The notes below the pieces were generated by a model, which saw only the letters and a program-made list of their open reading frames with translations, was not told the DNA's origin and did no database searches. A program made the translations under genes and the position numbers. A stretch of 64,000 nt of DNA from Porphyromonas canoris (GTDB lineage: Bacteria; Bacteroidota; Bacteroidia; Bacteroidales; Porphyromonadaceae): assembly GCF_000769115.1 (NCBI RefSeq), contig NZ_JQZV01000013.1, positions 105,150 to 169,149 on the forward strand. The letters run 5' to 3'. This document shows, in pieces, positions 1 to 64,000 of this stretch (its first letter is position 1; each line of letters opens with the position of its first letter).

Positions 1-80
1 TCTTTAAAATAAATTTCCCGAACAGCTTCGGATAGACCTCTGCAACGGTACGTATGAAAAAGAATTTGTAACTTCCCACG

Positions 81-1319
81 ATGAAAATAGAGCACTACAC
101 ACTCAGTAACGGTATCAGAGTGGTTTTTCTTCCCACCAAAGGAGCCGTGACATACGCCGGTATGGGCATCCGATCCGGTACACGGCACGAAACGGAAGGT
201 ATAGAAGGCATCGCTCACTTCGTTGAACACATGCTGTTTAAGGGCACTACTGGGCGAAAGGCATGGCATATACTCAACAGGATGGAAGCCATCGGCGGAG
301 AGCTCAATGCCTTTACCACGAAAGAGGATACATTTATATATACCATTGCGCCTAAGGGTGAGATCGGACGTTCAATGGAGTTGATCGGAGATATATGCTT
401 TCGTTCCACATTCCCCGTACACGAACTGGAGAGGGAGCGAACCGTGGTGATGGACGAGATCAACGTCTATAAAGACACGCCCGGAGAGCAGATCTTCGAC
501 GACTTTGAGGCGCTTCTTTTTCCCGGTCATCCGTTAGGCAGAAGGATTCTTGGCACTAAAGAGTCGCTTCTGAAGATGACAAGAGAGGATTGTGTCCGCT
601 ATGTCCGGGACAACTTTACCCCCGACAGAATGCTCTTTTTCTGTATGGGACCCACCAATCTGAAGCGTATCATAGAGCTGGGAGAGCGTCATTTCGATCC
701 TTTTGCATCCCTTTCCGAGATCTCTTCGCAGGCTCCTCAAAAGCTCCTTACCTCTTCTCTGCACGAGGTGGAGCGCGGTTCTTATCAGAGTCATGTGGTT
801 CTTGGCGGCATGGGTCCCGATATGTACGACAAAGAGAGGCAGTCTGCCTCTGTCCTGATGAACATCCTTGGCGGTCCGGGCATGAACAGCCGTCTGAATG
901 TGGCTCTTCGGGAGAAGCGCGGATGGGTCTACAACGTGGAGGCATCCCTTACCGGGCTTAGCGATGCAGGCTATTGGCAGATCTATTTCGGTTGCGATCC
1001 CGGCTATCGCAAGCGTGCATTGAATCTGGTACACCGGATTTTGGATGAGTTGATGCAGAATAAGCTCTCTCCGGCAAGGCTTCAAGCGGCTCTTAAACAG
1101 ACAGCCGGACAGCTCTCCATAAGTGCAGAGCAGACAGAGCAGACCTTTCTGTCTCTCGGGAAGTTGTCGCTCTACGACAAAGAGTTTGAACCTTTGGAGG
1201 TGATTATAGACAAGATCCGCGCCATCACTGCCGAGCAGATTCAAGCGGCGGCACAGCGGATGTTCGACAAAAACAACAGGTTGGCGTTGGTCTACAACGG
1301 CTCCGAACAGACAGAATAG
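81..1319 (+). CDS. M16 family zinc peptidase (mitochondrial processing peptidase-like)
   Basis: Predicted zinc metallopeptidase of the M16 (pitrilysin/processing-peptidase) family, 412 aa. The inverted zinc motif HFVEH lies at residues 46-50, with H46 and H50 as zinc ligands and E49 as the catalytic base. The third ligand is E126, exactly 76 residues after H50, as is classic for M16. The N-terminal catalytic M16 domain spans about 1-150 and is followed by the M16_C domain. There is no signal peptide, so it is probably cytoplasmic; bacterial relatives degrade peptides. It is the first gene of a tight co-directional set with a glutaminyl cyclase (5 bp gap), sufE and pdxB. The first 80 bases hold no identifiable gene end or strong promoter, so the operon may begin upstream of the window. 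The physiological substrate is unknown. Confidence 0.93.
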   Translation: MKIEHYTLSNGIRVVFLPTKGAVTYAGMGIRSGTRHETEGIEGIAHFVEHMLFKGTTGRKAWHILNRMEAIGGELNAFTTKEDTFIYTIAPKGEIGRSMELIGDICFRSTFPVHELERERTVVMDEINVYKDTPGEQIFDDFEALLFPGHPLGRRILGTKESLLKMTREDCVRYVRDNFTPDRMLFFCMGPTNLKRIIELGERHFDPFASLSEISSQAPQKLLTSSLHEVERGSYQSHVVLGGMGPDMYDKERQSASVLMNILGGPGMNSRLNVALREKRGWVYNVEASLTGLSDAGYWQIYFGCDPGYRKRALNLVHRILDELMQNKLSPARLQAALKQTAGQLSISAEQTEQTFLSLGKLSLYDKEFEPLEVIIDKIRAITAEQIQAAAQRMFDKNNRLALVYNGSEQTE

Positions 1320-1324
1320 ATAAG

Positions 1325-2356
1325 ATGAACAGATTGCTTACACTCTTGTTTTCCACGGCGGTATGCTCTTTGGGGATATGCGCCTCCTGCGACAGCAAGA
1401 GCAACAATTCCCAACAGGAAGACAACACAGAGGCTTCCGCCTCCCAGACTCCCATGGCTGTGGAAACTCCTTTCCGTGCAGACAGCGCCTATATGCACAT
1501 CGAACGTCAGGTCTCATTCGGACCGAGAGTGCCTAACAGTGCGGGACACGCACGCTGCGCAGACTATCTCGTGGAGACCCTTGAGCGTTACGGATTTGTC
1601 GTGACAAGGCAGCGCGCAGACCTCAAAGCCTACGATGGTACGGTGCTTAAAGCACAAAACATCATCGCGGAGTATATGCCCGAAAGAGCCAAGCGCATCC
1701 TGCTCTTCGCTCACTGGGATACACGCCCCATTGCAGACCATGACAAAGACTCGGGCAAACGCCATCTCCCGATAGACGGAGCCGATGACGGAGCAAGCGG
1801 AGTAGGGGTCTTGCTGGAGCTGGCACGCAATATCTCGGAGAACGGATTTGCCAACTACGGCATAGACATCATATTCATGGATGCCGAAGACTATGGTGTA
1901 CCGGATGGCGTTATGGAGACCGGAGAGAGCAGCAGCTGGGCTTTGGGATCTCAATATTGGTCTTCCAACCCCCACAAGAAAGGGTACAGTGCCGAGTTTG
2001 GTATCCTGCTCGACATGGTCGGATCCAAGAACGCAAAGTTTCACAGAGAGTTCTACTCGCAGGAGAATGCCGGACGGCTCACCTCCACGATCTGGTCCAA
2101 AGCCGCCTCTTTAGGCTACGGCAACTATTTTATAAACAAAATGGGAGGTCCTATCATGGATGACCATGTCTTCGTAATGCTTGGGCTGGGTATTCCGTGC
2201 GTGGACATCATCAATTACGACCCCGATACCGAAAAAGGATTCGGACACTACTGGCACACCCACAACGATAATATGGAGGTCATCGACCGCAATACGCTCC
2301 AAGCCGTAGGCAATGTGGTGTGGGAAGTGCTTCGGGACAAAGAAAACGGCAAATAG
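1325..2356 (+). CDS. Glutaminyl-peptide cyclotransferase, M28-type, lipoprotein
   Basis: Zinc enzyme of the M28 (animal-type glutaminyl cyclase) family, 343 aa. It would convert N-terminal glutamine of secreted proteins to pyroglutamate. The N-terminal hydrophobic stretch ends in a lipobox-like CASC, with the acylated cysteine at about 22, so it is probably an envelope lipoprotein. Visible family motifs are HWDTRP (130-135), DGADDGASG (151-159, likely zinc ligand D155), MDAED (185-189, likely ligand E188) and FGHYWHTHNDN (306-316, which supplies the histidine ligand). In P. gingivalis the related enzyme acts on periplasmic and outer-membrane proteins, where signal peptidase exposes Gln; this role is inferred here. 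A plain M28 aminopeptidase is the alternative, but DIINYD and the WHTHND tail favour the cyclase. The gene sits 5 bp after the M16 gene and 12 bp before sufE. Confidence 0.85.
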   Translation: MNRLLTLLFSTAVCSLGICASCDSKSNNSQQEDNTEASASQTPMAVETPFRADSAYMHIERQVSFGPRVPNSAGHARCADYLVETLERYGFVVTRQRADLKAYDGTVLKAQNIIAEYMPERAKRILLFAHWDTRPIADHDKDSGKRHLPIDGADDGASGVGVLLELARNISENGFANYGIDIIFMDAEDYGVPDGVMETGESSSWALGSQYWSSNPHKKGYSAEFGILLDMVGSKNAKFHREFYSQENAGRLTSTIWSKAASLGYGNYFINKMGGPIMDDHVFVMLGLGIPCVDIINYDPDTEKGFGHYWHTHNDNMEVIDRNTLQAVGNVVWEVLRDKENGK

Positions 2357-2368
2357 CATACATCATAT

Positions 2369-2791
2369 ATGAGTACTATCAATCAGAAGCAAGACGAGCT
2401 TATAGAAGAATTTTCACTTTTGGACGACTGGATGGACAAATACGCTCTTATCATAGAGATGGGGAATGATCTCCCTCCCATGGACGAGAGCCTTAAGATA
2501 CCGCAATACCTTATAGAGGGATGCCAGAGCAGGGTATGGATCGCTCCCGAAACGATGCCCGACGGCACTATTCACTATCACGCCTCAAGCGATGCCGTGA
2601 TAGTCAAAGGCATTGTATCCATGCTGCTCAAAGTGTTGGACGGGGAGAAAGCGGAAGATATTGCCAAGGCAGATCTCTACTTTGTCGATCGTATCGGACT
2701 CTACCAACACCTCTCTCCCACACGGAGCAACGGTCTCTCTGCCATGCTCAAGCAGATGAGGCTCCACGCCATAGCCGAAGCCGCAAAATAG
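2369..2791 (+). CDS. sufE: SufE family Fe-S cluster assembly protein
   Basis: Cysteine desulfurase partner, 140 aa, the usual SufE length. It accepts persulfide sulfur from SufS and delivers it for Fe-S cluster assembly in the cytoplasm. The acceptor cysteine is C52, in the family motif EGCQSRVW. The C-terminal region keeps the SPTRSNGL and MLKQM elements typical of SufE. The neighbours are not suf genes: it lies 12 bp after the glutaminyl cyclase gene and 11 bp before pdxB, so it is probably co-transcribed with them. SufS/SufB/SufC/SufD are not in the window. The family call is clear from the sequence; the Suf pathway role is family knowledge. Confidence 0.95.
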   Translation: MSTINQKQDELIEEFSLLDDWMDKYALIIEMGNDLPPMDESLKIPQYLIEGCQSRVWIAPETMPDGTIHYHASSDAVIVKGIVSMLLKVLDGEKAEDIAKADLYFVDRIGLYQHLSPTRSNGLSAMLKQMRLHAIAEAAK

Positions 2792-2802
2792 AGACTCCTG
2801 TC

Positions 2803-3945
2803 ATGTCCGGACGCATAAAGATTTTGGCAGAAAGCTCCGTGCCTTATCTTCGTGGGGTATTGGAGCATCTTGGGGAGGTTACCTATCTCCCCTCTTCGGA
2901 GTTTACGCCCGAAACGGTAAGGGATAAAGATTGGCTCATCATCCGGAGCATCACCAAGTGTACAGCCAACCTCCTGAAAGGGAGCAGCGTGAAGCTCATC
3001 ACGACGGCGACAATCGGCTTCGACCACATCGATACAGCCTACTGCGATGCCAATGGTATAGCTTGGCGCAACTCCCCCGGCTGTAATGCCAACGCCGTGG
3101 CACACTTTCTATCTTCCGCTCTGGCACTCTATGCGCTCCACTCCGGATACAGCCTCCGGGGAAAGACTATCGGTATCGTCGGAGTGGGACACGTGGGCTC
3201 TCTCATGGCGAAGTACGCCGAAGCATTGGGTATGAAGGTTCTTCTCAATGACCCCCCACGGGCAGAAAAAGAGGGCGATGCGGACTTTGTGGAGATCGCA
3301 CAGATATATGGCGAAGCGGATATTATCTCCTTCCATACGCCACTGACCAAAGAGGGAAGATACGCCACCTATCATCTCTTCGACTCCTCCTCTTTACCGC
3401 TTATCGGGAGAAAGCCCATCGTCATCAATGCCTGTCGTGGAGCGGTAACCGAAACGGAAGCACTGCTGGAGGGAATCCGCACGGGGCAGATCTCCAACGT
3501 GATAATAGACTGCTGGGAAAACGAGCCGAACATCTCCGACCGCCTGTTGGCTGAAGCCCTTATCGCCACTCCCCACGTGGCAGGATTCAGTGCAGATGGT
3601 AAGTGCAACGGTGCCGTCGCCTGCGTGAAAAACGGATGCGACTTCTTCGGAATAGAAGGTTCGCACCTGATAGATCAGATGACGCCTCCCCCTCCTAAAG
3701 AGCAAAACATCACATTGGATGCCTCCGACCCGGATGCGATACTGCATGCCCTCCTCCGCACACTCGACCTCACGGAGATAGACAGCCGGATGAGGGAGAA
3801 GCAGATGCCGTTCGAGCAGCAGCGCAAGGAGTATTTCTATCCTCGCGAACCGCATGCCTACACCGTTGTAAGCAGAGAGATGTCGGCAGATTTGAAAGAA
3901 AGGTTGGCTTCGATAGGCTTTAAGACTCTTTCCGAACCTGTTTGA
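2803..3945 (+). CDS. pdxB: Erythronate-4-phosphate dehydrogenase
   Basis: Second step of DXP-dependent pyridoxal phosphate synthesis, the NAD-dependent oxidation of 4-phosphoerythronate. The protein has 380 aa, close to the E. coli enzyme. The ATG at 2803 was chosen because it begins with the family N-terminus (MSGRIKILAE); the open frame continues upstream only inside sufE. D-isomer-specific 2-hydroxyacid dehydrogenase features are visible: the SITKCT substrate loop, a Rossmann fold with GIVGVGHVG, the catalytic arginine in NACRGA, and the catalytic histidine in ATPHVAG. The C-terminal DUF3410-like dimerisation domain is present, which separates PdxB from SerA. It is the last gene of the operon, with a strong rho-independent terminator 50 bp downstream. 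Confidence 0.95.
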   Translation: MSGRIKILAESSVPYLRGVLEHLGEVTYLPSSEFTPETVRDKDWLIIRSITKCTANLLKGSSVKLITTATIGFDHIDTAYCDANGIAWRNSPGCNANAVAHFLSSALALYALHSGYSLRGKTIGIVGVGHVGSLMAKYAEALGMKVLLNDPPRAEKEGDADFVEIAQIYGEADIISFHTPLTKEGRYATYHLFDSSSLPLIGRKPIVINACRGAVTETEALLEGIRTGQISNVIIDCWENEPNISDRLLAEALIATPHVAGFSADGKCNGAVACVKNGCDFFGIEGSHLIDQMTPPPPKEQNITLDASDPDAILHALLRTLDLTEIDSRMREKQMPFEQQRKEYFYPREPHAYTVVSREMSADLKERLASIGFKTLSEPV

Positions 3946-3995
3946 AAGTTCTGCTGAACAGATTTATTTTCTCCTCTATCCATATTAAGAAACAG

Positions 3996-4036
3996 AAATC
4001 GGGGCTTGGTTGGCTGCAATCAAGCCCCGATTTTTT
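3996..4036 (+). terminator. Rho-independent terminator after pdxB
   Basis: A 13-bp perfect stem (AAATCGGGGCTTG at 3996-4008 with CAAGCCCCGATTT at 4021-4033) encloses a 12-base loop and runs into a run of six T. It closes the M16-to-pdxB operon and lies about 100 bp before the 3' end of the convergent PorT-like gene. Confidence 0.9.
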
Positions 4037-4139
4037 AGATGCAAAGCACGACTTCCGCCAATCGTGCCTTGATTTCAAAAATTATACACGGATAGAGTAT
4101 CTTTTAATACCGTTCAACACCATTTGTAAACGCTTCGGA

Positions 4140-4817
4140 TCAGAACAGGTAACCCACACTGATGGAGAAATTTTGCAGGCTCACTGTTCCTCCCGAAACG
4201 ATAAACTTTTTCCCATTAACCTCTGTCGTCCCGATCTCTCCTCCCAGTCCGACAATGATCTTATCGTTATTCGTATAGAATCCAACCCTTAGTCCGGCAT
4301 CGAATCTGTTCAGGAATTGATCTCCGAAAGTGTTTTTATTGACAGGTGTTTCCGATACGGAGTATTTGCCTGCCACGCCATAAGCTAAATAGAGTCCGAG
4401 TCGAGGCTCCAGGTTCCACCCTCCCAAAGTGAAAGAGTACCCTGCTTCCAACGGGAGTTGCAGGTAGCCAGCCCGAACCGTAAGCACACTGCTGCTGCCC
4501 GTAATGCCTGCGGAAAATCCTTTCAAACTCATCTCCAGACCGGAATGAAGACGCCACTTGGGATTGAAGGCATAGGCAACGGAGACCCCTGCCAATGCTC
4601 CCACTACACTTTTACTCTCCAAGCTCCCTCCTTCGGACTTCTCAAAGCTGAGCTGTGAAAAGTTTATGCCCCCTTTCACGCCCCATTGAATCCGTTTGGT
4701 AGAGCTCCATCCACCGGACTGTGCATAGATACCACCGAGTCCGATCATCACGCATACCACTGCCGTGAGCACTCTGCGTGTGAGAGCCGCAGGCAATGAT
4801 GTTTTTCCTTTTTTCAT
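4140..4817 (-). CDS. PorT-like outer-membrane beta-barrel protein
   Basis: Predicted small outer-membrane barrel, 225 aa. A long, arginine-containing N-terminus leads into a hydrophobic signal segment (about 14-32, ending IYAQ), consistent with signal peptidase I cleavage. The mature part shows alternating hydrophobic strands (VKGGINFSQL, VGALAGVSVAYAF, HSGLEMSLKGF, GYLQLPLEAGYSF, EPRLGLYLAYGVAGKY, DAGLRVGFY). It ends SVGYLF, an aromatic C-terminus as recognised by BamA. This matches the PorT/OMP_b-brl_2 family broadly; orthology to P. gingivalis PorT itself is not claimed. It lies downstream of three modular lipoprotein genes on the same strand, 47 bp from the nearest, so it may share their transcript. 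Confidence 0.75.
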   Translation of the reverse strand: MKKGKTSLPAALTRRVLTAVVCVMIGLGGIYAQSGGWSSTKRIQWGVKGGINFSQLSFEKSEGGSLESKSVVGALAGVSVAYAFNPKWRLHSGLEMSLKGFSAGITGSSSVLTVRAGYLQLPLEAGYSFTLGGWNLEPRLGLYLAYGVAGKYSVSETPVNKNTFGDQFLNRFDAGLRVGFYTNNDKIIVGLGGEIGTTEVNGKKFIVSGGTVSLQNFSISVGYLF

Positions 4818-4864
4818 AATTATGTTCTGTTTTTATCCCGTCTGTGGGAGAGGTTAAACAACAA

Positions 4865-6313
4865 TCACTTCACAAATACACTGTGCAGATAAGCTGCGGG
4901 CCAAGGCTGTTTTTCTCCATCTATCCAGATGCCGTCATTGCTGACCGCATACACTTTTCCGGCATACACATATACGGAGCGCACCAACGCACTTCCCAAG
5001 GTGCTTATCACCGTTCCGTTCTTCCACACCGTCCCTTTAGGACCATAGCCGGAAGCATAGAGATCGTTCCCGGAAACAAATATGGAGTAGATGCCACCCT
5101 GCTTGCCCCAGACGAAAGGTACATTATTTTTCCATATCAGAGGCTTTCCTGTATCTATCGGTTTATCCTGATAGATAGCCGCTCCACCTATATAGATGTC
5201 GTTTCCCGATACAAACACCGAGTAAGCATCTGTCTTTTTGCTTCCATCGGGAGATGCAAGATCCATCCTTGTACCGTTTTTCCAAAGCACGCCACCGCCA
5301 TAGTCTCCCACGACATAGACATTCGCTCCGGAGACGAATACGGATCGGGCTTCGGGTTCTGCCGAAGGGTTGTCCTCAAGGGTCTGCATCTTCCCGTTCT
5401 TCCACAGCACTGCACGCTGGTAAGTGCTCTGATAGTTGGGACGCTTTGCCACTTCGTACCCTGCGACATATACGTCTCCATTGGTGATGAAGAGCCCTTC
5501 AGAAAAAGCCATGATGCCTTTGCGCTCCATCTTTTTAGAGTCTGTCTCGAATGTTCCTCCGGGAAGAGGCGATTTTATTTTCATGACATAGAGATCCTTG
5601 TATCTCGTTCCGCCATAATTCTCACCTCTGTTCCCCGTAACGTATATATCCCCATCGTAAACGAAAACAGAGGATTTGATAGTCGCATCCGGAGCGTAAC
5701 TTCCAAGGTTGAAATCCTTCCCGTTTTTGAGCAAGACCAGTCTGCCGTCATAATCTTTTCCCACAGCCAGTACGGAATAGGCAACACTCACACTGCACGT
5801 TGCGCTTTTGTTGCCTGAGGTTGCAGTGATTACCGCCGAACCTTCTCCTGTTGCCGTAATCACGCCATCCGCATCTACCTTGGCAACCTCCTTATTGGAG
5901 CTGCTCCAGGACACCGCTCCCTTATTCCCGCTTACGGATAGACGCTCTCGGTCTGTTGTACGTAGCGTCAGCGTTGTCTTGTCTATGACGAGATCTTCAT
6001 CCGGAGACTCCTCTTGCCATTTAGCCTTTAGAGTAATGTCTTTGGTAACGGGAGTTTGGAAGTCATAAGCATTCGTCCCATCCAAAGACCAAGCAACAAA
6101 CAGAAAGTTTTGCTTGGTCGGCGCAGGAGAAGGCACGGTTGCCGTCTTCCCTTTTTCCACTCTCTGAGCAGGAGGAACAGGCGTACCGCCATCCGCATTA
6201 AAGGTTACGGTGTAGTAGGTCTTCACATCTTCTCCTGGATCGTTTTTGCTCTTGCAGGAGGTAAAGCATATCAGTACAATGCCCAACAGGGCTATGAAGT
6301 GTATCTTTTTCAT
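4865..6313 (-). CDS. Surface lipoprotein: InlB B-repeat, Ig-like (BIG2) and propeller-like repeats
   Basis: Predicted exported lipoprotein, 482 aa from the ATG at 6313, chosen because the paralogue next door starts with the same MKxIHxIALLG sequence; an in-frame ATG at 6325 is possible. The signal peptide ends ICFTSC, with the cysteine acylated. Domain order: one Listeria-Bacteroides (InlB B) repeat at about 30-95 ending ITLKAKW; a bacterial Ig-like group 2 domain at about 100-180, recognisable from KEVAKVDADGVITATGEGSAVITAT; then about seven repeats built on SVFVSGxDxYxxG and LWKNG, as in a beta-propeller. The function is unknown, though adhesion or ligand binding is typical of such modules. 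It is the third of three paralogues (6313, 7940, 9637) and lacks their second InlB B repeat. Confidence 0.8.
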   Translation of the reverse strand: MKKIHFIALLGIVLICFTSCKSKNDPGEDVKTYYTVTFNADGGTPVPPAQRVEKGKTATVPSPAPTKQNFLFVAWSLDGTNAYDFQTPVTKDITLKAKWQEESPDEDLVIDKTTLTLRTTDRERLSVSGNKGAVSWSSSNKEVAKVDADGVITATGEGSAVITATSGNKSATCSVSVAYSVLAVGKDYDGRLVLLKNGKDFNLGSYAPDATIKSSVFVYDGDIYVTGNRGENYGGTRYKDLYVMKIKSPLPGGTFETDSKKMERKGIMAFSEGLFITNGDVYVAGYEVAKRPNYQSTYQRAVLWKNGKMQTLEDNPSAEPEARSVFVSGANVYVVGDYGGGVLWKNGTRMDLASPDGSKKTDAYSVFVSGNDIYIGGAAIYQDKPIDTGKPLIWKNNVPFVWGKQGGIYSIFVSGNDLYASGYGPKGTVWKNGTVISTLGSALVRSVYVYAGKVYAVSNDGIWIDGEKQPWPAAYLHSVFVK

Positions 6314-6458
6314 CTTTATTTTCATGTTTATCGTTTCAGCACCTAAACTTGTGAGAAGTTTCATTTTTAGAATTGCTATAAACCGCCCCAAAAAGATTTT
6401 ACTCTCTCGAAGAGATAAACTCTCTCGGTGATGGTTGTTTTAGTATTTCTTCTGCCTT

Positions 6459-7940
6459 TTATTCCTTTATGAAAATGTGACGAGCAACTGAAGAGGAGTT
6501 ACCTAATATGGTCTTTGTTCCATTTTTCCACATTACGGCACGAGTCTGATCCTCTCTTATATCGGATTCATATCCTGCCACGTAAATATCTTTTCCCGAT
6601 ACAGCAACAGAAGATGCCTTTGCCTTGTATCCCAGCTTGGTTATCTTATTGTTTTCCCAAAGGATAGCATAAAATTCACTAACGCCTTTTCTCGCCTCTC
6701 CCACAATATAGACATCACCTCCGGAGACAGATACAGACCTTGCAACGAGATGGTCAAAATCTCCCTTCGGAAGCTGAACGGGCACACTGTTTTTCCATAA
6801 AATTGCTTGAGGAGAACCGGAGGTTTCTTCTCCTACAACATAGACATCTTTCCCCGAAACGTAAACAGAATGGGCTCTTGCAGCGGTCTTGCCGTCCGAT
6901 AATTCTACGAGTTGGTCATTTTTCCAAAGCACGGCTATATCTTTTTTGCCACTACTCGATAATAAATAACCAGCTGCGTAAACATCGTTTCCCGAAACAA
7001 AGACCGATCTTGCCCTTCCATTATAATTGCTCTTGCTTGGTAACTTTATCTGTTTATGATTTTTCCACAGACAAGGATCATCATTGGCATCTCCTGCTAC
7101 ATAAATATCTTCTCCCGAAACGAATACGGAGTAAGCACGGGAGTATAGCGGATAGCTTTTGCTCTGATCATCTTCGTAAAACATGGCAGAGTAATACTTT
7201 CCGGAACGTATCCCTACCGAATAAACTTTCTGCGCTCCTACAAAAACGGAAGTACCACGCGTAACATTATCTTCCGGGAAGCGTTTGAATACGTTACCAT
7301 CTTTCCAAATGGTTGCAACAAGCCCATTCGCCTCTGTACGATCTGTTCCTGCAACATAAACTCCCGGTGCTGTCGGATTGGGCTGAGGTGCTTTCGCTTT
7401 CCATTTTGCATAGAGTGTCAAATCGCTTGTAACACCACTGACATTGTACGGAAAGGTGATTTTATTGATGAGTGAAGCCTCTCTATACCAGCCCTCAAAG
7501 GTATGACCATCTTTTGTCGGAGGGTTTGGCTCTGTTAGTGTTCCTCCTTTGAGGACTTGCGTAGGGTGATTATCGTCCGCTGTCCATGTACCTCCATTGA
7601 GTTCCCAAGCCACCTGCCAATACTCTACAATGCTTTCTTCCTGCCATTTAGCCTTTAGAGTGATGTCTTTGGTAACGGGAGTTTGGAAGTCGTAAGCATT
7701 AGTGCCGTCCAAAGACCATGCGATAAACAGAAAGTTTTGCTTGGTTGGGACAGGAGAAGGCACTGTTGCCGTTTTTCCTTTTTCTACTCTCTGGGCAGGA
7801 GGAGCAGGTGTACCGCCATCCGCATCAAAGGTTACAGTGTAGTAGTTCTTTACATCCCCTCCCGAATTGTTCTTGTTCTTGCAGGAGGTAAAGCATATCA
7901 GTACAATGCCCAACAGGGCTATGATGTGAATTTGTTTCAT
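6459..7940 (-). CDS. Surface lipoprotein: two InlB B-repeats and seven propeller-like repeats
   Basis: Predicted exported lipoprotein, 493 aa, with a signal peptide ending ICFTSC. Two tandem Listeria-Bacteroides repeats (about 28-100 and 105-182) each end in a KAKW or YAKW box. They are followed by about seven units of roughly 45 aa, each with SVxVSGxDVYVxG and LWKNxxxxxL, and the chain closes with a final half-unit (RHIFIKE). The count and the split last unit suggest a closed seven-bladed propeller. The N-terminal 100 residues are nearly identical to those of the genes on either side, also at DNA level. The start lies only 23 bp after the stop of the upstream paralogue, so the two are probably co-transcribed. 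No ligand or enzymatic motif is recognised. Confidence 0.8.
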   Translation of the reverse strand: MKQIHIIALLGIVLICFTSCKNKNNSGGDVKNYYTVTFDADGGTPAPPAQRVEKGKTATVPSPVPTKQNFLFIAWSLDGTNAYDFQTPVTKDITLKAKWQEESIVEYWQVAWELNGGTWTADDNHPTQVLKGGTLTEPNPPTKDGHTFEGWYREASLINKITFPYNVSGVTSDLTLYAKWKAKAPQPNPTAPGVYVAGTDRTEANGLVATIWKDGNVFKRFPEDNVTRGTSVFVGAQKVYSVGIRSGKYYSAMFYEDDQSKSYPLYSRAYSVFVSGEDIYVAGDANDDPCLWKNHKQIKLPSKSNYNGRARSVFVSGNDVYAAGYLLSSSGKKDIAVLWKNDQLVELSDGKTAARAHSVYVSGKDVYVVGEETSGSPQAILWKNSVPVQLPKGDFDHLVARSVSVSGGDVYIVGEARKGVSEFYAILWENNKITKLGYKAKASSVAVSGKDIYVAGYESDIREDQTRAVMWKNGTKTILGNSSSVARHIFIKE

Positions 7941-7963
7941 GTCTGTATCTACATTTTTATGTA

Positions 7964-9637
7964 TTAGTCCGTATTTGCAACTATTTTATTGGCGTACTTT
8001 TTCCACCCTTCTGCTTTCTTATAAGTCTCCACGCTGGATGCAGGAACCTTGATACTCTTTAGAGATACAGGATAAGAGTCCAGTGCCGAGTATCCTAAAG
8101 ATGGAGGTGTGGTAGGTCTCATGATGAGGATTTCCACCTTTGTGTTGTTAAATGCATAGTCTTCGATATACTTTACTTTAGAAGGGATCTCTACTTCTTT
8201 TCCTTTGTTTTTTATCATATAACAGCCTCTAAAAGCCATTTTGCCTATTCTTTCCAATTCCGATGGGAGCTTTATTTCACTAAGAGATTCGCAATCGAGG
8301 AAGGCTTCTTCTCCGATAATTGTGATCCCATCAGGGAATTGTAGCGTCTGCAATATCTCGCAACCTCTGAAGGCTCCTTTGTCTATTTGTTTTATACTTT
8401 GAGGCAGTGTGACGTGTTGGAGGTAAGGACAGTCCCAAAAGGCGTACCTGCCCACTTTATTAACTCCCTCTTTTATGATAATCGAAGTCAAAGATTGGCA
8501 ACGTTCAAAACTACTATCCTCCCAGACCGATATAGTACTCGGAATAGTGATAGACGAAATGCTTTTACAATATGAGAAGGCTCGTGCTCCAATGACTCTT
8601 AATCCTTCCGGAAGTGAGACCTCTTCGAGTTCGACACACTCCTCAAAAGCATAGCTATGAATCTCTTTTAAACTATTTGGGACTAGGACATTTTTTAGAG
8701 AAGTACACTTGGTAAAAGCATACTTGCCAATGTTTTTGAGAGTATTGGGAAGCTTTATCGAAACAAGGGTTTTACAGTCAATGAATACACCGTACGTTAT
8801 GATAACAGGTCTGCCGGTAGCTCCTTTCTCCTTCTTTTCTTGATAACCATCGGGAATTATCTCTCCTAAGCAGGGAGCCAAGCTCAGATCTACATATTTA
8901 TTTTGCTTTGTGATGGAGAGTCCCAAGTCTCCCCAGTTGTTCCCATTATCAAGGTTAATAGTTTTCAATCCTACTTTATATGGATTTTGGATTGTATTTG
9001 CTGTCTGCTTGTCAAGCCAAGCCTTCATTGCAGAAATGGAGGTAAACATTTTGTAGCCGGATGGATCTTCATCTCCGCCTTCATTTTCTTTCCATTTTGC
9101 ATAGAGCGTGAAGTCGCTTGTAACACCACTGACGTTGTACGGGAAGGTGATTTTATTGATGAGTGAAGCCTCTCTGTACCAACCCTCAAAGGTATGACCT
9201 TCTTTTGTTGGAGGGTTTGGCTCTACGAGTATCCCTCCTTTGGGGACTTGCGTAGGGTGATTATCGTTTTCTGTCCATGCGCCTCCATTCAGCTCCCAAG
9301 CCACTTGCCAATACTCTGCAATACTCTCCTCTTGCCATTTAGCCTTTAGAGTAATGTCTTTGGTAACGGGAGTTTGGAAGTCATAGGCATTAGTGCCGTC
9401 CAAAGACCAAGCCATAAACAGGTAGTTTTGCTTGGTCGGAGCAGGAGAGGGAACAGTAGCGGTTTTTCCTTTTTCCACTCTCTGATCAGGAGGAACAGGT
9501 GTACCGCCATCTGCATCAAAGGTTACAGTATAGTAGGTCTTCACATCTCCTCCCGGATTGTTTTTGCTTTTACAGGAGGAGAGTGCCGTTAGTAGTAATA
9601 TCAGCCCGCAAAGAGGTAGAAGGTAAGTTGTTTTCAT
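7964..9637 (-). CDS. Surface lipoprotein: two InlB B-repeats and BspA-type leucine-rich repeats
   Basis: Predicted exported lipoprotein, 557 aa, with a signal peptide ending LSSC. Two InlB B-type repeats (about 28-180) match those of the neighbouring gene. They are followed by a spacer and about ten BspA/TpLRR (LRR_5) repeats from about 270 to 500, recognisable by the recurring pattern L..I...AF..C..L..V.LP..L..I. Examples include KYAFTKCTSLKNVLVPNSLKEI and related units. BspA-family proteins of oral Bacteroidetes bind fibronectin and fibrinogen; that role is inference here. It is the first gene of a three-paralogue cluster in which a shared N-terminal module is joined to different C-terminal modules. 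About 170 bp separate it from the divergent kinase gene. Confidence 0.85.
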   Translation of the reverse strand: MKTTYLLPLCGLILLLTALSSCKSKNNPGGDVKTYYTVTFDADGGTPVPPDQRVEKGKTATVPSPAPTKQNYLFMAWSLDGTNAYDFQTPVTKDITLKAKWQEESIAEYWQVAWELNGGAWTENDNHPTQVPKGGILVEPNPPTKEGHTFEGWYREASLINKITFPYNVSGVTSDFTLYAKWKENEGGDEDPSGYKMFTSISAMKAWLDKQTANTIQNPYKVGLKTINLDNGNNWGDLGLSITKQNKYVDLSLAPCLGEIIPDGYQEKKEKGATGRPVIITYGVFIDCKTLVSIKLPNTLKNIGKYAFTKCTSLKNVLVPNSLKEIHSYAFEECVELEEVSLPEGLRVIGARAFSYCKSISSITIPSTISVWEDSSFERCQSLTSIIIKEGVNKVGRYAFWDCPYLQHVTLPQSIKQIDKGAFRGCEILQTLQFPDGITIIGEEAFLDCESLSEIKLPSELERIGKMAFRGCYMIKNKGKEVEIPSKVKYIEDYAFNNTKVEILIMRPTTPPSLGYSALDSYPVSLKSIKVPASSVETYKKAEGWKKYANKIVANTD

Positions 9638-9808
9638 AGTGGGATGTTGCTTTGTTAGTATTCACGAAAGTATCTCTTTGTCTTCTGTTTTTATACCCCA
9701 TTTGTAGGACTTTTTGCTGTAATATTTTAATTCTCTTGCCTTTGTAGTATGTTTCATGAGCAGATTTCGCTACTTTCGCAGTAGAATCAATGGAATGTTC
9801 CTGCCTGT

Positions 9809-11722
9809 ATGAAAAGAGTCTTTATCCTGATTTTTGTATCGCTTATCTTTTCTCCCGTATCTCTGTCCGGGCAAAGCCGGTATGCGGATTCTCTATTGAA
9901 TATTATCGAAAAGGGAGGGTTGTCTGCCAAAGAAGAGGCAAGTCTTTATGCTGATATTACCGAATCTTTTTCCGGACATGATATGCACAACACCTATAAG
10001 TATGGAACAAAAGGTCTGAAGCAGGCTAAGAAGTGTGGGGATAAAGAGCTGCTGTTTCGTTTCTACAATTATATAGGGTCTACTTATACTTATCGTTGTC
10101 TGTACGATACAGCCAAAATCTATCTCGATTTACAGCTCGAAGCAGCAAAAGCCTCAGACAACTTAAAACTTATACAGAAGAGCTATCAGGCAGTAGGCAA
10201 TTTTTACGCCCGTCAAGGGCTGTTCATCCCTGCAATAGAGGGCTATCTGAATGTTTTGAAGCATTTTGACGGAGATGAGAGTAGCAGAGACTACATCATA
10301 GCTCACGGCAATATAGGAGAGTGTTACCGCAGATTGGGAAACTACAAACAGGCTTTGGGGTATCTGGAAAAGGAGGGCAGGCTGGCAGAGCAGTATAACA
10401 ATATATCCGGAATGAAACAGTCGTATCGGGAGTTGGGATATGTACATCTTGCTCTGGGCGATGCAGATAAGGCTCTGGAATATATGCAGAAAGTAAAGTA
10501 TGGAGATACGTGTGCTGCTCCGGTATTTGAAGCAGATATGAATGAAGCACTCATCAAAGTATATCTACTCAAGAAAGAGTATGACAAAGCACTGAAATGT
10601 GCCGATGAGTGCCTTAATGCCGCAAACTGTTTGGGAGATCCTTATATCTATACATTGGCTTGGAACTCTTACGCGAATATCTTTCGGGAGCAAAAGCGTT
10701 ATACAGAGTGTTATGACGCAGCACTGAACGCATGGCAGATAGACTCGCTCTCTCCCGATACTGCTCCCATAACGGCGTTTAATATAGCGTATGCCTCTGC
10801 TATGCTTGGCAGGGAAAATGAGGCAGCTTACTTCTTTCGGAAGTATGAACAGATGATGGAAGAGTGTTCCGAAAGAAACTATCAGGAGGCTCTTTCTCGC
10901 TTGGAAACTCTTTATGAAACAGAGAAGAAGCAGCAACAGATTGCGGCTTTAGAGAAAGAAAGAGAGCTTTATGTCGTACTTGGGATTTCGGGACTGCTTG
11001 TATTGTCATTGATATTGGGTGTGCTCTTCTATCGGCATCTTCTCTCCCGTCAGAAGCGCAGGTTTGCAGAGCAACAAGTGAAACAACTTAAACAGGAAAA
11101 GCAATTGGTCGCTTCTCTGGCTCTCCTTGACGGAGAGAATGCAGAGCGTTCCAGATTGTCGCAAGACCTGCATGACGGATTGGGTAGTATGATTTCTGTT
11201 ATTCGCTTGCACCTCCACAGCATCAAGAGCGATGCTTCCATGACGAAGTCGGATATTGAACACTTCACCAAAGTGAAGCAGATGCTTGATGAGTTTGTGG
11301 AGGAGCTTCGCAGGGTTGCACACAATATGATGCCGGAATGTCTTGCTAGAGAGGGGATAAAGACAGCATTGGAGGATTTTTGTCGATCTGTTCCGACCGT
11401 CCGTTTTCAGTTTTTAGGAGAAAACCCTCGCTTGGACAGTCGTCTTGAAGTATTGATATACAGGTGTGCTTACGAACTGGTAAACAATGCCATAAAGCAT
11501 GCAAAAGCATCTCATATAAATGTCCAACTGACGGTAGATAACCACTTGGTCTCACTCTCCGTACAGGATGACGGCGTCGGATTTGACCCTAATACCATTC
11601 GTTATGGAGCAGGATTGACCAATATGCAGAACCGAATATCTGCTTATAACGGCAGGATCAATCTGTACACATCCGCCAACAGAGGAACAGAAGTAACGAT
11701 AGAAATAGAGCTTACACCATGA
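9809..11722 (+). CDS. TPR-containing sensor histidine kinase (HisKA_3 / NarX type)
   Basis: Membrane sensor kinase, 637 aa. A signal peptide at 1-20 leads into a periplasmic region of tetratricopeptide-like helical repeats (about 40-370). One transmembrane helix follows at about 390-410, then a short coiled coil and a HisKA_3 dimerisation domain with phospho-acceptor H455 in DLHDGLG. The HATPase domain has an N box ELVNNAIKHA, DDGVGFDP, and GAGLTNMQNR. Start at 9809: the coding sequence opens with MKRVFILIF. The gene overlaps the response regulator by 4 bp (ATGA), so the two are translationally coupled. The signal sensed is unknown. A weak TACTTTCG -7-like box is at 9771-9778. Confidence 0.93.
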   Translation: MKRVFILIFVSLIFSPVSLSGQSRYADSLLNIIEKGGLSAKEEASLYADITESFSGHDMHNTYKYGTKGLKQAKKCGDKELLFRFYNYIGSTYTYRCLYDTAKIYLDLQLEAAKASDNLKLIQKSYQAVGNFYARQGLFIPAIEGYLNVLKHFDGDESSRDYIIAHGNIGECYRRLGNYKQALGYLEKEGRLAEQYNNISGMKQSYRELGYVHLALGDADKALEYMQKVKYGDTCAAPVFEADMNEALIKVYLLKKEYDKALKCADECLNAANCLGDPYIYTLAWNSYANIFREQKRYTECYDAALNAWQIDSLSPDTAPITAFNIAYASAMLGRENEAAYFFRKYEQMMEECSERNYQEALSRLETLYETEKKQQQIAALEKERELYVVLGISGLLVLSLILGVLFYRHLLSRQKRRFAEQQVKQLKQEKQLVASLALLDGENAERSRLSQDLHDGLGSMISVIRLHLHSIKSDASMTKSDIEHFTKVKQMLDEFVEELRRVAHNMMPECLAREGIKTALEDFCRSVPTVRFQFLGENPRLDSRLEVLIYRCAYELVNNAIKHAKASHINVQLTVDNHLVSLSVQDDGVGFDPNTIRYGAGLTNMQNRISAYNGRINLYTSANRGTEVTIEIELTP

Positions 11723-12330
11723 TAAAAGTACACATTGCAGATGATCACAAAATGTTGGTGGAGGGGTTGCGTTTGGCTATAAACGAGTCTGAAGTCGCAG
11801 AAGTAAGCGGTGTCTCTTTTTCCCTGAACGAATGTAGAAAAATGCTCACGCAGGCTCTTCCGGATGTCTTACTCCTTGATATATCCATGCCGGACGGTAA
11901 CGGAATAGAGTTTTGCAGTGAAATCCATGAGAGCTATCCCGGAGTGAAGATCTTGATACTTACCTCTCATGATGAATATACAATGGTTAACAGGGCAATG
12001 TCGGCAGGAGCATCCGGATATATACTAAAGAATGCGCTCTCGGAGGAAGTGATAAAAGGCATAGAGACAGTGCTTTCGGGCGAGATCTTTTTAAGTCATC
12101 AGATAGATCTTTTGGTTAAGAAATGCACCGGTGATACAGTTTGGCTTACGGCTCGTGAACAGGAACTCCTCTGTCATATCGTAAACGGACTGACCAATCA
12201 AGAGATTGCGGAGCAGATGTATCTTAGTGTAGAGACCATAAAGACCTATCGCAAGAATCTGATACAGAAGCTTGGAGCACGCAACTCAATGGATTTGGTC
12301 AGAATTGCCATACAGGATAAATGGATATAG
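11719..12330 (+). CDS. NarL/FixJ-family response regulator
   Basis: DNA-binding response regulator, 203 aa. The receiver domain occupies 1-120 with acidic pocket D8/D9, phospho-acceptor D54 in LLLDISMPDG, the conserved T in LTSHD, and K105-region AGASGYILK. The LuxR-type helix-turn-helix (about 140-200) reads LTAREQELL, then NGLTNQEIAEQM and VETIKTYRKNLIQKLG. It is the cognate partner of the overlapping histidine kinase. Targets cannot be read from the sequence. By position the regulator could control the divergent surface-lipoprotein cluster or the following LPS cluster, but no shared operator was seen. Confidence 0.95.
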   Translation: MIKVHIADDHKMLVEGLRLAINESEVAEVSGVSFSLNECRKMLTQALPDVLLLDISMPDGNGIEFCSEIHESYPGVKILILTSHDEYTMVNRAMSAGASGYILKNALSEEVIKGIETVLSGEIFLSHQIDLLVKKCTGDTVWLTAREQELLCHIVNGLTNQEIAEQMYLSVETIKTYRKNLIQKLGARNSMDLVRIAIQDKWI

Positions 12331-12447
12331 TGTCGTAGCTCCTCCCTTAAACATAATAATGAGATCGGGCTGTGTACCCGAATACCTCTTGGCTCTCTTC
12401 GGATAACGAGATAAAGTGTCGATAATAATCTCTAAATTTGTACGAGG
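12331..12447 (+). promoter_or_regulatory. Promoter region of LPS-kinase/GT2/men cluster
   Basis: TAAATTTG at 12433-12440 fits the Bacteroidetes -7 consensus TAnnTTTG, although no clear TTG is seen about 20 bases upstream. The ATG of the next gene is only 7 bases after the box, so transcription from it would give a leaderless or nearly leaderless message. Confidence 0.45.
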
Positions 12448-13407
12448 ATGAAAGAGCAAAGACATACTTGCCGATCGAAGAGAGTCTTCTTTCCGGAGTC
12501 TCCCGATATGGGGAAGCTGTTGGAAGGGATGGAGCCTCTCCGGCATGGATATACAATTTATGACGAGCGCAATAAGCTGGTGGAATACTCTTTCTCCAAT
12601 ATTCTCTCCGATAAGGTCCTGGTCAAATATTTCAAGAAGACAGGCTTTGTTCGGGGACTTTTTTATGTCTTGCTTGGTAGTTCTAAGGCAAAAAGATCTT
12701 TCTTGAATACTCTGCATCTTAACAGATTGGGCATATACGCTCCCACTCCCTACGGATATATTGAAGAGTACAAGTGTGGCGCTCTTTATAGAAGCCTGTA
12801 TGCCTGCGAGATGTTATCCGGATACGATACTGTTCGTGCACTGACAGCCGGAGAGGTAAAAGGTGATGAAAAGCTCTTTTCTGCTTTGGTGGCGTTTGTC
12901 TCTTCACTTCACAAGAAAGGTATTTATAATAGAGATTTATCTCCCGGTAATATTCTGTACAGGGTAGAAGAGAGTGGAGAGATATGCTTTGCTCTGGTAG
13001 ATGTAAACAGGATGGCTTTTCGCCCTCTCTCTCCTAAGGAACGATGGGAGAATCTGGGCAAACTCTGCTATCCGATAGATATGAGCCGGAGGCTGGCGTC
13101 TGCCTATGCAAAAGAGATGGGAGAAGACGAAAGAGAAGTGGCTCGCTACCTTCTCCAAGCCGGTGACAGGTTCTTCGCAGGAAAGTGTTTCAAATCCATT
13201 TTCCGTGAAGAGAAGAGACGAGGAAACTTTTGGTCCGGACTTTTTCGAGTGCTAACCATTCTTTTCTCTCGAAAGATCCGGGATTTCAGGCGTGGCGGTA
13301 TATGGGAAAAGCTATTTTCTATTGAGAAAAAGCTGATGAAACCATACTACTACGAGATGGATTATAGAAACAACTTAAAACAAGAGTATATACAACATGA
13401 GACCTAA
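12448..13407 (+). CDS. Lipopolysaccharide kinase-like protein (Kdo/WaaP/InaA family)
   Basis: Predicted cytoplasmic sugar kinase of the eukaryotic-kinase-like Kdo/WaaP family, 319 aa. It would phosphorylate a LPS inner-core sugar. The catalytic-loop motif is RDLSPGNILY, with the likely catalytic base D163 and metal-binding N168. LVDVNRM about 20 residues later is the DFG-equivalent. The start at 12448 gives a 20-residue basic N-terminus, and an internal MGKLLEG is an alternative. It overlaps the downstream glycosyltransferase by 11 bp, which points to joint work on lipid A-core or another surface glycan. The exact acceptor sugar is unknown. Confidence 0.8.
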   Translation: MKEQRHTCRSKRVFFPESPDMGKLLEGMEPLRHGYTIYDERNKLVEYSFSNILSDKVLVKYFKKTGFVRGLFYVLLGSSKAKRSFLNTLHLNRLGIYAPTPYGYIEEYKCGALYRSLYACEMLSGYDTVRALTAGEVKGDEKLFSALVAFVSSLHKKGIYNRDLSPGNILYRVEESGEICFALVDVNRMAFRPLSPKERWENLGKLCYPIDMSRRLASAYAKEMGEDEREVARYLLQAGDRFFAGKCFKSIFREEKRRGNFWSGLFRVLTILFSRKIRDFRRGGIWEKLFSIEKKLMKPYYYEMDYRNNLKQEYIQHET

Positions 13408-14212
13408 AAGCGTAGCTGTACTGATCTCTACATATAACTGGCCCAGAGCATTAGAGCTGGCATTGGAAGGGCTATTCAAGCAAACCCGTTTGCCGGATGA
13501 GATTATCATCGCAGATGATGGTTCCGGAGAGGAGACCCAAAAGGTTATCAAACGAATGAAAGAACAGGTTCCAAAGGGAGTCGATCTAAAGCATGTCTGG
13601 CATGAGGATCTCGGTTTCCGGAGATCTATGATACTGAACAGAGGGATTGCGATAGCAGAGTCCGACTACATTATAGAGCTGGATGGCGATTGTATTCCTG
13701 AGAAACATTTTGTGGCGGATCACCTTAATGTTGCAAGAAAGAAAGCGTATGTCGCCGGAAGCAGAGTGAAAATGGATCCCGAAGCATCCCGAATCATCCA
13801 AGAGAAAGGGCTGCAAAATGTCAATCCCAAAAAGTTTACCAATGCTGCGAATGCTTGGCGCATTCCTTTTGCACAGAATATTCTTGCTCCCTATTACAAG
13901 CAGAATAAAATTTTTGCAGTAAGAGGATGTAATCTTGCATTTTGGAGAGAGGATCTTCTGGCAGTGAATGGCTATGACGACAGCTACGTTGGTTGGGGAC
14001 ATGAAGATATAGACTTAGTCAGCCGACTAAAAAACATGGGTGTGAGAAGACGCTTTCTGAAGGCCGGCGGAGTGATATATCATCTGTATCATAAGGAAGA
14101 AGACAGAAGCAGAGATTCACTGAATAAACAGAAAGCTCTGGATGTTATTGCTTCCGGAAAGATACGTACCGAAAATGGTGTGGACAAATACATTAACTCT
14201 CAAAAAGATTAA
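13397..14212 (+). CDS. Family 2 glycosyltransferase (first of tandem pair)
   Basis: GT-A fold glycosyltransferase, 271 aa. The N-terminal GT2 domain shows VLISTYNW, EIIIADDGSGEET (nucleotide-sugar binding) and the metal-binding LDGDCIP. A C-terminal galactosyltransferase-like (Glyco_transf_7C) segment shows GYDDSYVGWGHEDIDLVSRL, where the ED pair is the probable catalytic or acceptor-site acid. There are no membrane segments. It overlaps the LPS kinase by 11 bp and is followed after 7 bp by a close paralogue, which suggests consecutive sugar additions to one glycan, probably LPS core. Donor and acceptor cannot be read from the sequence. Confidence 0.9.
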   Translation: MRPKSVAVLISTYNWPRALELALEGLFKQTRLPDEIIIADDGSGEETQKVIKRMKEQVPKGVDLKHVWHEDLGFRRSMILNRGIAIAESDYIIELDGDCIPEKHFVADHLNVARKKAYVAGSRVKMDPEASRIIQEKGLQNVNPKKFTNAANAWRIPFAQNILAPYYKQNKIFAVRGCNLAFWREDLLAVNGYDDSYVGWGHEDIDLVSRLKNMGVRRRFLKAGGVIYHLYHKEEDRSRDSLNKQKALDVIASGKIRTENGVDKYINSQKD

Positions 14213-14219
14213 GTGAGGT

Positions 14220-15032
14220 ATGCAGCCCCGAAGTGTCGCTATTCTGCTTTCTACTTATAACTGGCATAGAGCCTTGGAGCTGGTTTTGGAAGCTCTTTTC
14301 CGACAGACACGTCTGCCGGATGAGATTATAATTGCAGATGATGGCTCCGGCGAGGAGACCCTGCAAACTATAAATAAAATGGTAGAAAAAGCACCCAAAG
14401 AAGTGGAGATCAAGCACGTTTGGCACGAAGATCTCGGCTTCCGTAAGGCTATGATATTGAATAAAGCAATAGCAGTTATAAAGTCCGATTATATTATAGA
14501 GCTGGACGGAGACTGCATTCCTGAAAGACACTTTGTGTCAGATCATCTGAATGTTGCTCGTGAAGGAGCTTATGTAGCCGGAAGCAGGGTCAAGCTATCG
14601 CAGGAAGCCTCTACCATCATTCAGGAAAAAGGATTGAAGAAAGCACCTCCGAGAAGATATACAAGCTCCGCAAATGCTTGGCGTATTCCTTTCCTTCAAA
14701 ATCTGTTTGCTCCTTATTATAAGCAGAAGAGGATTTCAGCCGTAAAAGGATGCAATCTTGCTTTTTGGCGAAAAGATATCATAGCCATAAACGGATACGA
14801 TGACAGCTATATCGGTTGGGGGCATGAAGATATTGATTTGGTGTACAGACTGACCAATATCGGTATCCGCCGAAGATTTCTAAAGGTGGGAGGTGTTGTG
14901 TTTCACCTCTATCATAAAGAGGAGGATAAGAGTTTGGATATTCTGAATGGAGAGAAAGCCTCGGACGTCATCAAGAATAAAAAGATACGTGCCACTGACG
15001 GACTGGACAAGTACCTTCCCAAAGCAGATTAG
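14220..15032 (+). CDS. Family 2 glycosyltransferase (second of tandem pair)
   Basis: Paralogue of the preceding gene over its whole length (270 versus 271 aa). It has the same blocks: STYNWHRALEL, EIIIADDGSGEET, WHEDLGFRKAMILNKAIA, LDGDCIPERHFV, SANAWRIPF, GCNLAFWR and GWGHEDIDLVYRL. The two diverge most in the region before SANAWRIPF and at the C-terminus, as expected after duplication with altered acceptor choice. It is 14 bp before the isochorismate synthase gene and on the same transcript. The likely role is glycan assembly (LPS core or related), inferred from the kinase upstream. Confidence 0.9.
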   Translation: MQPRSVAILLSTYNWHRALELVLEALFRQTRLPDEIIIADDGSGEETLQTINKMVEKAPKEVEIKHVWHEDLGFRKAMILNKAIAVIKSDYIIELDGDCIPERHFVSDHLNVAREGAYVAGSRVKLSQEASTIIQEKGLKKAPPRRYTSSANAWRIPFLQNLFAPYYKQKRISAVKGCNLAFWRKDIIAINGYDDSYIGWGHEDIDLVYRLTNIGIRRRFLKVGGVVFHLYHKEEDKSLDILNGEKASDVIKNKKIRATDGLDKYLPKAD

Positions 15033-15046
15033 AAGACGGCAAGAGG

Positions 15047-16135
15047 ATGCAACCTTTGGAGATACAATATATAGAGTCGCTACTTCAGGAAGTTGAGAGA
15101 AATGGTGATGCCGTGGCTCTTTTCCGCTATCCGAACGAGGCTGTTTTGCATATCGTTCGGTGCAGAGAGGCGAGCATCCTCTCTTTTACCGATGTTTCAC
15201 GTGTGGAAATATCGGATAGAGGAGCTTTTGTCTTTGCGTCTTATGCTCCTTCCGAAAGCAATCCTCTTTTTCTTTTACCTCCGGAGGAAGAGTTTGAAAT
15301 CCTTTGTCCTTCTAACGAATCAACCTTCTCAAAACATCATTTTGATCCGAACAGATACGGGAATAGAGCCGAATATGAGAGATATTCGGAGATATTTGGA
15401 AAGTTTCACCAAGCTGTATCGGAGGGCACTTTTGATAAACTTGTCCTGACACGCAGCCATACCGGAAAGTTTGAGCAAGGTTATTCTTCGCTTTCTCTTT
15501 TCATGAGAATGTTGGAGAGCTATCCCGATGCTTTTGTCTCTCTTGTCTACCTTCCGCAGGAGGGATATTGGCTCACTGCCACGCCCGAACTCCTGCTTGC
15601 CGGGTCTCAAAAGGAATGGAAGACTGTCTCTCTTGCAGGAACAAGACCGATAGAGAGCAATGAGAGCTGGAGCCGAAAGAACCGAAACGAGCAGATGATG
15701 GTTACCGACTTTATCTCCGATACCCTCAGCCGCTTGGGCTGCAGTGTATTGCAGCAAGAGACGGAAGCGCATAAAGCAGGGCAGATAGAACATCTGAAGA
15801 CAGAGATAATATTCACATCTCCCCGTAACATATCGGTCAAGACTCTCTTGTCGGAGCTTCATCCCACACCGGCTGTTTGTGGTTTTCCCCGATCGGAAGC
15901 GCGCTCTTTCATAGAGCAGACCGAGCATCACTCACGAAGATTCTACTCCGGCTTCTTGGGCTTTATTGCTCCGGAAGGGGAGGAGAGCCGCATCTACGTT
16001 AATCTTCGTTGTGTACGCTGTGTGGGAGACAGCTATACGCTCTATGCCGGAGGAGGGATCATGCCGGAGTCCGAGCTTGCATCCGAGTGGGAGGAGAGCT
16101 GTTTCAAGATGCACACGATAGGGGCACTTATATAA
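15047..16135 (+). CDS. menF: Isochorismate synthase (menaquinone pathway)
   Basis: Chorismate-utilising enzyme, 362 aa, which would convert chorismate to isochorismate, the first step of menaquinone synthesis. The conserved core includes KLVLTRS, YWLTATPELLL, SLAGTRP (the helix preceding the active site), EHLKTEI, LHPTPAVCGFPRSEA and RRFYSGFLGF, ending in the YAGGGI block. It is shorter than E. coli MenF (about 430) because the N-terminal lobe is reduced, as is usual in Bacteroidetes. menD starts 10 bp downstream, which fixes the pathway and argues against a salicylate or anthranilate role. Transcription probably reads through from the LPS cluster. Confidence 0.92.
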   Translation: MQPLEIQYIESLLQEVERNGDAVALFRYPNEAVLHIVRCREASILSFTDVSRVEISDRGAFVFASYAPSESNPLFLLPPEEEFEILCPSNESTFSKHHFDPNRYGNRAEYERYSEIFGKFHQAVSEGTFDKLVLTRSHTGKFEQGYSSLSLFMRMLESYPDAFVSLVYLPQEGYWLTATPELLLAGSQKEWKTVSLAGTRPIESNESWSRKNRNEQMMVTDFISDTLSRLGCSVLQQETEAHKAGQIEHLKTEIIFTSPRNISVKTLLSELHPTPAVCGFPRSEARSFIEQTEHHSRRFYSGFLGFIAPEGEESRIYVNLRCVRCVGDSYTLYAGGGIMPESELASEWEESCFKMHTIGALI

Positions 16136-16145
16136 TACCGAACTT

Positions 16146-17714
16146 ATGTATTCAGATCAACTCAACGTTCAGATTCTTTGCTCTCTACTTAAAGCTCACG
16201 GATTGAAACGGGTGGTTCTCTGTCCCGGAAGCCGTAATGCTCCGATAATAGAGAGCATTTCCGGGGACTCTTTCTTTGAATGTTACTCCATTACAGATGA
16301 GCGCAGTGCCGGCTTTGTGGCATTGGGGTTGATTTTGGAAACGGAGCAGCCGGTTGCTGTTTGCTGCACGAGCGGATCTGCGTTGCTCAATCTGCACTCT
16401 GCCGTATCGGAAGCATTTTATCGCAACATGCCTCTTCTTGTCCTTTCTGCAGACCGTCCACAAGAATGGATAGGGCAGATGGATGGGCAGACCCTGCCGC
16501 AACCTTATCTGTTCGGGACGCTTTCTCGCAAGAGTGTTACTCTGCCGGAAGTGCACACTTCTGCGGATCATTGGTACTGCAACAGGCTTGTAAACGAGGC
16601 ACTGCTTGCTTTGCAGAGAAAGGACATACAAGGTCCGGTGCATATCAATATCCCTTTGAGCGAACCTCTTTTTGCTTTCAATACTCCGGCATTGCCGGTA
16701 GAAAGAAAGATAGAGTGGCTTTCCGATGCGGACGACATAAGGGCGCTTTGGAGCAAGGCGTCCCGAAAGCTGATCATTGTGGGGCAGATGGACTCTCAGC
16801 GTGAAGCTTTCTCTCTTATATTCCCGACCTCTGCTGTTGTCTTGGCAGACCATCTCTCGAACCGACCGCAAGAAGCTCTTGAGAGTCGCTTCTACAGCTA
16901 TTGCGAAGAGCTGCAACCCGATATTGTCGTTACGATAGGAGGCAGTATTTTGTCGAAGAAGCTGAAGCAGGATATGCGGAAATATCCTCCGAAGATGCAC
17001 TGGCACGTCTCTCCAAGTGGTGAGGTTGCCGATGTTTTCATGTCTCTTACGCATCTGATCCCGCTTTGTCCCAAAGATTTCACCGCGATTATAGCAAACG
17101 AAACGGCACGAGAGAGCGATCTTGCTTACAGACAGTTGTGGAAGAAGAACGCCATTGACCCCGTTGCGAGTGCTCCGAAAGAGCCGGAGAGCAGAGTAGT
17201 GGCAGAGGTCTTGAAGCAGATACCGCCCCGAAGCGTTCTCCATCTGGGCAATAGTTTGAGTGTCCGCCTTGCTCAGCACTATCCTCTTCCCGCAGATGTC
17301 CGGGTGCACTGCAACCGTGGGGTGAGCGGTATCGACGGTTCTCTCTCCGCCGCAGTAGGTGCCGCGATGGCATCGGATACGCTTCATTTCGTCCTGCTGG
17401 GCGATCTCAGTTTCTTCTATGACGCCAATGCGTTGTGGAACTCTCACGTACCATCCAATCTTCGGATCATCATCTTGAACAATGGAGAAGGCAGAATCTT
17501 CGAGACCATTCCGGGACTTCGAGACTGCTCATCGCTACGTCCGTTCGTTACCGGACAGCACCAATGCTCGGCTCAAGGATGGGTAGAAGGTTTGGGGCTG
17601 ACCTACATCGCCGTCAAAACCGAGGACCGGCTCGCTCTCGCCATATCAACCCTCGCCTCCGACCGATGCGATAAAGCCGTGGTAGTGGAGGTCTTTACGC
17701 CGCTCTCGGTCTGA
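16146..17714 (+). CDS. menD: SEPHCHC synthase, thiamine-diphosphate dependent
   Basis: 2-succinyl-5-enolpyruvyl-6-hydroxy-3-cyclohexene-1-carboxylate synthase, 522 aa. It joins isochorismate and 2-oxoglutarate in menaquinone synthesis. Visible features: VVLCPGSRNAPI at the N-terminus, the catalytic glutamate in TDERSAGFVALG, CCTSGSALLN, DRPQEWIGQMDGQTL, and the TPP/metal motif LLGDLSFFYDANALW followed by IILNNGEG. The length is slightly below E. coli MenD (556). It depends on TPP, which links it to the thiamine uptake genes elsewhere in the window. Later men genes do not follow; the operon ends here, 76 bp before a 22-bp repeat array. Confidence 0.96.
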   Translation: MYSDQLNVQILCSLLKAHGLKRVVLCPGSRNAPIIESISGDSFFECYSITDERSAGFVALGLILETEQPVAVCCTSGSALLNLHSAVSEAFYRNMPLLVLSADRPQEWIGQMDGQTLPQPYLFGTLSRKSVTLPEVHTSADHWYCNRLVNEALLALQRKDIQGPVHINIPLSEPLFAFNTPALPVERKIEWLSDADDIRALWSKASRKLIIVGQMDSQREAFSLIFPTSAVVLADHLSNRPQEALESRFYSYCEELQPDIVVTIGGSILSKKLKQDMRKYPPKMHWHVSPSGEVADVFMSLTHLIPLCPKDFTAIIANETARESDLAYRQLWKKNAIDPVASAPKEPESRVVAEVLKQIPPRSVLHLGNSLSVRLAQHYPLPADVRVHCNRGVSGIDGSLSAAVGAAMASDTLHFVLLGDLSFFYDANALWNSHVPSNLRIIILNNGEGRIFETIPGLRDCSSLRPFVTGQHQCSAQGWVEGLGLTYIAVKTEDRLALAISTLASDRCDKAVVVEVFTPLSV

Positions 17715-17790
17715 TCATCTCTCTTCTCACATCCCTACTCCTGTATCCGTATCGCTTTCCGTTTCTTTTCTTGATTTTTGGGAACGGACA
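17715..17790. other. Intergenic spacer between menD and repeat array
   Basis: Pyrimidine-rich sequence with no gene or clear hairpin terminator for menD. The interval from menD to the convergent hexosaminidase gene (17715-18426) is otherwise filled by the repeat arrays and terminator listed separately. Confidence 0.5.
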
Positions 17791-18186
17791 GATTGATAAT
17801 TATCGTTTCTCAGATTAGTAATTACCATTTCTCGGATTAGTAATTACCATTTCTCGGATTAGTAATTACCATTTCTTGGATTAGTAATTACCGTTTCTCG
17901 GATTAGTAATTACCGTTTCTCGGATTAGTAATTACTGTTTCGTGGATTAGTAATTACTGTTTCGTGGATTAGTAATTACCGTTTCTCGGATTAGTAATTA
18001 CTGTTTCTCGGATTAGTAATTACCATTTCGTGGATTAGTAATTACCGTTTCATGGATTAGTAATTACCGTTTCATGGATTAGTAATTACCGTTTCGTGGA
18101 TTAGTAATTACCATTTCGTGGATTAGTAATTACTGTTTCGTGGATTAGTAATTACTGTTTTTAGGATTGGTGATTATCATTTTCTG
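17791..18186. repeat. 22-bp tandem repeat array, 18 units
   Basis: Eighteen head-to-tail 22-bp units with no spacers: a degenerate first unit (17791-17812), sixteen close copies (17813-18164) and a degenerate last unit (18165-18186). Each core unit reads GATTAGTAATTAC, then a variable CA, CG or TG, then TTTC and a variable pair (TC, TT, GT, AT) before a final G. The perfect palindrome GTAATTAC is invariant in all sixteen core units. The unit length is not a multiple of 3 and no frame stays open, so the array is non-coding. It lies between two convergent genes. Confidence 0.97.
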
Positions 18187-18270
18187 GAAAGTAGCAAATC
18201 CTTTTCCATAAACCTTTAGAGCTTTCTCCAAAAAGATTAGGAACTTTTCTCTGAAACCTTTGGAGCTTTT
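18187..18270. repeat. Degenerate 22-bp-periodic repeat patch
   Basis: Directly abuts the main array. Core blocks CCTTTAGAGCT, GATTAGGAACT and CCTTTGGAGCT end at 18223, 18245 and 18267, each 22 bp apart, and are separated by CTCCA/CTCTGA-type spacers. The reverse complement resembles the patch at 58837-58945 (CCTAATCTTTTTGGAGAA followed by a CTAAAGG block). Confidence 0.7.
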
Positions 18271-18302
18271 TGCATGTCCCTGTATAGGCTCTTGACTTTA
18301 GG

Positions 18303-18351
18303 AGAGAAAATAACAATCGCCTGCCAAGAAGAAAGCTCTCGGCAGGCGATT
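18303..18351 (-). terminator. Terminator of the GH20 gene
   Basis: An 11-bp stem (AATCGCCTGCC at 18315-18325 with GGCAGGCGATT at 18341-18351). Read on the minus strand it is followed by GTTATTTTCTC, a modest T-rich tract. It lies 76 bp beyond the hexosaminidase stop. Confidence 0.75.
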
Positions 18352-18426
18352 ATGTGTGTTGAAAAATCTGCGATTTCGGAACAATTCTCTGCTTCGACAA
18401 GGCAAAGGCAGCTCCTTATCGACTCT

Positions 18427-20805
18427 TTACTTCTTGTGGAATACTCTGTAATCTTCTATCGGTGCGGATTTCGGAGTGTTATATGGCTTGTAAGCCACGC
18501 GGTTGTCGTTCCAGAGTGTCGGCCAGCCGCCTTGTACTTTGGCTTGTATCTCGTATTTGATCGAGTGCAGCCCTGCTCCGAGCGCAAGAGCAACATCCTG
18601 ACGAGAGTAGCGAGGTACTTCTTTGCTGTTGTCTATGACGAGTTCGCCATTGATCCATACTCTGTTCACGTCTGACTGGAAGACGTAAACGCCCGGCTCC
18701 GGTATGAGGAAGTATCCTTCTATGATGGTTCCGAAGATGTTGAAGTCGAACGTACCGGGAACAAGATAGCTCTTGTTGGCATCTTTCAATGCGGTGAGGA
18801 TGCCGCTCTCCATGTTGGCTGACTGATGGGAAGCCAAATCTTCTACTTTTCTGACATCCTCTTTGTGGGTGATAAACTTGAGCCCCTGAGCATAAACCCC
18901 GCTTGAAGCAAGAGCCACACTGTCTATCGCTTCCACAGGAGCGGTATAGTTGTCCAACTTGGTAAGGGTCAGTGTGCGGACTTTGCTTAATACTCCCGAA
19001 GGCAGTACGCTGGCGATCTTGAGCGTTGTAGTCTCATTGAATGTGAGAGGAGCCGTATATTCCGTACTCTTTTCATTAGGCTCCGATCCGTCGGTGGTGT
19101 ACACCATCTTCACAGGGCGGGTTGTCTTGAACGGAATGGTAAGGCTGTCGATGAACTGGATGCGGTCGAGAGAACCGTTTTCCTGCTCCGGAAGCGGAAT
19201 ATGATAGTTGACATCGTGCATGTCGAGACGCACATAAGTGTTGTTCACACGGCGAGAGAAGTCGTGGAAATCTTTTCTGTCTACAGGTGTCCATCCTATC
19301 TCGGCAAGAGCAAACATACGTGGATAGGCGTAGTATTGACGGATGCTTTCGTCATATAGATACTCTCCCCAAAGATTGGCTTGTGGTCCGAGTATGAGAT
19401 GCTGCTTTTCCGCCGGAATCTTATCCGATGCGGGGTTGTAAGAATAGACCCTTTCAAGTGTAGAGTAACCTCCGATGGCGACCGGCTCTACATTATGATC
19501 GCCCTGGTAAGCATCAATATAAAGACCGGTAGTCCATGGCGACATGATCACTTCATGATTAAGCTCTGTCGCCGCAATACCTCCCTCTTCTCCTCTCCAT
19601 GACATAACGATGGCAGATGGTGCCAATCCGCCTTCGAGAATCTCATCCCAACCTATGAGGGCTTTGTTGTTCTCGGCAAGAAAGCGTCCTATTCTGGTGA
19701 TGAAGTAGCTTTGAAGCTCATGCTCGTCTTTCAGATTCTCCGCTTTGATTCTCGCTTGGCACAGCGGACACTCTTTCCATCTTGTCTTGGGGCATTCGTC
19801 GCCTCCGATGTGGAAATATTTTGAGGGGAATAGCGGTATCACTTCGGAGATGACATCCTCCAAGAACTTGAAAACTTCTTCTTTCCCGGCACAGAATACG
19901 TCTTCTTCCACCCCCCAGATATTGCGCACCTTAAAGTCGCGTGGGAAGCAAGCCAACTCCGGATACGCAACAAGTGCAGCCATGGCGTGCCCCGGAAGCT
20001 CTATCTCCGGAATGATCTCTACATAGCGTTCGGCAGCATAAGCAACAATATCTTTGATCTCTTCTTGAGTGTAGTAGAAAGGACCATATTCAAATCCTTC
20101 TCCTTCTGTTCTCACAGAACCTACCTCCACAAGACGAGGATACTTTTTGATTTCGATACGCCAAGCCTGATCTTCTGTCAAGTGCCAGTGTAGTTTATTG
20201 ACCTTAAGCATGGAGAGAATGTCTATGTGCTTCTTCATGTCTTCCACAGTGATGAAGTGGCGACAAGCATCCAAAAGAAGTCCGCGATAGTGGTATCTCG
20301 GATAGTCCTTGATGGATACGGCAGGGATGGTCCAAGCCACATCTTCCACTCTTTTGCTGCTTTCTACTTCTGCCGGAAGGAGTTGCAAAAGAGTTTGAAG
20401 TCCATAGAATGCACCTTGAGGAGTGGCACCCACGATGTCGATACCTGCTTCGGATGAGTTGAAAGTGTACGCTTCGTGGTTCTCCGAAATAGAAGGATCC
20501 ACAGAGATACGAATGTAGTTGCTGCTAACCGGAGCCGAAACCAATCCGAGCTTGTAACCGGTGGATGCCATAAGCTTATCGGCAAAAAGCTTGGCTATTC
20601 CGGTAAGTGTGTCTCCCTCTGCCACAAAGACAGTATTGCGGGTGATCGTGAATGCTCCTGCGGTTGTCTCGGTAAGCTCTACCGGCTGAGGAATGATGTT
20701 GATGCCTTCATTATAAGGCTTTACCACATACTCTTTCGGAGTGCATGCGGTAATAAAAAGCGTTGCCAACAGCGCGGCAGCTAAAGCATGAAAGTATTTT
20801 CTCAT
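18427..20805 (-). CDS. Beta-N-acetylhexosaminidase, GH20 lipoprotein with PA14 domain
   Basis: Exported glycosidase, 792 aa, releasing terminal GlcNAc or GalNAc from host or bacterial glycans. The lipoprotein signal ends FITAC (C21). An N-terminal GH20b domain (about 35-160) precedes the GH20 catalytic barrel (about 165-520), with the catalytic pair D336-E337 in HIGGDECPKTRW and WHLTEDQAWRIEIK upstream. A chitobiase-type C-terminal domain follows (about 545-630, MVYTTDGSEPNEKSTEY). The last about 140 residues fit a PA14-like carbohydrate-binding domain (VYVFQSDVNRVWINGELVIDN). Family members in Bacteroidetes digest mucin and N-glycans. It stands alone between the repeat array and glyA. Confidence 0.95.
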   Translation of the reverse strand: MRKYFHALAAALLATLFITACTPKEYVVKPYNEGINIIPQPVELTETTAGAFTITRNTVFVAEGDTLTGIAKLFADKLMASTGYKLGLVSAPVSSNYIRISVDPSISENHEAYTFNSSEAGIDIVGATPQGAFYGLQTLLQLLPAEVESSKRVEDVAWTIPAVSIKDYPRYHYRGLLLDACRHFITVEDMKKHIDILSMLKVNKLHWHLTEDQAWRIEIKKYPRLVEVGSVRTEGEGFEYGPFYYTQEEIKDIVAYAAERYVEIIPEIELPGHAMAALVAYPELACFPRDFKVRNIWGVEEDVFCAGKEEVFKFLEDVISEVIPLFPSKYFHIGGDECPKTRWKECPLCQARIKAENLKDEHELQSYFITRIGRFLAENNKALIGWDEILEGGLAPSAIVMSWRGEEGGIAATELNHEVIMSPWTTGLYIDAYQGDHNVEPVAIGGYSTLERVYSYNPASDKIPAEKQHLILGPQANLWGEYLYDESIRQYYAYPRMFALAEIGWTPVDRKDFHDFSRRVNNTYVRLDMHDVNYHIPLPEQENGSLDRIQFIDSLTIPFKTTRPVKMVYTTDGSEPNEKSTEYTAPLTFNETTTLKIASVLPSGVLSKVRTLTLTKLDNYTAPVEAIDSVALASSGVYAQGLKFITHKEDVRKVEDLASHQSANMESGILTALKDANKSYLVPGTFDFNIFGTIIEGYFLIPEPGVYVFQSDVNRVWINGELVIDNSKEVPRYSRQDVALALGAGLHSIKYEIQAKVQGGWPTLWNDNRVAYKPYNTPKSAPIEDYRVFHKK

Positions 20806-20841
20806 ATCTAAAAGTGTGTAGAAAGTTTTCGGACAATAAAG

Positions 20842-20907
20842 AAGAGTTTAGAAAAAACGGATCAAACTAAGACTCTTAGCCTGATAAATGGTTTTTTCTA
20901 AACTCTT
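20842..20907 (-). terminator. Large hairpin terminator between glyA and GH20 gene
   Basis: A perfect 17-bp stem (20842-20858 with 20891-20907, arms containing GTTTTTTCTAAACTC) encloses a 32-base loop that itself holds a 5-bp hairpin (CTAAG-ACT-CTTAG, 20867-20879). It sits 33 bp after the glyA stop on the minus strand and would end glyA transcription. Confidence 0.8.
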
Positions 20908-20939
20908 ATGTAACTGTTCTTAAATGTATCTTATCTCTC

Positions 20940-22220
20940 TTACCAAGCGAAGATCGGGTAAGATTCCATCATTTCGTTGACCTCTCCACGAACAGCGGCA
21001 ATCACTTGTTCGTCTGTCGGAGATGTAAGTACACGGTCGATAAGTCCGGCAATGCGTTTGATCTCTTCTTCCTTCACACCACGAGTGGTAAGTGCAGGCG
21101 TTCCGAGACGGATTCCGGAAGTTTGGAATGCCGAACGTGTATCGAATGGTACCATATTTTTATTCACTGTGATGTCTGCCAGAACAAGAGCATTTTCGGC
21201 TACTTTACCGGTCAGTTCAGGGAACTTAGGACGAAGATCCACCAACATACTGTGGTTGGATGTTCCGCCGGATACGATCTTGTATCCCATCTCTACCAAT
21301 GTGTCGGCAAGGACAGAAGCGTTCTTCTTTACTTGTTCCTGATATGTGCGGAACTCCGGCTGCAATGCTTCACCGAAAGCAACAGCCTTAGCAGCAATAA
21401 CATGCTCCAACGGACCGCCTTGTACTCCAGGGAAAACCGCAGAGTCGAGAAGTTGAGACATACGCTTGATCTCACCTTTAGGAGTGGTAAGTCCCCATGG
21501 ATTTTCAAAGTCTTTGCCAAGAAGGATGATACCACCGCGAGGACCGCGCAAAGTCTTATGGGTTGTGGAAGTAACAATGTGTGCATACTTTACCGGGTTA
21601 TCCAAAAGACCGGCTGCGATAAGCCCTGCAGGGTGAGCCATATCTACCATAAGAAGAGCACCTACACTGTCGGCGATGGCACGCATACGAGCATAATCCC
21701 ATTCGCGAGAATAAGCAGAACCTCCGGCAACAATCAACTTTGGTTTGTGTTCTTTAGCCAAACGTTCCATCTCTTCGTAATCTACGGTTTCATCGCTCTG
21801 ACGCAAGCTGTAAGCTACAGGGTTGTAAAGAAGACCTGAGCTGTTTACAGCCGCTCCGTGAGAAAGGTGTCCCCCATGAGCGAGATTGAGTCCAAGGAAA
21901 GTGTCGCCCGGTTTGAGCACTGCGAGGAATACTGCCATATTGGCTTGTGCTCCCGAGTGAGGCTGAACGTTAGCCCATTCCGCGCCATAAAGTTGCTTAA
22001 GACGGTCTATTGCCATCTGTTCTGCTTTGTCCACTACTTGGCATCCACCGTAATATCTCTTGCCGGGATAGCCTTCTGCATATTTGTTTGTGAAGCAGCT
22101 TCCCATAGCTTTCATTACATTCTCGGACACGAAGTTTTCGGAAGCGATAAGCTCCAAGCCGTGTCTCTGTCTTCTGTCTTCCTCTTGAATGAGATCGAAG
22201 ATTGGATCGTGTTGATTCAT
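20940..22220 (-). CDS. glyA: Serine hydroxymethyltransferase
   Basis: PLP enzyme interconverting serine and glycine with transfer of the C1 unit to tetrahydrofolate; cytoplasmic. It has 426 aa, the usual length. Conserved blocks: [51 protein letters not shown], and the PLP lysine in [14 protein letters not shown], with FPGVQGGP afterwards. The gene is on the same strand as the upstream DUF3127 gene (81 bp gap) and ends in a strong hairpin. No upstream glycine or folate riboswitch was seen. Confidence 0.98.
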
Positions 22221-22301
22221 AAAGTCAAATAATGATTATAGTGTGGTTCTAATGTTTGATGTCTATTCCTTTTATGTTATCGGATATTCCGGACGGAAAG
22301 A

Positions 22302-22721
22302 TCAGAATGGAAGATCGTCCGTAGGATCGTTCACTATTCCCTGTTGAGGTGTGGCGGGACCGAAATTAACCTGTGTCTGAGTTTGAGGAGCCGGTGCCGG
22401 CTGGGGTTGTACACCCATCTGGCTGATGGCTTGAGCCTGTTCGCCGCGAATAACGTTTCTGCATTGTACATCGGTGTACCAGCGTCCGTTAAACTCGCGA
22501 CTATTCACTTCAAACTCTATGGTGATGATCTCCCCAAGCTTTATGTTCGCCATATTGATACGATCTTCGCCGAAGATGTTAAAGGCTACCGTTCTTGGAT
22601 AGATATCGTTCGTCTCCATTACGTAGTCTTGCTTCTTCCATGTTGTGCCGGGATTACGTTTGCTCTCTCCCGATATCGGTTCCAATACGTGGGTGATCTT
22701 TCCTGTCAAGTAATTGTTCAT
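22302..22721 (-). CDS. DUF3127 protein, OB-fold-like with SSB-like acidic tail
   Basis: Bacteroidetes-restricted DUF3127 family, 139 aa. The first about 100 residues look like an OB-fold nucleic-acid binding domain: aromatic and basic positions in KRNPGTTWKKQDYVMET, YPRTVAFNIFGEDRI, and VNSREFNGRWYTDVQC. A proline- and glutamine-rich linker (about 108-128) follows. The C-terminus is NDPTDDLPF, an acidic tip ending in a hydrophobic pair that closely resembles the SSB tail (DDDIPF), through which SSB recruits RecO, RecG, PriA and others. That similarity is visible; a role as an SSB-like or SSB-partner protein is inference. It lies between trpS and glyA on the same strand. Confidence 0.85.
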   Translation of the reverse strand: MNNYLTGKITHVLEPISGESKRNPGTTWKKQDYVMETNDIYPRTVAFNIFGEDRINMANIKLGEIITIEFEVNSREFNGRWYTDVQCRNVIRGEQAQAISQMGVQPQPAPAPQTQTQVNFGPATPQQGIVNDPTDDLPF

Positions 22722-22772
22722 CTTTATCTCTGTTTTTGTGTTTAGTTCTTTGTAAATGGAATAGCTTCCTAC

Positions 22773-23780
22773 TTATCGCAAAGCAGGAAATCCGATGATC
22801 TCTCTTACCTTATCCACTGTGAGGCGAGCACTTTCTCTTGCTTGCTCTGCCCCTTCACGAGCTACACGCTCAAGGTAATCCGTATCCGCAGCTATCTCTA
22901 AGATTTTTTCTCTGATAGGAGCAGTGAAAAGGACGATGTCTTCCGCCAACTGCTTCTTCAGGTCTCCATAGCGAACGGAGCAGTCGTTGTACTTATCATT
23001 GAAGTAGTTGTAAGTATCGGGAGAAGAGACAATCTCCAAGAGCGTAAACAGATTCTGAATGGCTTCGGGCTTTTCGCTGTTTGGCTCGGTGGGTCCGGAG
23101 TCTGTAACAGCCTTCATCACTTTTTGCCTTATGGCCTTTTCGTCATCCATCAGGTATATCGCATTGCCTTCGCTTTTGCCCATCTTTCCGCTGCCATCCA
23201 GTCCGGGAACTTTCACTGCCTTGCTACTGAGAGAAAAAGATGCAGGTTCCGGGAAGAAGTCCACGCCATAGATCGTATTGAAACGACGAGCAAACTTCCT
23301 TGCCATCTCCATATTCTGCTCCTGATCTTTTCCTACCGGTACTTTGACGGCACGGTGCATAAGAATATCCGCAGCCATAAGTGTAGGATAGGTGAGTAGC
23401 CCTGCATTGACGTTGTTAGGCTGTTTGCGGGCTTTCTCCTTAAAGGATGTGGTACGTTCCAACTCTCCCAGATAGGCGTTCATATTGAGATAAAGATAGA
23501 GTTCCAACACCTCTTTCACATCGCTCTGAGCATATATTACTGCCTTGGATGGATCTATTCCGCAAGCCAGATACTCTGCCAATATGGTGCGAGTATTCTT
23601 AAGGATGTTGTCCGGATGTGGATGTGTGGTAAGGGAGTGCCAGTCTGCTATGAAGAAGTAGCACTTGCACTCTTCCTGCATAGTAAGAAAGCTTTTGATG
23701 GCACCGAAGTAGTTTCCCAAGTGTAGATTACCTGTGGGACGAATGCCACTTACCACGATATCTTTTTTCTCTGATGTCAT
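22773..23780 (-). CDS. trpS: Tryptophanyl-tRNA synthetase
   Basis: Class I aminoacyl-tRNA synthetase charging tRNA-Trp, 335 aa, as expected. The HIGH-type signature is TGNLHLGNYFGA near residue 18 and the KMSKS-type signature is GKMGKSEGN near 200. LMAADILMH and the QEQNMEMARKFARRFN block are typical of bacterial TrpRS. It is first of a minus-strand run with the DUF3127 gene and glyA. A perfect promoter with embedded inverted repeats lies just upstream (23809-23849), which suggests specific regulation. Confidence 0.98.
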   Translation of the reverse strand: MTSEKKDIVVSGIRPTGNLHLGNYFGAIKSFLTMQEECKCYFFIADWHSLTTHPHPDNILKNTRTILAEYLACGIDPSKAVIYAQSDVKEVLELYLYLNMNAYLGELERTTSFKEKARKQPNNVNAGLLTYPTLMAADILMHRAVKVPVGKDQEQNMEMARKFARRFNTIYGVDFFPEPASFSLSSKAVKVPGLDGSGKMGKSEGNAIYLMDDEKAIRQKVMKAVTDSGPTEPNSEKPEAIQNLFTLLEIVSSPDTYNYFNDKYNDCSVRYGDLKKQLAEDIVLFTAPIREKILEIAADTDYLERVAREGAEQARESARLTVDKVREIIGFPALR

Positions 23781-23808
23781 ATCTGTGAAATTATACTGCT
23801 ATATATAC

Positions 23809-23849
23809 GTTTAGCTCACAAATATAGTCTTTTTCTGTGAGCTAAACAA
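23809..23849 (-). promoter_or_regulatory. trpS promoter with 12-bp inverted-repeat operator
   Basis: On the minus strand, TTG (23847-23849), 20 bases, then TATATTTG (23819-23826) is an ideal Bacteroidetes promoter for trpS. The perfect inverted repeat GTTTAGCTCACA (23809-23820) and TGTGAGCTAAAC (23836-23847) covers the spacer and the region just past the -7 box. One arm lies upstream of the start of transcription, so it is better explained as a protein operator than as an RNA hairpin. Confidence 0.7.
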
Positions 23850-23917
23850 TGCTAAAATCGGATGCTCTCCGATGGTTATACGATGTAAAAGATTGGGATT
23901 GGAGATACAAACGACTT

Positions 23918-24817
23918 CTATTCCTCTTCCATGTCCTGTCCCGGACGGAAGACAAAGCGTCCGCGAATCCGTTTAATAAGATCTATGTTGCCTACCTCCC
24001 CTTCATGATTTATATAGCAGTCCTTCAGTGTCAGGATAGAGCGCAGACCGAATAATGTACCTCTGTTCTGCTCTATGCGACAGCGGTCGAATACGATACC
24101 TTTATTTCCCTCACGCAGCTCTATTAAATCGAACTCTTCATTATGGTGCATATGGCAATCTTGAAAGAGAAAATTCTTGTTTCCGGGCAGTAGACAGATA
24201 ATGCCGTATGTACAATGACAGATGACGGAAGAGATACATCTGAAGTTTCTGCTGTTCTCTGCCAATACACCTATTGTCCCACAGCCGAAAAGCTCACAGT
24301 TTTTCACCTCTATGTTGTCGCAGCTGATAAGGTTGAGAACACCTCCTTCGCAATATCCTTCTTCGGTATGTCCTATTTCAAGATTTACCAACTTGATATT
24401 GGCACAGTCCTTAAAGTTCAGCACGTTGGCATATCTGGGCGATACCAAAATGCGGGAACGGCTCTCCCCCTCTCCCTCTATCGTGATGTTTTCAAGCCCG
24501 TTCAAGATGAGTTCTATACCGTCAAAAACTTCAGAACGAAATATTCCGGGGGAAGAATCAAGGGTAAGATACTCTCCTGCACGAAGAGGAGACATCGCAA
24601 AAATGCGTCCATCTCCTTCTTTTTCCAAAATATCGCTGAGCATTATGTCCGTATTCTTTGCGATATAGATATGGCTGTTGCTGTGAAGAGCTTTGATGAA
24701 GCTTTCTTCATCCGCGACGCGATACACTTTTACATCCGATTGGGCTTGCGCGTGAAAGGAGACCAAACTAAGGATAAAAGAGAACGTTACGGCTCCGAAT
24801 AGGGATAGTATTTTCAT
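23918..24817 (-). CDS. Exported right-handed parallel beta-helix protein
   Basis: Secreted or periplasmic protein, 299 aa, started at the ATG at 24817 because a signal peptide follows directly (MKILSLFGAVTFSFILSLV, ending FHAQAQ); the open frame to 24922 adds a non-signal-like stretch. The body has repeated short strands typical of a pectate-lyase-like beta-helix (NFKDCANIKLVNLEIGH, ISCDNIEVKNCELFGCG, LFQDCHMHHNE, VFDRCRIEQNRG, TLKDCYINHEG). There is no recognisable polysaccharide lyase active site. Possible roles are carbohydrate binding or surface structure. It is on the same strand as trpS, 137 bp upstream of it. Confidence 0.75.
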   Translation of the reverse strand: MKILSLFGAVTFSFILSLVSFHAQAQSDVKVYRVADEESFIKALHSNSHIYIAKNTDIMLSDILEKEGDGRIFAMSPLRAGEYLTLDSSPGIFRSEVFDGIELILNGLENITIEGEGESRSRILVSPRYANVLNFKDCANIKLVNLEIGHTEEGYCEGGVLNLISCDNIEVKNCELFGCGTIGVLAENSRNFRCISSVICHCTYGIICLLPGNKNFLFQDCHMHHNEEFDLIELREGNKGIVFDRCRIEQNRGTLFGLRSILTLKDCYINHEGEVGNIDLIKRIRGRFVFRPGQDMEEE

Positions 24818-24981
24818 AAAGTTGGTGTTTAAGATGATTATTCGCTGCAAAATTAAGAAAAATATCATCTTTCCATGCCGATGCTGAGCCTTTTCACTGC
24901 AGGAGGAAAGAGCATTTTCCATAAGTTGAACGATATTCGTATCTTAGCCAAGTATTAAATAACATCATCATAGAAGGTAAC

Positions 24982-25560
24982 ATGAAGAAAAGCAAACTAT
25001 ATACAAAGACCGGAGACAAGGGAAAAACATCTCTCGTAGGAGGACAACGCGTCTCCAAATGCTGTTCAAGACTTGAAAGCTATGGCACGATAGATGAACT
25101 TAATGCCCATATCGGTGTCCTTATGAGTCAGATTTCGGATGCGCAGGATCTGGATACCTTGAAAGGGATACAGATAATGCTCTTTAACGTCGGGGCTTAC
25201 CTTGCCACCGATCCTACCGATACATCGTTCCGGCTGCCCAGCTATGTTACACCCGAAGTGATCAAGCAGATAGAGAAAGAGATAGATAGGCTCGACTCGC
25301 ACTGCCCGCCACTTGAACGCTTTATCCTGCCATCGGGCGGACTCGCAACCTCGCAAGCTCACGTCTGTCGCACGGTTTCCAGAAGGGCTGAACGTAGAAT
25401 CCTTACGGTAGTAGAGGAGGGAAGCGAAGTGGAGGATGCGGTGTTGAAGTATGTTAATAGGCTTTCCGACTACTTCTTTGCGCTGTCTCGGAAGCTGATC
25501 CATGCCGATGGCAATGGCGTAGAAATCTACTGGGAGTCTCCCTCTAAGACATACGATTGA
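24982..25560 (+). CDS. ATP:cob(I)alamin adenosyltransferase, PduO type
   Basis: Makes adenosylcobalamin from cob(I)alamin and ATP, 192 aa, single-domain PduO/MMAB type. The N-terminal ATP-binding signature YTKTGDKGKTSLVGGQRVSK is intact. Further conserved blocks are SYGTIDELNAHIG, LFNVGAYLA, LPSGG, and CRTVSRRAERR (the catalytic arginine-rich helix), then YVNRLSDYFFALSR. It would serve B12-dependent enzymes such as methylmalonyl-CoA mutase, which are not in this window. The gene is alone, divergent from the beta-helix gene, and followed by about 1.1 kb without a protein gene. Confidence 0.95.
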   Translation: MKKSKLYTKTGDKGKTSLVGGQRVSKCCSRLESYGTIDELNAHIGVLMSQISDAQDLDTLKGIQIMLFNVGAYLATDPTDTSFRLPSYVTPEVIKQIEKEIDRLDSHCPPLERFILPSGGLATSQAHVCRTVSRRAERRILTVVEEGSEVEDAVLKYVNRLSDYFFALSRKLIHADGNGVEIYWESPSKTYD

Positions 25561-25637
25561 GGCAGTATCAGAGACTTTTCCGCAGAGACGAAACAGCTAT
25601 CTCTTTCTCAGATAGCTCTTACATGAGAGGCTCTCTG

Positions 25638-25669
25638 TTTGTATTATAAACAAAATAGTACTATATTTG
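25638..25669 (+). promoter_or_regulatory. Strong promoter with no downstream protein gene
   Basis: TTTG (25638-25641), 20 bases, then TATATTTG (25662-25669) matches the Bacteroidetes consensus exactly. No coding sequence follows for 1.1 kb on this strand, so it probably drives a non-coding RNA starting near 25676. Confidence 0.7.
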
Positions 25670-25675
25670 CGCTAC

Positions 25676-25980
25676 GGGATGCGTTCTCACCGAATGGTGA
25701 GTTGCTTTCCGTGCCGAATCTCCCGGACTACCGACAGGTTTTCCGGGATTTTCCTTTTTGCTCTTTGCTGTCAAGATGAAAGAGAGTTGCCTGCAAGACG
25801 AGTCCTCTTTCCTATCACCCCTCTTTCCCAACAATGTTAGTTGGCTTACTTCACGCCTTCAATGCCTTTTCCCCATTAGTCTAAGCAGAGGTAGAGACCG
25901 CTTTCAGATACTTCACAAATGGGGTCTCTAAGAGCGTGAAGGGGAAGAGTTGCCGACCTGCTCTCTTTCTCTATTTCCCC
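25676..25980 (+). ncRNA. Candidate structured non-coding RNA (possibly 6S-like)
   Basis: Downstream of a consensus promoter. Two structural parts are visible. The first is a small hairpin CTCACC-GAAT-GGTGAG (25686-25701) followed by TCCCGG/CCGGGA (25721-25726 and 25743-25748) with a T-rich run, resembling a terminator or attenuator. The second is a rod-like fold closed by GAAAGAGAG (25778-25786) with CTCTCTTTC (25961-25969). Inside it are CTCTTTCC with GGGAAGAG, a side hairpin CCAAC/GTTGG (25828-25844), CTTCACGC/GCGTGAAG (25849-25856 with 25934-25941) and CCCCATT/AATGGGG (25871-25877 with 25918-25924). A long bulged rod is the shape of 6S RNA, but no sequence match was established. A T-run follows at 25986-25992. 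Confidence 0.35.
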
Positions 25981-26033
25981 ATTACCTTTTTTGCATTCCG
26001 AAATCCTGTTTCAGGTCTATTTTGGAAGACTGA

Positions 26034-26574
26034 TTTTTATATATTCCATACCGCAAAATGCCCACTTTTTTCTTGCTCTCTATTTTGATCGGAGGGGTTG
26101 TTTTCAGAGCATGACCGAACTGTTAAATTGATCTCATTTTATTAACACAAATTCCGATACCTGTTAAGCACAAACGGTAAACGAGCATATTTTGTCGGCT
26201 TAACGTGTTTAATTTTTCAACGAACACGTTTAGTGATTTCATTAAACACGTTTACCGGATTCGATTAACGTGTTTAGAATTTTAAGTTACTTGGTTGGTT
26301 ATTAGTGTTTTAGCTGTTTTCTCCCCTTTTTTGCTGTTTTTGTTCACAAAATTGTATTAAGATTTATTTACAAGTGTAGGTGTTAAAATTTACTCCTATT
26401 AACGCGAAAAAGCCCCGTCAAACGGACGAAGAAAAATTTTTTCTCAAATTCAGGCTGGTTTTTATTGGGTTGATTGATACGAGGTTATAGGAGTATTGTC
26501 TCTTTCTTTCCGGATTGAGTCGGGAAAGAAGCTCTTCTTCTCGTCCGCATGAGGAACTCTGTTTTTATATAAAA
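26034..26574 (+). mobile_element. MITE-like 541-bp dispersed element, copy A
   Basis: First of three non-coding copies (also 33068-33608 and 43491-44030). The left end reads TTTTTATATATTCC and the right end TTTTTATATAAAA, giving short TTTTATATA terminal inverted repeats. Best-conserved parts are TTTCAGAGCATGACCGAACT, the ACGAGCATAT block and a tandem set of four AACGTGTT/AACACGTT boxes at 26202, 26223, 26245 and 26267 (21, 22, 22 bp apart). It carries no open frame conserved between copies and no transposase. It lies between two convergent genes and ends 12 bp before the ompH terminator. Confidence 0.75.
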
Positions 26575-26585
26575 GTACGCACAAA

Positions 26586-26619
26586 AAAAGCTCGGTAAAG
26601 TGATCTTTACCGAGCTTTT
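26586..26619. terminator. Bidirectional terminator after ompH operon
   Basis: A 15-bp perfect stem (AAAAGCTCGGTAAAG with CTTTACCGAGCTTTT) around a 4-base loop. On the minus strand it runs into seven T. It ends the minus-strand envelope operon 38 bp after the last gene. Confidence 0.92.
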
Positions 26620-26656
26620 CTCTATCGGGAAACGGGCTTCCCTAATGAATATCTTT

Positions 26657-27160
26657 TTACTTGATGCCCAACTTCGCCTTTACAAGTGGAGTGGCGTCGA
26701 TGGCAGTAGAGCCGGTGTAGAGTGTTACTCCTGCTTCAAGAATGTATGCAAAGCCATTTTCGTTGCCCACTTTCTTTATAGCGTCCAACACTTTCGCTTG
26801 GATCGGAGCCATAAGTTCTTGTTGCTTCTTTTGGATATCCTGAATAGCAGCCTGAGTAAGGTCATCTATTCTCTTTTGGATATCTTCTATCTCTTGTTGT
26901 TGACGAAGCTTGATAGATTCCGGAAGAGTCTTCTCTTTAGAGATATAGTCTTCGTACTTCTTCTTTAGCTCTTCACGCTTGATGAGGAGCGCATCTTCAA
27001 ACTCCTTTTGTAGCTTCTCTACTTCAGCTTGTGCCTTTTTGGTGTCAGGCATTGCCATCATAATCTCCTGAGAGTTGATTGTTGCAATTTTTTGAGGAGC
27101 CTGAGCAACAAGTAGAGCAGGCATCATAAGTAGCACAAATGCTAATAAATAACGTTTCAT
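26657..27160 (-). CDS. OmpH/Skp-family periplasmic chaperone (second copy)
   Basis: Skp-like chaperone, 167 aa, which would hold unfolded outer-membrane proteins in the periplasm for BamA. The signal peptide is MKRYLLAFVLLMMPALLVAQA, followed by the family start KIATINSQEIMMAMPDTKKAQAEVEKLQKEF, then a long charged coiled coil (about 45-115, the Skp tentacle) and the ending GNENGFAYILEAGVTLYTG. It is the last gene of the cluster DUF6242-uppS-bamA-ompH-ompH. It also has its own promoter candidate (TTG at 27265, 19 bases, TATCTTTG at 27238), so it can be made independently. Confidence 0.92.
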   Translation of the reverse strand: MKRYLLAFVLLMMPALLVAQAPQKIATINSQEIMMAMPDTKKAQAEVEKLQKEFEDALLIKREELKKKYEDYISKEKTLPESIKLRQQQEIEDIQKRIDDLTQAAIQDIQKKQQELMAPIQAKVLDAIKKVGNENGFAYILEAGVTLYTGSTAIDATPLVKAKLGIK

Positions 27161-27237
27161 TTCTTCTTTCTTATCTGTAATGTAATTTGTTTTCTTGAGT
27201 GAATCTCTATTTATCTTTCATGGTAGGGTATTGCGAA

Positions 27238-27267
27238 CAAAGATAGGAAGAAAAATGTAAATGGCAA
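27238..27267 (-). promoter_or_regulatory. Promoter of the second ompH gene
   Basis: Minus strand: TTG (27265-27267), 19 bases, TATCTTTG (27238-27245), about 78 bp before the start codon. Confidence 0.55.
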
Positions 27268-27309
27268 GCCGATAACTTCCACACACAGAACGCAAAACCT
27301 CTTTTCAGA

Positions 27310-27834
27310 TTAGCGAGAGACGGAGATTCCGAGCACTTTTAGTACATCGTTGCTGATGTCTATCTCCGGAGTGGCAAAGATGACGCCTTGTGTGGTGGCT
27401 CTGTCGAGCACCAAAACGTAGCCTCTTCGCAGCGAGATATGTTTCACAGCCTCATAGATGCCGTCTTGGATGGGCTTCACCTCTTTTTCTTGAAGGGTCG
27501 CCATCTCCCCCTTAGGGCCGAAATATTTTTGTTGGAGCTCTTGTACTTTCTCCTCCAAAGCTACGATGGCTTCTTCTCTGGAAGTGCGTAGCTGTTCGGA
27601 CAGCTTAGGTCTCTCTTTGAGGTATTCCTTGTACATGGCTGCCGCTTTCTCCTGTATGCCGGAGATTTCTTTCTGAAACTTTTCTGCCTGCTTCTGCAAG
27701 TTTTCTGTGGCTGCCTTGTATTGGGGCATCTTGGAAAGGATGTACTCTGAGTCTATCAAGGCGTACTTTTCTTGTGCGTTCACTGCGCAGATGCTGAGCA
27801 AAGCTACTACGAGTGCCAATAATCTTGTTTTCAT
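27310..27834 (-). CDS. OmpH/Skp-family periplasmic chaperone (first copy)
   Basis: Skp-like chaperone, 174 aa from the ATG at 27834, which opens directly with a signal peptide (MKTRLLALVVALLSICAVNAQ); a GTG/ATG 9 bp upstream is possible. The mature start KYALIDSEYILSKMPQYKAATENLQ is typical of OmpH. A coiled coil spans about 40-110, and the end reads RRGYVLVLDRATTQGVIFATPEIDIS. It lies 30 bp after bamA, a gene order found across Bacteroidetes, which supports a role in outer-membrane protein delivery. Its similarity to the following ompH is limited to family level, so the duplication is old. Confidence 0.92.
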   Translation of the reverse strand: MKTRLLALVVALLSICAVNAQEKYALIDSEYILSKMPQYKAATENLQKQAEKFQKEISGIQEKAAAMYKEYLKERPKLSEQLRTSREEAIVALEEKVQELQQKYFGPKGEMATLQEKEVKPIQDGIYEAVKHISLRRGYVLVLDRATTQGVIFATPEIDISNDVLKVLGISVSR

Positions 27835-27863
27835 AATATTCAAATTTTTATCTGGTTTTAGAC

Positions 27864-30656
27864 TTAAAACTCTTGTCCTATAACGAAGTGGATATTGCTT
27901 CCTCCCTTCATTGTGGATCCGTCCGGTGCATCAAAGCCATAACCCCAATCCAATCCCATAAGACCGATCATCGGGATCATGATCCTCGCTCCCACTCCGG
28001 CTGAACGTTTGAGCTGGAAAGGATTGAAAGAGGAAGCGTTGGACCAGGCATTACCGGCTTCCAAGAAGCCTATAACCCAAATGCTGGTCTGCTGTTCGAA
28101 GATGATAGGATAGCGCAGCTCCAAGGTCATGCGGGCATAAGAGTAAGCATTCTTACCGTTGGCGCCTGCGATGGAGCCGTTCTTGTATCCGCGAAGTCCG
28201 ATGGTCTCGTTGAGGAATGCACTATAAGCTCCGCTCATCCCGTCTCCACCCATGTAGAAAGTACCAAAAGGTGAACGCTTGTAGGGGTTGTAAGCTCCAA
28301 TGAAACCGGCTTCGGCTCTTGCCATAAGTACCGGAGTCCTCTTGTATCTGCGTTCATCCAACAGCGGAAGGAAGCTCTCTCCTTTGTATTTCACCTTATA
28401 ATATTCGATGAACTTGTTTTTCTCTCCGCGAGAGAGCTTAGGATTGGTATAGTCTATACCGTCCCATAGAGAGTAAGGAGGCGTTGCAGACAGCTCCAAT
28501 GAGTGTTTGGAACCTCTACGAGTATAGGTCGGGTTGTCTATGGAGATACGTGAGATGGTTGCTGAAAGGTGTACATCGTTTGCAACACCATCGGTCATAC
28601 CGAAGTCGTAGTAAGGTGAAGACCAGTTGCGAAGCCGGTATAGCGTATAGTTTAATCCTCCTTGAATTTGGAAGTTATCATCGGGCCAGGTCAACCTTTT
28701 ACCATACATGATGCTACCGCCGATCATATCGAGCAGTTTGTCCGGGTCGTATGCGCTTTCATAGAGAGAGCCCATATCATAGCCGTAACCCCCGTATCCG
28801 CCATAACCGCCATAGCCTCCGTATCCGCCGTAGCCACCATAACCTCCGCCATAGTAGGGGTTGTAAAGCTGATTGTAGTAAGCAGACTGAAGTCCTCTGA
28901 CCTGATTGCTGTAATACTGTTCGTTGATACCTGTTTGGCGTGAATACCAAAGAGAGGCACTGAAATAGTTAGGACGCTTTCCGCCGAACCAGGGATCCGT
29001 AAACTGTATGCTGTAACTTTGATAGTAACGACCGTTGGTCTGTCCGCTCAGTGTAAGTGTCTGTCCGTCTCCGGTAGGCAGAAAACCTTTGTAAGATTTC
29101 GGATTGAGGAGATTTTTTATAGAGAAGTTGGTGAACTTCAAAGATACACGTCCTATAAGACCGGTCTGTCCATATCCTGCGGATAGCTCTACCTGGTCGT
29201 TCGATTTAGGTGTCAGATTCCATCGAATATCCACCGTACCGTTCTCTTCGTTAGGTATCGGCTCAGGTATTATCTTCTCCGGATCGAAGTGTCCGGTAGC
29301 GGCAATCAGACGCATTGAACGGAATATGTAGTCTCTGTTGTAGAGTTGTCCCGGTTTGGTGTACAGCTCTCGACGGATGACATCTTCATATAGTCTGTCG
29401 TTGCCATCTATTATTACGCGATTGACTGTTGCGGGTCTGTTTTCCACGATACGTATATCAAGCGTAACGGAGTCTCCCTTTATTTCTGTCTCCACAGGGT
29501 AGATATAAGAGAAGAGATACCCGTTGTTCGCATAGACGTTAGCCACTGCATCTTCATCGGTACGGAGTCTGCTTTCGAGCTTTTTCTGGTTGTACACATC
29601 GCCCGGATTCATTCCCAAAAGGCGTAGAAGGTCTTCGGAGTTGTACTTCGTGTTACCAACAAAGTTGATATCCTTTATATAGTACTTCTTTCCTTCCGCT
29701 ACTTTGATGTGAATATCCACCTTCTTGTCGCTTGCTTTAGCTACCGAGTCTTTAAGGATTTCAGCATCACGATACCCTTTTTCATGGTATGCGGCAAGGA
29801 GCAGATCCAAGTCTTCCGTATAGTCTTTCTTGACAAACTTCTTCTGTGAGAATATTTCGAGAATACTTGTCCATGGATTGCGACGGAGAGAGAAGCCCTC
29901 ATTGGTTTTTTTCATCGCTTTGAGAAGAGTGGCATCGGAGAGTTCTTTGTTTCCCTCAAAGTATATCCGGTTTACTTTAGTCTTATTACTCTTATCGACA
30001 TTGATGTGCAACTCCACATAGTTATCCCTTGTGGTATCTTTTATCTCCTCGGCTGTAACGGCAACGTTGCTGTATCCTTTTGCATCGAAATGCTTACGAA
30101 CCACCTCTTTTGCCACGTCGATGGTATTCGGTGTAAGCTGTGAACCGTCATAAAAAGAGGCCAAAGGACCTTTCACCAGCTCGTCTCTCTCTCCCTTTTT
30201 TACGCCATTGATGACGAGCTTGGAGAGTCTGGGACGCTCGACCAACTCTATCGTAAGCCAAACCGAATCGCCCTCTATCTTATCCGCATAGATCTTACAG
30301 TCGGAGAAGAGTCCGTTCTTCATGTAGTTTTCTATGGCTTTGCTGAGGATTTCGCCCGGTACCTCCAAAGAGAGACCCACGAACAGCCCCGATATTCCAA
30401 GTACTACATCCTTATCGTAAGTCTTAACCCCTTCCAGCTTAATGTCTGCTATGGTTTTGGTTACCGGGTACATATAAGATACCACAGGAGCCTGAATGGT
30501 GTCCTGTATGGCTATCGAGTTACGAGCAAAAGCCTTAGCGGGGATTGATAATACACCTACCGCACAGCAAATCACTGCCGAAAGCAGCACTCTATGCAGA
30601 GCAGGGGATAGAGGATTGGTGTTACATCTATTTTTCATTGAGATTGTCTTTATCAT
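27864..30656 (-). CDS. bamA: Outer-membrane protein assembly factor BamA
   Basis: Omp85-family insertase, 930 aa. The signal region is followed by five POTRA domains (about 60-450) and a C-terminal 16-stranded barrel (about 490-930). The barrel keeps the NPTYTRRGSKHSLELS strand start, the GLRGYKNGSI motif (the L6 VRGF/Y equivalent) and a terminal phenylalanine (HFVIGQEF). The ATG at 30656 overlaps the uppS stop (ATGA); an ATG 18 bp further in is an alternative start. The unusual feature is a run of GYGG repeats at about residues 601-624, probably in an extracellular loop, encoded by a near-perfect short DNA repeat. The protein works with the OmpH chaperones encoded downstream. Confidence 0.97.
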   Translation of the reverse strand: MIKTISMKNRCNTNPLSPALHRVLLSAVICCAVGVLSIPAKAFARNSIAIQDTIQAPVVSYMYPVTKTIADIKLEGVKTYDKDVVLGISGLFVGLSLEVPGEILSKAIENYMKNGLFSDCKIYADKIEGDSVWLTIELVERPRLSKLVINGVKKGERDELVKGPLASFYDGSQLTPNTIDVAKEVVRKHFDAKGYSNVAVTAEEIKDTTRDNYVELHINVDKSNKTKVNRIYFEGNKELSDATLLKAMKKTNEGFSLRRNPWTSILEIFSQKKFVKKDYTEDLDLLLAAYHEKGYRDAEILKDSVAKASDKKVDIHIKVAEGKKYYIKDINFVGNTKYNSEDLLRLLGMNPGDVYNQKKLESRLRTDEDAVANVYANNGYLFSYIYPVETEIKGDSVTLDIRIVENRPATVNRVIIDGNDRLYEDVIRRELYTKPGQLYNRDYIFRSMRLIAATGHFDPEKIIPEPIPNEENGTVDIRWNLTPKSNDQVELSAGYGQTGLIGRVSLKFTNFSIKNLLNPKSYKGFLPTGDGQTLTLSGQTNGRYYQSYSIQFTDPWFGGKRPNYFSASLWYSRQTGINEQYYSNQVRGLQSAYYNQLYNPYYGGGYGGYGGYGGYGGYGGYGGYGYDMGSLYESAYDPDKLLDMIGGSIMYGKRLTWPDDNFQIQGGLNYTLYRLRNWSSPYYDFGMTDGVANDVHLSATISRISIDNPTYTRRGSKHSLELSATPPYSLWDGIDYTNPKLSRGEKNKFIEYYKVKYKGESFLPLLDERRYKRTPVLMARAEAGFIGAYNPYKRSPFGTFYMGGDGMSGAYSAFLNETIGLRGYKNGSIAGANGKNAYSYARMTLELRYPIIFEQQTSIWVIGFLEAGNAWSNASSFNPFQLKRSAGVGARIMIPMIGLMGLDWGYGFDAPDGSTMKGGSNIHFVIGQEF

Positions 30657-31366
30657 TCATTCGATAATAGTTGTGCGCTGGTCTTGCCATACCGACGCTC
30701 TCTTTGTGCAAAATCTTCCAACGCTTTATCAAAAGCCTTTTCGTCGAAAGCAGGCCAGGCATCGGGGCAAAAGTATAGTTCGGCATAAGCACCTTGCCAG
30801 AGCAGGAAGTTGCTAAGCCTCTGCTCTCCGCCTGTTCTTATGATAAGATCCGGATCGGGTATGCCTGATGTGTAAAGTCTGTCGGTTATATCTTCCTCCG
30901 TAATGGCTTCGGCGGAGATCTTATCGGCTACCAACTCTTTCACCGCATGCGTAATCTCCTGTCTTGAAGAGTAGGAGAGAGCCAGCTGGAGAGTGATAAC
31001 ACTGTTGTCGGCAGTAAGGGCAATGGCTTCTTTCAACAGCGCCTGCACATCTGCCGGTAGCTTGTCTGTGTTCCCAATAGTCCTTAGACGCACTCCGTTT
31101 TCCATGAGAGAGTCTATCTCTTTGCGCAGTGAGACCACGATGAGCTCCATTAAAGCATCGACCTCTTGCTGTGGTCTGCTCCAGTTCTCTTCCGAGAAAG
31201 TGTAAAGAGACAACACCTTTACGCCTCGTTCTGCCGCTCTTTTAAGGATGCGACGAACACTCTCCACGCCATGAACATGACCATAGACGCGCTCTTGTCC
31301 CTGAGCTTGCGCCCATCTTCCATTGCCGTCCATGATAATGGCTATATGTGCCGGTATCTGTGTCAT
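30653..31366 (-). CDS. uppS: Isoprenyl transferase (undecaprenyl diphosphate synthase)
   Basis: Cis-prenyltransferase making undecaprenyl diphosphate, the lipid carrier for peptidoglycan and surface glycans. The start at 31366 gives 237 aa beginning MTQIPAHIAIIMDGNGRWA, as in the family; the frame is open 21 codons further upstream, but that would overlap the preceding gene. Catalytic and binding features: DGNGRWA (D at about 13), LYTFSEENWSRP, and the C-terminal DLIIRTGGEQRLSNFLLWQGAYAELYF. Stop overlaps bamA by 4 bp, so the two are translationally coupled. Confidence 0.97.
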   Translation of the reverse strand: MTQIPAHIAIIMDGNGRWAQAQGQERVYGHVHGVESVRRILKRAAERGVKVLSLYTFSEENWSRPQQEVDALMELIVVSLRKEIDSLMENGVRLRTIGNTDKLPADVQALLKEAIALTADNSVITLQLALSYSSRQEITHAVKELVADKISAEAITEEDITDRLYTSGIPDPDLIIRTGGEQRLSNFLLWQGAYAELYFCPDAWPAFDEKAFDKALEDFAQRERRYGKTSAQLLSNE

Positions 31367-31397
31367 TCCGCTATGTGTAGAGGGAGAAATAGGGGTA

Positions 31398-32792
31398 TTA
31401 GTTTTTCTTGATATAACCTCGCCACGCATCTGCCGTAGGCTTGTCTTCGGCTATACCGCCAAGGAAGAAGAAAACATCATCTTCGCCATCTGTGGAGATA
31501 ATGCCTGACATCCCTGACGTAACGTTAAAGCCTGTTGCCTGAGTCTTTTCCTGGGTCATCTTGGTCCAAGATGCACCGTTGTCGTCGCTGTGGAAAAGAT
31601 TGAGGCGACTCTTATCGTCCGATATTATGGCATACTCGCCGCCGGCGATATAGATCCTTCCGCCTTTTTCTATCAAGGTTGCACCGCGAACCGGAGCGTT
31701 GAACCCTTTTCCTCTGAACTTGATCTCGCCCCATCCTTTACCATCTGCGGTGAAGAAGAGATTCTCTACCGGACGACCGAGACGATCTGTCCCGCCTATG
31801 AGGTTGGCACGCTTGATGCCTGCTTCCACCACTGTTCTTACGAGTGCGTTACGCACAGGGAAGTGTTCGTTGGTGATGTCTGTGAGAATGGCAGGCATGC
31901 TTGCCGGAGCGGCTGTCCATATCTTGTAAGCTCCGCCAATCTCTCCGACCAAAAGCATCTTTACCTCTCCGGTACTGCCTTTTAGGTTGGCATCGTATAA
32001 GATGGATGTCCATGCAAGGGCGGCATCCGGCTTTTGGATCTTTTCCCAAATCTTCAGATCCGAAGAGCTGTATATCTCTCCATCTTTTGCCATACCCCAT
32101 ACTCTGCCGTGAGTATCTTGTGTCAATGTATGCGGAAGTATTGCAGGCATATCTCCTGTGCCTTCCACTTTTCGGAAGTTGTAACTCTCCACGCTGAGCA
32201 CTTCGTACAGATGAAACTTGGCGTGCTTGTCCAGAGCAACCCAGTAGAGTGTTTTGTTGAGCGTGATGAACTTAGAGTCTGCCGCCGCAACCGGGAGTAC
32301 GTTCTCTTTTTTCTCCCATGTGATCACATTGGGATCGTAGCTGTAAACATTGATGTTCATGAGATACTTCTCTGTCTTATTGACGCCGTTGATATTGGCA
32401 GACAGGAGCAGCTCTAGCTTTCCTCCCTTTACTTTGACGGACTTAGAGTTCATCTTCTCCACGGTCCAAGGGAATGTCTCGTTTGTCGTAAGGTTTTTGA
32501 TCTCCACTTTAGTCTCGCTACTGATCATCATCCTTAGGAATACAGTGTCCAGCTCGGTCTTGTATGGCAAACGGACTGAGTTGTATATCTTTCTGTTGAA
32601 ATGGTCTATCGTAAACTTCGTTTGAGAGAATACGTCATTCTCTTTAATCTGAATATTCACATAGTGAGGCACTTGCAGTCCGGGATTCGGATCCGGTTTG
32701 CGGACACCGGGAGTCTTCTCGTTGCATGCCGAGACACCGCTAAGTATCAGGAGTACCAAAAACAACCACGAAGTTTTATGGATATATTTCAT
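31398..32792 (-). CDS. DUF6242-like lipoprotein with beta-propeller-type repeats
   Basis: Predicted envelope lipoprotein, 464 aa, with the signal peptide ending LSGVSAC. The first half resembles the Bacteroidetes DUF6242 N-terminal domain (HYVNIQIKENDVFSQTKFTIDH). The second half has sialidase/BNR-like repeats (DTHGRVWGMAKDGEIYSSSDLKIWEKI, NLFFTADGKGWGEI, SRLNLFHSDDNGASWTKM), which suggests a propeller. No catalytic residues are evident. It is the first gene of the operon leading into uppS-bamA-ompH, 31 bp before uppS. A TACATTTG -7 candidate is at 32871-32878. Its role beside BamA is unknown. Confidence 0.8.
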   Translation of the reverse strand: MKYIHKTSWLFLVLLILSGVSACNEKTPGVRKPDPNPGLQVPHYVNIQIKENDVFSQTKFTIDHFNRKIYNSVRLPYKTELDTVFLRMMISSETKVEIKNLTTNETFPWTVEKMNSKSVKVKGGKLELLLSANINGVNKTEKYLMNINVYSYDPNVITWEKKENVLPVAAADSKFITLNKTLYWVALDKHAKFHLYEVLSVESYNFRKVEGTGDMPAILPHTLTQDTHGRVWGMAKDGEIYSSSDLKIWEKIQKPDAALAWTSILYDANLKGSTGEVKMLLVGEIGGAYKIWTAAPASMPAILTDITNEHFPVRNALVRTVVEAGIKRANLIGGTDRLGRPVENLFFTADGKGWGEIKFRGKGFNAPVRGATLIEKGGRIYIAGGEYAIISDDKSRLNLFHSDDNGASWTKMTQEKTQATGFNVTSGMSGIISTDGEDDVFFFLGGIAEDKPTADAWRGYIKKN

Positions 32793-33067
32793 CTGCTATC
32801 TGTATGTCTGTTTCTATGTTTTCTCTGTAAAACTTTCCGACGGATAGAATATAGTCTACCTCAGAGTGTACAAATGTAGGAACTTTTTGCCGTATAACCA
32901 TTTATCGTTTGGTCATAGTGGGCTTTTTTAAGAGAATTTGTGTACCGGAATCTCGTTTTTGAAAGATATTGCAAAAGAAGCGGATAGCACTCTGTTCTCT
33001 CATAAAAAAAGAGTCTTCTTTTGTCTAAAAGAATCAAAGACTTTTTTATTCCTCTCTGCGCACCTCA
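32793..33067. other. Intergenic region upstream of DUF6242 lipoprotein gene
   Basis: Holds the minus-strand -7 candidate TACATTTG (32871-32878) and an imperfect A/T-rich hairpin (33004-33051, AAAAAAGAGTCTT with AAAGACTTTTTTA). No open frame shows coding character. Confidence 0.5.
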
Positions 33068-33608
33068 TTTTTATATATTCCGTACTGCCAAAATATCTCG
33101 TCGAAATGGCTCTTCTATTTCGCTCGGACACCCTCTTTTCAGAGCACGACCGAACTGTTAAATCAGCCCCGTTTTATTAACACCATTTTCGATACCTGTT
33201 CAGCGAAAACGCTAAACGAGCATATTCTTTCGGCTTAACGTGTTTAATTTTTCAGTGAACACGTTTACTGATTTCATTTAATACGTTTACCGGATTCAAT
33301 TAACGTGTTTAGAAATTTTCTTAATCTGTTGTTCATGAGGGTTTTATCTTTTTAGGGGCTAAAAAGCAGGTTTTTTGCTGATTTTTCTCATTAAGAAATA
33401 TTTGCGGCTTTGTGTCTCAAATTTTGAGTTTATTAACTCGAAAACGGGGCTTGAAACCGACCGAGAGGAGAAAATTTCCGAGAATCGAGATTTTTGTAGT
33501 TGCTTATCGGACAGGTTGTTATGGTTTTTGGCTCTTTTTCTTGACAAAATTCTCTAATCGGACTTGGGCGATTTGAGCTTCAAACTGCCATTTCACTTTT
33601 ATATAAAA
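33068..33608 (+). mobile_element. MITE-like 541-bp dispersed element, copy B
   Basis: Same length and orientation as copy A. It starts ATTTTTATATATTCCG and ends CTTTTATATAAAA. The box set is at 33237 (AACGTGTT), 33258 (AACACGTT), 33280 (AATACGTT, one mismatch) and 33302 (AACGTGTT), again 21, 22, 22 bp apart. Middle conserved blocks include AGAGCACGACCGAACTGTTA and TAAACGAGCATATT. The right third has diverged most. Overlapping open frames in it differ between copies and are not genes. Confidence 0.75.
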
Positions 33609-33816
33609 ACTCCCTCTTTAAGCCTTGATTTTGGCAGATAATTTTCGTCATCGGAATATTCGGAAAGAGCTTTTGTGATATTCCTAAAGGGGGCTGAAAA
33701 GCGAGAAGAAAACCGCCGCTCGTTATGCTTGAAAAAAGGAAAGCGGTGCTGTGGGAACAGGTTTGCCATCCCACAGCACCGCTTAGAGTATATGTAATAA
33801 ATAATCGCTTTATCGG
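33609..33816 (-). terminator. nifJ terminator and flanking spacer
   Basis: The strong terminator is a 15-bp perfect stem (AAGCGGTGCTGTGGG at 33741-33755 with CCCACAGCACCGCTT at 33770-33784), followed on the minus strand by TCCTTTTTTC. The remaining 33609-33733 holds no recognisable feature. Confidence 0.88.
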
Positions 33817-36800
33817 TTATGCCTCCTTAGAAGCTGCAGGGGCTTCCCAAACGGTGTTGGCAAGTCTCTTGTAGTTGTTATATCTCCACAAAGCATTCTC
33901 TTGTGCTGCGGCAAACAGCTCTGCCGCTTCTGCAGGATACTGCTTTTGAAGAGAGAGATAACGCACCTCGCCTTTGAGGAAGTCTTGGAAGAGATCCCAA
34001 TTTGGCTCTTTGGAGTCGAGCGTGAATGGGTTCTTGCCTTCTGCTTCCAGCTCCGGATTGAATCTCCACAAGTGCCAGTATCCGCACTCTACCGCTCTCT
34101 TGCCTTCGTCTTGAGTCTTACCCATACCTGCTTTCAACCCGTGAGAGATACATGGGCTATACGCTATCACGATGGAAGGACCATTATAAGCTTCCGCTTC
34201 GCGTAGGGCTTTCAAGGTTTGTGCCTGGTTTGCTCCCATGGAGATTTGAGCTACATAAACATAGCCGTAAGTGGTAGCCATGAGTCCGAGATCTTTTTTG
34301 CGGACACGCTTTCCTGCTGCGGCAAACTTCGCAATAGCTCCTACCGGTGTGGATTTAGAGCTCTGACCTCCGGTGTTGGAGTACACCTCTGTGTCGAGGA
34401 TAAGGATGTTTACATTCTCTCCACTTGCTATCACGTGGTCGAGACCGCCGAAGCCGATGTCATAAGCCCATCCGTCTCCACCGATGATCCATTGAGAACG
34501 TTTGTAGAGGTGAGATGAGTGCTTCACTATTTCGGTACAAACGTGGCAGTCGCACGCTTTTGCCAAAGGCAGGATCTTGTCTCCCAACTCTTTTGCATCC
34601 GCAGCATTGTTGCGCTTTTCTACCCATTCGTTAAGAAGAGATTTGAGCTCGGCAGAGCAGCAGCTGCACTCTTGTGCTTCTTGAGCCAGCTCTACAAGTC
34701 TCTTGCGAATGGTTTCGGTTGCGATGTGCATACCGAGACCGAACTCGGCATTGTCTTCAAACAGAGAGTTTGCCCATGCCGGACCGTGTCCCTGTTCGTT
34801 GGTTGTATATGGAGTGGAAGGTGCCGAGCCGGAGTAGATAGAAGAGCAACCGGTAGCGTTGGCTATCATCTGTCTGTCGCCGAATAGCTGTGTAAGCAAC
34901 TTCACATACGGGGTCTCACCACAACCTGCACACGCTCCTGAGAACTCGAATAGAGGTGTAGCAAACTGGCTGTTCTTTACATTCGCTTTAGTGTCTACAA
35001 GATGCTGCTTGGTGGCAACCTCTTTCACCGAGAAGTCCCAACGAGGAACTTCCACAAGCTGACTCTCGATAGGCTTCATGGCAAGAGCCTTTCCGTTCTT
35101 GTTGCCCGGACATACGTCCACACAGTTGCTACAGCCAAGACAGTCGAGTGCATTCACTTGGATACGGAACTGTAAGCCGTCGAACTGCTTGCCGATAGGC
35201 TTGAGAGTCTTGTATCCTGCCGGTGCTTTGGCAGCTTCTTCTTCATTAAGAAGGAACGGGCGTATGGTTGCGTGAGGACAGACATAAGCACACTGGTTAC
35301 ACTGGATACAGTTCTCTGCTGTCCATTCCGGTACGTGAGAAGCTACTCCACGCTTTTCGGATGCAGCCGTTCCCTGTTCCCATACACCGTCTTCACGGCC
35401 AAGGAAAGCAGATACAGGCAGGCTGTCGCCCTCTTGTGCATTGATCACACGAACGATGTTGTGTACAAAGTCTGTATCGTCTTCGTGTCTGTCGGCTGTG
35501 TCGTCCGGTAGATTTGCCCACTCTTGCTTCACCGGAACTTTGATCACTTCGGCTCCACGATCCACTGCGGCAAAGTTTTTGTTCACGACGTCTTCACCTT
35601 TCTTGCCGTAACTCTTTACAATGAACTTCTTCATCTGCTCTACTGCAAGGTCGTAAGGAATAACGTTGGCAATCTTGAAGAATGCACTTTGAAGAATGGT
35701 GTTGGTGCGGTTGCCCAATCCGATTTCCTGTGCAATCTTGGTCGCGTTGATCATATAGAATGCCACGTTGTTCTTGGCAAGACATCTCTTGACACGGTTA
35801 GGAAGATGCTCTTCTACCTCATCCAATCCCCAGATAGAGTTGAGAAGGAATGTTCCATTTCTCTTAAGACCCTTTGTTATATCATATAGACGAAGGTATG
35901 CGGGTACGTGACAAGCCAGGAAGTCCGGCGTATTAACCAAATAGGTAGAGCGGATAGGCGTGTCTCCGAAACGTAGGTGAGAACAGGTGAAACCACCACT
36001 CTTCTTGGAGTCGTAAGAGAAGTAAGCCTGACAATATTTATCTGTATTGTCTCCGATGATCTTCACGGAGTTTTTGTTTGCACCTACCGTACCATCGGCT
36101 CCAAGTCCGTAGAACTTGGCTTCAAACAGACCTGTGGAGAAGTCCAAATCGTCTTCCACTCGAAGAGAAGTAAATGTAACATCGTCCACGATACCTACGG
36201 TGAAATGATTCTTAGGCTCATTCATCGCAAGGTTGTCATACACGGCGAGGATCTGATTCGGAGTGGTGTCTTTGGAGGAAAGACCATAACGACCGCCCAC
36301 AACAAGAGGAGCGTTTTCTTTACCATAAAGACAATCTTTTACGTCCAGATAAAGCGGTTCGCCTGTTGCTCCATGCTCTTTTGTGCGATCCAATACTGCA
36401 ATGCGCTTAACGTTTGCAGGAAGAGCCGCAAGGAAGTGCTTTGCAGAGAATGGTCTGTACAAGTGTACGCTTATGAGACCTACCTTGCGACCTTGAGTGG
36501 CAAGATAATCTATTGTTTCACGGATCGCTTCCGTTACAGAACCCATGGCGATGATCACATGCTCGGCTTCGGGATCTCCGTAATAGTCGAACAGCTTGTA
36601 GTGGCGACCTGTGATTTCTGCAATCTTATCCATGTACTCTTGCACCACTTCAGGAACAACTTCATAGAAACGATTTGATGCTTCTCTCGTTTGGAAGTAG
36701 ATGTCCGGGTTTTGAGCCGTACCACGAGCTACCGGATGATGCGGATCGAGAGCATTGCGACGGAATGCAGCCAATGCGTCTTGATCTACAAGAGGAGCCA

Positions 36801-37377
36801 AGTCTTCGGTATTCAGAGCTTCTATCTTCTGTATCTCGTGAGAGGTGCGGAAGCCGTCGAAGAAGTGGATGAATGGTATGCGTGTCTTGAGTGTTGCCAA
36901 GTGTGCTACTCCGGCAAGGTCCATAACCTCTTGTACGCTACCTGTCGAAAGCATTGCAAAACCGGTCTGACGTGCAGACATGACGTCTTGATGGTCTCCA
37001 AAGATAGAGAGTGCCTGTGCGGCCAATGCTCTTGCCGATACGTGAAATACCGTAGGGAGCAACTGCCCTGCTATCTTGTACATATTAGGGAGCATCAATA
37101 GAAGACCTTGCGATGCTGTATATGTAGTGGTAAGAGCGCCTGCCTGGAGTGAACCATGAAGGGCACCTGCCGCTCCTGCCTCGCTCTGCATTTCCTGTAC
37201 TCTTACAACTTCGCCAAACATGTTCTTACGGCCCATTGCCGCCCACTCATCTACATACTCTGCCATAGTAGAGGATGGAGTGATAGGATAGATGGCAGCA
37301 ACCTCGCTAAACATATAAGAGATGTGCGCAGCTGCTTGGTTCCCATCACAAGTGAGATAAGTTTTTTTTCTTTCCAT
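33817..37377 (-). CDS. nifJ: Pyruvate:ferredoxin (flavodoxin) oxidoreductase
   Basis: Homodimeric five-domain PFOR, 1186 aa, the standard size. It oxidises pyruvate with CoA to acetyl-CoA and CO2, reducing ferredoxin; it is central to anaerobic fermentation. Domain I starts with ICPITPSSTMAEYVDEWAA-type sequence (YPITPSSTMAEY at about 35). Two 4Fe-4S clusters are bound by CIQCNQCAYVCPHATIRP and CLGCSNCVDVCPG at about 680-760. The domain VI cluster cysteine is in GACAGCGETPY. The TPP site is GDGWAYDIGFGGLDHVIASG. The enzyme needs TPP, linking it to the thiamine system nearby. It is transcribed alone and has a strong terminator. Confidence 0.98.
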   Translation of the reverse strand: MERKKTYLTCDGNQAAAHISYMFSEVAAIYPITPSSTMAEYVDEWAAMGRKNMFGEVVRVQEMQSEAGAAGALHGSLQAGALTTTYTASQGLLLMLPNMYKIAGQLLPTVFHVSARALAAQALSIFGDHQDVMSARQTGFAMLSTGSVQEVMDLAGVAHLATLKTRIPFIHFFDGFRTSHEIQKIEALNTEDLAPLVDQDALAAFRRNALDPHHPVARGTAQNPDIYFQTREASNRFYEVVPEVVQEYMDKIAEITGRHYKLFDYYGDPEAEHVIIAMGSVTEAIRETIDYLATQGRKVGLISVHLYRPFSAKHFLAALPANVKRIAVLDRTKEHGATGEPLYLDVKDCLYGKENAPLVVGGRYGLSSKDTTPNQILAVYDNLAMNEPKNHFTVGIVDDVTFTSLRVEDDLDFSTGLFEAKFYGLGADGTVGANKNSVKIIGDNTDKYCQAYFSYDSKKSGGFTCSHLRFGDTPIRSTYLVNTPDFLACHVPAYLRLYDITKGLKRNGTFLLNSIWGLDEVEEHLPNRVKRCLAKNNVAFYMINATKIAQEIGLGNRTNTILQSAFFKIANVIPYDLAVEQMKKFIVKSYGKKGEDVVNKNFAAVDRGAEVIKVPVKQEWANLPDDTADRHEDDTDFVHNIVRVINAQEGDSLPVSAFLGREDGVWEQGTAASEKRGVASHVPEWTAENCIQCNQCAYVCPHATIRPFLLNEEEAAKAPAGYKTLKPIGKQFDGLQFRIQVNALDCLGCSNCVDVCPGNKNGKALAMKPIESQLVEVPRWDFSVKEVATKQHLVDTKANVKNSQFATPLFEFSGACAGCGETPYVKLLTQLFGDRQMIANATGCSSIYSGSAPSTPYTTNEQGHGPAWANSLFEDNAEFGLGMHIATETIRKRLVELAQEAQECSCCSAELKSLLNEWVEKRNNAADAKELGDKILPLAKACDCHVCTEIVKHSSHLYKRSQWIIGGDGWAYDIGFGGLDHVIASGENVNILILDTEVYSNTGGQSSKSTPVGAIAKFAAAGKRVRKKDLGLMATTYGYVYVAQISMGANQAQTLKALREAEAYNGPSIVIAYSPCISHGLKAGMGKTQDEGKRAVECGYWHLWRFNPELEAEGKNPFTLDSKEPNWDLFQDFLKGEVRYLSLQKQYPAEAAELFAAAQENALWRYNNYKRLANTVWEAPAASKEA

Positions 37378-37565
37378 AAAATAAGTTTCTAACTAATCTC
37401 CGTTTTGTGGAGTTGATAATATTCCGCTTTACCTTTTTTTCGGACAGAGTCTTCTTGCAGCCCCGTCCGAAAATGTTGTTGTTTCGGTAGAAGTTGTCGC
37501 CTTCTACTCTTTTTTTATGTGTATAGTAATACAATGTTATCTCCGCATCTCCTCAGCCAAAATTC
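37378..37565 (-). promoter_or_regulatory. nifJ leader with hairpins
   Basis: On the minus strand the 188-bp gap contains GTAGAAG/CTTCTAC (7-bp stem), a TTTTCGGAC/GTCCGAAAA stem at about 37436-37474, and CTCC/GGAG just before the start codon. None has a T-run on this strand, so they may be leader structures rather than terminators. No clear TAnnTTTG box was found. Confidence 0.35.
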
Positions 37566-38756
37566 TCAATAGAGAAATCCGAACAGCCATGTAGGAATCT
37601 CATTCCCTCTTCCTACACTAAGGTGATCTACGGCATAGGTGATGTTTTGCTTCTTTCGTATCTTTCCCGTCTCTTTGACGCTCACCTGTATTTTGTCTTC
37701 CACTATAATATCGGCAGACATCTTCCTTATGGGAGTTGCCACTTTATAGTGAGGAGTAAGATGAGATAGCAAAAAGACAAGACGTTCCATCTCTCTGGAT
37801 GGAATGTGAGGATATAACACTTGTAACAGATTAGTGTTATAAGCAAATACCTGCCCCATTTTCTTACTGCTGTTTTCCTCTCCCTGCTTCCGAACGAGGT
37901 GAATGATGCCTGCGCGAGAAAGGTCAAGGATATAGTTGAGCAGTGTTGCACGAGAAGTCCCGATCTCATTACTCAACAGAGAGATATTAGGCACCTGTCC
38001 TCCTTGGGTTGTGAGAATATAAGCCAGTTTACGTAGTTTTCCCAAGTACGAAGGGTCTACCTGAGCCAAATATATCACGTCCACCTCCAAGCTCATATTC
38101 AACGCTTTTACGATCTGTTCGTAATACTGTTGTCCATCTTTTGTGGAAGGGTAATAGCCTCTCTTCAAATAATCGTTATAAAATTCCGGAACATTGACTC
38201 CTTCCAAAATCTTCGGAGCTATATCTTCATGGTGAAGAAACAGATCCTCCAACGTGATACAAGGCAACGCTTTGCCTGTTCGTGCATTGATGAACTCCCG
38301 GAAAGAAAATCCCTGCAGCTGATACTCTTGAACCATATCGCCTATGGGGTCGATCTCTGTCAGGAATGGAGTTACCGCTGAAGTGGTAAAGACGATAGAA
38401 AGTTCAGGACATTGATCCAGAAGCATCCGTATCTCCTCTGCCCATGTCGGGTATTTGAACACCTGATCTAAGAGCAATCTCTTTCCCCCGGCTGCATAGA
38501 ACTCCCTGCCGAAGTCCAATATCGTTCTATCTGCGAAGTAGAGGTGGTTCAGGTTTACATACAGACACTCTCGGCTTTCCTCGCTATGGTATAGTTCTGC
38601 AATCTGAAGCAGCAGGGTGGTTTTGCCTACACCTCTTGCTCCACGTATGCCTACCAATCTGGCGGAGAGATCTATCTCATCCAATAGTCCTCGACGAGTC
38701 CTTGTTGGTCCATATTGACCTACAAGAGTCTTATGTATCCTAAAAAATATTTCCAC
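37566..38756 (-). CDS. AAA ATPase of the AAA_14/DUF4143 type
   Basis: P-loop ATPase, 396 aa. Walker A is GARGVGKTT (about 35-43), and IVFTTSAVTPFL is the sensor-like block at about 125-135. The C-terminal half carries a winged-helix-like region (VPNISLLSNEIGTSRATLLNYILDLSRAGII) and a DUF4143-type nuclease-like end (PIRKMSADIIVEDKIQVSVKETG). These proteins are common and of unknown function in Bacteroidetes, often present in many copies, and some are suspected mobile or defence-related passengers. Here it stands alone, divergent from the thiamine operon, with a TAACTTTG promoter box and a nearby dyad. Confidence 0.85.
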   Translation of the reverse strand: MEIFFRIHKTLVGQYGPTRTRRGLLDEIDLSARLVGIRGARGVGKTTLLLQIAELYHSEESRECLYVNLNHLYFADRTILDFGREFYAAGGKRLLLDQVFKYPTWAEEIRMLLDQCPELSIVFTTSAVTPFLTEIDPIGDMVQEYQLQGFSFREFINARTGKALPCITLEDLFLHHEDIAPKILEGVNVPEFYNDYLKRGYYPSTKDGQQYYEQIVKALNMSLEVDVIYLAQVDPSYLGKLRKLAYILTTQGGQVPNISLLSNEIGTSRATLLNYILDLSRAGIIHLVRKQGEENSSKKMGQVFAYNTNLLQVLYPHIPSREMERLVFLLSHLTPHYKVATPIRKMSADIIVEDKIQVSVKETGKIRKKQNITYAVDHLSVGRGNEIPTWLFGFLY

Positions 38757-38785
38757 TGTCTTCTCTTACTTCCGATAGTCATCCC

Positions 38786-38845
38786 CAAAGTTAGGTATTT
38801 ATTTCTTACCACAATACATTTTGTGTTCAAATTGTGCATTGAACA
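38786..38845 (-). promoter_or_regulatory. Promoter and upstream dyad of the ATPase gene
   Basis: Minus-strand TTG (38812-38814), 18 bases, TAACTTTG (38786-38793). Ten bp upstream of the TTG is the perfect dyad TGTTCAA-N8-TTGAACA (38824-38845), 22 bp overall, the geometry of a CRP/FNR-type activator site. Confidence 0.45.
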
Positions 38846-38892
38846 TTGCAATTTGGGTTGTTTTTGCATTAAAATTCTCGTTTTATAGCTTC

Positions 38893-38923
38893 TTGCGCAT
38901 ATCGTGAACATTGCTTAACTTCG
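38893..38923 (+). promoter_or_regulatory. Promoter of the thiamine uptake operon
   Basis: TTG (38893-38895), 20 bases, TAACTTCG (38916-38923), one mismatch from TAnnTTTG. Transcription from about 38930 would include the whole riboswitch. Confidence 0.5.
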
Positions 38924-38974
38924 CAGCTTGGAAGGTGTAAAATAGATTTAATAATCTAAAAGCCAACCAAAAGA

Positions 38975-39064
38975 TGCTTAGGGGTGCTTACAATGGAAGA
39001 GTTGTGGCTGAGATCAGACCCTCACAAGTTTACCTGTATGGGTAATGCCATTGCAGGAAAAGCA
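38975..39064 (+). promoter_or_regulatory. TPP riboswitch (THI element)
   Basis: Conserved thi-box core: GGGGTGC (38981-38987), GGCTGAGATCAGACCC (39006-39021) and ACCTGTATGGGTAATGCC (39032-39049), then GCAGGAA. P1 is closed by TGCTT (38975-38979) with AAGCA (39060-39064). It controls the TonB receptor and PnuT genes that follow. Downstream, TGGCTTGCT (39081-39089) can pair perfectly with AGCAAGCCA (39147-39155), which covers the bases just before and including the A of the ATG. The same segment can pair with AGCCAA (38961-38966) upstream, giving a translational on/off switch. Confidence 0.95.
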
Positions 39065-39154
39065 CGTAGATCTATTTCTTTGGCTTGCTCTACTTTGGGA
39101 ACTCTCCTAATCGTTTCATATCAACATTATTTATATTCATTATTATAGCAAGCC

Positions 39155-41425
39155 ATGAAAAAATTCATCTTGTCTTTAGTCGTTGCTTCTGCTCCGATAT
39201 TTTCCGTAGCCACAATGGCTCAGAAAAATGTCCGTACCTATTCTTTATTAGATTCGGTTATGGTAATAGGGGTACGAGCTACGGCAAAAACACCTATGAC
39301 TGTTCAAGAAATAGCAGGTTCCAAACTCAAATCCAAAAACTTCTCACAAGATATGCCGGCTCTTTTGTCCGGGGCTACCTCTCTTACATTCACATCGGAT
39401 GCCGGTAGCGGATTGGGTTACACCTCTCTTTCACTTAGAGGAATAGATGCTTCTCGCATCAATATCAACGCCAATGGTGTGCCTGTGAACGACAGCGAGA
39501 GCCATTCGGTCTTTTGGGTCAATATGCCCAACTTTGTCTCGTCTCTTAAGAATGTACAGATTATACGTGGTGCCGGTGTCTCCACTCACAGTGCAGGAGC
39601 GTTCGGAGGAGCGATCAACATGCAGAGCGAAGACCTCACACTCGCGCCGGGAGGAGATGCACAGATTACATATGGAGCATTCAACACCTTTATGACCCAC
39701 TTTGGGGCACGCACCGGACGCATTTTGAACAACCGGGTTGCTACTTCCATACGTCTGTCCAAAGCAAAAAGCGATGGTTTTGTAGACCGGGCATTTGTCG
39801 ATCTCAACAGCTATCAGCTCCAGGCTGCCTACTATGGAGATAACTCTGTCTATCGCCTCATCCATTTTGGCGGAAGCGAAAAAACCGGTATCGCATGGAA
39901 CGGTATCTCAAAGGAACAGTGGGATAAGTTCGGACCGAGATACAATAACGCCGGCATAATGCCTCCTTTTGAAGGCGCAAGCAAAGATGCATCGAACTTC
40001 TATCCGAGTGCGGACAACTACAAGCAGCACCACACTCATTTCATTGCAACCAACCATTGGAACAGTACACTTAAAACACAGCTCACTCTTCACTATACCA
40101 GAGGAAAAGGTTATATCAACGAGTATCGTACCAAGAGGAAGCTTGTAGAGTTCGGACTACCGACCTTTGAATCCAACGGCGAAAAGGTAAAAAGAAGAGA
40201 TCTTATCCGTGAGAAATGGTTGGACAATCACTTTTACGGTGCTATCTTCAACATGGAAAGTAAGAGCAGTAGCAATACTACATCTATTGGAATGGCTGCT
40301 AATCATTATGTTGGAAAGCACTTCGGATTTGTTCCTTATGTAAGAGATTATCCCGTGGAGGTTGCTCCAAATCATCCATACTATAATAATAAGGCAACAA
40401 AGACAGACCTCTCCGTTTATATAAGAGACGAGTGGAATGTATCGAGCAACCTTACTATTTATGGAGACTTGATGCTTCGCCACATCAGATACAACATGGA
40501 TGGTGTTTCCGACAAGTACAACGATATAACCGGAGCAATGGATATCCTTGATGTGCATCCGAGACATACATTCTTCTTGCCTAAGTATGGTGTTACATGG
40601 ACGCCGGCTCCGGGTCATCGTCTCTACGCATCTATTTCGACGGCTGCACGTGAACCGAACAGAAAGGCATACATTGAGAGCCCAAGGAGAGACTCTCAAG
40701 GCAAAGTGATCTATCCTAAGAGGGAAAAGATGATCGACTATGAGCTGGGTTACACCTTCCGTTCTCAAAAGCTGACAGCAGAGATCAACGGTTACTTCAT
40801 GGACTATACCGATCAGCTTGTACCCGATGGCAGACTGAGCGATGTGGGTGATGTACTTCTGATCAACATCCCCGAAAGCTACCGCATGGGTGTCGAGATG
40901 GCATTGGAATATCGTCCGGTTTCATGGCTGACATATAGTGGGAACCTCATGTTGAGCCGTAACATCCTCAAGTCTTACGAGCATACACATGCCGTTTACG
41001 ATGCTGATTGGAACTTTTCGAAGACTGTTGTGGAGAAGTTTGCCAATACTCCGATAGCCAACAGTCCCGGACACATCTGGAATCAGACCCTTGCCCTTCA
41101 TAATAAGGGCTGGTATGGAGCACTTTCTGCTCACGGACAGGGAGGGCAGTATCTCGATAATACCGGGTCGAGGGATCGCTACATTGCCGGATTTACGACA
41201 CTCTCCGCACAGCTTTCATACACTTTCCCTCTGCTCTCATCTGCAGAAGCGACCATCTCTTTGCAAGCCAACAATCTGCTCAATGCTTCATACTCTCCGA
41301 CCGGATATGTGTATGATGCAGGAAAGATCATAGGCAAAGATGGCAATGAGAGCTATTATGCCGATCTTCGTTACTTTCCACAAGCCGGCAGACACATTAT
41401 GTCTGCCCTTAAAGTAACTTTTTAA
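39155..41425 (+). CDS. TonB-dependent outer-membrane receptor, thiamine uptake (predicted)
   Basis: TonB-dependent receptor, 756 aa: signal peptide (MKKFILSLVVASAPIFSVA, cleaved about MAQ), plug domain (about 35-160, with LSLRGIDASRININANGVPVNDSES and VQIIRGAGVSTHSAGAFGGAINMQSE) and a 22-strand barrel ending in MSALKVTF. The TPP riboswitch directly upstream, and PnuT directly downstream, predict thiamine or a derivative as substrate. THI-element-regulated receptors paired with PnuT have been described in Bacteroidetes by comparative genomics. No carboxypeptidase-like N-terminal extension is present, so it is not SusC-type. The 29-bp region before ATG forms part of the riboswitch expression platform. 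Confidence 0.9.
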   Translation: MKKFILSLVVASAPIFSVATMAQKNVRTYSLLDSVMVIGVRATAKTPMTVQEIAGSKLKSKNFSQDMPALLSGATSLTFTSDAGSGLGYTSLSLRGIDASRININANGVPVNDSESHSVFWVNMPNFVSSLKNVQIIRGAGVSTHSAGAFGGAINMQSEDLTLAPGGDAQITYGAFNTFMTHFGARTGRILNNRVATSIRLSKAKSDGFVDRAFVDLNSYQLQAAYYGDNSVYRLIHFGGSEKTGIAWNGISKEQWDKFGPRYNNAGIMPPFEGASKDASNFYPSADNYKQHHTHFIATNHWNSTLKTQLTLHYTRGKGYINEYRTKRKLVEFGLPTFESNGEKVKRRDLIREKWLDNHFYGAIFNMESKSSSNTTSIGMAANHYVGKHFGFVPYVRDYPVEVAPNHPYYNNKATKTDLSVYIRDEWNVSSNLTIYGDLMLRHIRYNMDGVSDKYNDITGAMDILDVHPRHTFFLPKYGVTWTPAPGHRLYASISTAAREPNRKAYIESPRRDSQGKVIYPKREKMIDYELGYTFRSQKLTAEINGYFMDYTDQLVPDGRLSDVGDVLLINIPESYRMGVEMALEYRPVSWLTYSGNLMLSRNILKSYEHTHAVYDADWNFSKTVVEKFANTPIANSPGHIWNQTLALHNKGWYGALSAHGQGGQYLDNTGSRDRYIAGFTTLSAQLSYTFPLLSSAEATISLQANNLLNASYSPTGYVYDAGKIIGKDGNESYYADLRYFPQAGRHIMSALKVTF

Positions 41426-41463
41426 GCACACGAGTATATTATATAAATGTAAACAGATAGAAT

Positions 41464-42063
41464 ATGGACTTCCCTTTCTCTCAAGCATCTCTCGAACTGC
41501 TGGCTGCTGTTTTCGGACTCATTTATGTCTTTCTTGAGATTCGTGCATCCATTTGGCTGTGGCCCGTTGGTATCATTACTCCGCTTCTTTTTATCTACAT
41601 CTCTTATACAGGAGGAGTGTATGGGAATATGGCCGTAAACATTTACTATCTTTTGGCTTGTATTTACGGCTGGATTCAGTGGTTCAAACATCGGGAGGAA
41701 GGGCCGGTCGAGACACAGGTGAGACGACTTTCTCGCAAGACTCTTATGGCTGTACTGGGCATAACGATAGTGATTGCCGGAGCATTGTACCCCATATTCG
41801 AGTATGTTACATTTAATTCCAGTCCTCTTCTTGACGCTATTGCCACATCTGCAAGCGTGGTAGGTATGTGGCTTCTTGCTCATAAATATTTGGAAAACTG
41901 GTATGCATGGATTCTTTCAAATCTCTTGTACACCTACATTTTCCTCTCTCTCAGCTACACCATTATGGGGCTTTTCTTCCTTGTTTATACCGTTATGGCT
42001 ATTATCGGACTGTCAAGGTGGAAGAAGATGATGCGTTCTCAAGCCTCTTCGGGAGGGGTCTAA
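41464..42063 (+). CDS. pnuT: PnuT/PnuC-family thiamine transporter
   Basis: Inner-membrane facilitator of the PnuC family, 199 aa, with about seven hydrophobic helices. The family motifs GWIQWFKHR (in the YGWxxW box) and WILSNLLYTYIFLSLSY are present. PnuC proteins carry nicotinamide riboside; PnuT variants carry thiamine. Location 38 bp after a THI-regulated receptor supports PnuT. Thiamine would be trapped inside by phosphorylation, for which ThiN is encoded at 61.2-61.8 kb. A hairpin terminator follows 50 bp downstream. Confidence 0.9.
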   Translation: MDFPFSQASLELLAAVFGLIYVFLEIRASIWLWPVGIITPLLFIYISYTGGVYGNMAVNIYYLLACIYGWIQWFKHREEGPVETQVRRLSRKTLMAVLGITIVIAGALYPIFEYVTFNSSPLLDAIATSASVVGMWLLAHKYLENWYAWILSNLLYTYIFLSLSYTIMGLFFLVYTVMAIIGLSRWKKMMRSQASSGGV

Positions 42064-42526
42064 AAGCAAATAGCTGTTAATAGAAAGGAGGCTGGAACAG
42101 CCTTGTCACTAAGGCATAGAGCATGGTCATTTCTCTTTATGAGCCATGCTCTATGCTTTTTTTAGATGATGATAAGTGTATCGGATGGCAGAGAAATATT
42201 TTGTTTTCGGATAGCTTTCTTAGAGTTGCTGTTCTCGTATTTTCCGAAAGAGGATCGCCCTTCTGCCTTGATCCCGTCTTGCTTCTTGCTTATTCCGAGA
42301 TTGTTGTCCCCTTTCCTTTCTCTTCAGGGAAAGCAGCCGCAGGAACGAAGGGAAGCAGAGCGATAGAGACGACACGCTGTTGGCGAAAGAGACTCTTTCC
42401 GGTTGTGTTACAACACTTTTTCAAGACCATCAATAAGTAGAGATTAAAGATAATCTGCGTTAAAACGGCATCAGATGAGAAGAGAAAGCATATCTTTGTG
42501 ATGGAGAAAGATATTGCGTTTTTGTC
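42064..42526. other. Intergenic region between pnuT and DUF4294 gene
   Basis: Contains the pnuT terminator (42114-42163), then about 330 bp with no convincing gene. A TATCTTTG -7 candidate for the DUF4294 gene lies at 42491-42498 without a clear TTG partner. Confidence 0.5.
42114..42163 (+). terminator. Terminator after pnuT
   Basis: A 13-bp perfect stem (GCATAGAGCATGG with CCATGCTCTATGC) and a run of seven T. Confidence 0.92.
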
Positions 42527-43207
42527 ATGTTAGTAAAAGAATCAATACATAAGGTTTTCAAGACCACATTAAGGCTCTCCCTTGCGTTCCTGTTTACTCT
42601 TACAGGAGCGGTTGGTTCTGCTCTTGCTTGCAATACGGAACCTCCATCCTCTAAAGATAGAGCAACAGACAGTGCGAGTTCTACCCTCAAAGGCTCTTTG
42701 GTTCCACTCTATACCATGCCGAGCGGAGAACGACTACCAAGTTATACCCTCCCCAATGTTTATGTTTTCGGGCAGAAGTCCAGAATGAGCGAGCGAGAAA
42801 AGAAAGCATTCAGCAGGCTGGTTCGGGATGTCAAAAAGGCTTATCCTTTTGCAAAGATTGTCGCCAACACTTTAATGGAGACGTACGAATACATAGAAAC
42901 ACTTCCGGATGACGGCTCTCGTGAGAAGCATCTCAAGCGAATGGAGAAGGAGTTGTACAAGCAGTTCGAGCCTCAAATGAAGAAGCTCACACTGCGTCAA
43001 GGCAAAATCCTTATAAAGCTAATCAAAAGAGAGACAGACTCCACCAGCTATGAGTTGGTGGAAGCATACTTGGGTTCTTTTGCTGCATCGTTCTGGAATC
43101 TGTTTGCGAGGATGTTCGGAGCTTCTCTCAAGGCGGATTACCAACCCGATGGAGAAGATAGAGCGATAGAGACGATAGTGCTGATGATAGAAAACGGAGC
43201 GATATGA
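42527..43207 (+). CDS. DUF4294 protein, exported
   Basis: Bacteroidetes DUF4294 family, 226 aa. The N-terminal hydrophobic stretch (about 13-30, LRLSLAFLFTLTGAVGSAL, then ACN) may be a signal peptide or lipoprotein signal. The conserved domain (about 75-190) contains LPNVYVFG, FSRLVRDVKKAYPFAKIVANTL, YEYIETLP, LKRMEKELYKQFEPQMKKLTLRQGKILIKLIKRET and SSYELVEAYLGSFAASFWN-type sequence. It is rich in lysine and arginine helices. No function is established for the family. Transcribed alone; its stop codon lies within its own terminator loop. Confidence 0.85.
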   Translation: MLVKESIHKVFKTTLRLSLAFLFTLTGAVGSALACNTEPPSSKDRATDSASSTLKGSLVPLYTMPSGERLPSYTLPNVYVFGQKSRMSEREKKAFSRLVRDVKKAYPFAKIVANTLMETYEYIETLPDDGSREKHLKRMEKELYKQFEPQMKKLTLRQGKILIKLIKRETDSTSYELVEAYLGSFAASFWNLFARMFGASLKADYQPDGEDRAIETIVLMIENGAI

Positions 43208-43230
43208 TTCGCTCCGTTTTGCTTTCCCTT
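43191..43230 (+). terminator. Terminator overlapping the end of the DUF4294 gene
   Basis: A 12-bp perfect stem (AAAACGGAGCGA at 43191-43202 with TCGCTCCGTTTT at 43209-43220). The stop codon is in the loop, and T/C-rich sequence follows. Confidence 0.8.
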
Positions 43231-43254
43231 TTTCTCTAAATATAGGATCATCTA

Positions 43255-43284
43255 TTGCAGAAATCGAAAAAAGTAGTACCTTTG
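43255..43284 (+). promoter_or_regulatory. Promoter of tRNA-Met
   Basis: TTG (43255-43257), 19 bases, TACCTTTG (43277-43284), 41 bp before the mature tRNA 5' end. Confidence 0.65.
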
Positions 43285-43325
43285 CACAGTGATTGACTCT
43301 CGGATATACACTGAGAAGAGGTTGC

Positions 43326-43399
43326 GGTCCTATAGCTCAGTTGGTTAGAGCAACAGACTCATAATCTGGAGGTCCCTGGTTCAAGCCCAGGTGGGACCA
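43326..43399 (+). tRNA. tRNA-Met (CAT anticodon)
   Basis: A 74-nt cloverleaf: acceptor stem GGTCCTA with TGGGACC (one G-U pair), D-loop AGCTCAGTTGGTTAGAGC, anticodon loop CTCATAA with anticodon CAT, T-arm CCTGGTTCAAGCCCAGG. The discriminator base is A and CCA is not encoded. CAT could also mean a lysidine-modified tRNA-Ile2 or initiator; the acceptor starts with a G-C pair and the anticodon stem lacks three G-C pairs, which argues against the initiator. Elongator Met is favoured but Ile2 is not excluded. Monocistronic, with its own promoter and terminator. Confidence 0.93.
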
Positions 43400-43412
43400 C
43401 TTGAAAAGATAG

Positions 43413-43440
43413 AAGCACTCCTTTTGGGGTGCTTTTTTTA
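43413..43440 (+). terminator. Terminator after tRNA-Met
   Basis: A stem of AAGCACTCC with GGGGTGCTT (one mismatch or G-U allowed) and a run of seven T, starting 14 bp after the tRNA. Confidence 0.9.
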
Positions 43441-43490
43441 TTGTCCGGAGGGATAAAATGGTCGCTTTCGGAGGCTGTTGCCGGTGTGTC

Positions 43491-44030
43491 TTTTTATATA
43501 AAAATGGAGTTGGAGAAAAGGCATAAGAAGAATTATTTCTTCAATCTGAATCGGATGACAAAAATGAGAGATTCTCTCAATTTTCTGTCTGATAGTCTGT
43601 TATGGATTTCTTTGATTTCGGAAATTTTTATCTCCCGGTCGGTTTCAGGTCCCGTTTTCGCGTTAATAGGTGTAAATTTTAACACTGTCGTCTGTAAACA
43701 AATCCTAATGCAATTTTGTGCCCAAAAACAGCAAAAAAGGGGCAAAAGGCGCAAAGTGTTAATTGTCAGCGCTATAAGCAAAATTTCTAAACACGTTAAT
43801 CAAATCCGGTAAACGTGTTTAATGAAATCGGTAAACGTGTTCATTGAAAAATTAAACACGTTAAGCCGACACAATATGCTCGTTTAGCGTTTTGGGTGAA
43901 CGGGTATCGAAAATGGTGTTAATAAAATGGGGCGAATTTAACAATTTGCTCGTGCTCTGAAAACGCCCCCTCTGATCAAAATAGAGAGCGAGAAAAAAGT
44001 GAGCTTTTTTCGGGATGGAATATATAAAAA
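43491..44030 (-). mobile_element. MITE-like 540-bp dispersed element, copy C (inverted)
   Basis: Inverted relative to copies A and B. Read on the minus strand it begins ATTTTTATATATTCC and ends TTTTTATATAAAAA. Boxes on the plus strand are at 43790 (AACACGTT), 43812 (AACGTGTT), 43834 (AACGTGTT) and 43855 (AACACGTT), spaced 22, 22, 21 bp, a mirror image of A and B. Long blocks match copy A, for example GGGCACAAAATTGCATTAGG against its counterpart and CCTATTAACGCGAAAA. Located between tRNA-Met and the 3' end of pfkA. Open frames across it are not conserved in the other copies. Confidence 0.75.
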
Positions 44031-44057
44031 TGAACTCTCGGTCGGAGGGCAAAAAGG

Positions 44058-45080
44058 TCAGTCTTCCGTCCCGAAAGAGATCCCCAGTTTTTTCCCCTGT
44101 ATCACCAAAGGATTGTCCTCACGTACCGTTTTCAGTTTGCCCGCAACCTCTTCGAGAGGCAAGTGGGTCATCTGTCCGTTCACAACAGCCACCATCACTC
44201 CGAAAATCCTGTTGGAGATCAGCTCTGTGGCGTATCCGCCCAGAAGCGTGGCGAGGTTACGGTCTGCTGCGGTAGGAGATCCTCCTCGCTGTATGTGTCC
44301 TAAAACAGTCTCCCGACAGACCAAGTCCGAATGCTCTTCTATATATTTTGAGAGATAGAATGCCGGACGCTCTTTCTCTCCGCCGAGGCTCTTAACGCCC
44401 TCTGCCACCACAACGATGGAGTGGAGCTTGCCTTTGTTCATCCGTCTGTTTATGGCTTCTATCACTTTGTCGGGGTTATAACCCAGCTCCGGGATCAGTA
44501 TCACGTGGGCGCCTCCTGCCATTCCGGAGTGCAGGGCAATCCATCCGGCTTTGTGCCCCATCACCTCTACCACCATCACCCGTCTGTGGCTCTCTGCCGT
44601 GGTATGCAGCCTGTCTATGCACTCTGTTGCGGTTGCCACGGCGGTATCGAAGCCGAAAGTAACCTCCGTGCCCCATATATCGTTGTCTATCGTTTTGGGT
44701 ATACCCACGACATTGATCCCCAGCGCCCGCATCTTTGCAGCCGTTTTCATGGTGCCGTTTCCGCCTATGGCCACAAGGCAGTCGAGACCCAGGTCGTCGT
44801 AGTGTTGCTTCAGTTTGCGCGGAAGATCCTCATCGGAAAAGAGCCTTTTTCTGAACGGCTTCTCTCTAGATGTGCCCAAGATGGTGCCTCCTTTGTACAA
44901 GAGGCCGCTCAGAGCCACTTCATCCATTATGGTGTAGTCGTTTTCAAGAAGCCCCGAAAAGCCTTTCCGGATTCCGACGACCTCCATATTGTAGTGGAGT
45001 ATCGCTGTACGCCCTACTCCTCTTATGGTTGCATTGATACCCGGACAGTCTCCTCCGGAGGTGAGTATTCCTATTTTCAT
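44058..45080 (-). CDS. pfkA: 6-phosphofructokinase
   Basis: Glycolytic kinase phosphorylating fructose 6-phosphate, 340 aa. Motifs: GILTSGGDCPGINATIRG, GGTILGTSR, GGNGTMKTA (nucleotide loop), PKTIDNDIWGTEVTFGFDTA, with catalytic TIDND, and VEVMGHKAGWIA. At the two positions used to tell ATP- from PPi-dependent enzymes (E. coli 104 and 124) it has G and K, a mixed signature, and the usual D103 is N. Phosphoryl donor is therefore not certain, although ATP is more likely for this clade. The 5' end overlaps the hemH reading frame by 137 bp, so the two are probably co-transcribed. Confidence 0.95.
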   Translation of the reverse strand: MKIGILTSGGDCPGINATIRGVGRTAILHYNMEVVGIRKGFSGLLENDYTIMDEVALSGLLYKGGTILGTSREKPFRKRLFSDEDLPRKLKQHYDDLGLDCLVAIGGNGTMKTAAKMRALGINVVGIPKTIDNDIWGTEVTFGFDTAVATATECIDRLHTTAESHRRVMVVEVMGHKAGWIALHSGMAGGAHVILIPELGYNPDKVIEAINRRMNKGKLHSIVVVAEGVKSLGGEKERPAFYLSKYIEEHSDLVCRETVLGHIQRGGSPTAADRNLATLLGGYATELISNRIFGVMVAVVNGQMTHLPLEEVAGKLKTVREDNPLVIQGKKLGISFGTED

Positions 45081-46035
45081 GATGGGTTGTAATGTATGGA
45101 CAAATTATTTCATGCAGATAGTCTGTGCGCCTGTTAAGGCAGGGGATGAAGCAAAACTCTTCTCCTCCGGAGTTCAAAAAGAGCTCTCTGCCCTCCACTT
45201 CGATCTCTTCGAGCGTTTCCAGGCAGTCTTGCACGAAAGACGGACAGATTACGGCAACCTTCTTTATGCCTTCCGCAGGAAGCTGCTTCAGCCTTTCTGC
45301 CGTGTAAGGAGAGAGCCAGCGTGTGTGTCCGAGCCTGCTTTGGAAGCTCACTTCTACCTGAGAAGCCGGGAGCGAAGTGTGTTCGAGCAGAAGTCTGTGC
45401 TGCTCTTTGCACTGGTACTCATAGTCTTTCTCCTTTATGCCTCTGTACATATCGACATGGGCAAGCGGTATGCCGTGGTATGAGATGAGCAGATGGGCAT
45501 CTTTCGGAAGGTGCGCATGGATCTGATCACTCATGGCAGAAAGATATGCCGGATGGTTGTAGTAGGGCGGTATTACCGAACACTCCACGCCGAGATCCTT
45601 TGCATTCTGTTTGAAACACTCTACCGCTGTTTCGTAGCTGCTCATCGCATAGTGAGGGAAAAGCGGTAGAGCCACTATATGATTCACTCCTCTGTCAAGC
45701 AAAGCCTTTATGCCGGAGCGGATGGACGGATTGCCATACCGCATTCCGACCTCTGCCGGAATAGCCAAAGAGGCTTCCAAGGAGTGAGCCAGAGCCTTGG
45801 CATTCACCAAAAGAGGCGATCCCTCTTCTCTCCAGATGGCACGATACTTGCGAGCGGAGCGGTATCCTCGAAATGGGACAATCAGACAGCGAACGATGAT
45901 CTCTCGCCAAGGAGAGGCAAGAGTGATGATGCGAGGATCGGTAAGAAATTCGTACAGAAACCTTGATACATCTTTTGTGGAATGGCTGTCCGGTGTCCCG
46001 GTGTTGAGTATAAGCAGTCCGAATTGTTTCTGCAT
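44944..46035 (-). CDS. hemH: Ferrochelatase, with C-terminal extension overlapping pfkA
   Basis: Inserts ferrous iron into protoporphyrin IX (or a related porphyrin), 363 aa from the ATG at 46035 (MQKQFGLLILNTGTP); a further in-frame ATG 30 bp upstream is less likely. The catalytic histidine is in LISYHGIPLAHV, the conserved Q-S-R in FQSRLGHTRW, and the typical end is CFIPCLNRRTDYLHEII at about 311. The last about 52 residues are not family-like and come from reading into the pfkA gene in another frame. Both alternative frames stop at about 45105-45112, just before pfkA, so a frameshift near the 3' end is plausible. Normal HemH length is about 310-340. Confidence 0.88.
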   Translation of the reverse strand: MQKQFGLLILNTGTPDSHSTKDVSRFLYEFLTDPRIITLASPWREIIVRCLIVPFRGYRSARKYRAIWREEGSPLLVNAKALAHSLEASLAIPAEVGMRYGNPSIRSGIKALLDRGVNHIVALPLFPHYAMSSYETAVECFKQNAKDLGVECSVIPPYYNHPAYLSAMSDQIHAHLPKDAHLLISYHGIPLAHVDMYRGIKEKDYEYQCKEQHRLLLEHTSLPASQVEVSFQSRLGHTRWLSPYTAERLKQLPAEGIKKVAVICPSFVQDCLETLEEIEVEGRELFLNSGGEEFCFIPCLNRRTDYLHEIICPYITTHHENRNTHLRRRLSGYQCNHKRSRAYSDTPLQYGGRRNPERLFGAS

Positions 46036-46064
46036 AAATATTGGGAATATCTTATAAAACATCA

Positions 46065-46093
46065 CAAAGATACGTATTTATCTCGTATCTTTG
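46065..46093. promoter_or_regulatory. Divergent hemH/aroA promoter with 10-bp inverted repeat
   Basis: CAAAGATACG (46065-46074) and CGTATCTTTG (46084-46093) form a perfect inverted repeat with a 9-base centre. Each arm contains a TATCTTTG -7 box, one facing hemH (30 bp before its start) and one facing aroA (18 bp before its start). No clear TTG partner is seen for either, which suggests dependence on an activator or mutually exclusive polymerase binding. Confidence 0.6.
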
Positions 46094-46110
46094 AGTACAA
46101 AAGTAATAGC

Positions 46111-47430
46111 ATGCAACCTATAATCCTCTCACCTCCATTCTCTTCCGCTTCGGGACAGAGCATACAGCTTCCGCTTTCCAAAAGTATCTACAATCGTCTT
46201 CTGATCATAGAGGCATTGGGAAGTAGGCAAGACGCTCTCTTGCCTCTTTCTGTCAAGGCTTTGCAGGAGAGAGGGAGCTACTATCCGAACGATATTCTGG
46301 TGCTGAGCAGGGCAGTTGTTGCGCTCGTTTCATCTCCATCGACCGAAGAGACGATCCATGTGGATGTGGAAGACTGTGGCTCTGCTCTCCGTTTTGTTGT
46401 CGCTTATGCTGCTCTTGCAACGAAGCGTTGCGTGGTAATATCCGGCACGGAGAGGTTGATGCAGAGACCTATGGACGAACTGCTGGTGGCACTGAACCGG
46501 CTGGGTGGAGAGGTCGCCTGGGAAAAGGGCGAGGACAAGAGAGACCGGATCGTAGTACGACCCTCATCGCTCAAGAGCGGAAAGATAGATCTGGCGCAGA
46601 GTAGAAGCTCTCAGTTTATCTCCGCACTACTGCTCATCTCTCCTTATCTGCCCGATGGGCTCGAAGTGGAGTGGGATGCTTCGAGTGTGAGTAAGACTTA
46701 TGTTTACATGACTTTGTCCCTTATGCGACGCTACGGGATAGAGTGCAGCTATACGGACAGAGAGATAAAGGTGCTGCCCGGCAGGTATCTTCCCGTGAGT
46801 ATAAGGGATATAGAGGCGGACTGGTCTTCGGCTCTCTACTGGTTTGCATTCATTGCGCTCTCCCCTTTAGGTGCGCACCTCAAACTGCAAGACCTTACAC
46901 TGCCATCTCTGCAAGGGGATGCTTCGGCGGCTGCTCTGTTTCGCCTGATCGGCGTCAAAGCCGAAAGGGATGAGGTGTCAGGCTCTACAACCATTGTCCG
47001 AGTGCCTTGTGTGGAGGATTTTCATACCGCTTTTGACGGACTCAATATGCACATCATGCCGGATGCCGCACCTACCATGGCTGTTGTTCTGGCTCTGAGA
47101 GGCATCCCTTACAGAATAGTCGGGCTGGAGACCCTGCCTCTCAAGGAGAGCAACCGGCTTGTTGCAGTGAAAGAGGGGCTTCGTCTCTTTGGATTGGATG
47201 TCGAACTGACAGCCTCTTCCATACTTTTCCGAGGAGGAGAACCTACTCTTCCTCAAGAGACTCTACACCTTAACAGCCACAACGATCACCGCATAGCGAT
47301 GTCGTTTACAGTGGCTTCCGCAATGGGTTATGAGATTGCCGTGGACGATCCTTCGGTGGTAAACAAAAGCTATCCTCTCTTTTGGCGAGAGCTGCAACAG
47401 GTATTGAACCCGGAAGAGAAATCCGAATAA
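46111..47430 (+). CDS. aroA: 3-phosphoshikimate 1-carboxyvinyltransferase (EPSP synthase)
   Basis: Sixth step of the shikimate pathway, joining shikimate 3-phosphate and PEP. The start at 46111 gives 439 aa beginning MQPIILSPP; the frame is open upstream but only over the divergent promoter. Key parts: QLPLSKSIYNRLL (the K-S of the S3P site), DVEDCGSALRFVVAY (a divergent form of the LGNAGTAxRPL loop), SGTERLMQRPMDELLVALNRLG, SSQFISALLLISP and SHNDHRIAMSFTVA. The divergent GNAGT loop, here DCGSALRF, is usual for Bacteroidetes. Expressed divergently from hemH. Chorismate made downstream feeds the MenF enzyme in this window. Confidence 0.95.
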   Translation: MQPIILSPPFSSASGQSIQLPLSKSIYNRLLIIEALGSRQDALLPLSVKALQERGSYYPNDILVLSRAVVALVSSPSTEETIHVDVEDCGSALRFVVAYAALATKRCVVISGTERLMQRPMDELLVALNRLGGEVAWEKGEDKRDRIVVRPSSLKSGKIDLAQSRSSQFISALLLISPYLPDGLEVEWDASSVSKTYVYMTLSLMRRYGIECSYTDREIKVLPGRYLPVSIRDIEADWSSALYWFAFIALSPLGAHLKLQDLTLPSLQGDASAAALFRLIGVKAERDEVSGSTTIVRVPCVEDFHTAFDGLNMHIMPDAAPTMAVVLALRGIPYRIVGLETLPLKESNRLVAVKEGLRLFGLDVELTASSILFRGGEPTLPQETLHLNSHNDHRIAMSFTVASAMGYEIAVDDPSVVNKSYPLFWRELQQVLNPEEKSE

Positions 47431-47612
47431 AAGCTATACAAACGAGACCATTACATCTGTTAATTCCCTTGTTTTAAGTCTATTTCTTAACCGGTTCTTA
47501 ATCTTTTCCTCGTAAAGTTTTTGTAAATTTGTGGTGAGAATGTGTTTGAAATCAGGCTAAACTGTACACAAAAGAAGAAATAAGTATCACTTTATAAACA
47601 ACATTGAATCCT

Positions 47613-50213
47613 ATGAAATTGAGAATCTCATTTCTATTTGCTCTTATTCTTTTCACTTTGAGCACTGTGGCAGCCACTGCGCAGGTGAACGTGAAGGGGA
47701 AAGTATTGGAGAAAGGGACAGATAATCCTCTTGGAGGAGTAAGAGTATCTGTCGGTTCGACAGGAAGTATTTCCAATCGCCAAGGCGAGTTTACGCTAAG
47801 CGTGCCTGAAAACAGTACGCTTCTGTTCAGATATATGGGTTACCTGGACAAAAAAGTAAAGATTGGCAGAGGTCCTTCAGTGGATCTTGGTGCCGTCTAT
47901 ATGGAAGAAGACGTTAGAGGTATCGAGGATGTTGTGGTTATGGCATCTATCATTCCTAAAGATCGTATCACTCCCGTTCCGGTGTCTAACGTTAGTATTG
48001 ATGTGATTGAGACGAAAGCTCCTAACATCGAGTTCCCTGAGCTTCTTAAGCAGACTCCTTCTGTTTATGTAACCAAAGGCGGCGGTGGTTTCGGAGACTC
48101 TCGTATCAATATGCGCGGTTTCGATAGTAACAACCTCGGTATCCTTATCAATGGTGTGCCCATCAACGATATGGAGAGCGGAAAAGTGTACTGGTCCAAC
48201 TGGGCAGGTCTGTCCGATGTATCGAGCTTCATTCAGATTCAGCGCGGACTTGGTGCTTCCAAGCTCGGTCTCTCTTCTGTCGGAGGTACCATGAACATGG
48301 TTACCAAGAGTACGGATGCCAAGAAGGGCGGATCTTTCTATACCGGTATCGGTAACGACGGATACAGCAAGATGGCATTCAATGTATCCACAGGTCTTAT
48401 GGATAACGGCTGGGCTGTATCGCTTGCCGGTGCTCGCACTTCGGGTGATGGATATGTAAGAGGTACTGCTTTCCAAGGATGGTCTTACTTCGTGAATATC
48501 TCAAAGATCATCAACGAAGATCACCGTCTTTCGTTTACTGCATTCGGTGCTCCTCAGTGGCACAACCAAAGAGGAACGATGTACACGATAGAGGATATCA
48601 GAGAGAGCGGCTTCGGTGCACGTCATAACATCGGTTACGGCTACATCAACGGACAAGAAGTGGGCGGAGCTTATGGTCGCAACTTCTATCACAAGCCTCA
48701 AATGTCGCTCAACCACTATTGGGAGATCAGCCCTAAGAGCAAGCTCTCTACTTCTCTCTATGCTTCTCTTGCTCGTGGAGGCGGACGCCGTGTTCGCGGA
48801 GCAGAGGGTACAAACTGGCTGGGTATAAACAACACCACAGGAAAGCCGAGCAATCCGCTTACAGTAAAGCAAACACCTGAAGGCCTATTGGACTTCGATG
48901 CCGTGATGAGAGAAAACAGAGCTTCGGACAATGGTTCCAAAGCGATCTTCTCTAACGCAATGAACTCTCACAACTGGTACGGTATCCTATCTTCTTTTAA
49001 CCATAAACTTTCGGATGCTCTATCTCTTACAGCCGGATATGATGCCAGATTCTATCAAGGTTTGCACTACGAACAGATAGAAAATCTTCTTGGTGGAGAC
49101 TACTATGTAGAGCCTCAAACAAGTGCGAAGAAGCTGATGTATCACAAGCCTAATCAACCTTTGAAGGTGGGCGATAGAATAGAGTACGATAACATTGGTG
49201 AGGTTCTTTGGAACGGTATATTTGCTCAAGCAGAAGCAAAGAGCGAGAAACTCAATGGTTTTGTCTCTGCTTCTCTTTCCAACCAGGCCTACAGATATGT
49301 GAACCTTGGCGGTACAAACGAAAAAGCTCCTTTGGCTGAAGGTCAGAGCAGATATGTTTCCGAATGGGCAAGCTATCTTCCATGGAGCGTGAAGAGTGGT
49401 TTGAGCTATAAGCTGAACAACCAAAACAACTTCTTTGTGAATGCCGGCTACTTTACCCGTGCACCTTATTTCCGCAGTGTATTTTTCAACTACAATACAG
49501 AGATCAACACCGGAGCGAAGTATGAAAGAGTACTCACCGGAGAGATCGGCTACGGCTTCATCAGCGAAGTATTGAAGGTGGATGTCAATGCTTACTACAC
49601 CAAGTGGATGGATAAGGGTATTACTCGCAGAATCGGAAACAATGAGCTTGCCAACATTACAGGTCTTAATGCAAGACACATGGGGGTAGAGCTTGAAGCT
49701 ACCTACAAACCGACAAAGAGATTTGAACTTAAAGGTATGGTTTCTGTGGGAGACTGGATCTGGACAGATGACGTAAATGCAGCCATCTTTAATGAAAGCC
49801 AACAAAAGATAGCTGAGATACAAGCCTTCATCGCAGGTGTACACGTAGGAAACTCTGCACAGGTTACGGCTTCTCTAAGCTCTTCTTATGAAGTGTTCAA
49901 GAACTTCCGTATATATGGTAACTTGAACTATGCCGGAAAGAACTTTGCAGACTTCGATCCGACAAACAGAACAAAGGAGAGCGACAAGGTAGATGCTTGG
50001 CAGCTTCCAAACTACTACACATTGGATCTCGGAGCAAACTACAAGTTCAACATCGGCTCTCTAAATGCTACTCTCTACATGAATGTGGATAACGCTACAA
50101 ACGTAGAGTATATAGCAGATGCACGCGACGGAAAGAAGCACGACATGAAGACATCGCTTGTTTACTTCGGTTTCGGTCGTACTTGGGCTACAGGTTTGCG
50201 CATCAACTTCTAA
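47613..50213 (+). CDS. TonB-dependent receptor with carboxypeptidase-like N-terminal domain
   Basis: Outer-membrane receptor, 866 aa from the ATG at 47613. Signal peptide (MKLRISFLFALILFTLSTVAATAQ), a CarboxypepD_reg-like domain (about 25-100, VNVKGKVLEKGTDNPLGGVRVSV), a plug domain (about 110-240, INMRGFDSNNLGILINGVPINDMESGKVYWSNWAGL), and a barrel ending GLRINF. It is not followed by a SusD gene but by a lipoprotein gene 33 bp downstream. Substrate unknown. A TAAATTTG box is at 47524-47531 with a 90-bp leader. Confidence 0.92.
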   Translation: MKLRISFLFALILFTLSTVAATAQVNVKGKVLEKGTDNPLGGVRVSVGSTGSISNRQGEFTLSVPENSTLLFRYMGYLDKKVKIGRGPSVDLGAVYMEEDVRGIEDVVVMASIIPKDRITPVPVSNVSIDVIETKAPNIEFPELLKQTPSVYVTKGGGGFGDSRINMRGFDSNNLGILINGVPINDMESGKVYWSNWAGLSDVSSFIQIQRGLGASKLGLSSVGGTMNMVTKSTDAKKGGSFYTGIGNDGYSKMAFNVSTGLMDNGWAVSLAGARTSGDGYVRGTAFQGWSYFVNISKIINEDHRLSFTAFGAPQWHNQRGTMYTIEDIRESGFGARHNIGYGYINGQEVGGAYGRNFYHKPQMSLNHYWEISPKSKLSTSLYASLARGGGRRVRGAEGTNWLGINNTTGKPSNPLTVKQTPEGLLDFDAVMRENRASDNGSKAIFSNAMNSHNWYGILSSFNHKLSDALSLTAGYDARFYQGLHYEQIENLLGGDYYVEPQTSAKKLMYHKPNQPLKVGDRIEYDNIGEVLWNGIFAQAEAKSEKLNGFVSASLSNQAYRYVNLGGTNEKAPLAEGQSRYVSEWASYLPWSVKSGLSYKLNNQNNFFVNAGYFTRAPYFRSVFFNYNTEINTGAKYERVLTGEIGYGFISEVLKVDVNAYYTKWMDKGITRRIGNNELANITGLNARHMGVELEATYKPTKRFELKGMVSVGDWIWTDDVNAAIFNESQQKIAEIQAFIAGVHVGNSAQVTASLSSSYEVFKNFRIYGNLNYAGKNFADFDPTNRTKESDKVDAWQLPNYYTLDLGANYKFNIGSLNATLYMNVDNATNVEYIADARDGKKHDMKTSLVYFGFGRTWATGLRINF

Positions 50214-50246
50214 AAACAGGTCTTACATAAATACGTCATTACAACA

Positions 50247-51575
50247 ATGAAAAGAGTACAATATATATTAGCATTCGTGGCTCTTCTGGGGCTTGTTGCG
50301 TGTAATCCTACAAAAGGGATATACGAAGAGTTGGATAAGGAAGAGAAGCATGTGACTAAGACAAAAAGCATTGTCCTTTCGGATGCAGAGTTTAAGAGCA
50401 TCATAGATGGTCATATCTCTTCTATGGTTGCAAAGTTTCAAGGAACTCCCGAAGAGAAGAAAGCCTATAAGGCTCAACTCGAAAAAAATCTTAGAGACGA
50501 GAGAACTTACTCTGCTTTCAGTGATAAGTTTACAGCTGCAGAGCATCTTACTCCTTTTGCCGCAAAGGCAAATCCGGAATGGGGTAAGGACTCCAGACTC
50601 ACCATTGAACATAAAGAACTTCTTCCCGCTTCTTCAAATCTTAAAGCAATAGGTTTTGCTGCTTTTGTGGAACTCAAGAAGGCAGACTTTGAAGGATTGG
50701 GTATAACCTCTATCGTAAAGCTTAAGGCAGACGAGCTGAACAAGGTGATAGAGCTTGCTAAAAGCAAAGCACAGAACAACCCTCGCTCTTTGGTGATCAG
50801 AGGATCTCTCAACTCCGATAATGTTACATGGTTCGTGATCAATGGCAAGCTTGCAGATGCAAAGAAGTATCATGCAATCACGATGGAAGAGTACAAGAGC
50901 ATGGGAGCAAACTATGGTAACTTCTCTTCTTCCATGCCGGCTGAAAACTATATCCCTGCTCTATTGGCCGTGAAGTATCCTTATGCTCAAGCAGGCGACA
51001 GTAAGGTGGTGGTATGGTTGTTCTACAAGGACAAGAAGACTTCTGTTCACTACGAAGACTATACCTTCAATGGAACAAAGTGGACTGTGACAGAGAGAAC
51101 AACTCCGGTTACATCCCAGTTCATTCAAAATGGTAAGGGATGGGTATATGATCCAACCATTAAGTTTGCATTTGAAAAAGCAGACTTCCAATATCTTTTT
51201 GAATGGGTGAAAGCAAATAAGCCATCTTATATCAGCAAAAAGTATCCGACGAATGAAGAGTTCTGGTTCGGAGGAAGCAGCTATTATAACAACTTCAACC
51301 TCGATGGCGGAGAGACACAAGGAGACAGACCGGAAGAGAAAGGTTTGGATTCTGCAGCTCTTCTAAAGGCGAAGTATGAGCGTATCAAGGATGGTCTTAA
51401 GCTCGTATTGGCTCATAAATATCCGGAAATGCCGGCTCTGACAAATGGTATAGAGCAACGCTACATCATTAAGGTAAATATCCGTGTGAACAGAGCTAAT
51501 GCAGACTTTACTTATCAGTTCAAAGGTCTCGGTAACGGAAACTTTGAATACGAAGCAGGTCCGACAGAGATTTAA
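50247..51575 (+). CDS. Lipoprotein of unknown function, partner of upstream TonB receptor
   Basis: I do not recognise this family. 442 aa; lipoprotein signal ends GLVAC (C19). Lysine-rich mature protein with mixed helical and strand segments, no repeats and no known catalytic motif. The region 330-345 is aromatic and glycine-rich (EEFWFGGSSYYNNFN). It begins 33 bp after the TonB receptor and shares its codon style, which suggests a receptor-associated surface lipoprotein in the place a SusD would take; it lacks the TPR-like helices of SusD. The position is the only functional hint. A long hairpin terminator follows. Confidence 0.75.
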   Translation: MKRVQYILAFVALLGLVACNPTKGIYEELDKEEKHVTKTKSIVLSDAEFKSIIDGHISSMVAKFQGTPEEKKAYKAQLEKNLRDERTYSAFSDKFTAAEHLTPFAAKANPEWGKDSRLTIEHKELLPASSNLKAIGFAAFVELKKADFEGLGITSIVKLKADELNKVIELAKSKAQNNPRSLVIRGSLNSDNVTWFVINGKLADAKKYHAITMEEYKSMGANYGNFSSSMPAENYIPALLAVKYPYAQAGDSKVVVWLFYKDKKTSVHYEDYTFNGTKWTVTERTTPVTSQFIQNGKGWVYDPTIKFAFEKADFQYLFEWVKANKPSYISKKYPTNEEFWFGGSSYYNNFNLDGGETQGDRPEEKGLDSAALLKAKYERIKDGLKLVLAHKYPEMPALTNGIEQRYIIKVNIRVNRANADFTYQFKGLGNGNFEYEAGPTEI

Positions 51576-51626
51576 GAAGAACAGACAGACTTCTCTTCTA
51601 AGCATAGAGAGAAGGTGAAAATAGCA

Positions 51627-51672
51627 AACATAGCCATCGGGAGATAAGATTTCCCGGTGGCTATGTTGTTTC
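51627..51672 (+). terminator. Terminator after the TonB receptor/lipoprotein operon
   Basis: A 16-bp stem (51627-51642 with 51652-51667, one G-T pair) around a 9-base loop, with GTTTCTGTT after it. Confidence 0.75.
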
Positions 51673-51688
51673 TGTTGGAGAGGGTCGC

Positions 51689-51720
51689 TTTGTCCAAACT
51701 TTTCTTTTTAGCTATCTTTG
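51689..51720 (+). promoter_or_regulatory. Promoter of the LysE-family gene
   Basis: TTTG (51689-51692), 20 bases, TATCTTTG (51713-51720): a full consensus match 66 bp before the start codon. Confidence 0.75.
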
Positions 51721-51786
51721 CAGATGTAAAAACGTTTTTAAGAGAACAGAGACAGAAACAAGTGAGGCTCTGCTCTCTTGTTTGTT

Positions 51787-52437
51787 ATGCTTGCAACATT
51801 TGTAAAAGGCTTAATTATAGGTGTTATCGTCTCTGCTCCCATGGGTCCCGTTGGAGTGGAGTGTATTCGTCGTACGCTTACCAAAGGTCGCCAAAGCGGT
51901 CTGCTTACAGGTCTTGGTGCCACAGCAAGCGATATCTTTTATGCTGTTGTAACGCTTATAGGGGTAAGTAGCTTTATTTTCTTTATTAAGCAGTACTCTC
52001 AAGAGCTTCGATTCTTCGGCTCTATCTTCATCGTGGCATTTGCTTTCTACGTGATGAATTCGGGCTCTTCCATAGAAGAAGAGGGAACATCTGAAGAAGA
52101 GGATGTCCCGACGGAGCATCCTTACTGGAGAGATTTTACTTCCGGCTTCTTTCTTACTTTACCGAATATCCTTATAGTGTTGCTCTACGTGGGTCTGTTT
52201 GCTCAGTTTTCTTTTCTTACAGATGTAGATACAGAAAATCTTTGGCCCTTGTTGATCGGAGTGGCAGGGATTGCCGTAGGAGCTGTTTTATGGTGGACGC
52301 TCATAACCGGAACAATTACTAAAGCCAAGCAGTGGTTTAACATCAAAAGCATACGAGGGATCAACAGAAGTATTGGGTTGATTCTGCTTTGCTGTGGGTT
52401 GATAGGCGCTCTTGTCGGCTTGGCTGATTTGATGTAG
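51787..52437 (+). CDS. LysE/RhtB-family exporter
   Basis: Inner-membrane efflux protein, 216 aa from the ATG at 51787, with six predicted helices. The N-terminal helix contains the family block GVIVSAPMGPVGVECIRRTLTKGRQSGLLTGLGATASDIFYA. A charged cytoplasmic loop (about 98-115, EEEGTSEEEDVPTEH) splits the two halves. LysE-type proteins export amino acids such as lysine, threonine or homoserine lactone; the substrate here is unknown. It has its own consensus promoter and stands between the TonB/lipoprotein pair and a small barrel gene. Confidence 0.85.
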   Translation: MLATFVKGLIIGVIVSAPMGPVGVECIRRTLTKGRQSGLLTGLGATASDIFYAVVTLIGVSSFIFFIKQYSQELRFFGSIFIVAFAFYVMNSGSSIEEEGTSEEEDVPTEHPYWRDFTSGFFLTLPNILIVLLYVGLFAQFSFLTDVDTENLWPLLIGVAGIAVGAVLWWTLITGTITKAKQWFNIKSIRGINRSIGLILLCCGLIGALVGLADLM

Positions 52438-52495
52438 GTCTATTCTTTTCTTCTCCAAAACAAGGGGAGTTGTCTGACAAGTCAAGCTTTTTAGT

Positions 52496-52503
52496 TACTT
52501 TTG
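52496..52503 (+). promoter_or_regulatory. Candidate -7 box for the small barrel gene
   Basis: TACTTTTG fits TAnnTTTG; a TTG at 52470-52472 is 23 bases upstream, slightly too far for the consensus. Confidence 0.45.
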
Positions 52504-52574
52504 TGCAGAATGCAAGGGCTCACAGGCTCTTTTTCATTCAGTAGAGAAATAACGTATAACACAAAATCAGTATC

Positions 52575-53081
52575 ATGAAAAGATTATTCTTAACCATTGC
52601 AGCTTGTTTTTTGTTGCTACCTTTTGCTCTTGAGTCTAATGCACAAGAGACTTCATTCAAGAAAGGAACAGGTATTTGGAACTTGGGGGTGGGATTAAAT
52701 AATGCCTATTCTACACTTCCTCCTCTTTCCGCATCATTTGCATATAGTATATCGGACTATGTTTGGGACAGTAGAAGCGCCCTTGGTATGGGAGGTATAG
52801 TTGCCATTGCCGGAAACTCCTACACAACAAGTATTCTTGCTGCTCCTCGTATCTCTCTTCACTACAGCTTCATCCCGAAGTTGGATACCTATGTTGCAGG
52901 ATATGCCGGAGTAAGATTCCAAAGTATAAAAACAGAAGCCAATGAAACAAAACACAGAAATGCCTTTGACTACGGCTTCAATGTCGGTACAAGGTACTTC
53001 TTTACACCGATGTTTGGTGCTTTCTTGGAGCTTGGATATGGTGTAAGCTATGGTAACATTGGAGTTTCTCTAAGATTATAA
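52575..53081 (+). CDS. Small outer-membrane beta-barrel protein
   Basis: Predicted eight-stranded barrel, 168 aa. Signal peptide MKRLFLTIAACFLLLPFALESNAQ, then alternating strands (WNLGVGLNNAY, LSASFAYSI, LGMGGIVAIAG, AAPRISLHYSF, LDTYVAGYAGVRFQS, DYGFNVGTRYFF, GAFLELGYGVSYGNIGVSLRL). It resembles PorT/OmpX-like small barrels, but no precise family is claimed. Transcribed alone and closed by a bidirectional terminator 20 bp after the stop. Confidence 0.75.
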   Translation: MKRLFLTIAACFLLLPFALESNAQETSFKKGTGIWNLGVGLNNAYSTLPPLSASFAYSISDYVWDSRSALGMGGIVAIAGNSYTTSILAAPRISLHYSFIPKLDTYVAGYAGVRFQSIKTEANETKHRNAFDYGFNVGTRYFFTPMFGAFLELGYGVSYGNIGVSLRL

Positions 53082-53100
53082 TAGAAGATTATCACAAAGA

Positions 53101-53140
53101 AAAAACCTCGGTTCGCAACAGCAAACCGAGGTTTTTCTTT
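53101..53140. terminator. Bidirectional terminator between barrel gene and TM2 gene
   Basis: A 13-bp perfect stem (AAAAACCTCGGTT with AACCGAGGTTTTT) with T-runs in both directions. It serves the two convergent genes. Confidence 0.92.
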
Positions 53141-53154
53141 TTCTCTTCAAAAGA

Positions 53155-53499
53155 CTAAGCGTACATAAGAGCTTCTCTAATTTTTGCCATATTATATTCC
53201 TTGGTATTTTGAGAGACAAGGAACCAGTCGATAATAGTCCAGATACCGCAACCTCCACCTGTTAAGAGCTTGAGGACTCCAAGACCAACTTGTCCCAACA
53301 TAAAACGGTCGATACCCAAAGTGCCTCCCAAAATGGAGATTACAAGCATAATCATCGGGTCTCTGAGCTCAATTCCTTGCAGGCGAGATAGGACAGAGTC
53401 GTCTCTTGATGATAGGTGTTCACGAAGTTCATTCAAAGCATAAGGCTCAATGTACTTAGAGATGCTTAAAATGTAGTAGTCTAATCTTTGCTGATCCAT
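53155..53499 (-). CDS. TM2 domain-containing protein
   Basis: Small membrane protein, 114 aa. The N-terminal about 55 residues are charged and helical (MDQQRLDYYILSISKYIEPYALNELREHL), followed by a TM2 domain: two hydrophobic helices joined by a short turn with GTLGIDRFMLGQVGLGVLKLLTGGGCGIWTIIDWFLV. The conserved G-D-R-F and G-G-x-G-I-W-x-x-D-W positions are present. Function of TM2 proteins in bacteria is unknown. It lies 129 bp from another small membrane protein gene on the same strand. Confidence 0.9.
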   Translation of the reverse strand: MDQQRLDYYILSISKYIEPYALNELREHLSSRDDSVLSRLQGIELRDPMIMLVISILGGTLGIDRFMLGQVGLGVLKLLTGGGCGIWTIIDWFLVSQNTKEYNMAKIREALMYA

Positions 53500-53628
53500 T
53501 CTTGTATGTATTTATGTTTAAAGTCTTCCGGATGCCCTTCTTGCACCTTGTGTCAAATGTAGCAATATTTTTTTAATGTTTGGGCAAACTTTTTGATGCT
53601 CTTTGGGAAGAAATCGGGGCAACTCCAT

Positions 53629-53841
53629 TTATTTGTTTTTAGACATACCGTACTCGACCCAAAAGAAGATAAAGCTGAGCAGATAAAGAGCGAATGTCCA
53701 GATGATAATAGAAATATAGGATTCTTTAAGCTGTTCTATAAATCTTCCGGAAAAGATGAATGTGAATAGAATCGCTCCCAAGACAGTTAAGGGATACTGT
53801 ATAGCGCGATAGAGTGCGTAGCGAGTTCTGCTTTTTTTCAT
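53629..53841 (-). CDS. Small two-helix membrane protein
   Basis: 70 aa with a basic N-terminus (MKKSRTRYALYRAIQYP), one hydrophobic helix at about 18-33 (LTVLGAILFTFIFSG) and a second at about 43-62 (IIIWTFALYLLSFIFFWVEY), and a short basic tail. The positive-inside rule and strong hydrophobic spacing support a real gene. Family not recognised. It lies beyond the tpiA operon terminator on the same strand. Confidence 0.6.
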   Translation of the reverse strand: MKKSRTRYALYRAIQYPLTVLGAILFTFIFSGRFIEQLKESYISIIIWTFALYLLSFIFFWVEYGMSKNK

Positions 53842-53867
53842 AATGGATAAAAGTTGGATTGTGTGAT

Positions 53868-53923
53868 ATTATATAAAATAGGAGTTCTGCCTGAGAAAAC
53901 CTCTCTTATCAGAACTCCTATTT
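53868..53923 (-). terminator. Terminator after tpiA
   Basis: A 13-bp perfect stem (AAATAGGAGTTCT at 53876-53888 with AGAACTCCTATTT at 53911-53923); minus-strand sequence ATTTTATAT follows. It starts 8 bp after the tpiA stop. Confidence 0.85.
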
Positions 53924-53931
53924 GTAGTGTG

Positions 53932-54687
53932 TTAGAATGCCAATATAATAGGAAGGAACTTTTCGGCAGAGAGAGAAGCTCCTCCGATAAGACCTCCGTC
54001 AACATCCGGCTTGGCAAACAGCTCCGGAGCATTGCCTCCATTGCAGCTACCGCCATAAAGAATGGTGAGATCGTTGGCTACACTTTCTCCATACTTCTTA
54101 GCAACAATGCTGCGAATATGGGCATGTATCTCTTGTGCCTGATCACTTGTAGCCGTCTTACCTGTACCGATAGCCCAAACCGGTTCGTAAGCAAGAACGA
54201 TCTTACCGAACTCTTTTTCACAAAGGTGGAAAAGGCTTTCTACAATTTGCTTTTCTACGACTTCAAAATGGCGGTTGGCTTCTCTTTCTTCCAATACTTC
54301 GCCAATGCAGAAGATTGGAGTAAGACCTTGTGCAAGTGCCAAATCGACCTTTGTCTTCAGGATCTCTTCTGTTTCATGGTAATAGCTGCGACGCTCGGAG
54401 TGTCCAATGATAACATGGCTTGCTCCGGTACTTGCAATCATTTCTACAGAAACTTCTCCAGTGTAAGCTCCGGAGGTATGGTCGGCACAATTTTCTGCTG
54501 CGACCTTTATTGCAGATCCTTTTACCACCTCAACCACAGAAGCCAAATGTGTAAAGGGAACGCCAAGAATTACCTCACACTTGAGGTCTTTTCCTTCTAT
54601 TGCCTTTTTTACATCTTCTGCCAACTTAACACCTTCTTGCAGGCTGGTATTCATTTTCCAGTTTCCTGCCACAATGTTTTTTCTCAT
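53932..54687 (-). CDS. tpiA: Triose-phosphate isomerase
   Basis: Interconverts dihydroxyacetone phosphate and glyceraldehyde 3-phosphate, 251 aa. Active-site residues: K in GNWKMNT, H in IIGHSERR, E in [15 protein letters not shown] (loop 6), and the phosphate loop [15 protein letters not shown] and [10 protein letters not shown]. The second G-G-S-V-N of the usual GGSVxxxN loop is GGSCNGGN. Last gene of a three-gene operon DUF1599-DoxX-tpiA (8 bp gap to the DoxX gene), a gene order recurrent in Bacteroidetes. Confidence 0.98.
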
Positions 54688-54694
54688 ATCTAAA

Positions 54695-56023
54695 TTATTG
54701 TTTTTGTTGTAATATGGCTTTCTTCTCTTTATCTCTTTTCTTTATATCCACAAAGAGAAGAATGAGAAATATCACAAAGGTAATGATGCTTCTCCACCAC
54801 GTTAATAAGAACTCTTTCCATGCGTAACTCTTTGGGAGAGGATCGAATGGATGTTCTGAAAACTCTTCATCCTCTATAAGATCATAGAGGTCTGAAAAGC
54901 TTACCTTGCGACGAATGATGCTGCCATCCAAAACAACCAATCCGGGATTGGATCGTATTACTGTCTTAGCTGTAGTCTCATCAAGGTAGGCAATAGAGTA
55001 TTCCGGATTCAAGTTGCTGATGATATTTTTTATCTCACCGGACTCCATATCATTACTCATAAGGAGCATTAAACTTCCTCCCTGCTCTCTGGCTATACGG
55101 TTTAGAGAGTTTAGCAGAGAGGTCTCCTTTAACTGCATCTTTCTAATATCGGGAGTTATCAGAAGCATTACCTTGTTATCCGGAGAGAGAACATCGGGAG
55201 TGATTTCTACTCCATCTCTATTGATGACCATAAAATCTGTTGCCGGGGCAATGTCTCCCGCAGATATTAGTTTCGATGCATCTCGAACATAGGTCCACGT
55301 AGAATCGAGATGTTCTATTTCATCAATGTTGAACGTCATCTCAACCTCTCCTTTTTTGTACACAAACTTGTAGTCGTATTCCGCTTGCTTGAGGGTCGAG
55401 TCTGCTTCGTATCCTTTCAGTTTCGCGAGAGACTTGCCTACCTTATAGGGTCTGAAGTCCAATGCCGGCAGTTTGCGATAGTTGGTATCGGCAAAGGAGA
55501 GAAAGAAGAGAATAAATAAGACGAGGTTGATAACATCAGAATTTTTTACTCTTAGCACACGAGGGCGATCTCTTCCGAGAAAGATAAGGACAGAAAGGAA
55601 GAGAAGGATAAGATTCTTTGCCAGAGTTGCCGAGTTGGGTACATGAATGACATCTCCAAAGCATCCACAATCGGTTATCGGATTGGCTATGCTGATATAA
55701 GCGGCAAAGAGGGAAAAGAGAGTCATCAGCATGAGCGTTATCCATGCTGTAAAAAAAAGAAATGTCCCGGTGAGCAGGCATGCTCCAATGGTAAATTCTG
55801 TCGTGGAAAGAGCTATGCTGCCGATAAGAGAAAGCGTTTCATCTACCGGAATCCCAAAGGCACTACCATACTCTTCTATTTTATATGCTGTCCCCAGTGG
55901 GTCTATCCCTTTCATCAATCCTGAAAGAAGGAACAAGACTCCGACCACAAGGCGAGCGATTCGTATAGCAAAAGTAGGTATAGGATTACGATACCTGTCC
56001 AAGGTATCTATGGGTTGGCTCAT
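54695..56023 (-). CDS. DoxX/MauE-like membrane protein with C-terminal extra-membrane domain
   Basis: Membrane protein, 442 aa, of the BT_3928-like Bacteroidetes family. The N-terminal about 165 residues have four to five helices and match DoxX/MauE ([28 protein letters not shown] and [11 protein letters not shown]). A soluble domain (about 190-400) follows, with a thioredoxin-like region ([33 protein letters not shown]-like) but no CXXC pair. A last transmembrane helix ([14 protein letters not shown]) lies near the C-terminus. Overlaps the DUF1599 gene by 4 bp. Function unknown; MauE-like proteins act in disulfide or quinone redox. Confidence 0.8.
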
Positions 56024-56583
56024 TTCTGTTCTTCTCCCTCTAAGATGATACGGATGAGCGCAAAGATCGAATAGTTGATAATGTCATAATAGTTGGCATC
56101 TATGCCTTCCGATATTTTGGCTACCCCTGGATGATCTTCTAACTGCTTGGTTCTGAAAATTTTTGTGAGCATCAAATCTGTCAATGAGCTTAAGCGCATA
56201 TTGCGCCATGCTTCACCATAGTCATGATTCTTTTTCTGCATCAAGGACTTTGCTTTGCCCAGATAATCATCGTACCATTCGAGAGCCTGATCTGATGAGA
56301 CTTCTTCAGGAGTGGCACGTACGCCATGCTCTAAAAGAATGAGGCCAATGGCTCCATAGTTTACGAGAGCAATCAACTCTCCGGTAGAGCTTTCGTTGAC
56401 AAGATTAGTCCCCGTTTCTTCTATTGTTCTTATCCTATTGAGCTTGATGAACATTTGGTCCGTAATAGCAGTGGGACGCATGATGCTCCAAGAAGCTCCG
56501 TAGTCAGATAGTTTAAGTTCAAAAATCCTACGACACTGACGCACTATTTCATCGTACTGGTCAGAGGTATTAGCTGCAGTCAT
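56020..56583 (-). CDS. DUF1599 protein
   Basis: 187 aa, made of two similar halves of about 80 residues: FELKLSDYGASWSIMRPTAITDQMFIKLNRIRTIEE and LMQKKNHDYGEAWRNMRLSSLTDLMLTKIFRTKQLED, each followed by a helix with YGAIGLILLE or YSIFALIRIILE. This internal duplication is the DUF1599 (nucleotide modification-associated) pattern. The family has been linked by bioinformatics to modified-nucleotide systems, but its role in this conserved Bacteroidetes operon is unknown. It is the first gene of the tpiA operon; the stop overlaps the DoxX gene start. Confidence 0.88.
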   Translation of the reverse strand: MTAANTSDQYDEIVRQCRRIFELKLSDYGASWSIMRPTAITDQMFIKLNRIRTIEETGTNLVNESSTGELIALVNYGAIGLILLEHGVRATPEEVSSDQALEWYDDYLGKAKSLMQKKNHDYGEAWRNMRLSSLTDLMLTKIFRTKQLEDHPGVAKISEGIDANYYDIINYSIFALIRIILEGEEQK

Positions 56584-56612
56584 AAGAGGTAAACAAACGT
56601 ATTATGTTACAG

Positions 56613-56656
56613 GCACAAAGATAATAAAATATCTACTTTCACTATCTTTGTACAAG
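56613..56656. promoter_or_regulatory. Divergent promoters of DUF1599-tpiA operon and recG
   Basis: Plus strand TATCTTTG at 56643-56650 (for recG, whose ATG follows 7 bases later). Minus strand TATCTTTG (CAAAGATA at 56616-56623, approximate) for the DUF1599 gene. Neither has a clear TTG at 20 bases. Confidence 0.5.
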
Positions 56657-58762
56657 ATGGAAAACCTACTTCAAACCTCTATTATGTATCTTCCCGGAAT
56701 GGGGGATGTTCGTGCTTCTACTCTCCGTAGTGAGCTCGGAATTGCTACGTTTGGAGATCTTTTGGAGTACTATCCTTACCGTCATATAGACAGGACACAC
56801 ATTTACTCTACCGGAGAGATTCGTGAAGAGATGCCTTATGTCCAACTCAAAGGAAGCATCATTGACCCACACATAGAAGGAGAGGGAAGAAAGAAGAGGC
56901 TTGTTGCAAGATTTTTAGACTCATCGGGAGAGGTTGAACTCATTTGGTTCAACAGCATAAAGTTTATCCAGAAACAGATAAAGCCGAATGTTGAGTATAT
57001 TATATTTGGTAAGCCATCCCGTTTTGGCTTAGGTTGGAGTATTGTGCACCCGGAACTGGATGACGCTATTTCGCAACGCTTCAAGGCGGGAACTCTTTTC
57101 CCTGTTTACTCCGTTACGGAGAAGATGAAGAAGGTCGGGATAAGCATTAAGGTTCTTAGGGATGCGATCTCAAGGCTTATAGATATTGTGCGTACCAATC
57201 ATTTACCTGATACTTTGCCGGATTATATCACGAAAGGTTATAATATGCTTTCTCGTTGGGAAGCATTGGAAGCCGTACATTTTCCCACTGATGAAGACAG
57301 ACTTCGGCGCGCAATAATGCGACTCAAAGCAGAAGAGATCTTTTGGATACGGCTTAGAATGCGTTACATTGCAGAGAAACGTCATACCGAAGAGGCAGGT
57401 CTTCCGATACATGGAGTGGGACACTTTTTTAATCAATTTTTCAATGAAAAGCTTCCTTTTCCTTTGACCAGAGCACAAGAGAGGGTTATACGGGAGATAT
57501 ATAACGATATGAGGAGCGGAAGCCAGATGAACAGGCTTTTACAAGGAGATGTCGGAAGCGGAAAGACTATGGTGGCTCTTCTTTCCATGCTTATTGCAGC
57601 AGATAATGGTTACCAATCTTGCCTGATGGCGCCGACAGAGATTTTGGCAATCCAACACGCCGCAACGATACGTTCTCTCTTGGGAGATCTTTCTATCAAT
57701 GTGGCTTTGCTTACCGGTTCCACTCGAAAGAAGGAAAGAGAAAAGATCCATCAAGGTCTTCGAGATGGGAGTGTACATATTATTATAGGAACCCACGCAC
57801 TCATAGAGGAGAACGTGCAGATGAACCGGCTCGGTTTGGCTGTCATTGATGAGCAACACCGTTTTGGCGTGGAGCATCGTTCCAAGTTGTGGGACAAGAA
57901 TCGTATTATTCCTCCGCATGTTCTCATCATGAGTGCCACGCCCATACCTCGAACTCTGGCAATGACTCTTTATGGAGATCTTGACGTTTCGGTCATTGAT
58001 GAGCTTCCTCCCGGACGGACTCCCATAGAAACAACACATCGCTACCCTGCTCACAAATCGGAAGTGTATCGCTTCATGGAACAAGAGATTGACAATGGCA
58101 GGCAGGCATACGTGGTCTTTCCCCTTATTGAGGAGAGCGAGAAAACAGACATGAAGAACCTTCAGACCGGTTATGAAGAGCTCAAGAGCCGCTTCCCGAA
58201 TATCCCCATTGGCTTCGTGCACGGCAAGATGAAGTCCAAAGATAAAGAGGAGGCGATGAAAAGATTTGTTTCTGCCCAAGACAAAATATTGGTCTCCACG
58301 ACCGTAATAGAAGTGGGAGTGAATGTCCCGAATGCCACAATCATGTTGATAGAAGATGCCAATCGCTTCGGACTTTCCCAGCTTCATCAGCTACGAGGAC
58401 GAGTGGGCAGAGGAGCTGCAAAGAGCTACTGTATATTGATGACGGACTACAAGCTTTCCGATAATGGAAAAAGGCGTATGGAAATCATGACGGAGAGTAC
58501 CGATGGATTCTTTATCGCAGAGCAGGATCTCAAGCTTCGCGGGCAAGGAGATTTGGAAGGGACGCAGCAGAGTGGTGTGGGTGGAGTGCTCAAAATGGCA
58601 AATCTGGCAAAGGATGGACGGATTGTACAGTTCGTCTCCAATCTGATAGATGAAATCTTGAGTAAAGATCCGACGCTGACGGCTGATCCTCTCAATGCAC
58701 CGTTGCATAAAACACTCTCCGAATACATGGAGAAAAACAGAGACTGGGGGCAGATCAGTTAG
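56657..58762 (+). CDS. recG: ATP-dependent DNA helicase RecG
   Basis: Branch-migration helicase acting on stalled forks and Holliday junctions, 701 aa from the ATG at 56657 (MENLLQTSIMYLPGMGDVRA); the start is confirmed by the family's LPGMG-type N-terminus. The wedge OB domain spans about 55-150. Helicase motifs: Walker A GDVGSGKT, APTEILA (Ia), DEQHRFG (II), SATPIPRT (III), VFPLIEESEK (IV), VSTTVIEVGVNVPNAT (V), and QLRGRVGRG (VI). Ends with the TRG-like and C-terminal SGDLEGT/QSG region (RGQGDLEGTQQSG). RecG is a known client of SSB tails. The -7 box is so close that the message may be leaderless. Confidence 0.97.
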   Translation: MENLLQTSIMYLPGMGDVRASTLRSELGIATFGDLLEYYPYRHIDRTHIYSTGEIREEMPYVQLKGSIIDPHIEGEGRKKRLVARFLDSSGEVELIWFNSIKFIQKQIKPNVEYIIFGKPSRFGLGWSIVHPELDDAISQRFKAGTLFPVYSVTEKMKKVGISIKVLRDAISRLIDIVRTNHLPDTLPDYITKGYNMLSRWEALEAVHFPTDEDRLRRAIMRLKAEEIFWIRLRMRYIAEKRHTEEAGLPIHGVGHFFNQFFNEKLPFPLTRAQERVIREIYNDMRSGSQMNRLLQGDVGSGKTMVALLSMLIAADNGYQSCLMAPTEILAIQHAATIRSLLGDLSINVALLTGSTRKKEREKIHQGLRDGSVHIIIGTHALIEENVQMNRLGLAVIDEQHRFGVEHRSKLWDKNRIIPPHVLIMSATPIPRTLAMTLYGDLDVSVIDELPPGRTPIETTHRYPAHKSEVYRFMEQEIDNGRQAYVVFPLIEESEKTDMKNLQTGYEELKSRFPNIPIGFVHGKMKSKDKEEAMKRFVSAQDKILVSTTVIEVGVNVPNATIMLIEDANRFGLSQLHQLRGRVGRGAAKSYCILMTDYKLSDNGKRRMEIMTESTDGFFIAEQDLKLRGQGDLEGTQQSGVGGVLKMANLAKDGRIVQFVSNLIDEILSKDPTLTADPLNAPLHKTLSEYMEKNRDWGQIS

Positions 58763-58836
58763 TCTCATTTCTATTTCTCTTCTCTTGAGAGGTTGATTGC
58801 CGTTTCTTGCATTGTCAATTATCGTTAGAAGAGTTT
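58763..58836. other. Spacer after recG
   Basis: No clear terminator for recG. Contains an ATTGTCAATTATCG segment (58811-58824) that resembles the first, degenerate unit of the array at 17791. Confidence 0.4.
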
Positions 58837-58945
58837 CGAAAAAAAGTACCTAATCTTTTTGGGAAAGTACCTAATCTTTTTGGAAAAAGTACCTAATCTT
58901 TTTTGGAGAAGCACTAAAGGTTTTGGGTAAAAGCACTAAAGGTAT
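58837..58945 (+). repeat. 22-bp-periodic tandem repeat patch
   Basis: Five consecutive units: three with AAAGTACCTAATCTTTTTGG (GTAC at 58846, 58867, 58889) and two with AAGCACTAAAGG (GCAC at 58911, 58933). Spacings are 21, 22, 22 and 22 bp although the sequence changes between units 3 and 4. The reverse complement resembles the patch at 18187-18270. The rest of the gap, 58946-59035, shows nothing recognisable. Confidence 0.8.
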
Positions 58946-59035
58946 TTGTCGTTTTGTCCGGAGATAATTTTTTCTTTTGTTTATACTCTGAAATAAAGGA
59001 AGGGGGAGGAAGCCGGGCTTGAAGCCTTTGTGAAT

Positions 59036-59066
59036 TTTGATTTTTAGAAGAAATGCTTTACCTTTG
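59036..59066 (+). promoter_or_regulatory. Promoter of paired small lipoproteins
   Basis: TTTG (59036-59039), 19 bases, TACCTTTG (59059-59066), 53 bp before the start codon. A full consensus match. Confidence 0.7.
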
Positions 59067-59119
59067 AGAGGAAGACACACAGCGTGAACACGTTATAAAC
59101 CTTTAAAGAATAAATGATC

Positions 59120-59497
59120 ATGAAAAAATTACTAACATCTTTTGTGTTTCTCCTGTTGGCTACACTTGCTGCCGGCTGCGTCAATTTTGGAGACATCGAC
59201 TCACAGCGGTCTTTAACGCAGGGAGAATTGGTAGGTCGGCAGATACAGATGATTGTAAAGACCAAGAACATCCGCTATTTCCATTTTGCAGATTTACCTG
59301 ATCACGAACAGAGAGCACACAGGTTTACGGTCAATAGAAATATGCTGGTCTATAAACCTTACAACGGGGAGAATGAGCAGATTTATGTCAGCCTTGAAGG
59401 CGTGAAGGGACTCCGTATCGAGCTGGCACACTCTTCCTATCCGGATGATGCAAGAAGTGTCTGGAGCATAGGTCTCCTATATGACGATCATAAGTGA
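59120..59497 (+). CDS. Small lipoprotein of unknown function (first of pair)
   Basis: 125 aa from the ATG at 59120 (an ATG 6 bp upstream is in frame). Lipoprotein signal ends AAGC. The mature part reads VNFGDIDSQRSLTQGELVGRQI, then YFHFADLP and LRIELAHSSYPDDARSVWSIGLLY. It is a clear paralogue of the next gene, sharing CxNFG, LTxGEL, FHFxD, LEDV/LEGV and RSVWSIGL/KSVKSIGL. Family not recognised; there are no cysteine pairs or metal motifs. Envelope location is inferred from the signal. Confidence 0.8.
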   Translation: MKKLLTSFVFLLLATLAAGCVNFGDIDSQRSLTQGELVGRQIQMIVKTKNIRYFHFADLPDHEQRAHRFTVNRNMLVYKPYNGENEQIYVSLEGVKGLRIELAHSSYPDDARSVWSIGLLYDDHK

Positions 59498-59560
59498 TAG
59501 AGTGCCTTCTTGCAGTGTTTGAACATTTTGTAATCCATCTAATAAAAACAGAAAGTAGTC

Positions 59561-59950
59561 ATGAAAAAGATATTTTCCATTATCGCAACTTTTGTTGCCA
59601 TTGTTGCTTTTACAACCGGTTGTGCCAACTTTGGAAATACTCAAGATCCTCCTCTCACACCCGGAGAACTTATCGCAGATCAAATCTTTGAAATTTCCAG
59701 AAGACATCAGATAGACTTCTTTCACTTCTCGGACAAAGGACCTATGGGAATGGAAGCAAGGCGATTCGGACTCAGAGGCAACATGATCTCTTACAAACCC
59801 GATATAGAATCCGATGTTATCGAATACAGAAGCCTTGAAGATGTTATTCAGATTCGGATAGAAAGAGCTCGCTCTCCCTATTTGGATACTCCAAAAAGCG
59901 TCAAAAGTATAGGACTTGTGTTTCGAGACAGAATAAAATCACAAGAATAA
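59561..59950 (+). CDS. Small lipoprotein of unknown function (second of pair)
   Basis: 129 aa. Lipoprotein signal (MKKIFSIIATFVAIVAFTTGC). Paralogue of the preceding gene: NFGNTQDPPLTPGELIADQI, DFFHFSDKGPMGMEARRFGLRGNMISYKPD, RSLEDVIQIRIERARSPYLDTPKSVKSIGLVF. The second half is more conserved than the middle. The pair sits between a repeat patch and a HIT-protein gene (26 bp downstream). Function unknown. Confidence 0.8.
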   Translation: MKKIFSIIATFVAIVAFTTGCANFGNTQDPPLTPGELIADQIFEISRRHQIDFFHFSDKGPMGMEARRFGLRGNMISYKPDIESDVIEYRSLEDVIQIRIERARSPYLDTPKSVKSIGLVFRDRIKSQE

Positions 59951-59976
59951 ATTCAGTTAAACATGTACATATATAT

Positions 59977-60387
59977 ATGTCATCTATTTTTACCAAAATA
60001 ATCAACGGAGAAATTCCTTGCCATAAAGTAGCCGAGACAGAGCATTATTTTGCTTTCTTGGACATAGCTCCTTTTGTAGAAGCCCATACGTTAGTGATTC
60101 CAAAAAGAGAAGTGGATTACATTTTTGACCTGACGGATGAAGAGCTATCGGGACTTATATGCTTTGCTAAAAGAGTGGCAAAAGCAATAGAAGAAGTAAC
60201 AGGATGTCCTCGGATGGCATTGGCTGTTATGGGACTCGAAGTGCCACATGCGCATATTCATCTTGGTCCTATACGTTCAGAAGGAGATTTTCGCCCTGAG
60301 AATAGGGCTAAGACTCCTCCTACATCGGACGAATTAGCTGAGACAGCTCGAAAGATTCGATCCGTGTACGAGCGAGACAATAGATGA
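59977..60387 (+). CDS. HIT family hydrolase
   Basis: Histidine-triad nucleotide-binding hydrolase, 136 aa, which would split purine nucleoside phosphoramidates or similar AMP adducts. The N-terminal CIFCKII-like segment is SIFTKIINGEIPCHKVAET, without the zinc cysteines. The catalytic triad motif is VPHAHIHLGP. It is slightly longer than E. coli HinT because of a C-terminal helix (TSDELAETARKIRSVYERD). It lies 26 bp after the lipoprotein pair, and a terminator follows. The physiological substrate is unknown. Confidence 0.93.
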   Translation: MSSIFTKIINGEIPCHKVAETEHYFAFLDIAPFVEAHTLVIPKREVDYIFDLTDEELSGLICFAKRVAKAIEEVTGCPRMALAVMGLEVPHAHIHLGPIRSEGDFRPENRAKTPPTSDELAETARKIRSVYERDNR

Positions 60388-60448
60388 TGTATTGTTCTAC
60401 TTTTTACGAAGAAGGCCTTCATTATTGAAGATCCGCAAAGGATTATAA

Positions 60449-60491
60449 AAGGCATTGGGATTAGGGGATGATCTCAATGCCTTCTTTTTTC
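60449..60491 (+). terminator. Terminator after HIT gene
   Basis: AAGGCATTG with CAATGCCTT form a 9-bp stem extended by GA/TC, with a run of six T at 60486-60491. The loop is about 14 bases. Confidence 0.85.
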
Positions 60492-60513
60492 TCTGAAAGG
60501 GATAGTTGCAGCA

Positions 60514-61173
60514 CTATTTCCTGCCATAATCTGCCGGGATCTCACCCCAGCGATCCGTCTCCCATTTCAATATTTTATACTTGGACAGGTCGTGGGTTCG
60601 TAACCACTCTTCGGCTCTTCGGATATGGCTCCAGAGTAGCTCTGTTTTACTGTTTTTTGCAAGCTTGGACCCGCACTCTTTTTTGCGAATCCACACCATC
60701 GCAGTTCTGCTGTCAGAGTATATTGTGAAGTTATGTCCCTGCTGCTCCATCCATGCCAAAGCATGCACAATGGCAAGAAACTCTCCTATATTATTTGTAC
60801 CACAAGGATAGACTTTACTTGAAAAAACAGACTCTCCGGTAGATGTCCATACTCCTCTGTACTCCATTTTGCCGGGACTTCCGGAGCATGCCGCATCTAC
60901 GGCAATACTTTGCCACTCCACCTCCTGCTCTTTTGTCCTTTCTTGTGAGATGCTGTTTGTTTTTCTTTCTGTTGAGGATCGTTTCGTAGAAAGGTATGCA
61001 CTCGCCCCTGCTTCCAATATAGCCTCTGCTTCCTGCTCGCTTATATCCTCAAAAGATTTGTACTTCGCACCATCTACCCCGATTACCTCTTTTTTGCAGT
61101 CGTTCCACGAAAGATAAATCCCCGGAGTCCTGCCACTCCAGACTATGTAAGTCTTCTTGCTTTTTTGTTTCAT
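60514..61173 (-). CDS. rnhA: Ribonuclease HI with viroplasmin-like N-terminal domain
   Basis: 219 aa. The N-terminal domain (about 3-50, KTYIVWSGRTPGIYLSWNDCKKEVIGVDGAKYKSFED) is the caulimovirus viroplasmin-like hybrid-binding domain found in eukaryotic RNase H1. The catalytic domain (about 70-215) shows D in IAVDAACSGSPG, E in NNIGEFLAIVHALAW, D in YSDSRTAMVW, and a final acidic region at DRWGEI. It degrades RNA in RNA-DNA hybrids, in primer removal and R-loop control. A linker rich in S, T, K and E joins the two domains. It is 6 bp after the stop of thiN, so they are probably one transcript. Confidence 0.92.
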   Translation of the reverse strand: MKQKSKKTYIVWSGRTPGIYLSWNDCKKEVIGVDGAKYKSFEDISEQEAEAILEAGASAYLSTKRSSTERKTNSISQERTKEQEVEWQSIAVDAACSGSPGKMEYRGVWTSTGESVFSSKVYPCGTNNIGEFLAIVHALAWMEQQGHNFTIYSDSRTAMVWIRKKECGSKLAKNSKTELLWSHIRRAEEWLRTHDLSKYKILKWETDRWGEIPADYGRK

Positions 61174-61179
61174 CCCGAA

Positions 61180-61839
61180 TCAATCTTTTACCTCATTGGC
61201 AACATAGACTATGACAGGATGAGAAGAGCGGATAACAAACTCTTCACCAACGGATTCATTGAGAGATGCTTGCCAGAGAGCAGAAAATCCTTGTTCTTCT
61301 ATCTCATATAGAAGACCTTTTGTGGAGAAAGGCTTTTCGGTAATGGGAAATAGTGAAATCTGCTGCTTAGGTCTTACTCTGAAAGTGATATTTCCTACAA
61401 CGGGAAAGAAAGAACCATAATCACTCACCATACAGACATTCATTCCCATACGTCTGTACTCCTCTAAAAGAAAGATATTGGCGATAGTGTGATCCTCTCT
61501 CAATCCGGTCGCTCCAACTATCATCACCTCACTCCATCCTCTTTCTTTACAGCAGATTACTGCTTTGGTAAGGTCATTGGTCTCTTGATCGGCTATTTGG
61601 ACAAATAGTTCTCCATACTTCCTCATTATTTCGGCAGGAATCGAGTCTCCATCCCCAACGATGAGTTTAGGATCAAGAGCCGTGTCTGTAAGTAGGTGTT
61701 TTGAAGCTCCATCGCAGATGATCAGGTTGGGAGAGTCATAGAGAAACTGTCTCACTGCCGGAGATTCAGGATACTCTCCTTGTGCCAGAATTATTGCAGA
61801 AGGAGATAAAGCAGATAAAGAGGTATCTATAAGGTTCAT
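61180..61839 (-). CDS. thiN: Thiamine diphosphokinase
   Basis: Converts thiamine and ATP to thiamine diphosphate and AMP, 219 aa. Motifs: LIICDGASKHLL, LIVGDGDSIP (the acidic GDxDS site), QETNDLTKAV (conserved D-x-T-K), GATGLREDHTIANIFLL (G-R-x-D-H), and a C-terminal strand region. Enables cells to trap thiamine brought in by the TonB/PnuT system at 39-42 kb, though no THI element precedes this gene. A minus-strand TACCTTTG box is at 61859-61866. It is 6 bp before rnhA. Confidence 0.95.
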   Translation of the reverse strand: MNLIDTSLSALSPSAIILAQGEYPESPAVRQFLYDSPNLIICDGASKHLLTDTALDPKLIVGDGDSIPAEIMRKYGELFVQIADQETNDLTKAVICCKERGWSEVMIVGATGLREDHTIANIFLLEEYRRMGMNVCMVSDYGSFFPVVGNITFRVRPKQQISLFPITEKPFSTKGLLYEIEEQGFSALWQASLNESVGEEFVIRSSHPVIVYVANEVKD

Positions 61840-61996
61840 GCTTCAAAATATTAGGTCTCAAAGGTAGCCATTTCCTATAAAAATTTAGGAATGTCAAAAT
61901 ATATTTTCTATCTTTGAAACGTTCGGATAACAGGGTTTTTACACTCTTTTTTATCCACAATTAACGCTCATACTTAAAACCATTAACCTCATATTT
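61840..61996. promoter_or_regulatory. Divergent promoter region of thiN and pepD
   Basis: Minus-strand TACCTTTG (61859-61866), 20 bp before thiN, and plus-strand TATCTTTG (61909-61916) for pepD. Neither shows a TTG at the exact distance. Confidence 0.45.
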
Positions 61997-63451
61997 ATGG
62001 CACAAGAGATTAAAAATCTGAAACCACAGTCTGTTTGGTCTTATTTCTACGACCTTACACAAATTCCTCGTCCTACCGGTCAGGTAAAGGAAGTCTGCGA
62101 CTATCTTCTTCGGATAGGTAAGGAGATTGGGGTGGAAGTACAACAAGATGCAGTAGGCAATGTCATCATGCGTAAGCCGGCATCTCCCGGATATGAATCG
62201 AGAAAAGTGGTAACGCTGCAATCTCACGTAGATATGGTTCCACAGAAAAATAGTGGTACTCCTCACGATTTCAGCAAAGATCCTATTGATGCTTATGTCG
62301 ATGGCGAATGGGTAAAGGCAAAAGGAACTACTCTTGGTGCGGATAACGGTATCGGGGTCGCTTATGCTTTAGCCGTTATGGCAGATAAGAGTCTCGTGCA
62401 TGGCCCGTTGGAAGCTCTCTTTACAATTGATGAAGAGGTCGGAATGGTTGGTGCTTTCGGGCTACAACCCGGATTCAGCAAAGGAGATATTCTTTTGAAT
62501 CTCGACTCTGAGGAAGAAGGCAATCTTTATATTGGATGTGCCGGAGGCATAGATGTCGGAGCTACTCTCAGCTACGAAGACAATCAGCCTGTTCCGGAAG
62601 GCGATATCGCTGTGGAGATTATTCTGAATGGTCTTAAAGGCGGACACTCCGGAGTAGATATCCATTTGGGTAGAGCAAACGCCAACAAGCTGATGTTCCG
62701 CTTTCTCAAGAAGATAGTGGAAGATCTTGGTGTATGTGTCTCTTTTGTAGAAGGAGGCTCCCTCAGAAATGCCATTCCTCGTGAGTGTCGTGCTATCGTA
62801 ACTCTTCCGGAGGAAGATGCAGATATGCTATGGGAAGCTGTGTCGGACTATCGAGACCTTTATAATAGGGAGTATCACGGAATAGAGAACGAAGTAAGGT
62901 TGGAAGCACACAAGTGCGAACTTCCCAAACAGATAGTACCGAGAGAGATACAGGACAATGTTATCCATGCCGTAGAGGCAGTGCAGAATGGAGTTGTAAC
63001 CATGTTACACGACTTCCCCGATACAGTGGAAAGTTCATCCAATCTTGCCTATCTCAGACTTGGTAATGGAGAGTTGGATGTGAAGTTTCTTACCAGAAGC
63101 TCTTCGGATAGCCGCAAGATGATGGTGGCATCCTCTATCGAAAGTGCTTTCGCTCTTATCGGGGCAAAAGTGGAGATGAGCGCAAGCTATTCCGGATGGC
63201 AGCCCAATGCGGAGTCTTACGTGATGGATGTCATGAGAGATACCTACACCAAGATGTTTGGAGAAGCTCCGGGAGTAAAGGTGATGCACGCAGGTTTGGA
63301 GTGCGGTATCCTTCAGGGAGTCATGCCGGATATGGACATGATCTCCTTTGGTCCTGAAATCCGTCATCCTCACTCACCGGATGAGAAAGTAAATATCCCA
63401 AGTGTGGAAAGAGTCTATAACTATCTTGTAGAAGCTCTCAAAGCACTTTAA
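61997..63451 (+). CDS. pepD: Aminoacyl-histidine dipeptidase (M20, PepD)
   Basis: Cytosolic zinc dipeptidase (Xaa-His dipeptidase), 484 aa, as in E. coli PepD. Metal ligands and catalytic residues are in LQSHVDMV (H and D), GADNGIGVAYALAVM (D), FTIDEEVGMVGAFGL (catalytic E and ligand E), LNLDSEEEG (D), and IRHPHSPDEKV (H). The lid and dimerisation domain (about 200-380) contains GLKGGHSGVDIHLGRANANKL. Suits an asaccharolytic, peptide-using lifestyle, but this is inference. Confidence 0.97.
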   Translation: MAQEIKNLKPQSVWSYFYDLTQIPRPTGQVKEVCDYLLRIGKEIGVEVQQDAVGNVIMRKPASPGYESRKVVTLQSHVDMVPQKNSGTPHDFSKDPIDAYVDGEWVKAKGTTLGADNGIGVAYALAVMADKSLVHGPLEALFTIDEEVGMVGAFGLQPGFSKGDILLNLDSEEEGNLYIGCAGGIDVGATLSYEDNQPVPEGDIAVEIILNGLKGGHSGVDIHLGRANANKLMFRFLKKIVEDLGVCVSFVEGGSLRNAIPRECRAIVTLPEEDADMLWEAVSDYRDLYNREYHGIENEVRLEAHKCELPKQIVPREIQDNVIHAVEAVQNGVVTMLHDFPDTVESSSNLAYLRLGNGELDVKFLTRSSSDSRKMMVASSIESAFALIGAKVEMSASYSGWQPNAESYVMDVMRDTYTKMFGEAPGVKVMHAGLECGILQGVMPDMDMISFGPEIRHPHSPDEKVNIPSVERVYNYLVEALKAL

Positions 63452-63479
63452 CTCTGAACAGGTCAGACCAAAAATAGAT

Positions 63480-63525
63480 AGAGGCGAACCGAAAAAGACA
63501 TTGTCATTTCGGTTCGCCTCTATTG
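63480..63525 (+). terminator. Terminator after pepD
   Basis: A 15-bp perfect stem (63480-63494 with 63507-63521, arms AGAGGCGAACCGAAA and TTTCGGTTCGCCTCT) around a 12-base loop. The following T-run is weak. Confidence 0.7.
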
Positions 63526-63550
63526 TTCGGACTCTCTTTTCGGAATCAAC

Positions 63551-64000
63551 ATGAAGATACACACTCGTGCCATATCGCTTACCACGGTAAAGTACTCGGA
63601 CACAAAGTCCATTGCACACCTCTTCACGGAAAATCTCGGATCGGTATCATTTCAGATTCCTCGTGTGGCAGGCAAGAAAGGCAGTGCTTTTCGTTCGCTG
63701 TATGTCCCGCTTTCAGTGGTAGAGTTGGTATATGACCACAAACCATTAAGACAGATTCACCTTGTGGGAGAGTTGCAACACCTTCTCATTCCTTCGGCAC
63801 CATCACGCTCGTTGGTGGCTAACGGAGTTGCTATTTTTCTGACAGAGTTTCTTCACCGTCTTTTAGCACCCATGCAGGGAGAAGAGCAGGGAGCACTGTT
63901 CCGTACAATACTGTCTGCGATAGACGCACTGGATAAAGAACCCGATGTCGTACTTGCTTCGCTTCATCTTCATCTTATGGTCAAGCTGTTGGATGATTTC
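63551..64000 (+). CDS. recO: DNA repair protein RecO, 5' part (cut by the window edge)
   Basis: Recombination mediator that, with RecR, loads RecA on SSB-coated DNA. The reading frame starts at the ATG at 63551 (MKIHTRAISLTTVKYSDTKS) and stays open to the last base, 150 codons. The N-terminal OB fold is recognisable from AISLTTVKYSDTKSIAHLFTE, the LRQIHLVGELQHL strand and helices after SAPSRSLVANGVAIFLTEFLHRLL, which match the Bacteroidetes RecO pattern. The rest is outside the window. No co-directional neighbour is within 100 bp, so it begins its own transcript. Confidence 0.9.
   Translation, partial: MKIHTRAISLTTVKYSDTKSIAHLFTENLGSVSFQIPRVAGKKGSAFRSLYVPLSVVELVYDHKPLRQIHLVGELQHLLIPSAPSRSLVANGVAIFLTEFLHRLLAPMQGEEQGALFRTILSAIDALDKEPDVVLASLHLHLMVKLLDDF

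Follow-up and report, generated by a model that had tools for sequence, protein, structure and literature searches.

A 22-bp tandem array beside a menD-like gene and its counterparts among the intergenic repeats of Porphyromonas

The window, that is, the whole 64-kb stretch of DNA that was analysed, is part of contig C5 of a 2.2-Mb Porphyromonas genome assembled in 14 contigs (C-numbers denote contigs). It carries on its plus strand a gene for a menD-like thiamine-pyrophosphate enzyme (16146–17714; an ORF with the Pfam domains TPP_enzyme_N and TPP_enzyme_C), which converges with a minus-strand ORF for a GH20 beta-hexosaminidase (18427–20805; Pfam Glyco_hydro_20), 90% identical to that of a Porphyromonas MAG. 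Between the ends of these two genes, at 17714 and 18427, lies a tandem array of 22-bp units that abut without spacers, as a first-pass annotation had described. The stop codon of the menD-like gene is ∼76 bp upstream of the array. The array comprises 16 core units (17812–18163, plus strand) bearing GTAATTAC at unit positions 7–14, flanked by two degenerate plus-strand units, AGATTGATAATTATCGTTTCTC (17790–17811) and GGATTGGTGATTATCATTTTCT (18164–18185). Units of this type were termed class A. The 22-bp phase extends to about position 18275 through three to four degenerate units of another type, class B, in reverse orientation (18190–18275, minus strand). The hexosaminidase gene has a terminator-like hairpin between itself and the array (18313–18353, minus strand), and a similar hairpin was seen by eye 3′ of the orthologous gene in the sister MAG G008 (L035). 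For the menD-like gene, the terminator scan found no terminator before the array.

In the window there are 16 occurrences of GTAATTAC, each at 17818 + 22k and the last at 18148; dinucleotide shuffles contained a mean of 0.59 occurrences and never reached 16. TRF placed the array at 17797–18176, with a period of 22, 17.3 copies and 92% matches, and the 22-bp spacing, close to two helical turns, is kept without indels. The annotated make-up of 16 near-identical and two degenerate units in exact 22-bp steps was thus confirmed. A single 13-mer, GATTAGTAATTAC, is common to all 16 core units, in agreement with the 13 bases annotated as unchanged. Variation is confined to unit positions 1, 15, 16 and 20–22 (in the register used here), and all eight variant types of the array lie outside the 13-mer (P = 0.0004 for random placement, a test devised post hoc). 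At positions 15–16, the core units (17818–18163) have CG, TG or CA but never TA, as CpG transitions predict. Adjacent units resemble each other more than they do under shuffled order (P = 0.0027), which indicates that slippage, or homogenisation by conversion, shapes the array. In the class-B stretch alongside, TRF reported a period of 22 at 18202–18271 (3.2 copies, 64% matches); the class-B pattern matched at C5:123356–123374 and C5:123400–123418 (minus strand, three mismatches each), and the class-B model R2 gave weak matches (E = 0.003 and 0.03).

When the genome was searched for further copies of the unit, as the annotation had recommended, class A was found to form six more arrays. Model R1 located class A at seven places, on C1, C5 (the array under study), C8 (two), C9, C10 and C11; that on C9 consists of only a few degenerate units. 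A diverged relative with a TAATTA core, weakly matched by R1, is present at C5:762.7–763.2k. The class-B unit, AAAGCACTAAAGGTTT followed by 6 bp, forms arrays at seven places according to pattern and model together, and also occurs as scattered single or degenerate copies and as a short stretch at 58.85k of the window, where a second array of class-B-type units of two kinds has a period of 21–22 (58838–58960, plus strand). Class B adjoins class A at two loci: on C8 and, reversed and degenerate, at the array under study. Two A-run-rich types, classes C and D, are present in a random sample of the genome (described below) and elsewhere, and their arrays show rare 1-bp length changes. At L069 (3739–5012), more than 1 kb of 22-bp units shifts stepwise through several A-rich unit types. 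A dispersed intergenic element of the AACACGTTTACCGATTTCATTA type, with two to three 22-bp units, lies at 26150–26290, 33190–33330 and 43780–43900 of the window; units of this type, class E, accounted by pattern for 15 of the 27 noncoding arrays of the random sample and are present in G008 too. Class-B-like units were also seen as inverted, terminator-hairpin-like pairs at L060 (∼2676–2719) and L059 (∼3173–3217), one of them directly before an A-like array, and given these pairs class B may stem from a terminator arm.

Outside this genome class A is rare: it was found in two of the 12 genomes of the genus, and in only one of 247 genomes of the order, that of the window itself. A two-unit class-A pattern had no exact match in genome_contigs or viral_contigs, in scans that may omit the window's genome, and the phage, plasmid and viral collections contained no match to the array. 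The unit classes are at best 13/22 alike. This figure was reached on one strand for the pairs A/B, A/C, B/C, B/D and C/D, with uncorrected P values of 0.04–0.09, while the pair A/D was not among the best 40 of 171 unit pairs. At these uncorrected values the alignments are only suggestive, and common ancestry of all units was not adopted.

To describe how the units vary, variant types (a position plus a base) were pooled over arrays, excluding units of <17/22 identity; this retained 69 of 76 class-A units and 86 class-B units, within hand-set ranges that drop edge units of another type. In class A, 12 of 20 distinct variant types fell in circular positions 19–22,1–2 (P = 0.0035, corrected for the choice of window along the unit), and in class B the same positions held 13 of 16 (P = 5 × 10–5, likewise corrected). 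In both classes, therefore, the pooled variants divide the unit into a conserved 16-bp core and a variable 6-bp segment, the linker. Variant types private to one array were not significantly concentrated in the best window (5/7 for class A, P = 0.16; 5/8 for class B, P = 0.31), so part of the core/linker signal may reflect shared ancestry. In G008, class B likewise has similar cores and varying linkers, although the pattern used to find it specified the core and allowed any linker. Transitions made up 12 of the 20 class-A and eight of the 16 class-B variant types, and many variants are of the CG/TG/CA kind. Decay of CpG was nevertheless rejected as the sole cause of the variable sites, since CpG is only mildly low in this genome (0.90) and other sites vary too.

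The 8-bp palindrome, which had been annotated as invariant, did not hold up as the key element of the unit. It is invariant within the array under study, but its outer bases differ among class-A arrays (ATAATTAC, GTAATTAT), and TAATTA alone is kept in nearly all of them. The columns of TAATTA were invariant in 46 of 48 instances, compared with 47 of 69 for other columns with an A/T majority (P = 1.6 × 10–4); the majority base was used here because a contrast of G/C-bearing with A/T-only columns is partly circular. The outer G/C pair varied much as G/C does elsewhere in the unit (8/14 array-columns, versus 29/45 G/C columns outside the palindrome). For four class-A consensus units, including those of the window and C11, 17–28% of shuffled units had a dyad as good as GTAATTAC; for that at C8:58.7k only 3% did. 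In class B the dyad test was not significant. Across 26 hand-picked unit families dyads were enriched overall (six at P < 0.05; combined P = 1.2 × 10–6), with one significant family among the 12 from the window's genome and five among the 14 from other genomes, while none of 14 outgroup units was significant; these control units came from 17 noncoding outgroup arrays, mostly of other periods. The palindrome was accordingly discarded as the unifying feature, being significant in six of 26 families only, in class A at C8:58.7k alone and in class B not at all.

What stayed constant was the period. In 20 random 20-kb stretches (400 kb) from five of the 14 contigs, all 27 noncoding TRF arrays had a period of 21 (n = 5), 22 (n = 21) or 66 (n = 1); under a looser ORF mask there were 28, one of period 23. 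When class-E arrays were set aside using a pattern written by the analyst, 12 of the 27 remained and all 12 fitted the period, although one still looked E-like by eye. First-order Markov resampling of the sampled noncoding DNA yielded 0–2 arrays per replicate (n = 20 replicates). Nine other Porphyromonadaceae, seven of the genus and two from a sister genus, yielded 44 noncoding arrays; 25 had a period of 22, 44 or 66, with sequences that were mostly different, and 32 a period of 21–23 or its multiples. In seven other Bacteroidales the corresponding values were 1/23 and 3/23. The 22/44/66 periods thus separated the relatives from the other Bacteroidales (25/44 versus 1/23; Fisher P = 1.5 × 10–5), as they did the window's genome (22/27 versus 1/23; P = 1.8 × 10–8), with the proviso that arrays within one genome are not fully independent, that ‘noncoding’ here means outside a crude ORF mask and that the stretches sampled were mostly non-random except in G000, G002 and G011. 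G006, a genome of the genus sampled over 60 kb, had no arrays, and in G200 only two of 13 had a period of 22 bp. For G008, 271 kb of stretches, unmasked and partly chosen for matches, gave TRF periods of 20–22 or 44, besides two 63-bp rows. A perfect 23-bp array in the window's genome (L068 2730–2815; 3.7 copies, 100%), which a later mask classed as coding, is an exception to the 22-bp period. The same genome contains near-identical two-copy duplications of 21–22 bp that differ in sequence. With arrays masked, its A/T phasing showed a small, weak peak at 22, to which degenerate arrays left in place may contribute. Among the 22-bp arrays of other sequence in other Porphyromonas genomes are L127 1521–1782 and L125 7123–7203 and 18505–18558; their units include AGTCTCTCCCTAGAGGGACTCC and another with CTAATACCGGTATTAG, a perfect 16-bp palindrome.

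The position of the arrays relative to genes differed between classes. Judged from ORFs, seven of the eight class-A or A-like arrays lie 3′ of a gene end and in the same orientation as that gene, the exception being that on C10. Class-B arrays followed no placement rule: two lie between divergent ORFs and others are antisense to a neighbour. G008 has a class-B array, some four units long, upstream of a gene whose DNA is 81% identical over 1253 bp to that of the gene 3′ of a C8 class-A array of the window's genome, and the gene on the other flank of this G008 array matches (69%) a neighbour of the C9 class-A array. The class-A array of G008 adjoins a gene with 63-bp repeats that, among the matches listed, resembles the gene before the class-C/D array on C10. 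Both of the class-A/B arrays found in G008 thus stand beside genes whose counterparts in the window's genome border arrays of another class, a comparison that rests on a MAG and on one flank per locus, the second gene being repetitive and maybe a paralogue. Two class-A loci of the window's genome (L009 on C8 and L062 on C9) match the two flanks of a single G008 array (L165, on its contig C102), as if arrays sat at rearrangement breakpoints, G008 being a MAG. For most of the 22 loci compared, the G008 stretches examined held no convincing counterpart. Each species was represented by one genome, and at the locus under study the G008 contigs break off near both the menD-like gene and the hexosaminidase gene, so that they carry only part of the orthologous spacer; in it a class-E-like stretch was seen by eye after the menD-like gene.

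Several known kinds of repeat resemble the array in part. Iterons and other phased multi-site protein arrays consist of direct repeats of ∼20–22 bp that place their sites on one helical face. The array shares this layout, but its neighbours are a menD-like and a GH20 gene and not a replication or partition gene, and such arrays occur at many loci and in several classes per chromosome. An iteron origin was rejected because no cognate replication gene is adjacent, and a CRISPR array because the units abut and unique spacers are lacking. Bacterial VNTR or minisatellite loci consist of head-to-tail noncoding units with homogenised neighbours, and the array does too; it departs from them in the core/linker split and in the single period that differing sequences share across the family. 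Tandem repeats of 22 nt in P. gingivalis W83 were reportedly described in the 2003 genome paper of that strain. PMC4596501 (Klein et al. 2015) cites an earlier description of tandem direct repeats of 41, 23 and 22 nt in W83 without exact locations. The last share genus, unit length and tandem layout with the array; the part of the text consulted gives neither their sequences nor their places. The same paper describes BrickBuilt, a 23-nt MITE minisatellite found in P. gingivalis. BrickBuilt too is spacer-free and intergenic, occurs at many loci with a locus-dependent copy number and has most of its variable sites within a single part of the unit, but differs in its 23-nt unit, its consensus and its leader and tail with IS5-type terminal inverted repeats, whereas the array has a 22-bp unit and no such ends were found. 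Beyond one sentence in the part of PMC4596501 available, the literature within reach, which left out most subscription papers, yielded no account of the common 22-bp period or of these arrays.

For the observed arrays, their period, the core/linker split of two classes and the 22-bp arrays of relatives, the explanation we tentatively place first is that ∼16-bp sites, separated by 6-bp linkers, are arrayed in helical phase for a putative DNA-binding protein. The array would be one member of a genome-wide intergenic set of 22-bp satellites of the Porphyromonadaceae, each unit having a conserved core of ∼16 bp and a linker whose length is fixed while its sequence is unconstrained. A period of two turns would turn all cores to the same side of the helix, where a putative protein, e.g. 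a nucleoid or recombination protein, could load side by side, and copy number would then rise and fall through slippage. The binding, the identity of the protein and the role of the bound array are what we infer from this arrangement. A period that holds across unlike sequences, a linker that varies at constant length and arrays that recur at corresponding loci all favour a constraint on spacing, and it is for this reason that the site array is preferred; they suggest that spacing, more than any one palindrome, is the trait preserved. The annotation's preference for a phased binding array over a random minisatellite was in this respect upheld, by the family-wide period and by the 6-bp variant segment in two classes, but slippage and homogenisation of the units are also evident. 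Several points stand against the site array. No binding protein came to light, variants private to one array are not significantly concentrated, the dyad is significant in neither class B nor, apart from one consensus, class A, and class A is confined to few genomes. Units of classes A, B and C are so unlike that a single protein would need to accept widely different cores, and the two-copy duplications of 21–22 bp mean that the period could be a mutational product.

A close rival, and a real possibility in its own right, is that these are neutral minisatellites, arising in noncoding DNA by a mutational process of this lineage that duplicates about two helical turns in tandem, the copies being multiplied and evened out by slippage and homogenisation with no protein involved. 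The greater likeness of adjacent units (P = 0.0027), the two-copy duplications of period 21–22 and differing sequence, the share of transitions among variant types (12/20 and 8/16), the restriction of class A to close kin and the 22-nt repeats already reported for P. gingivalis W83 (as noted in the available part of PMC4596501) would all be expected of it. Neutrality does not predict that variants gather in one segment common to two unlike units, nor that TAATTA is conserved above other A/T columns. It is less probable that the arrays are a bacterial counterpart of satellite DNA. Each species would then keep many intergenic arrays with a rapid turnover of unit sequence, even next to orthologous genes, and a lineage-wide DNA-organising protein, reading spacing and shape more than sequence, would hold the 22-bp period and the core/linker layout constant.

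A role at the RNA level, with the array as the 3′ untranslated region of menD acting in termination or RNA stability, appears improbable. It would agree with the placement after a gene end, in the same orientation, of all but one of the eight class-A or A-like arrays, with the lack of a detected menD terminator before the array and with the folding of class-A RNA, which beat column-permuted arrays in six of six tests (three arrays, both senses; z from –0.8 to –3.7, three beyond –2). The fold excess was, however, equal or larger in the antisense, and class B had none (z from 0.0 to 0.9 in four tests). Moreover, the terminator scan flagged five of eight class-A loci upstream of the array, three of them convincingly (C8:58.6k, C9 and C11), and these arrays would then not form part of the message; of the class-B arrays, two are flanked by divergent genes and others are antisense to a neighbour, and Rfam returned only sub-threshold miRNA matches. 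Least probable of all, and very much so, is the remnant of a BrickBuilt-like MITE, a minisatellite inside terminal inverted repeats. The genus is the same, and the arrays are intergenic, dispersed over several loci and degenerate at their edges, as such a remnant might be, but the 23-nt BrickBuilt unit, AGAYCATARTATCCTCTCRTRTG, had no match in the assembly at up to three mismatches, and any inverted or direct repeat shared by the two flanks is at most 7 bp long. A BrickBuilt-type end matched once, with two mismatches, inside the class-B stretch, and the window total of nine such matches against 6.6 expected is within chance. With no ends found, an origin from a MITE is disfavoured.

Noncoding tandem repeats of bacteria are usually taken as neutral typing markers. 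A family whose arrays mostly share one helical period regardless of sequence would point either to a chromosome-organising protein new to science or to a mutational step of two helical turns, and both alternatives are directly testable in cultivable Porphyromonas.
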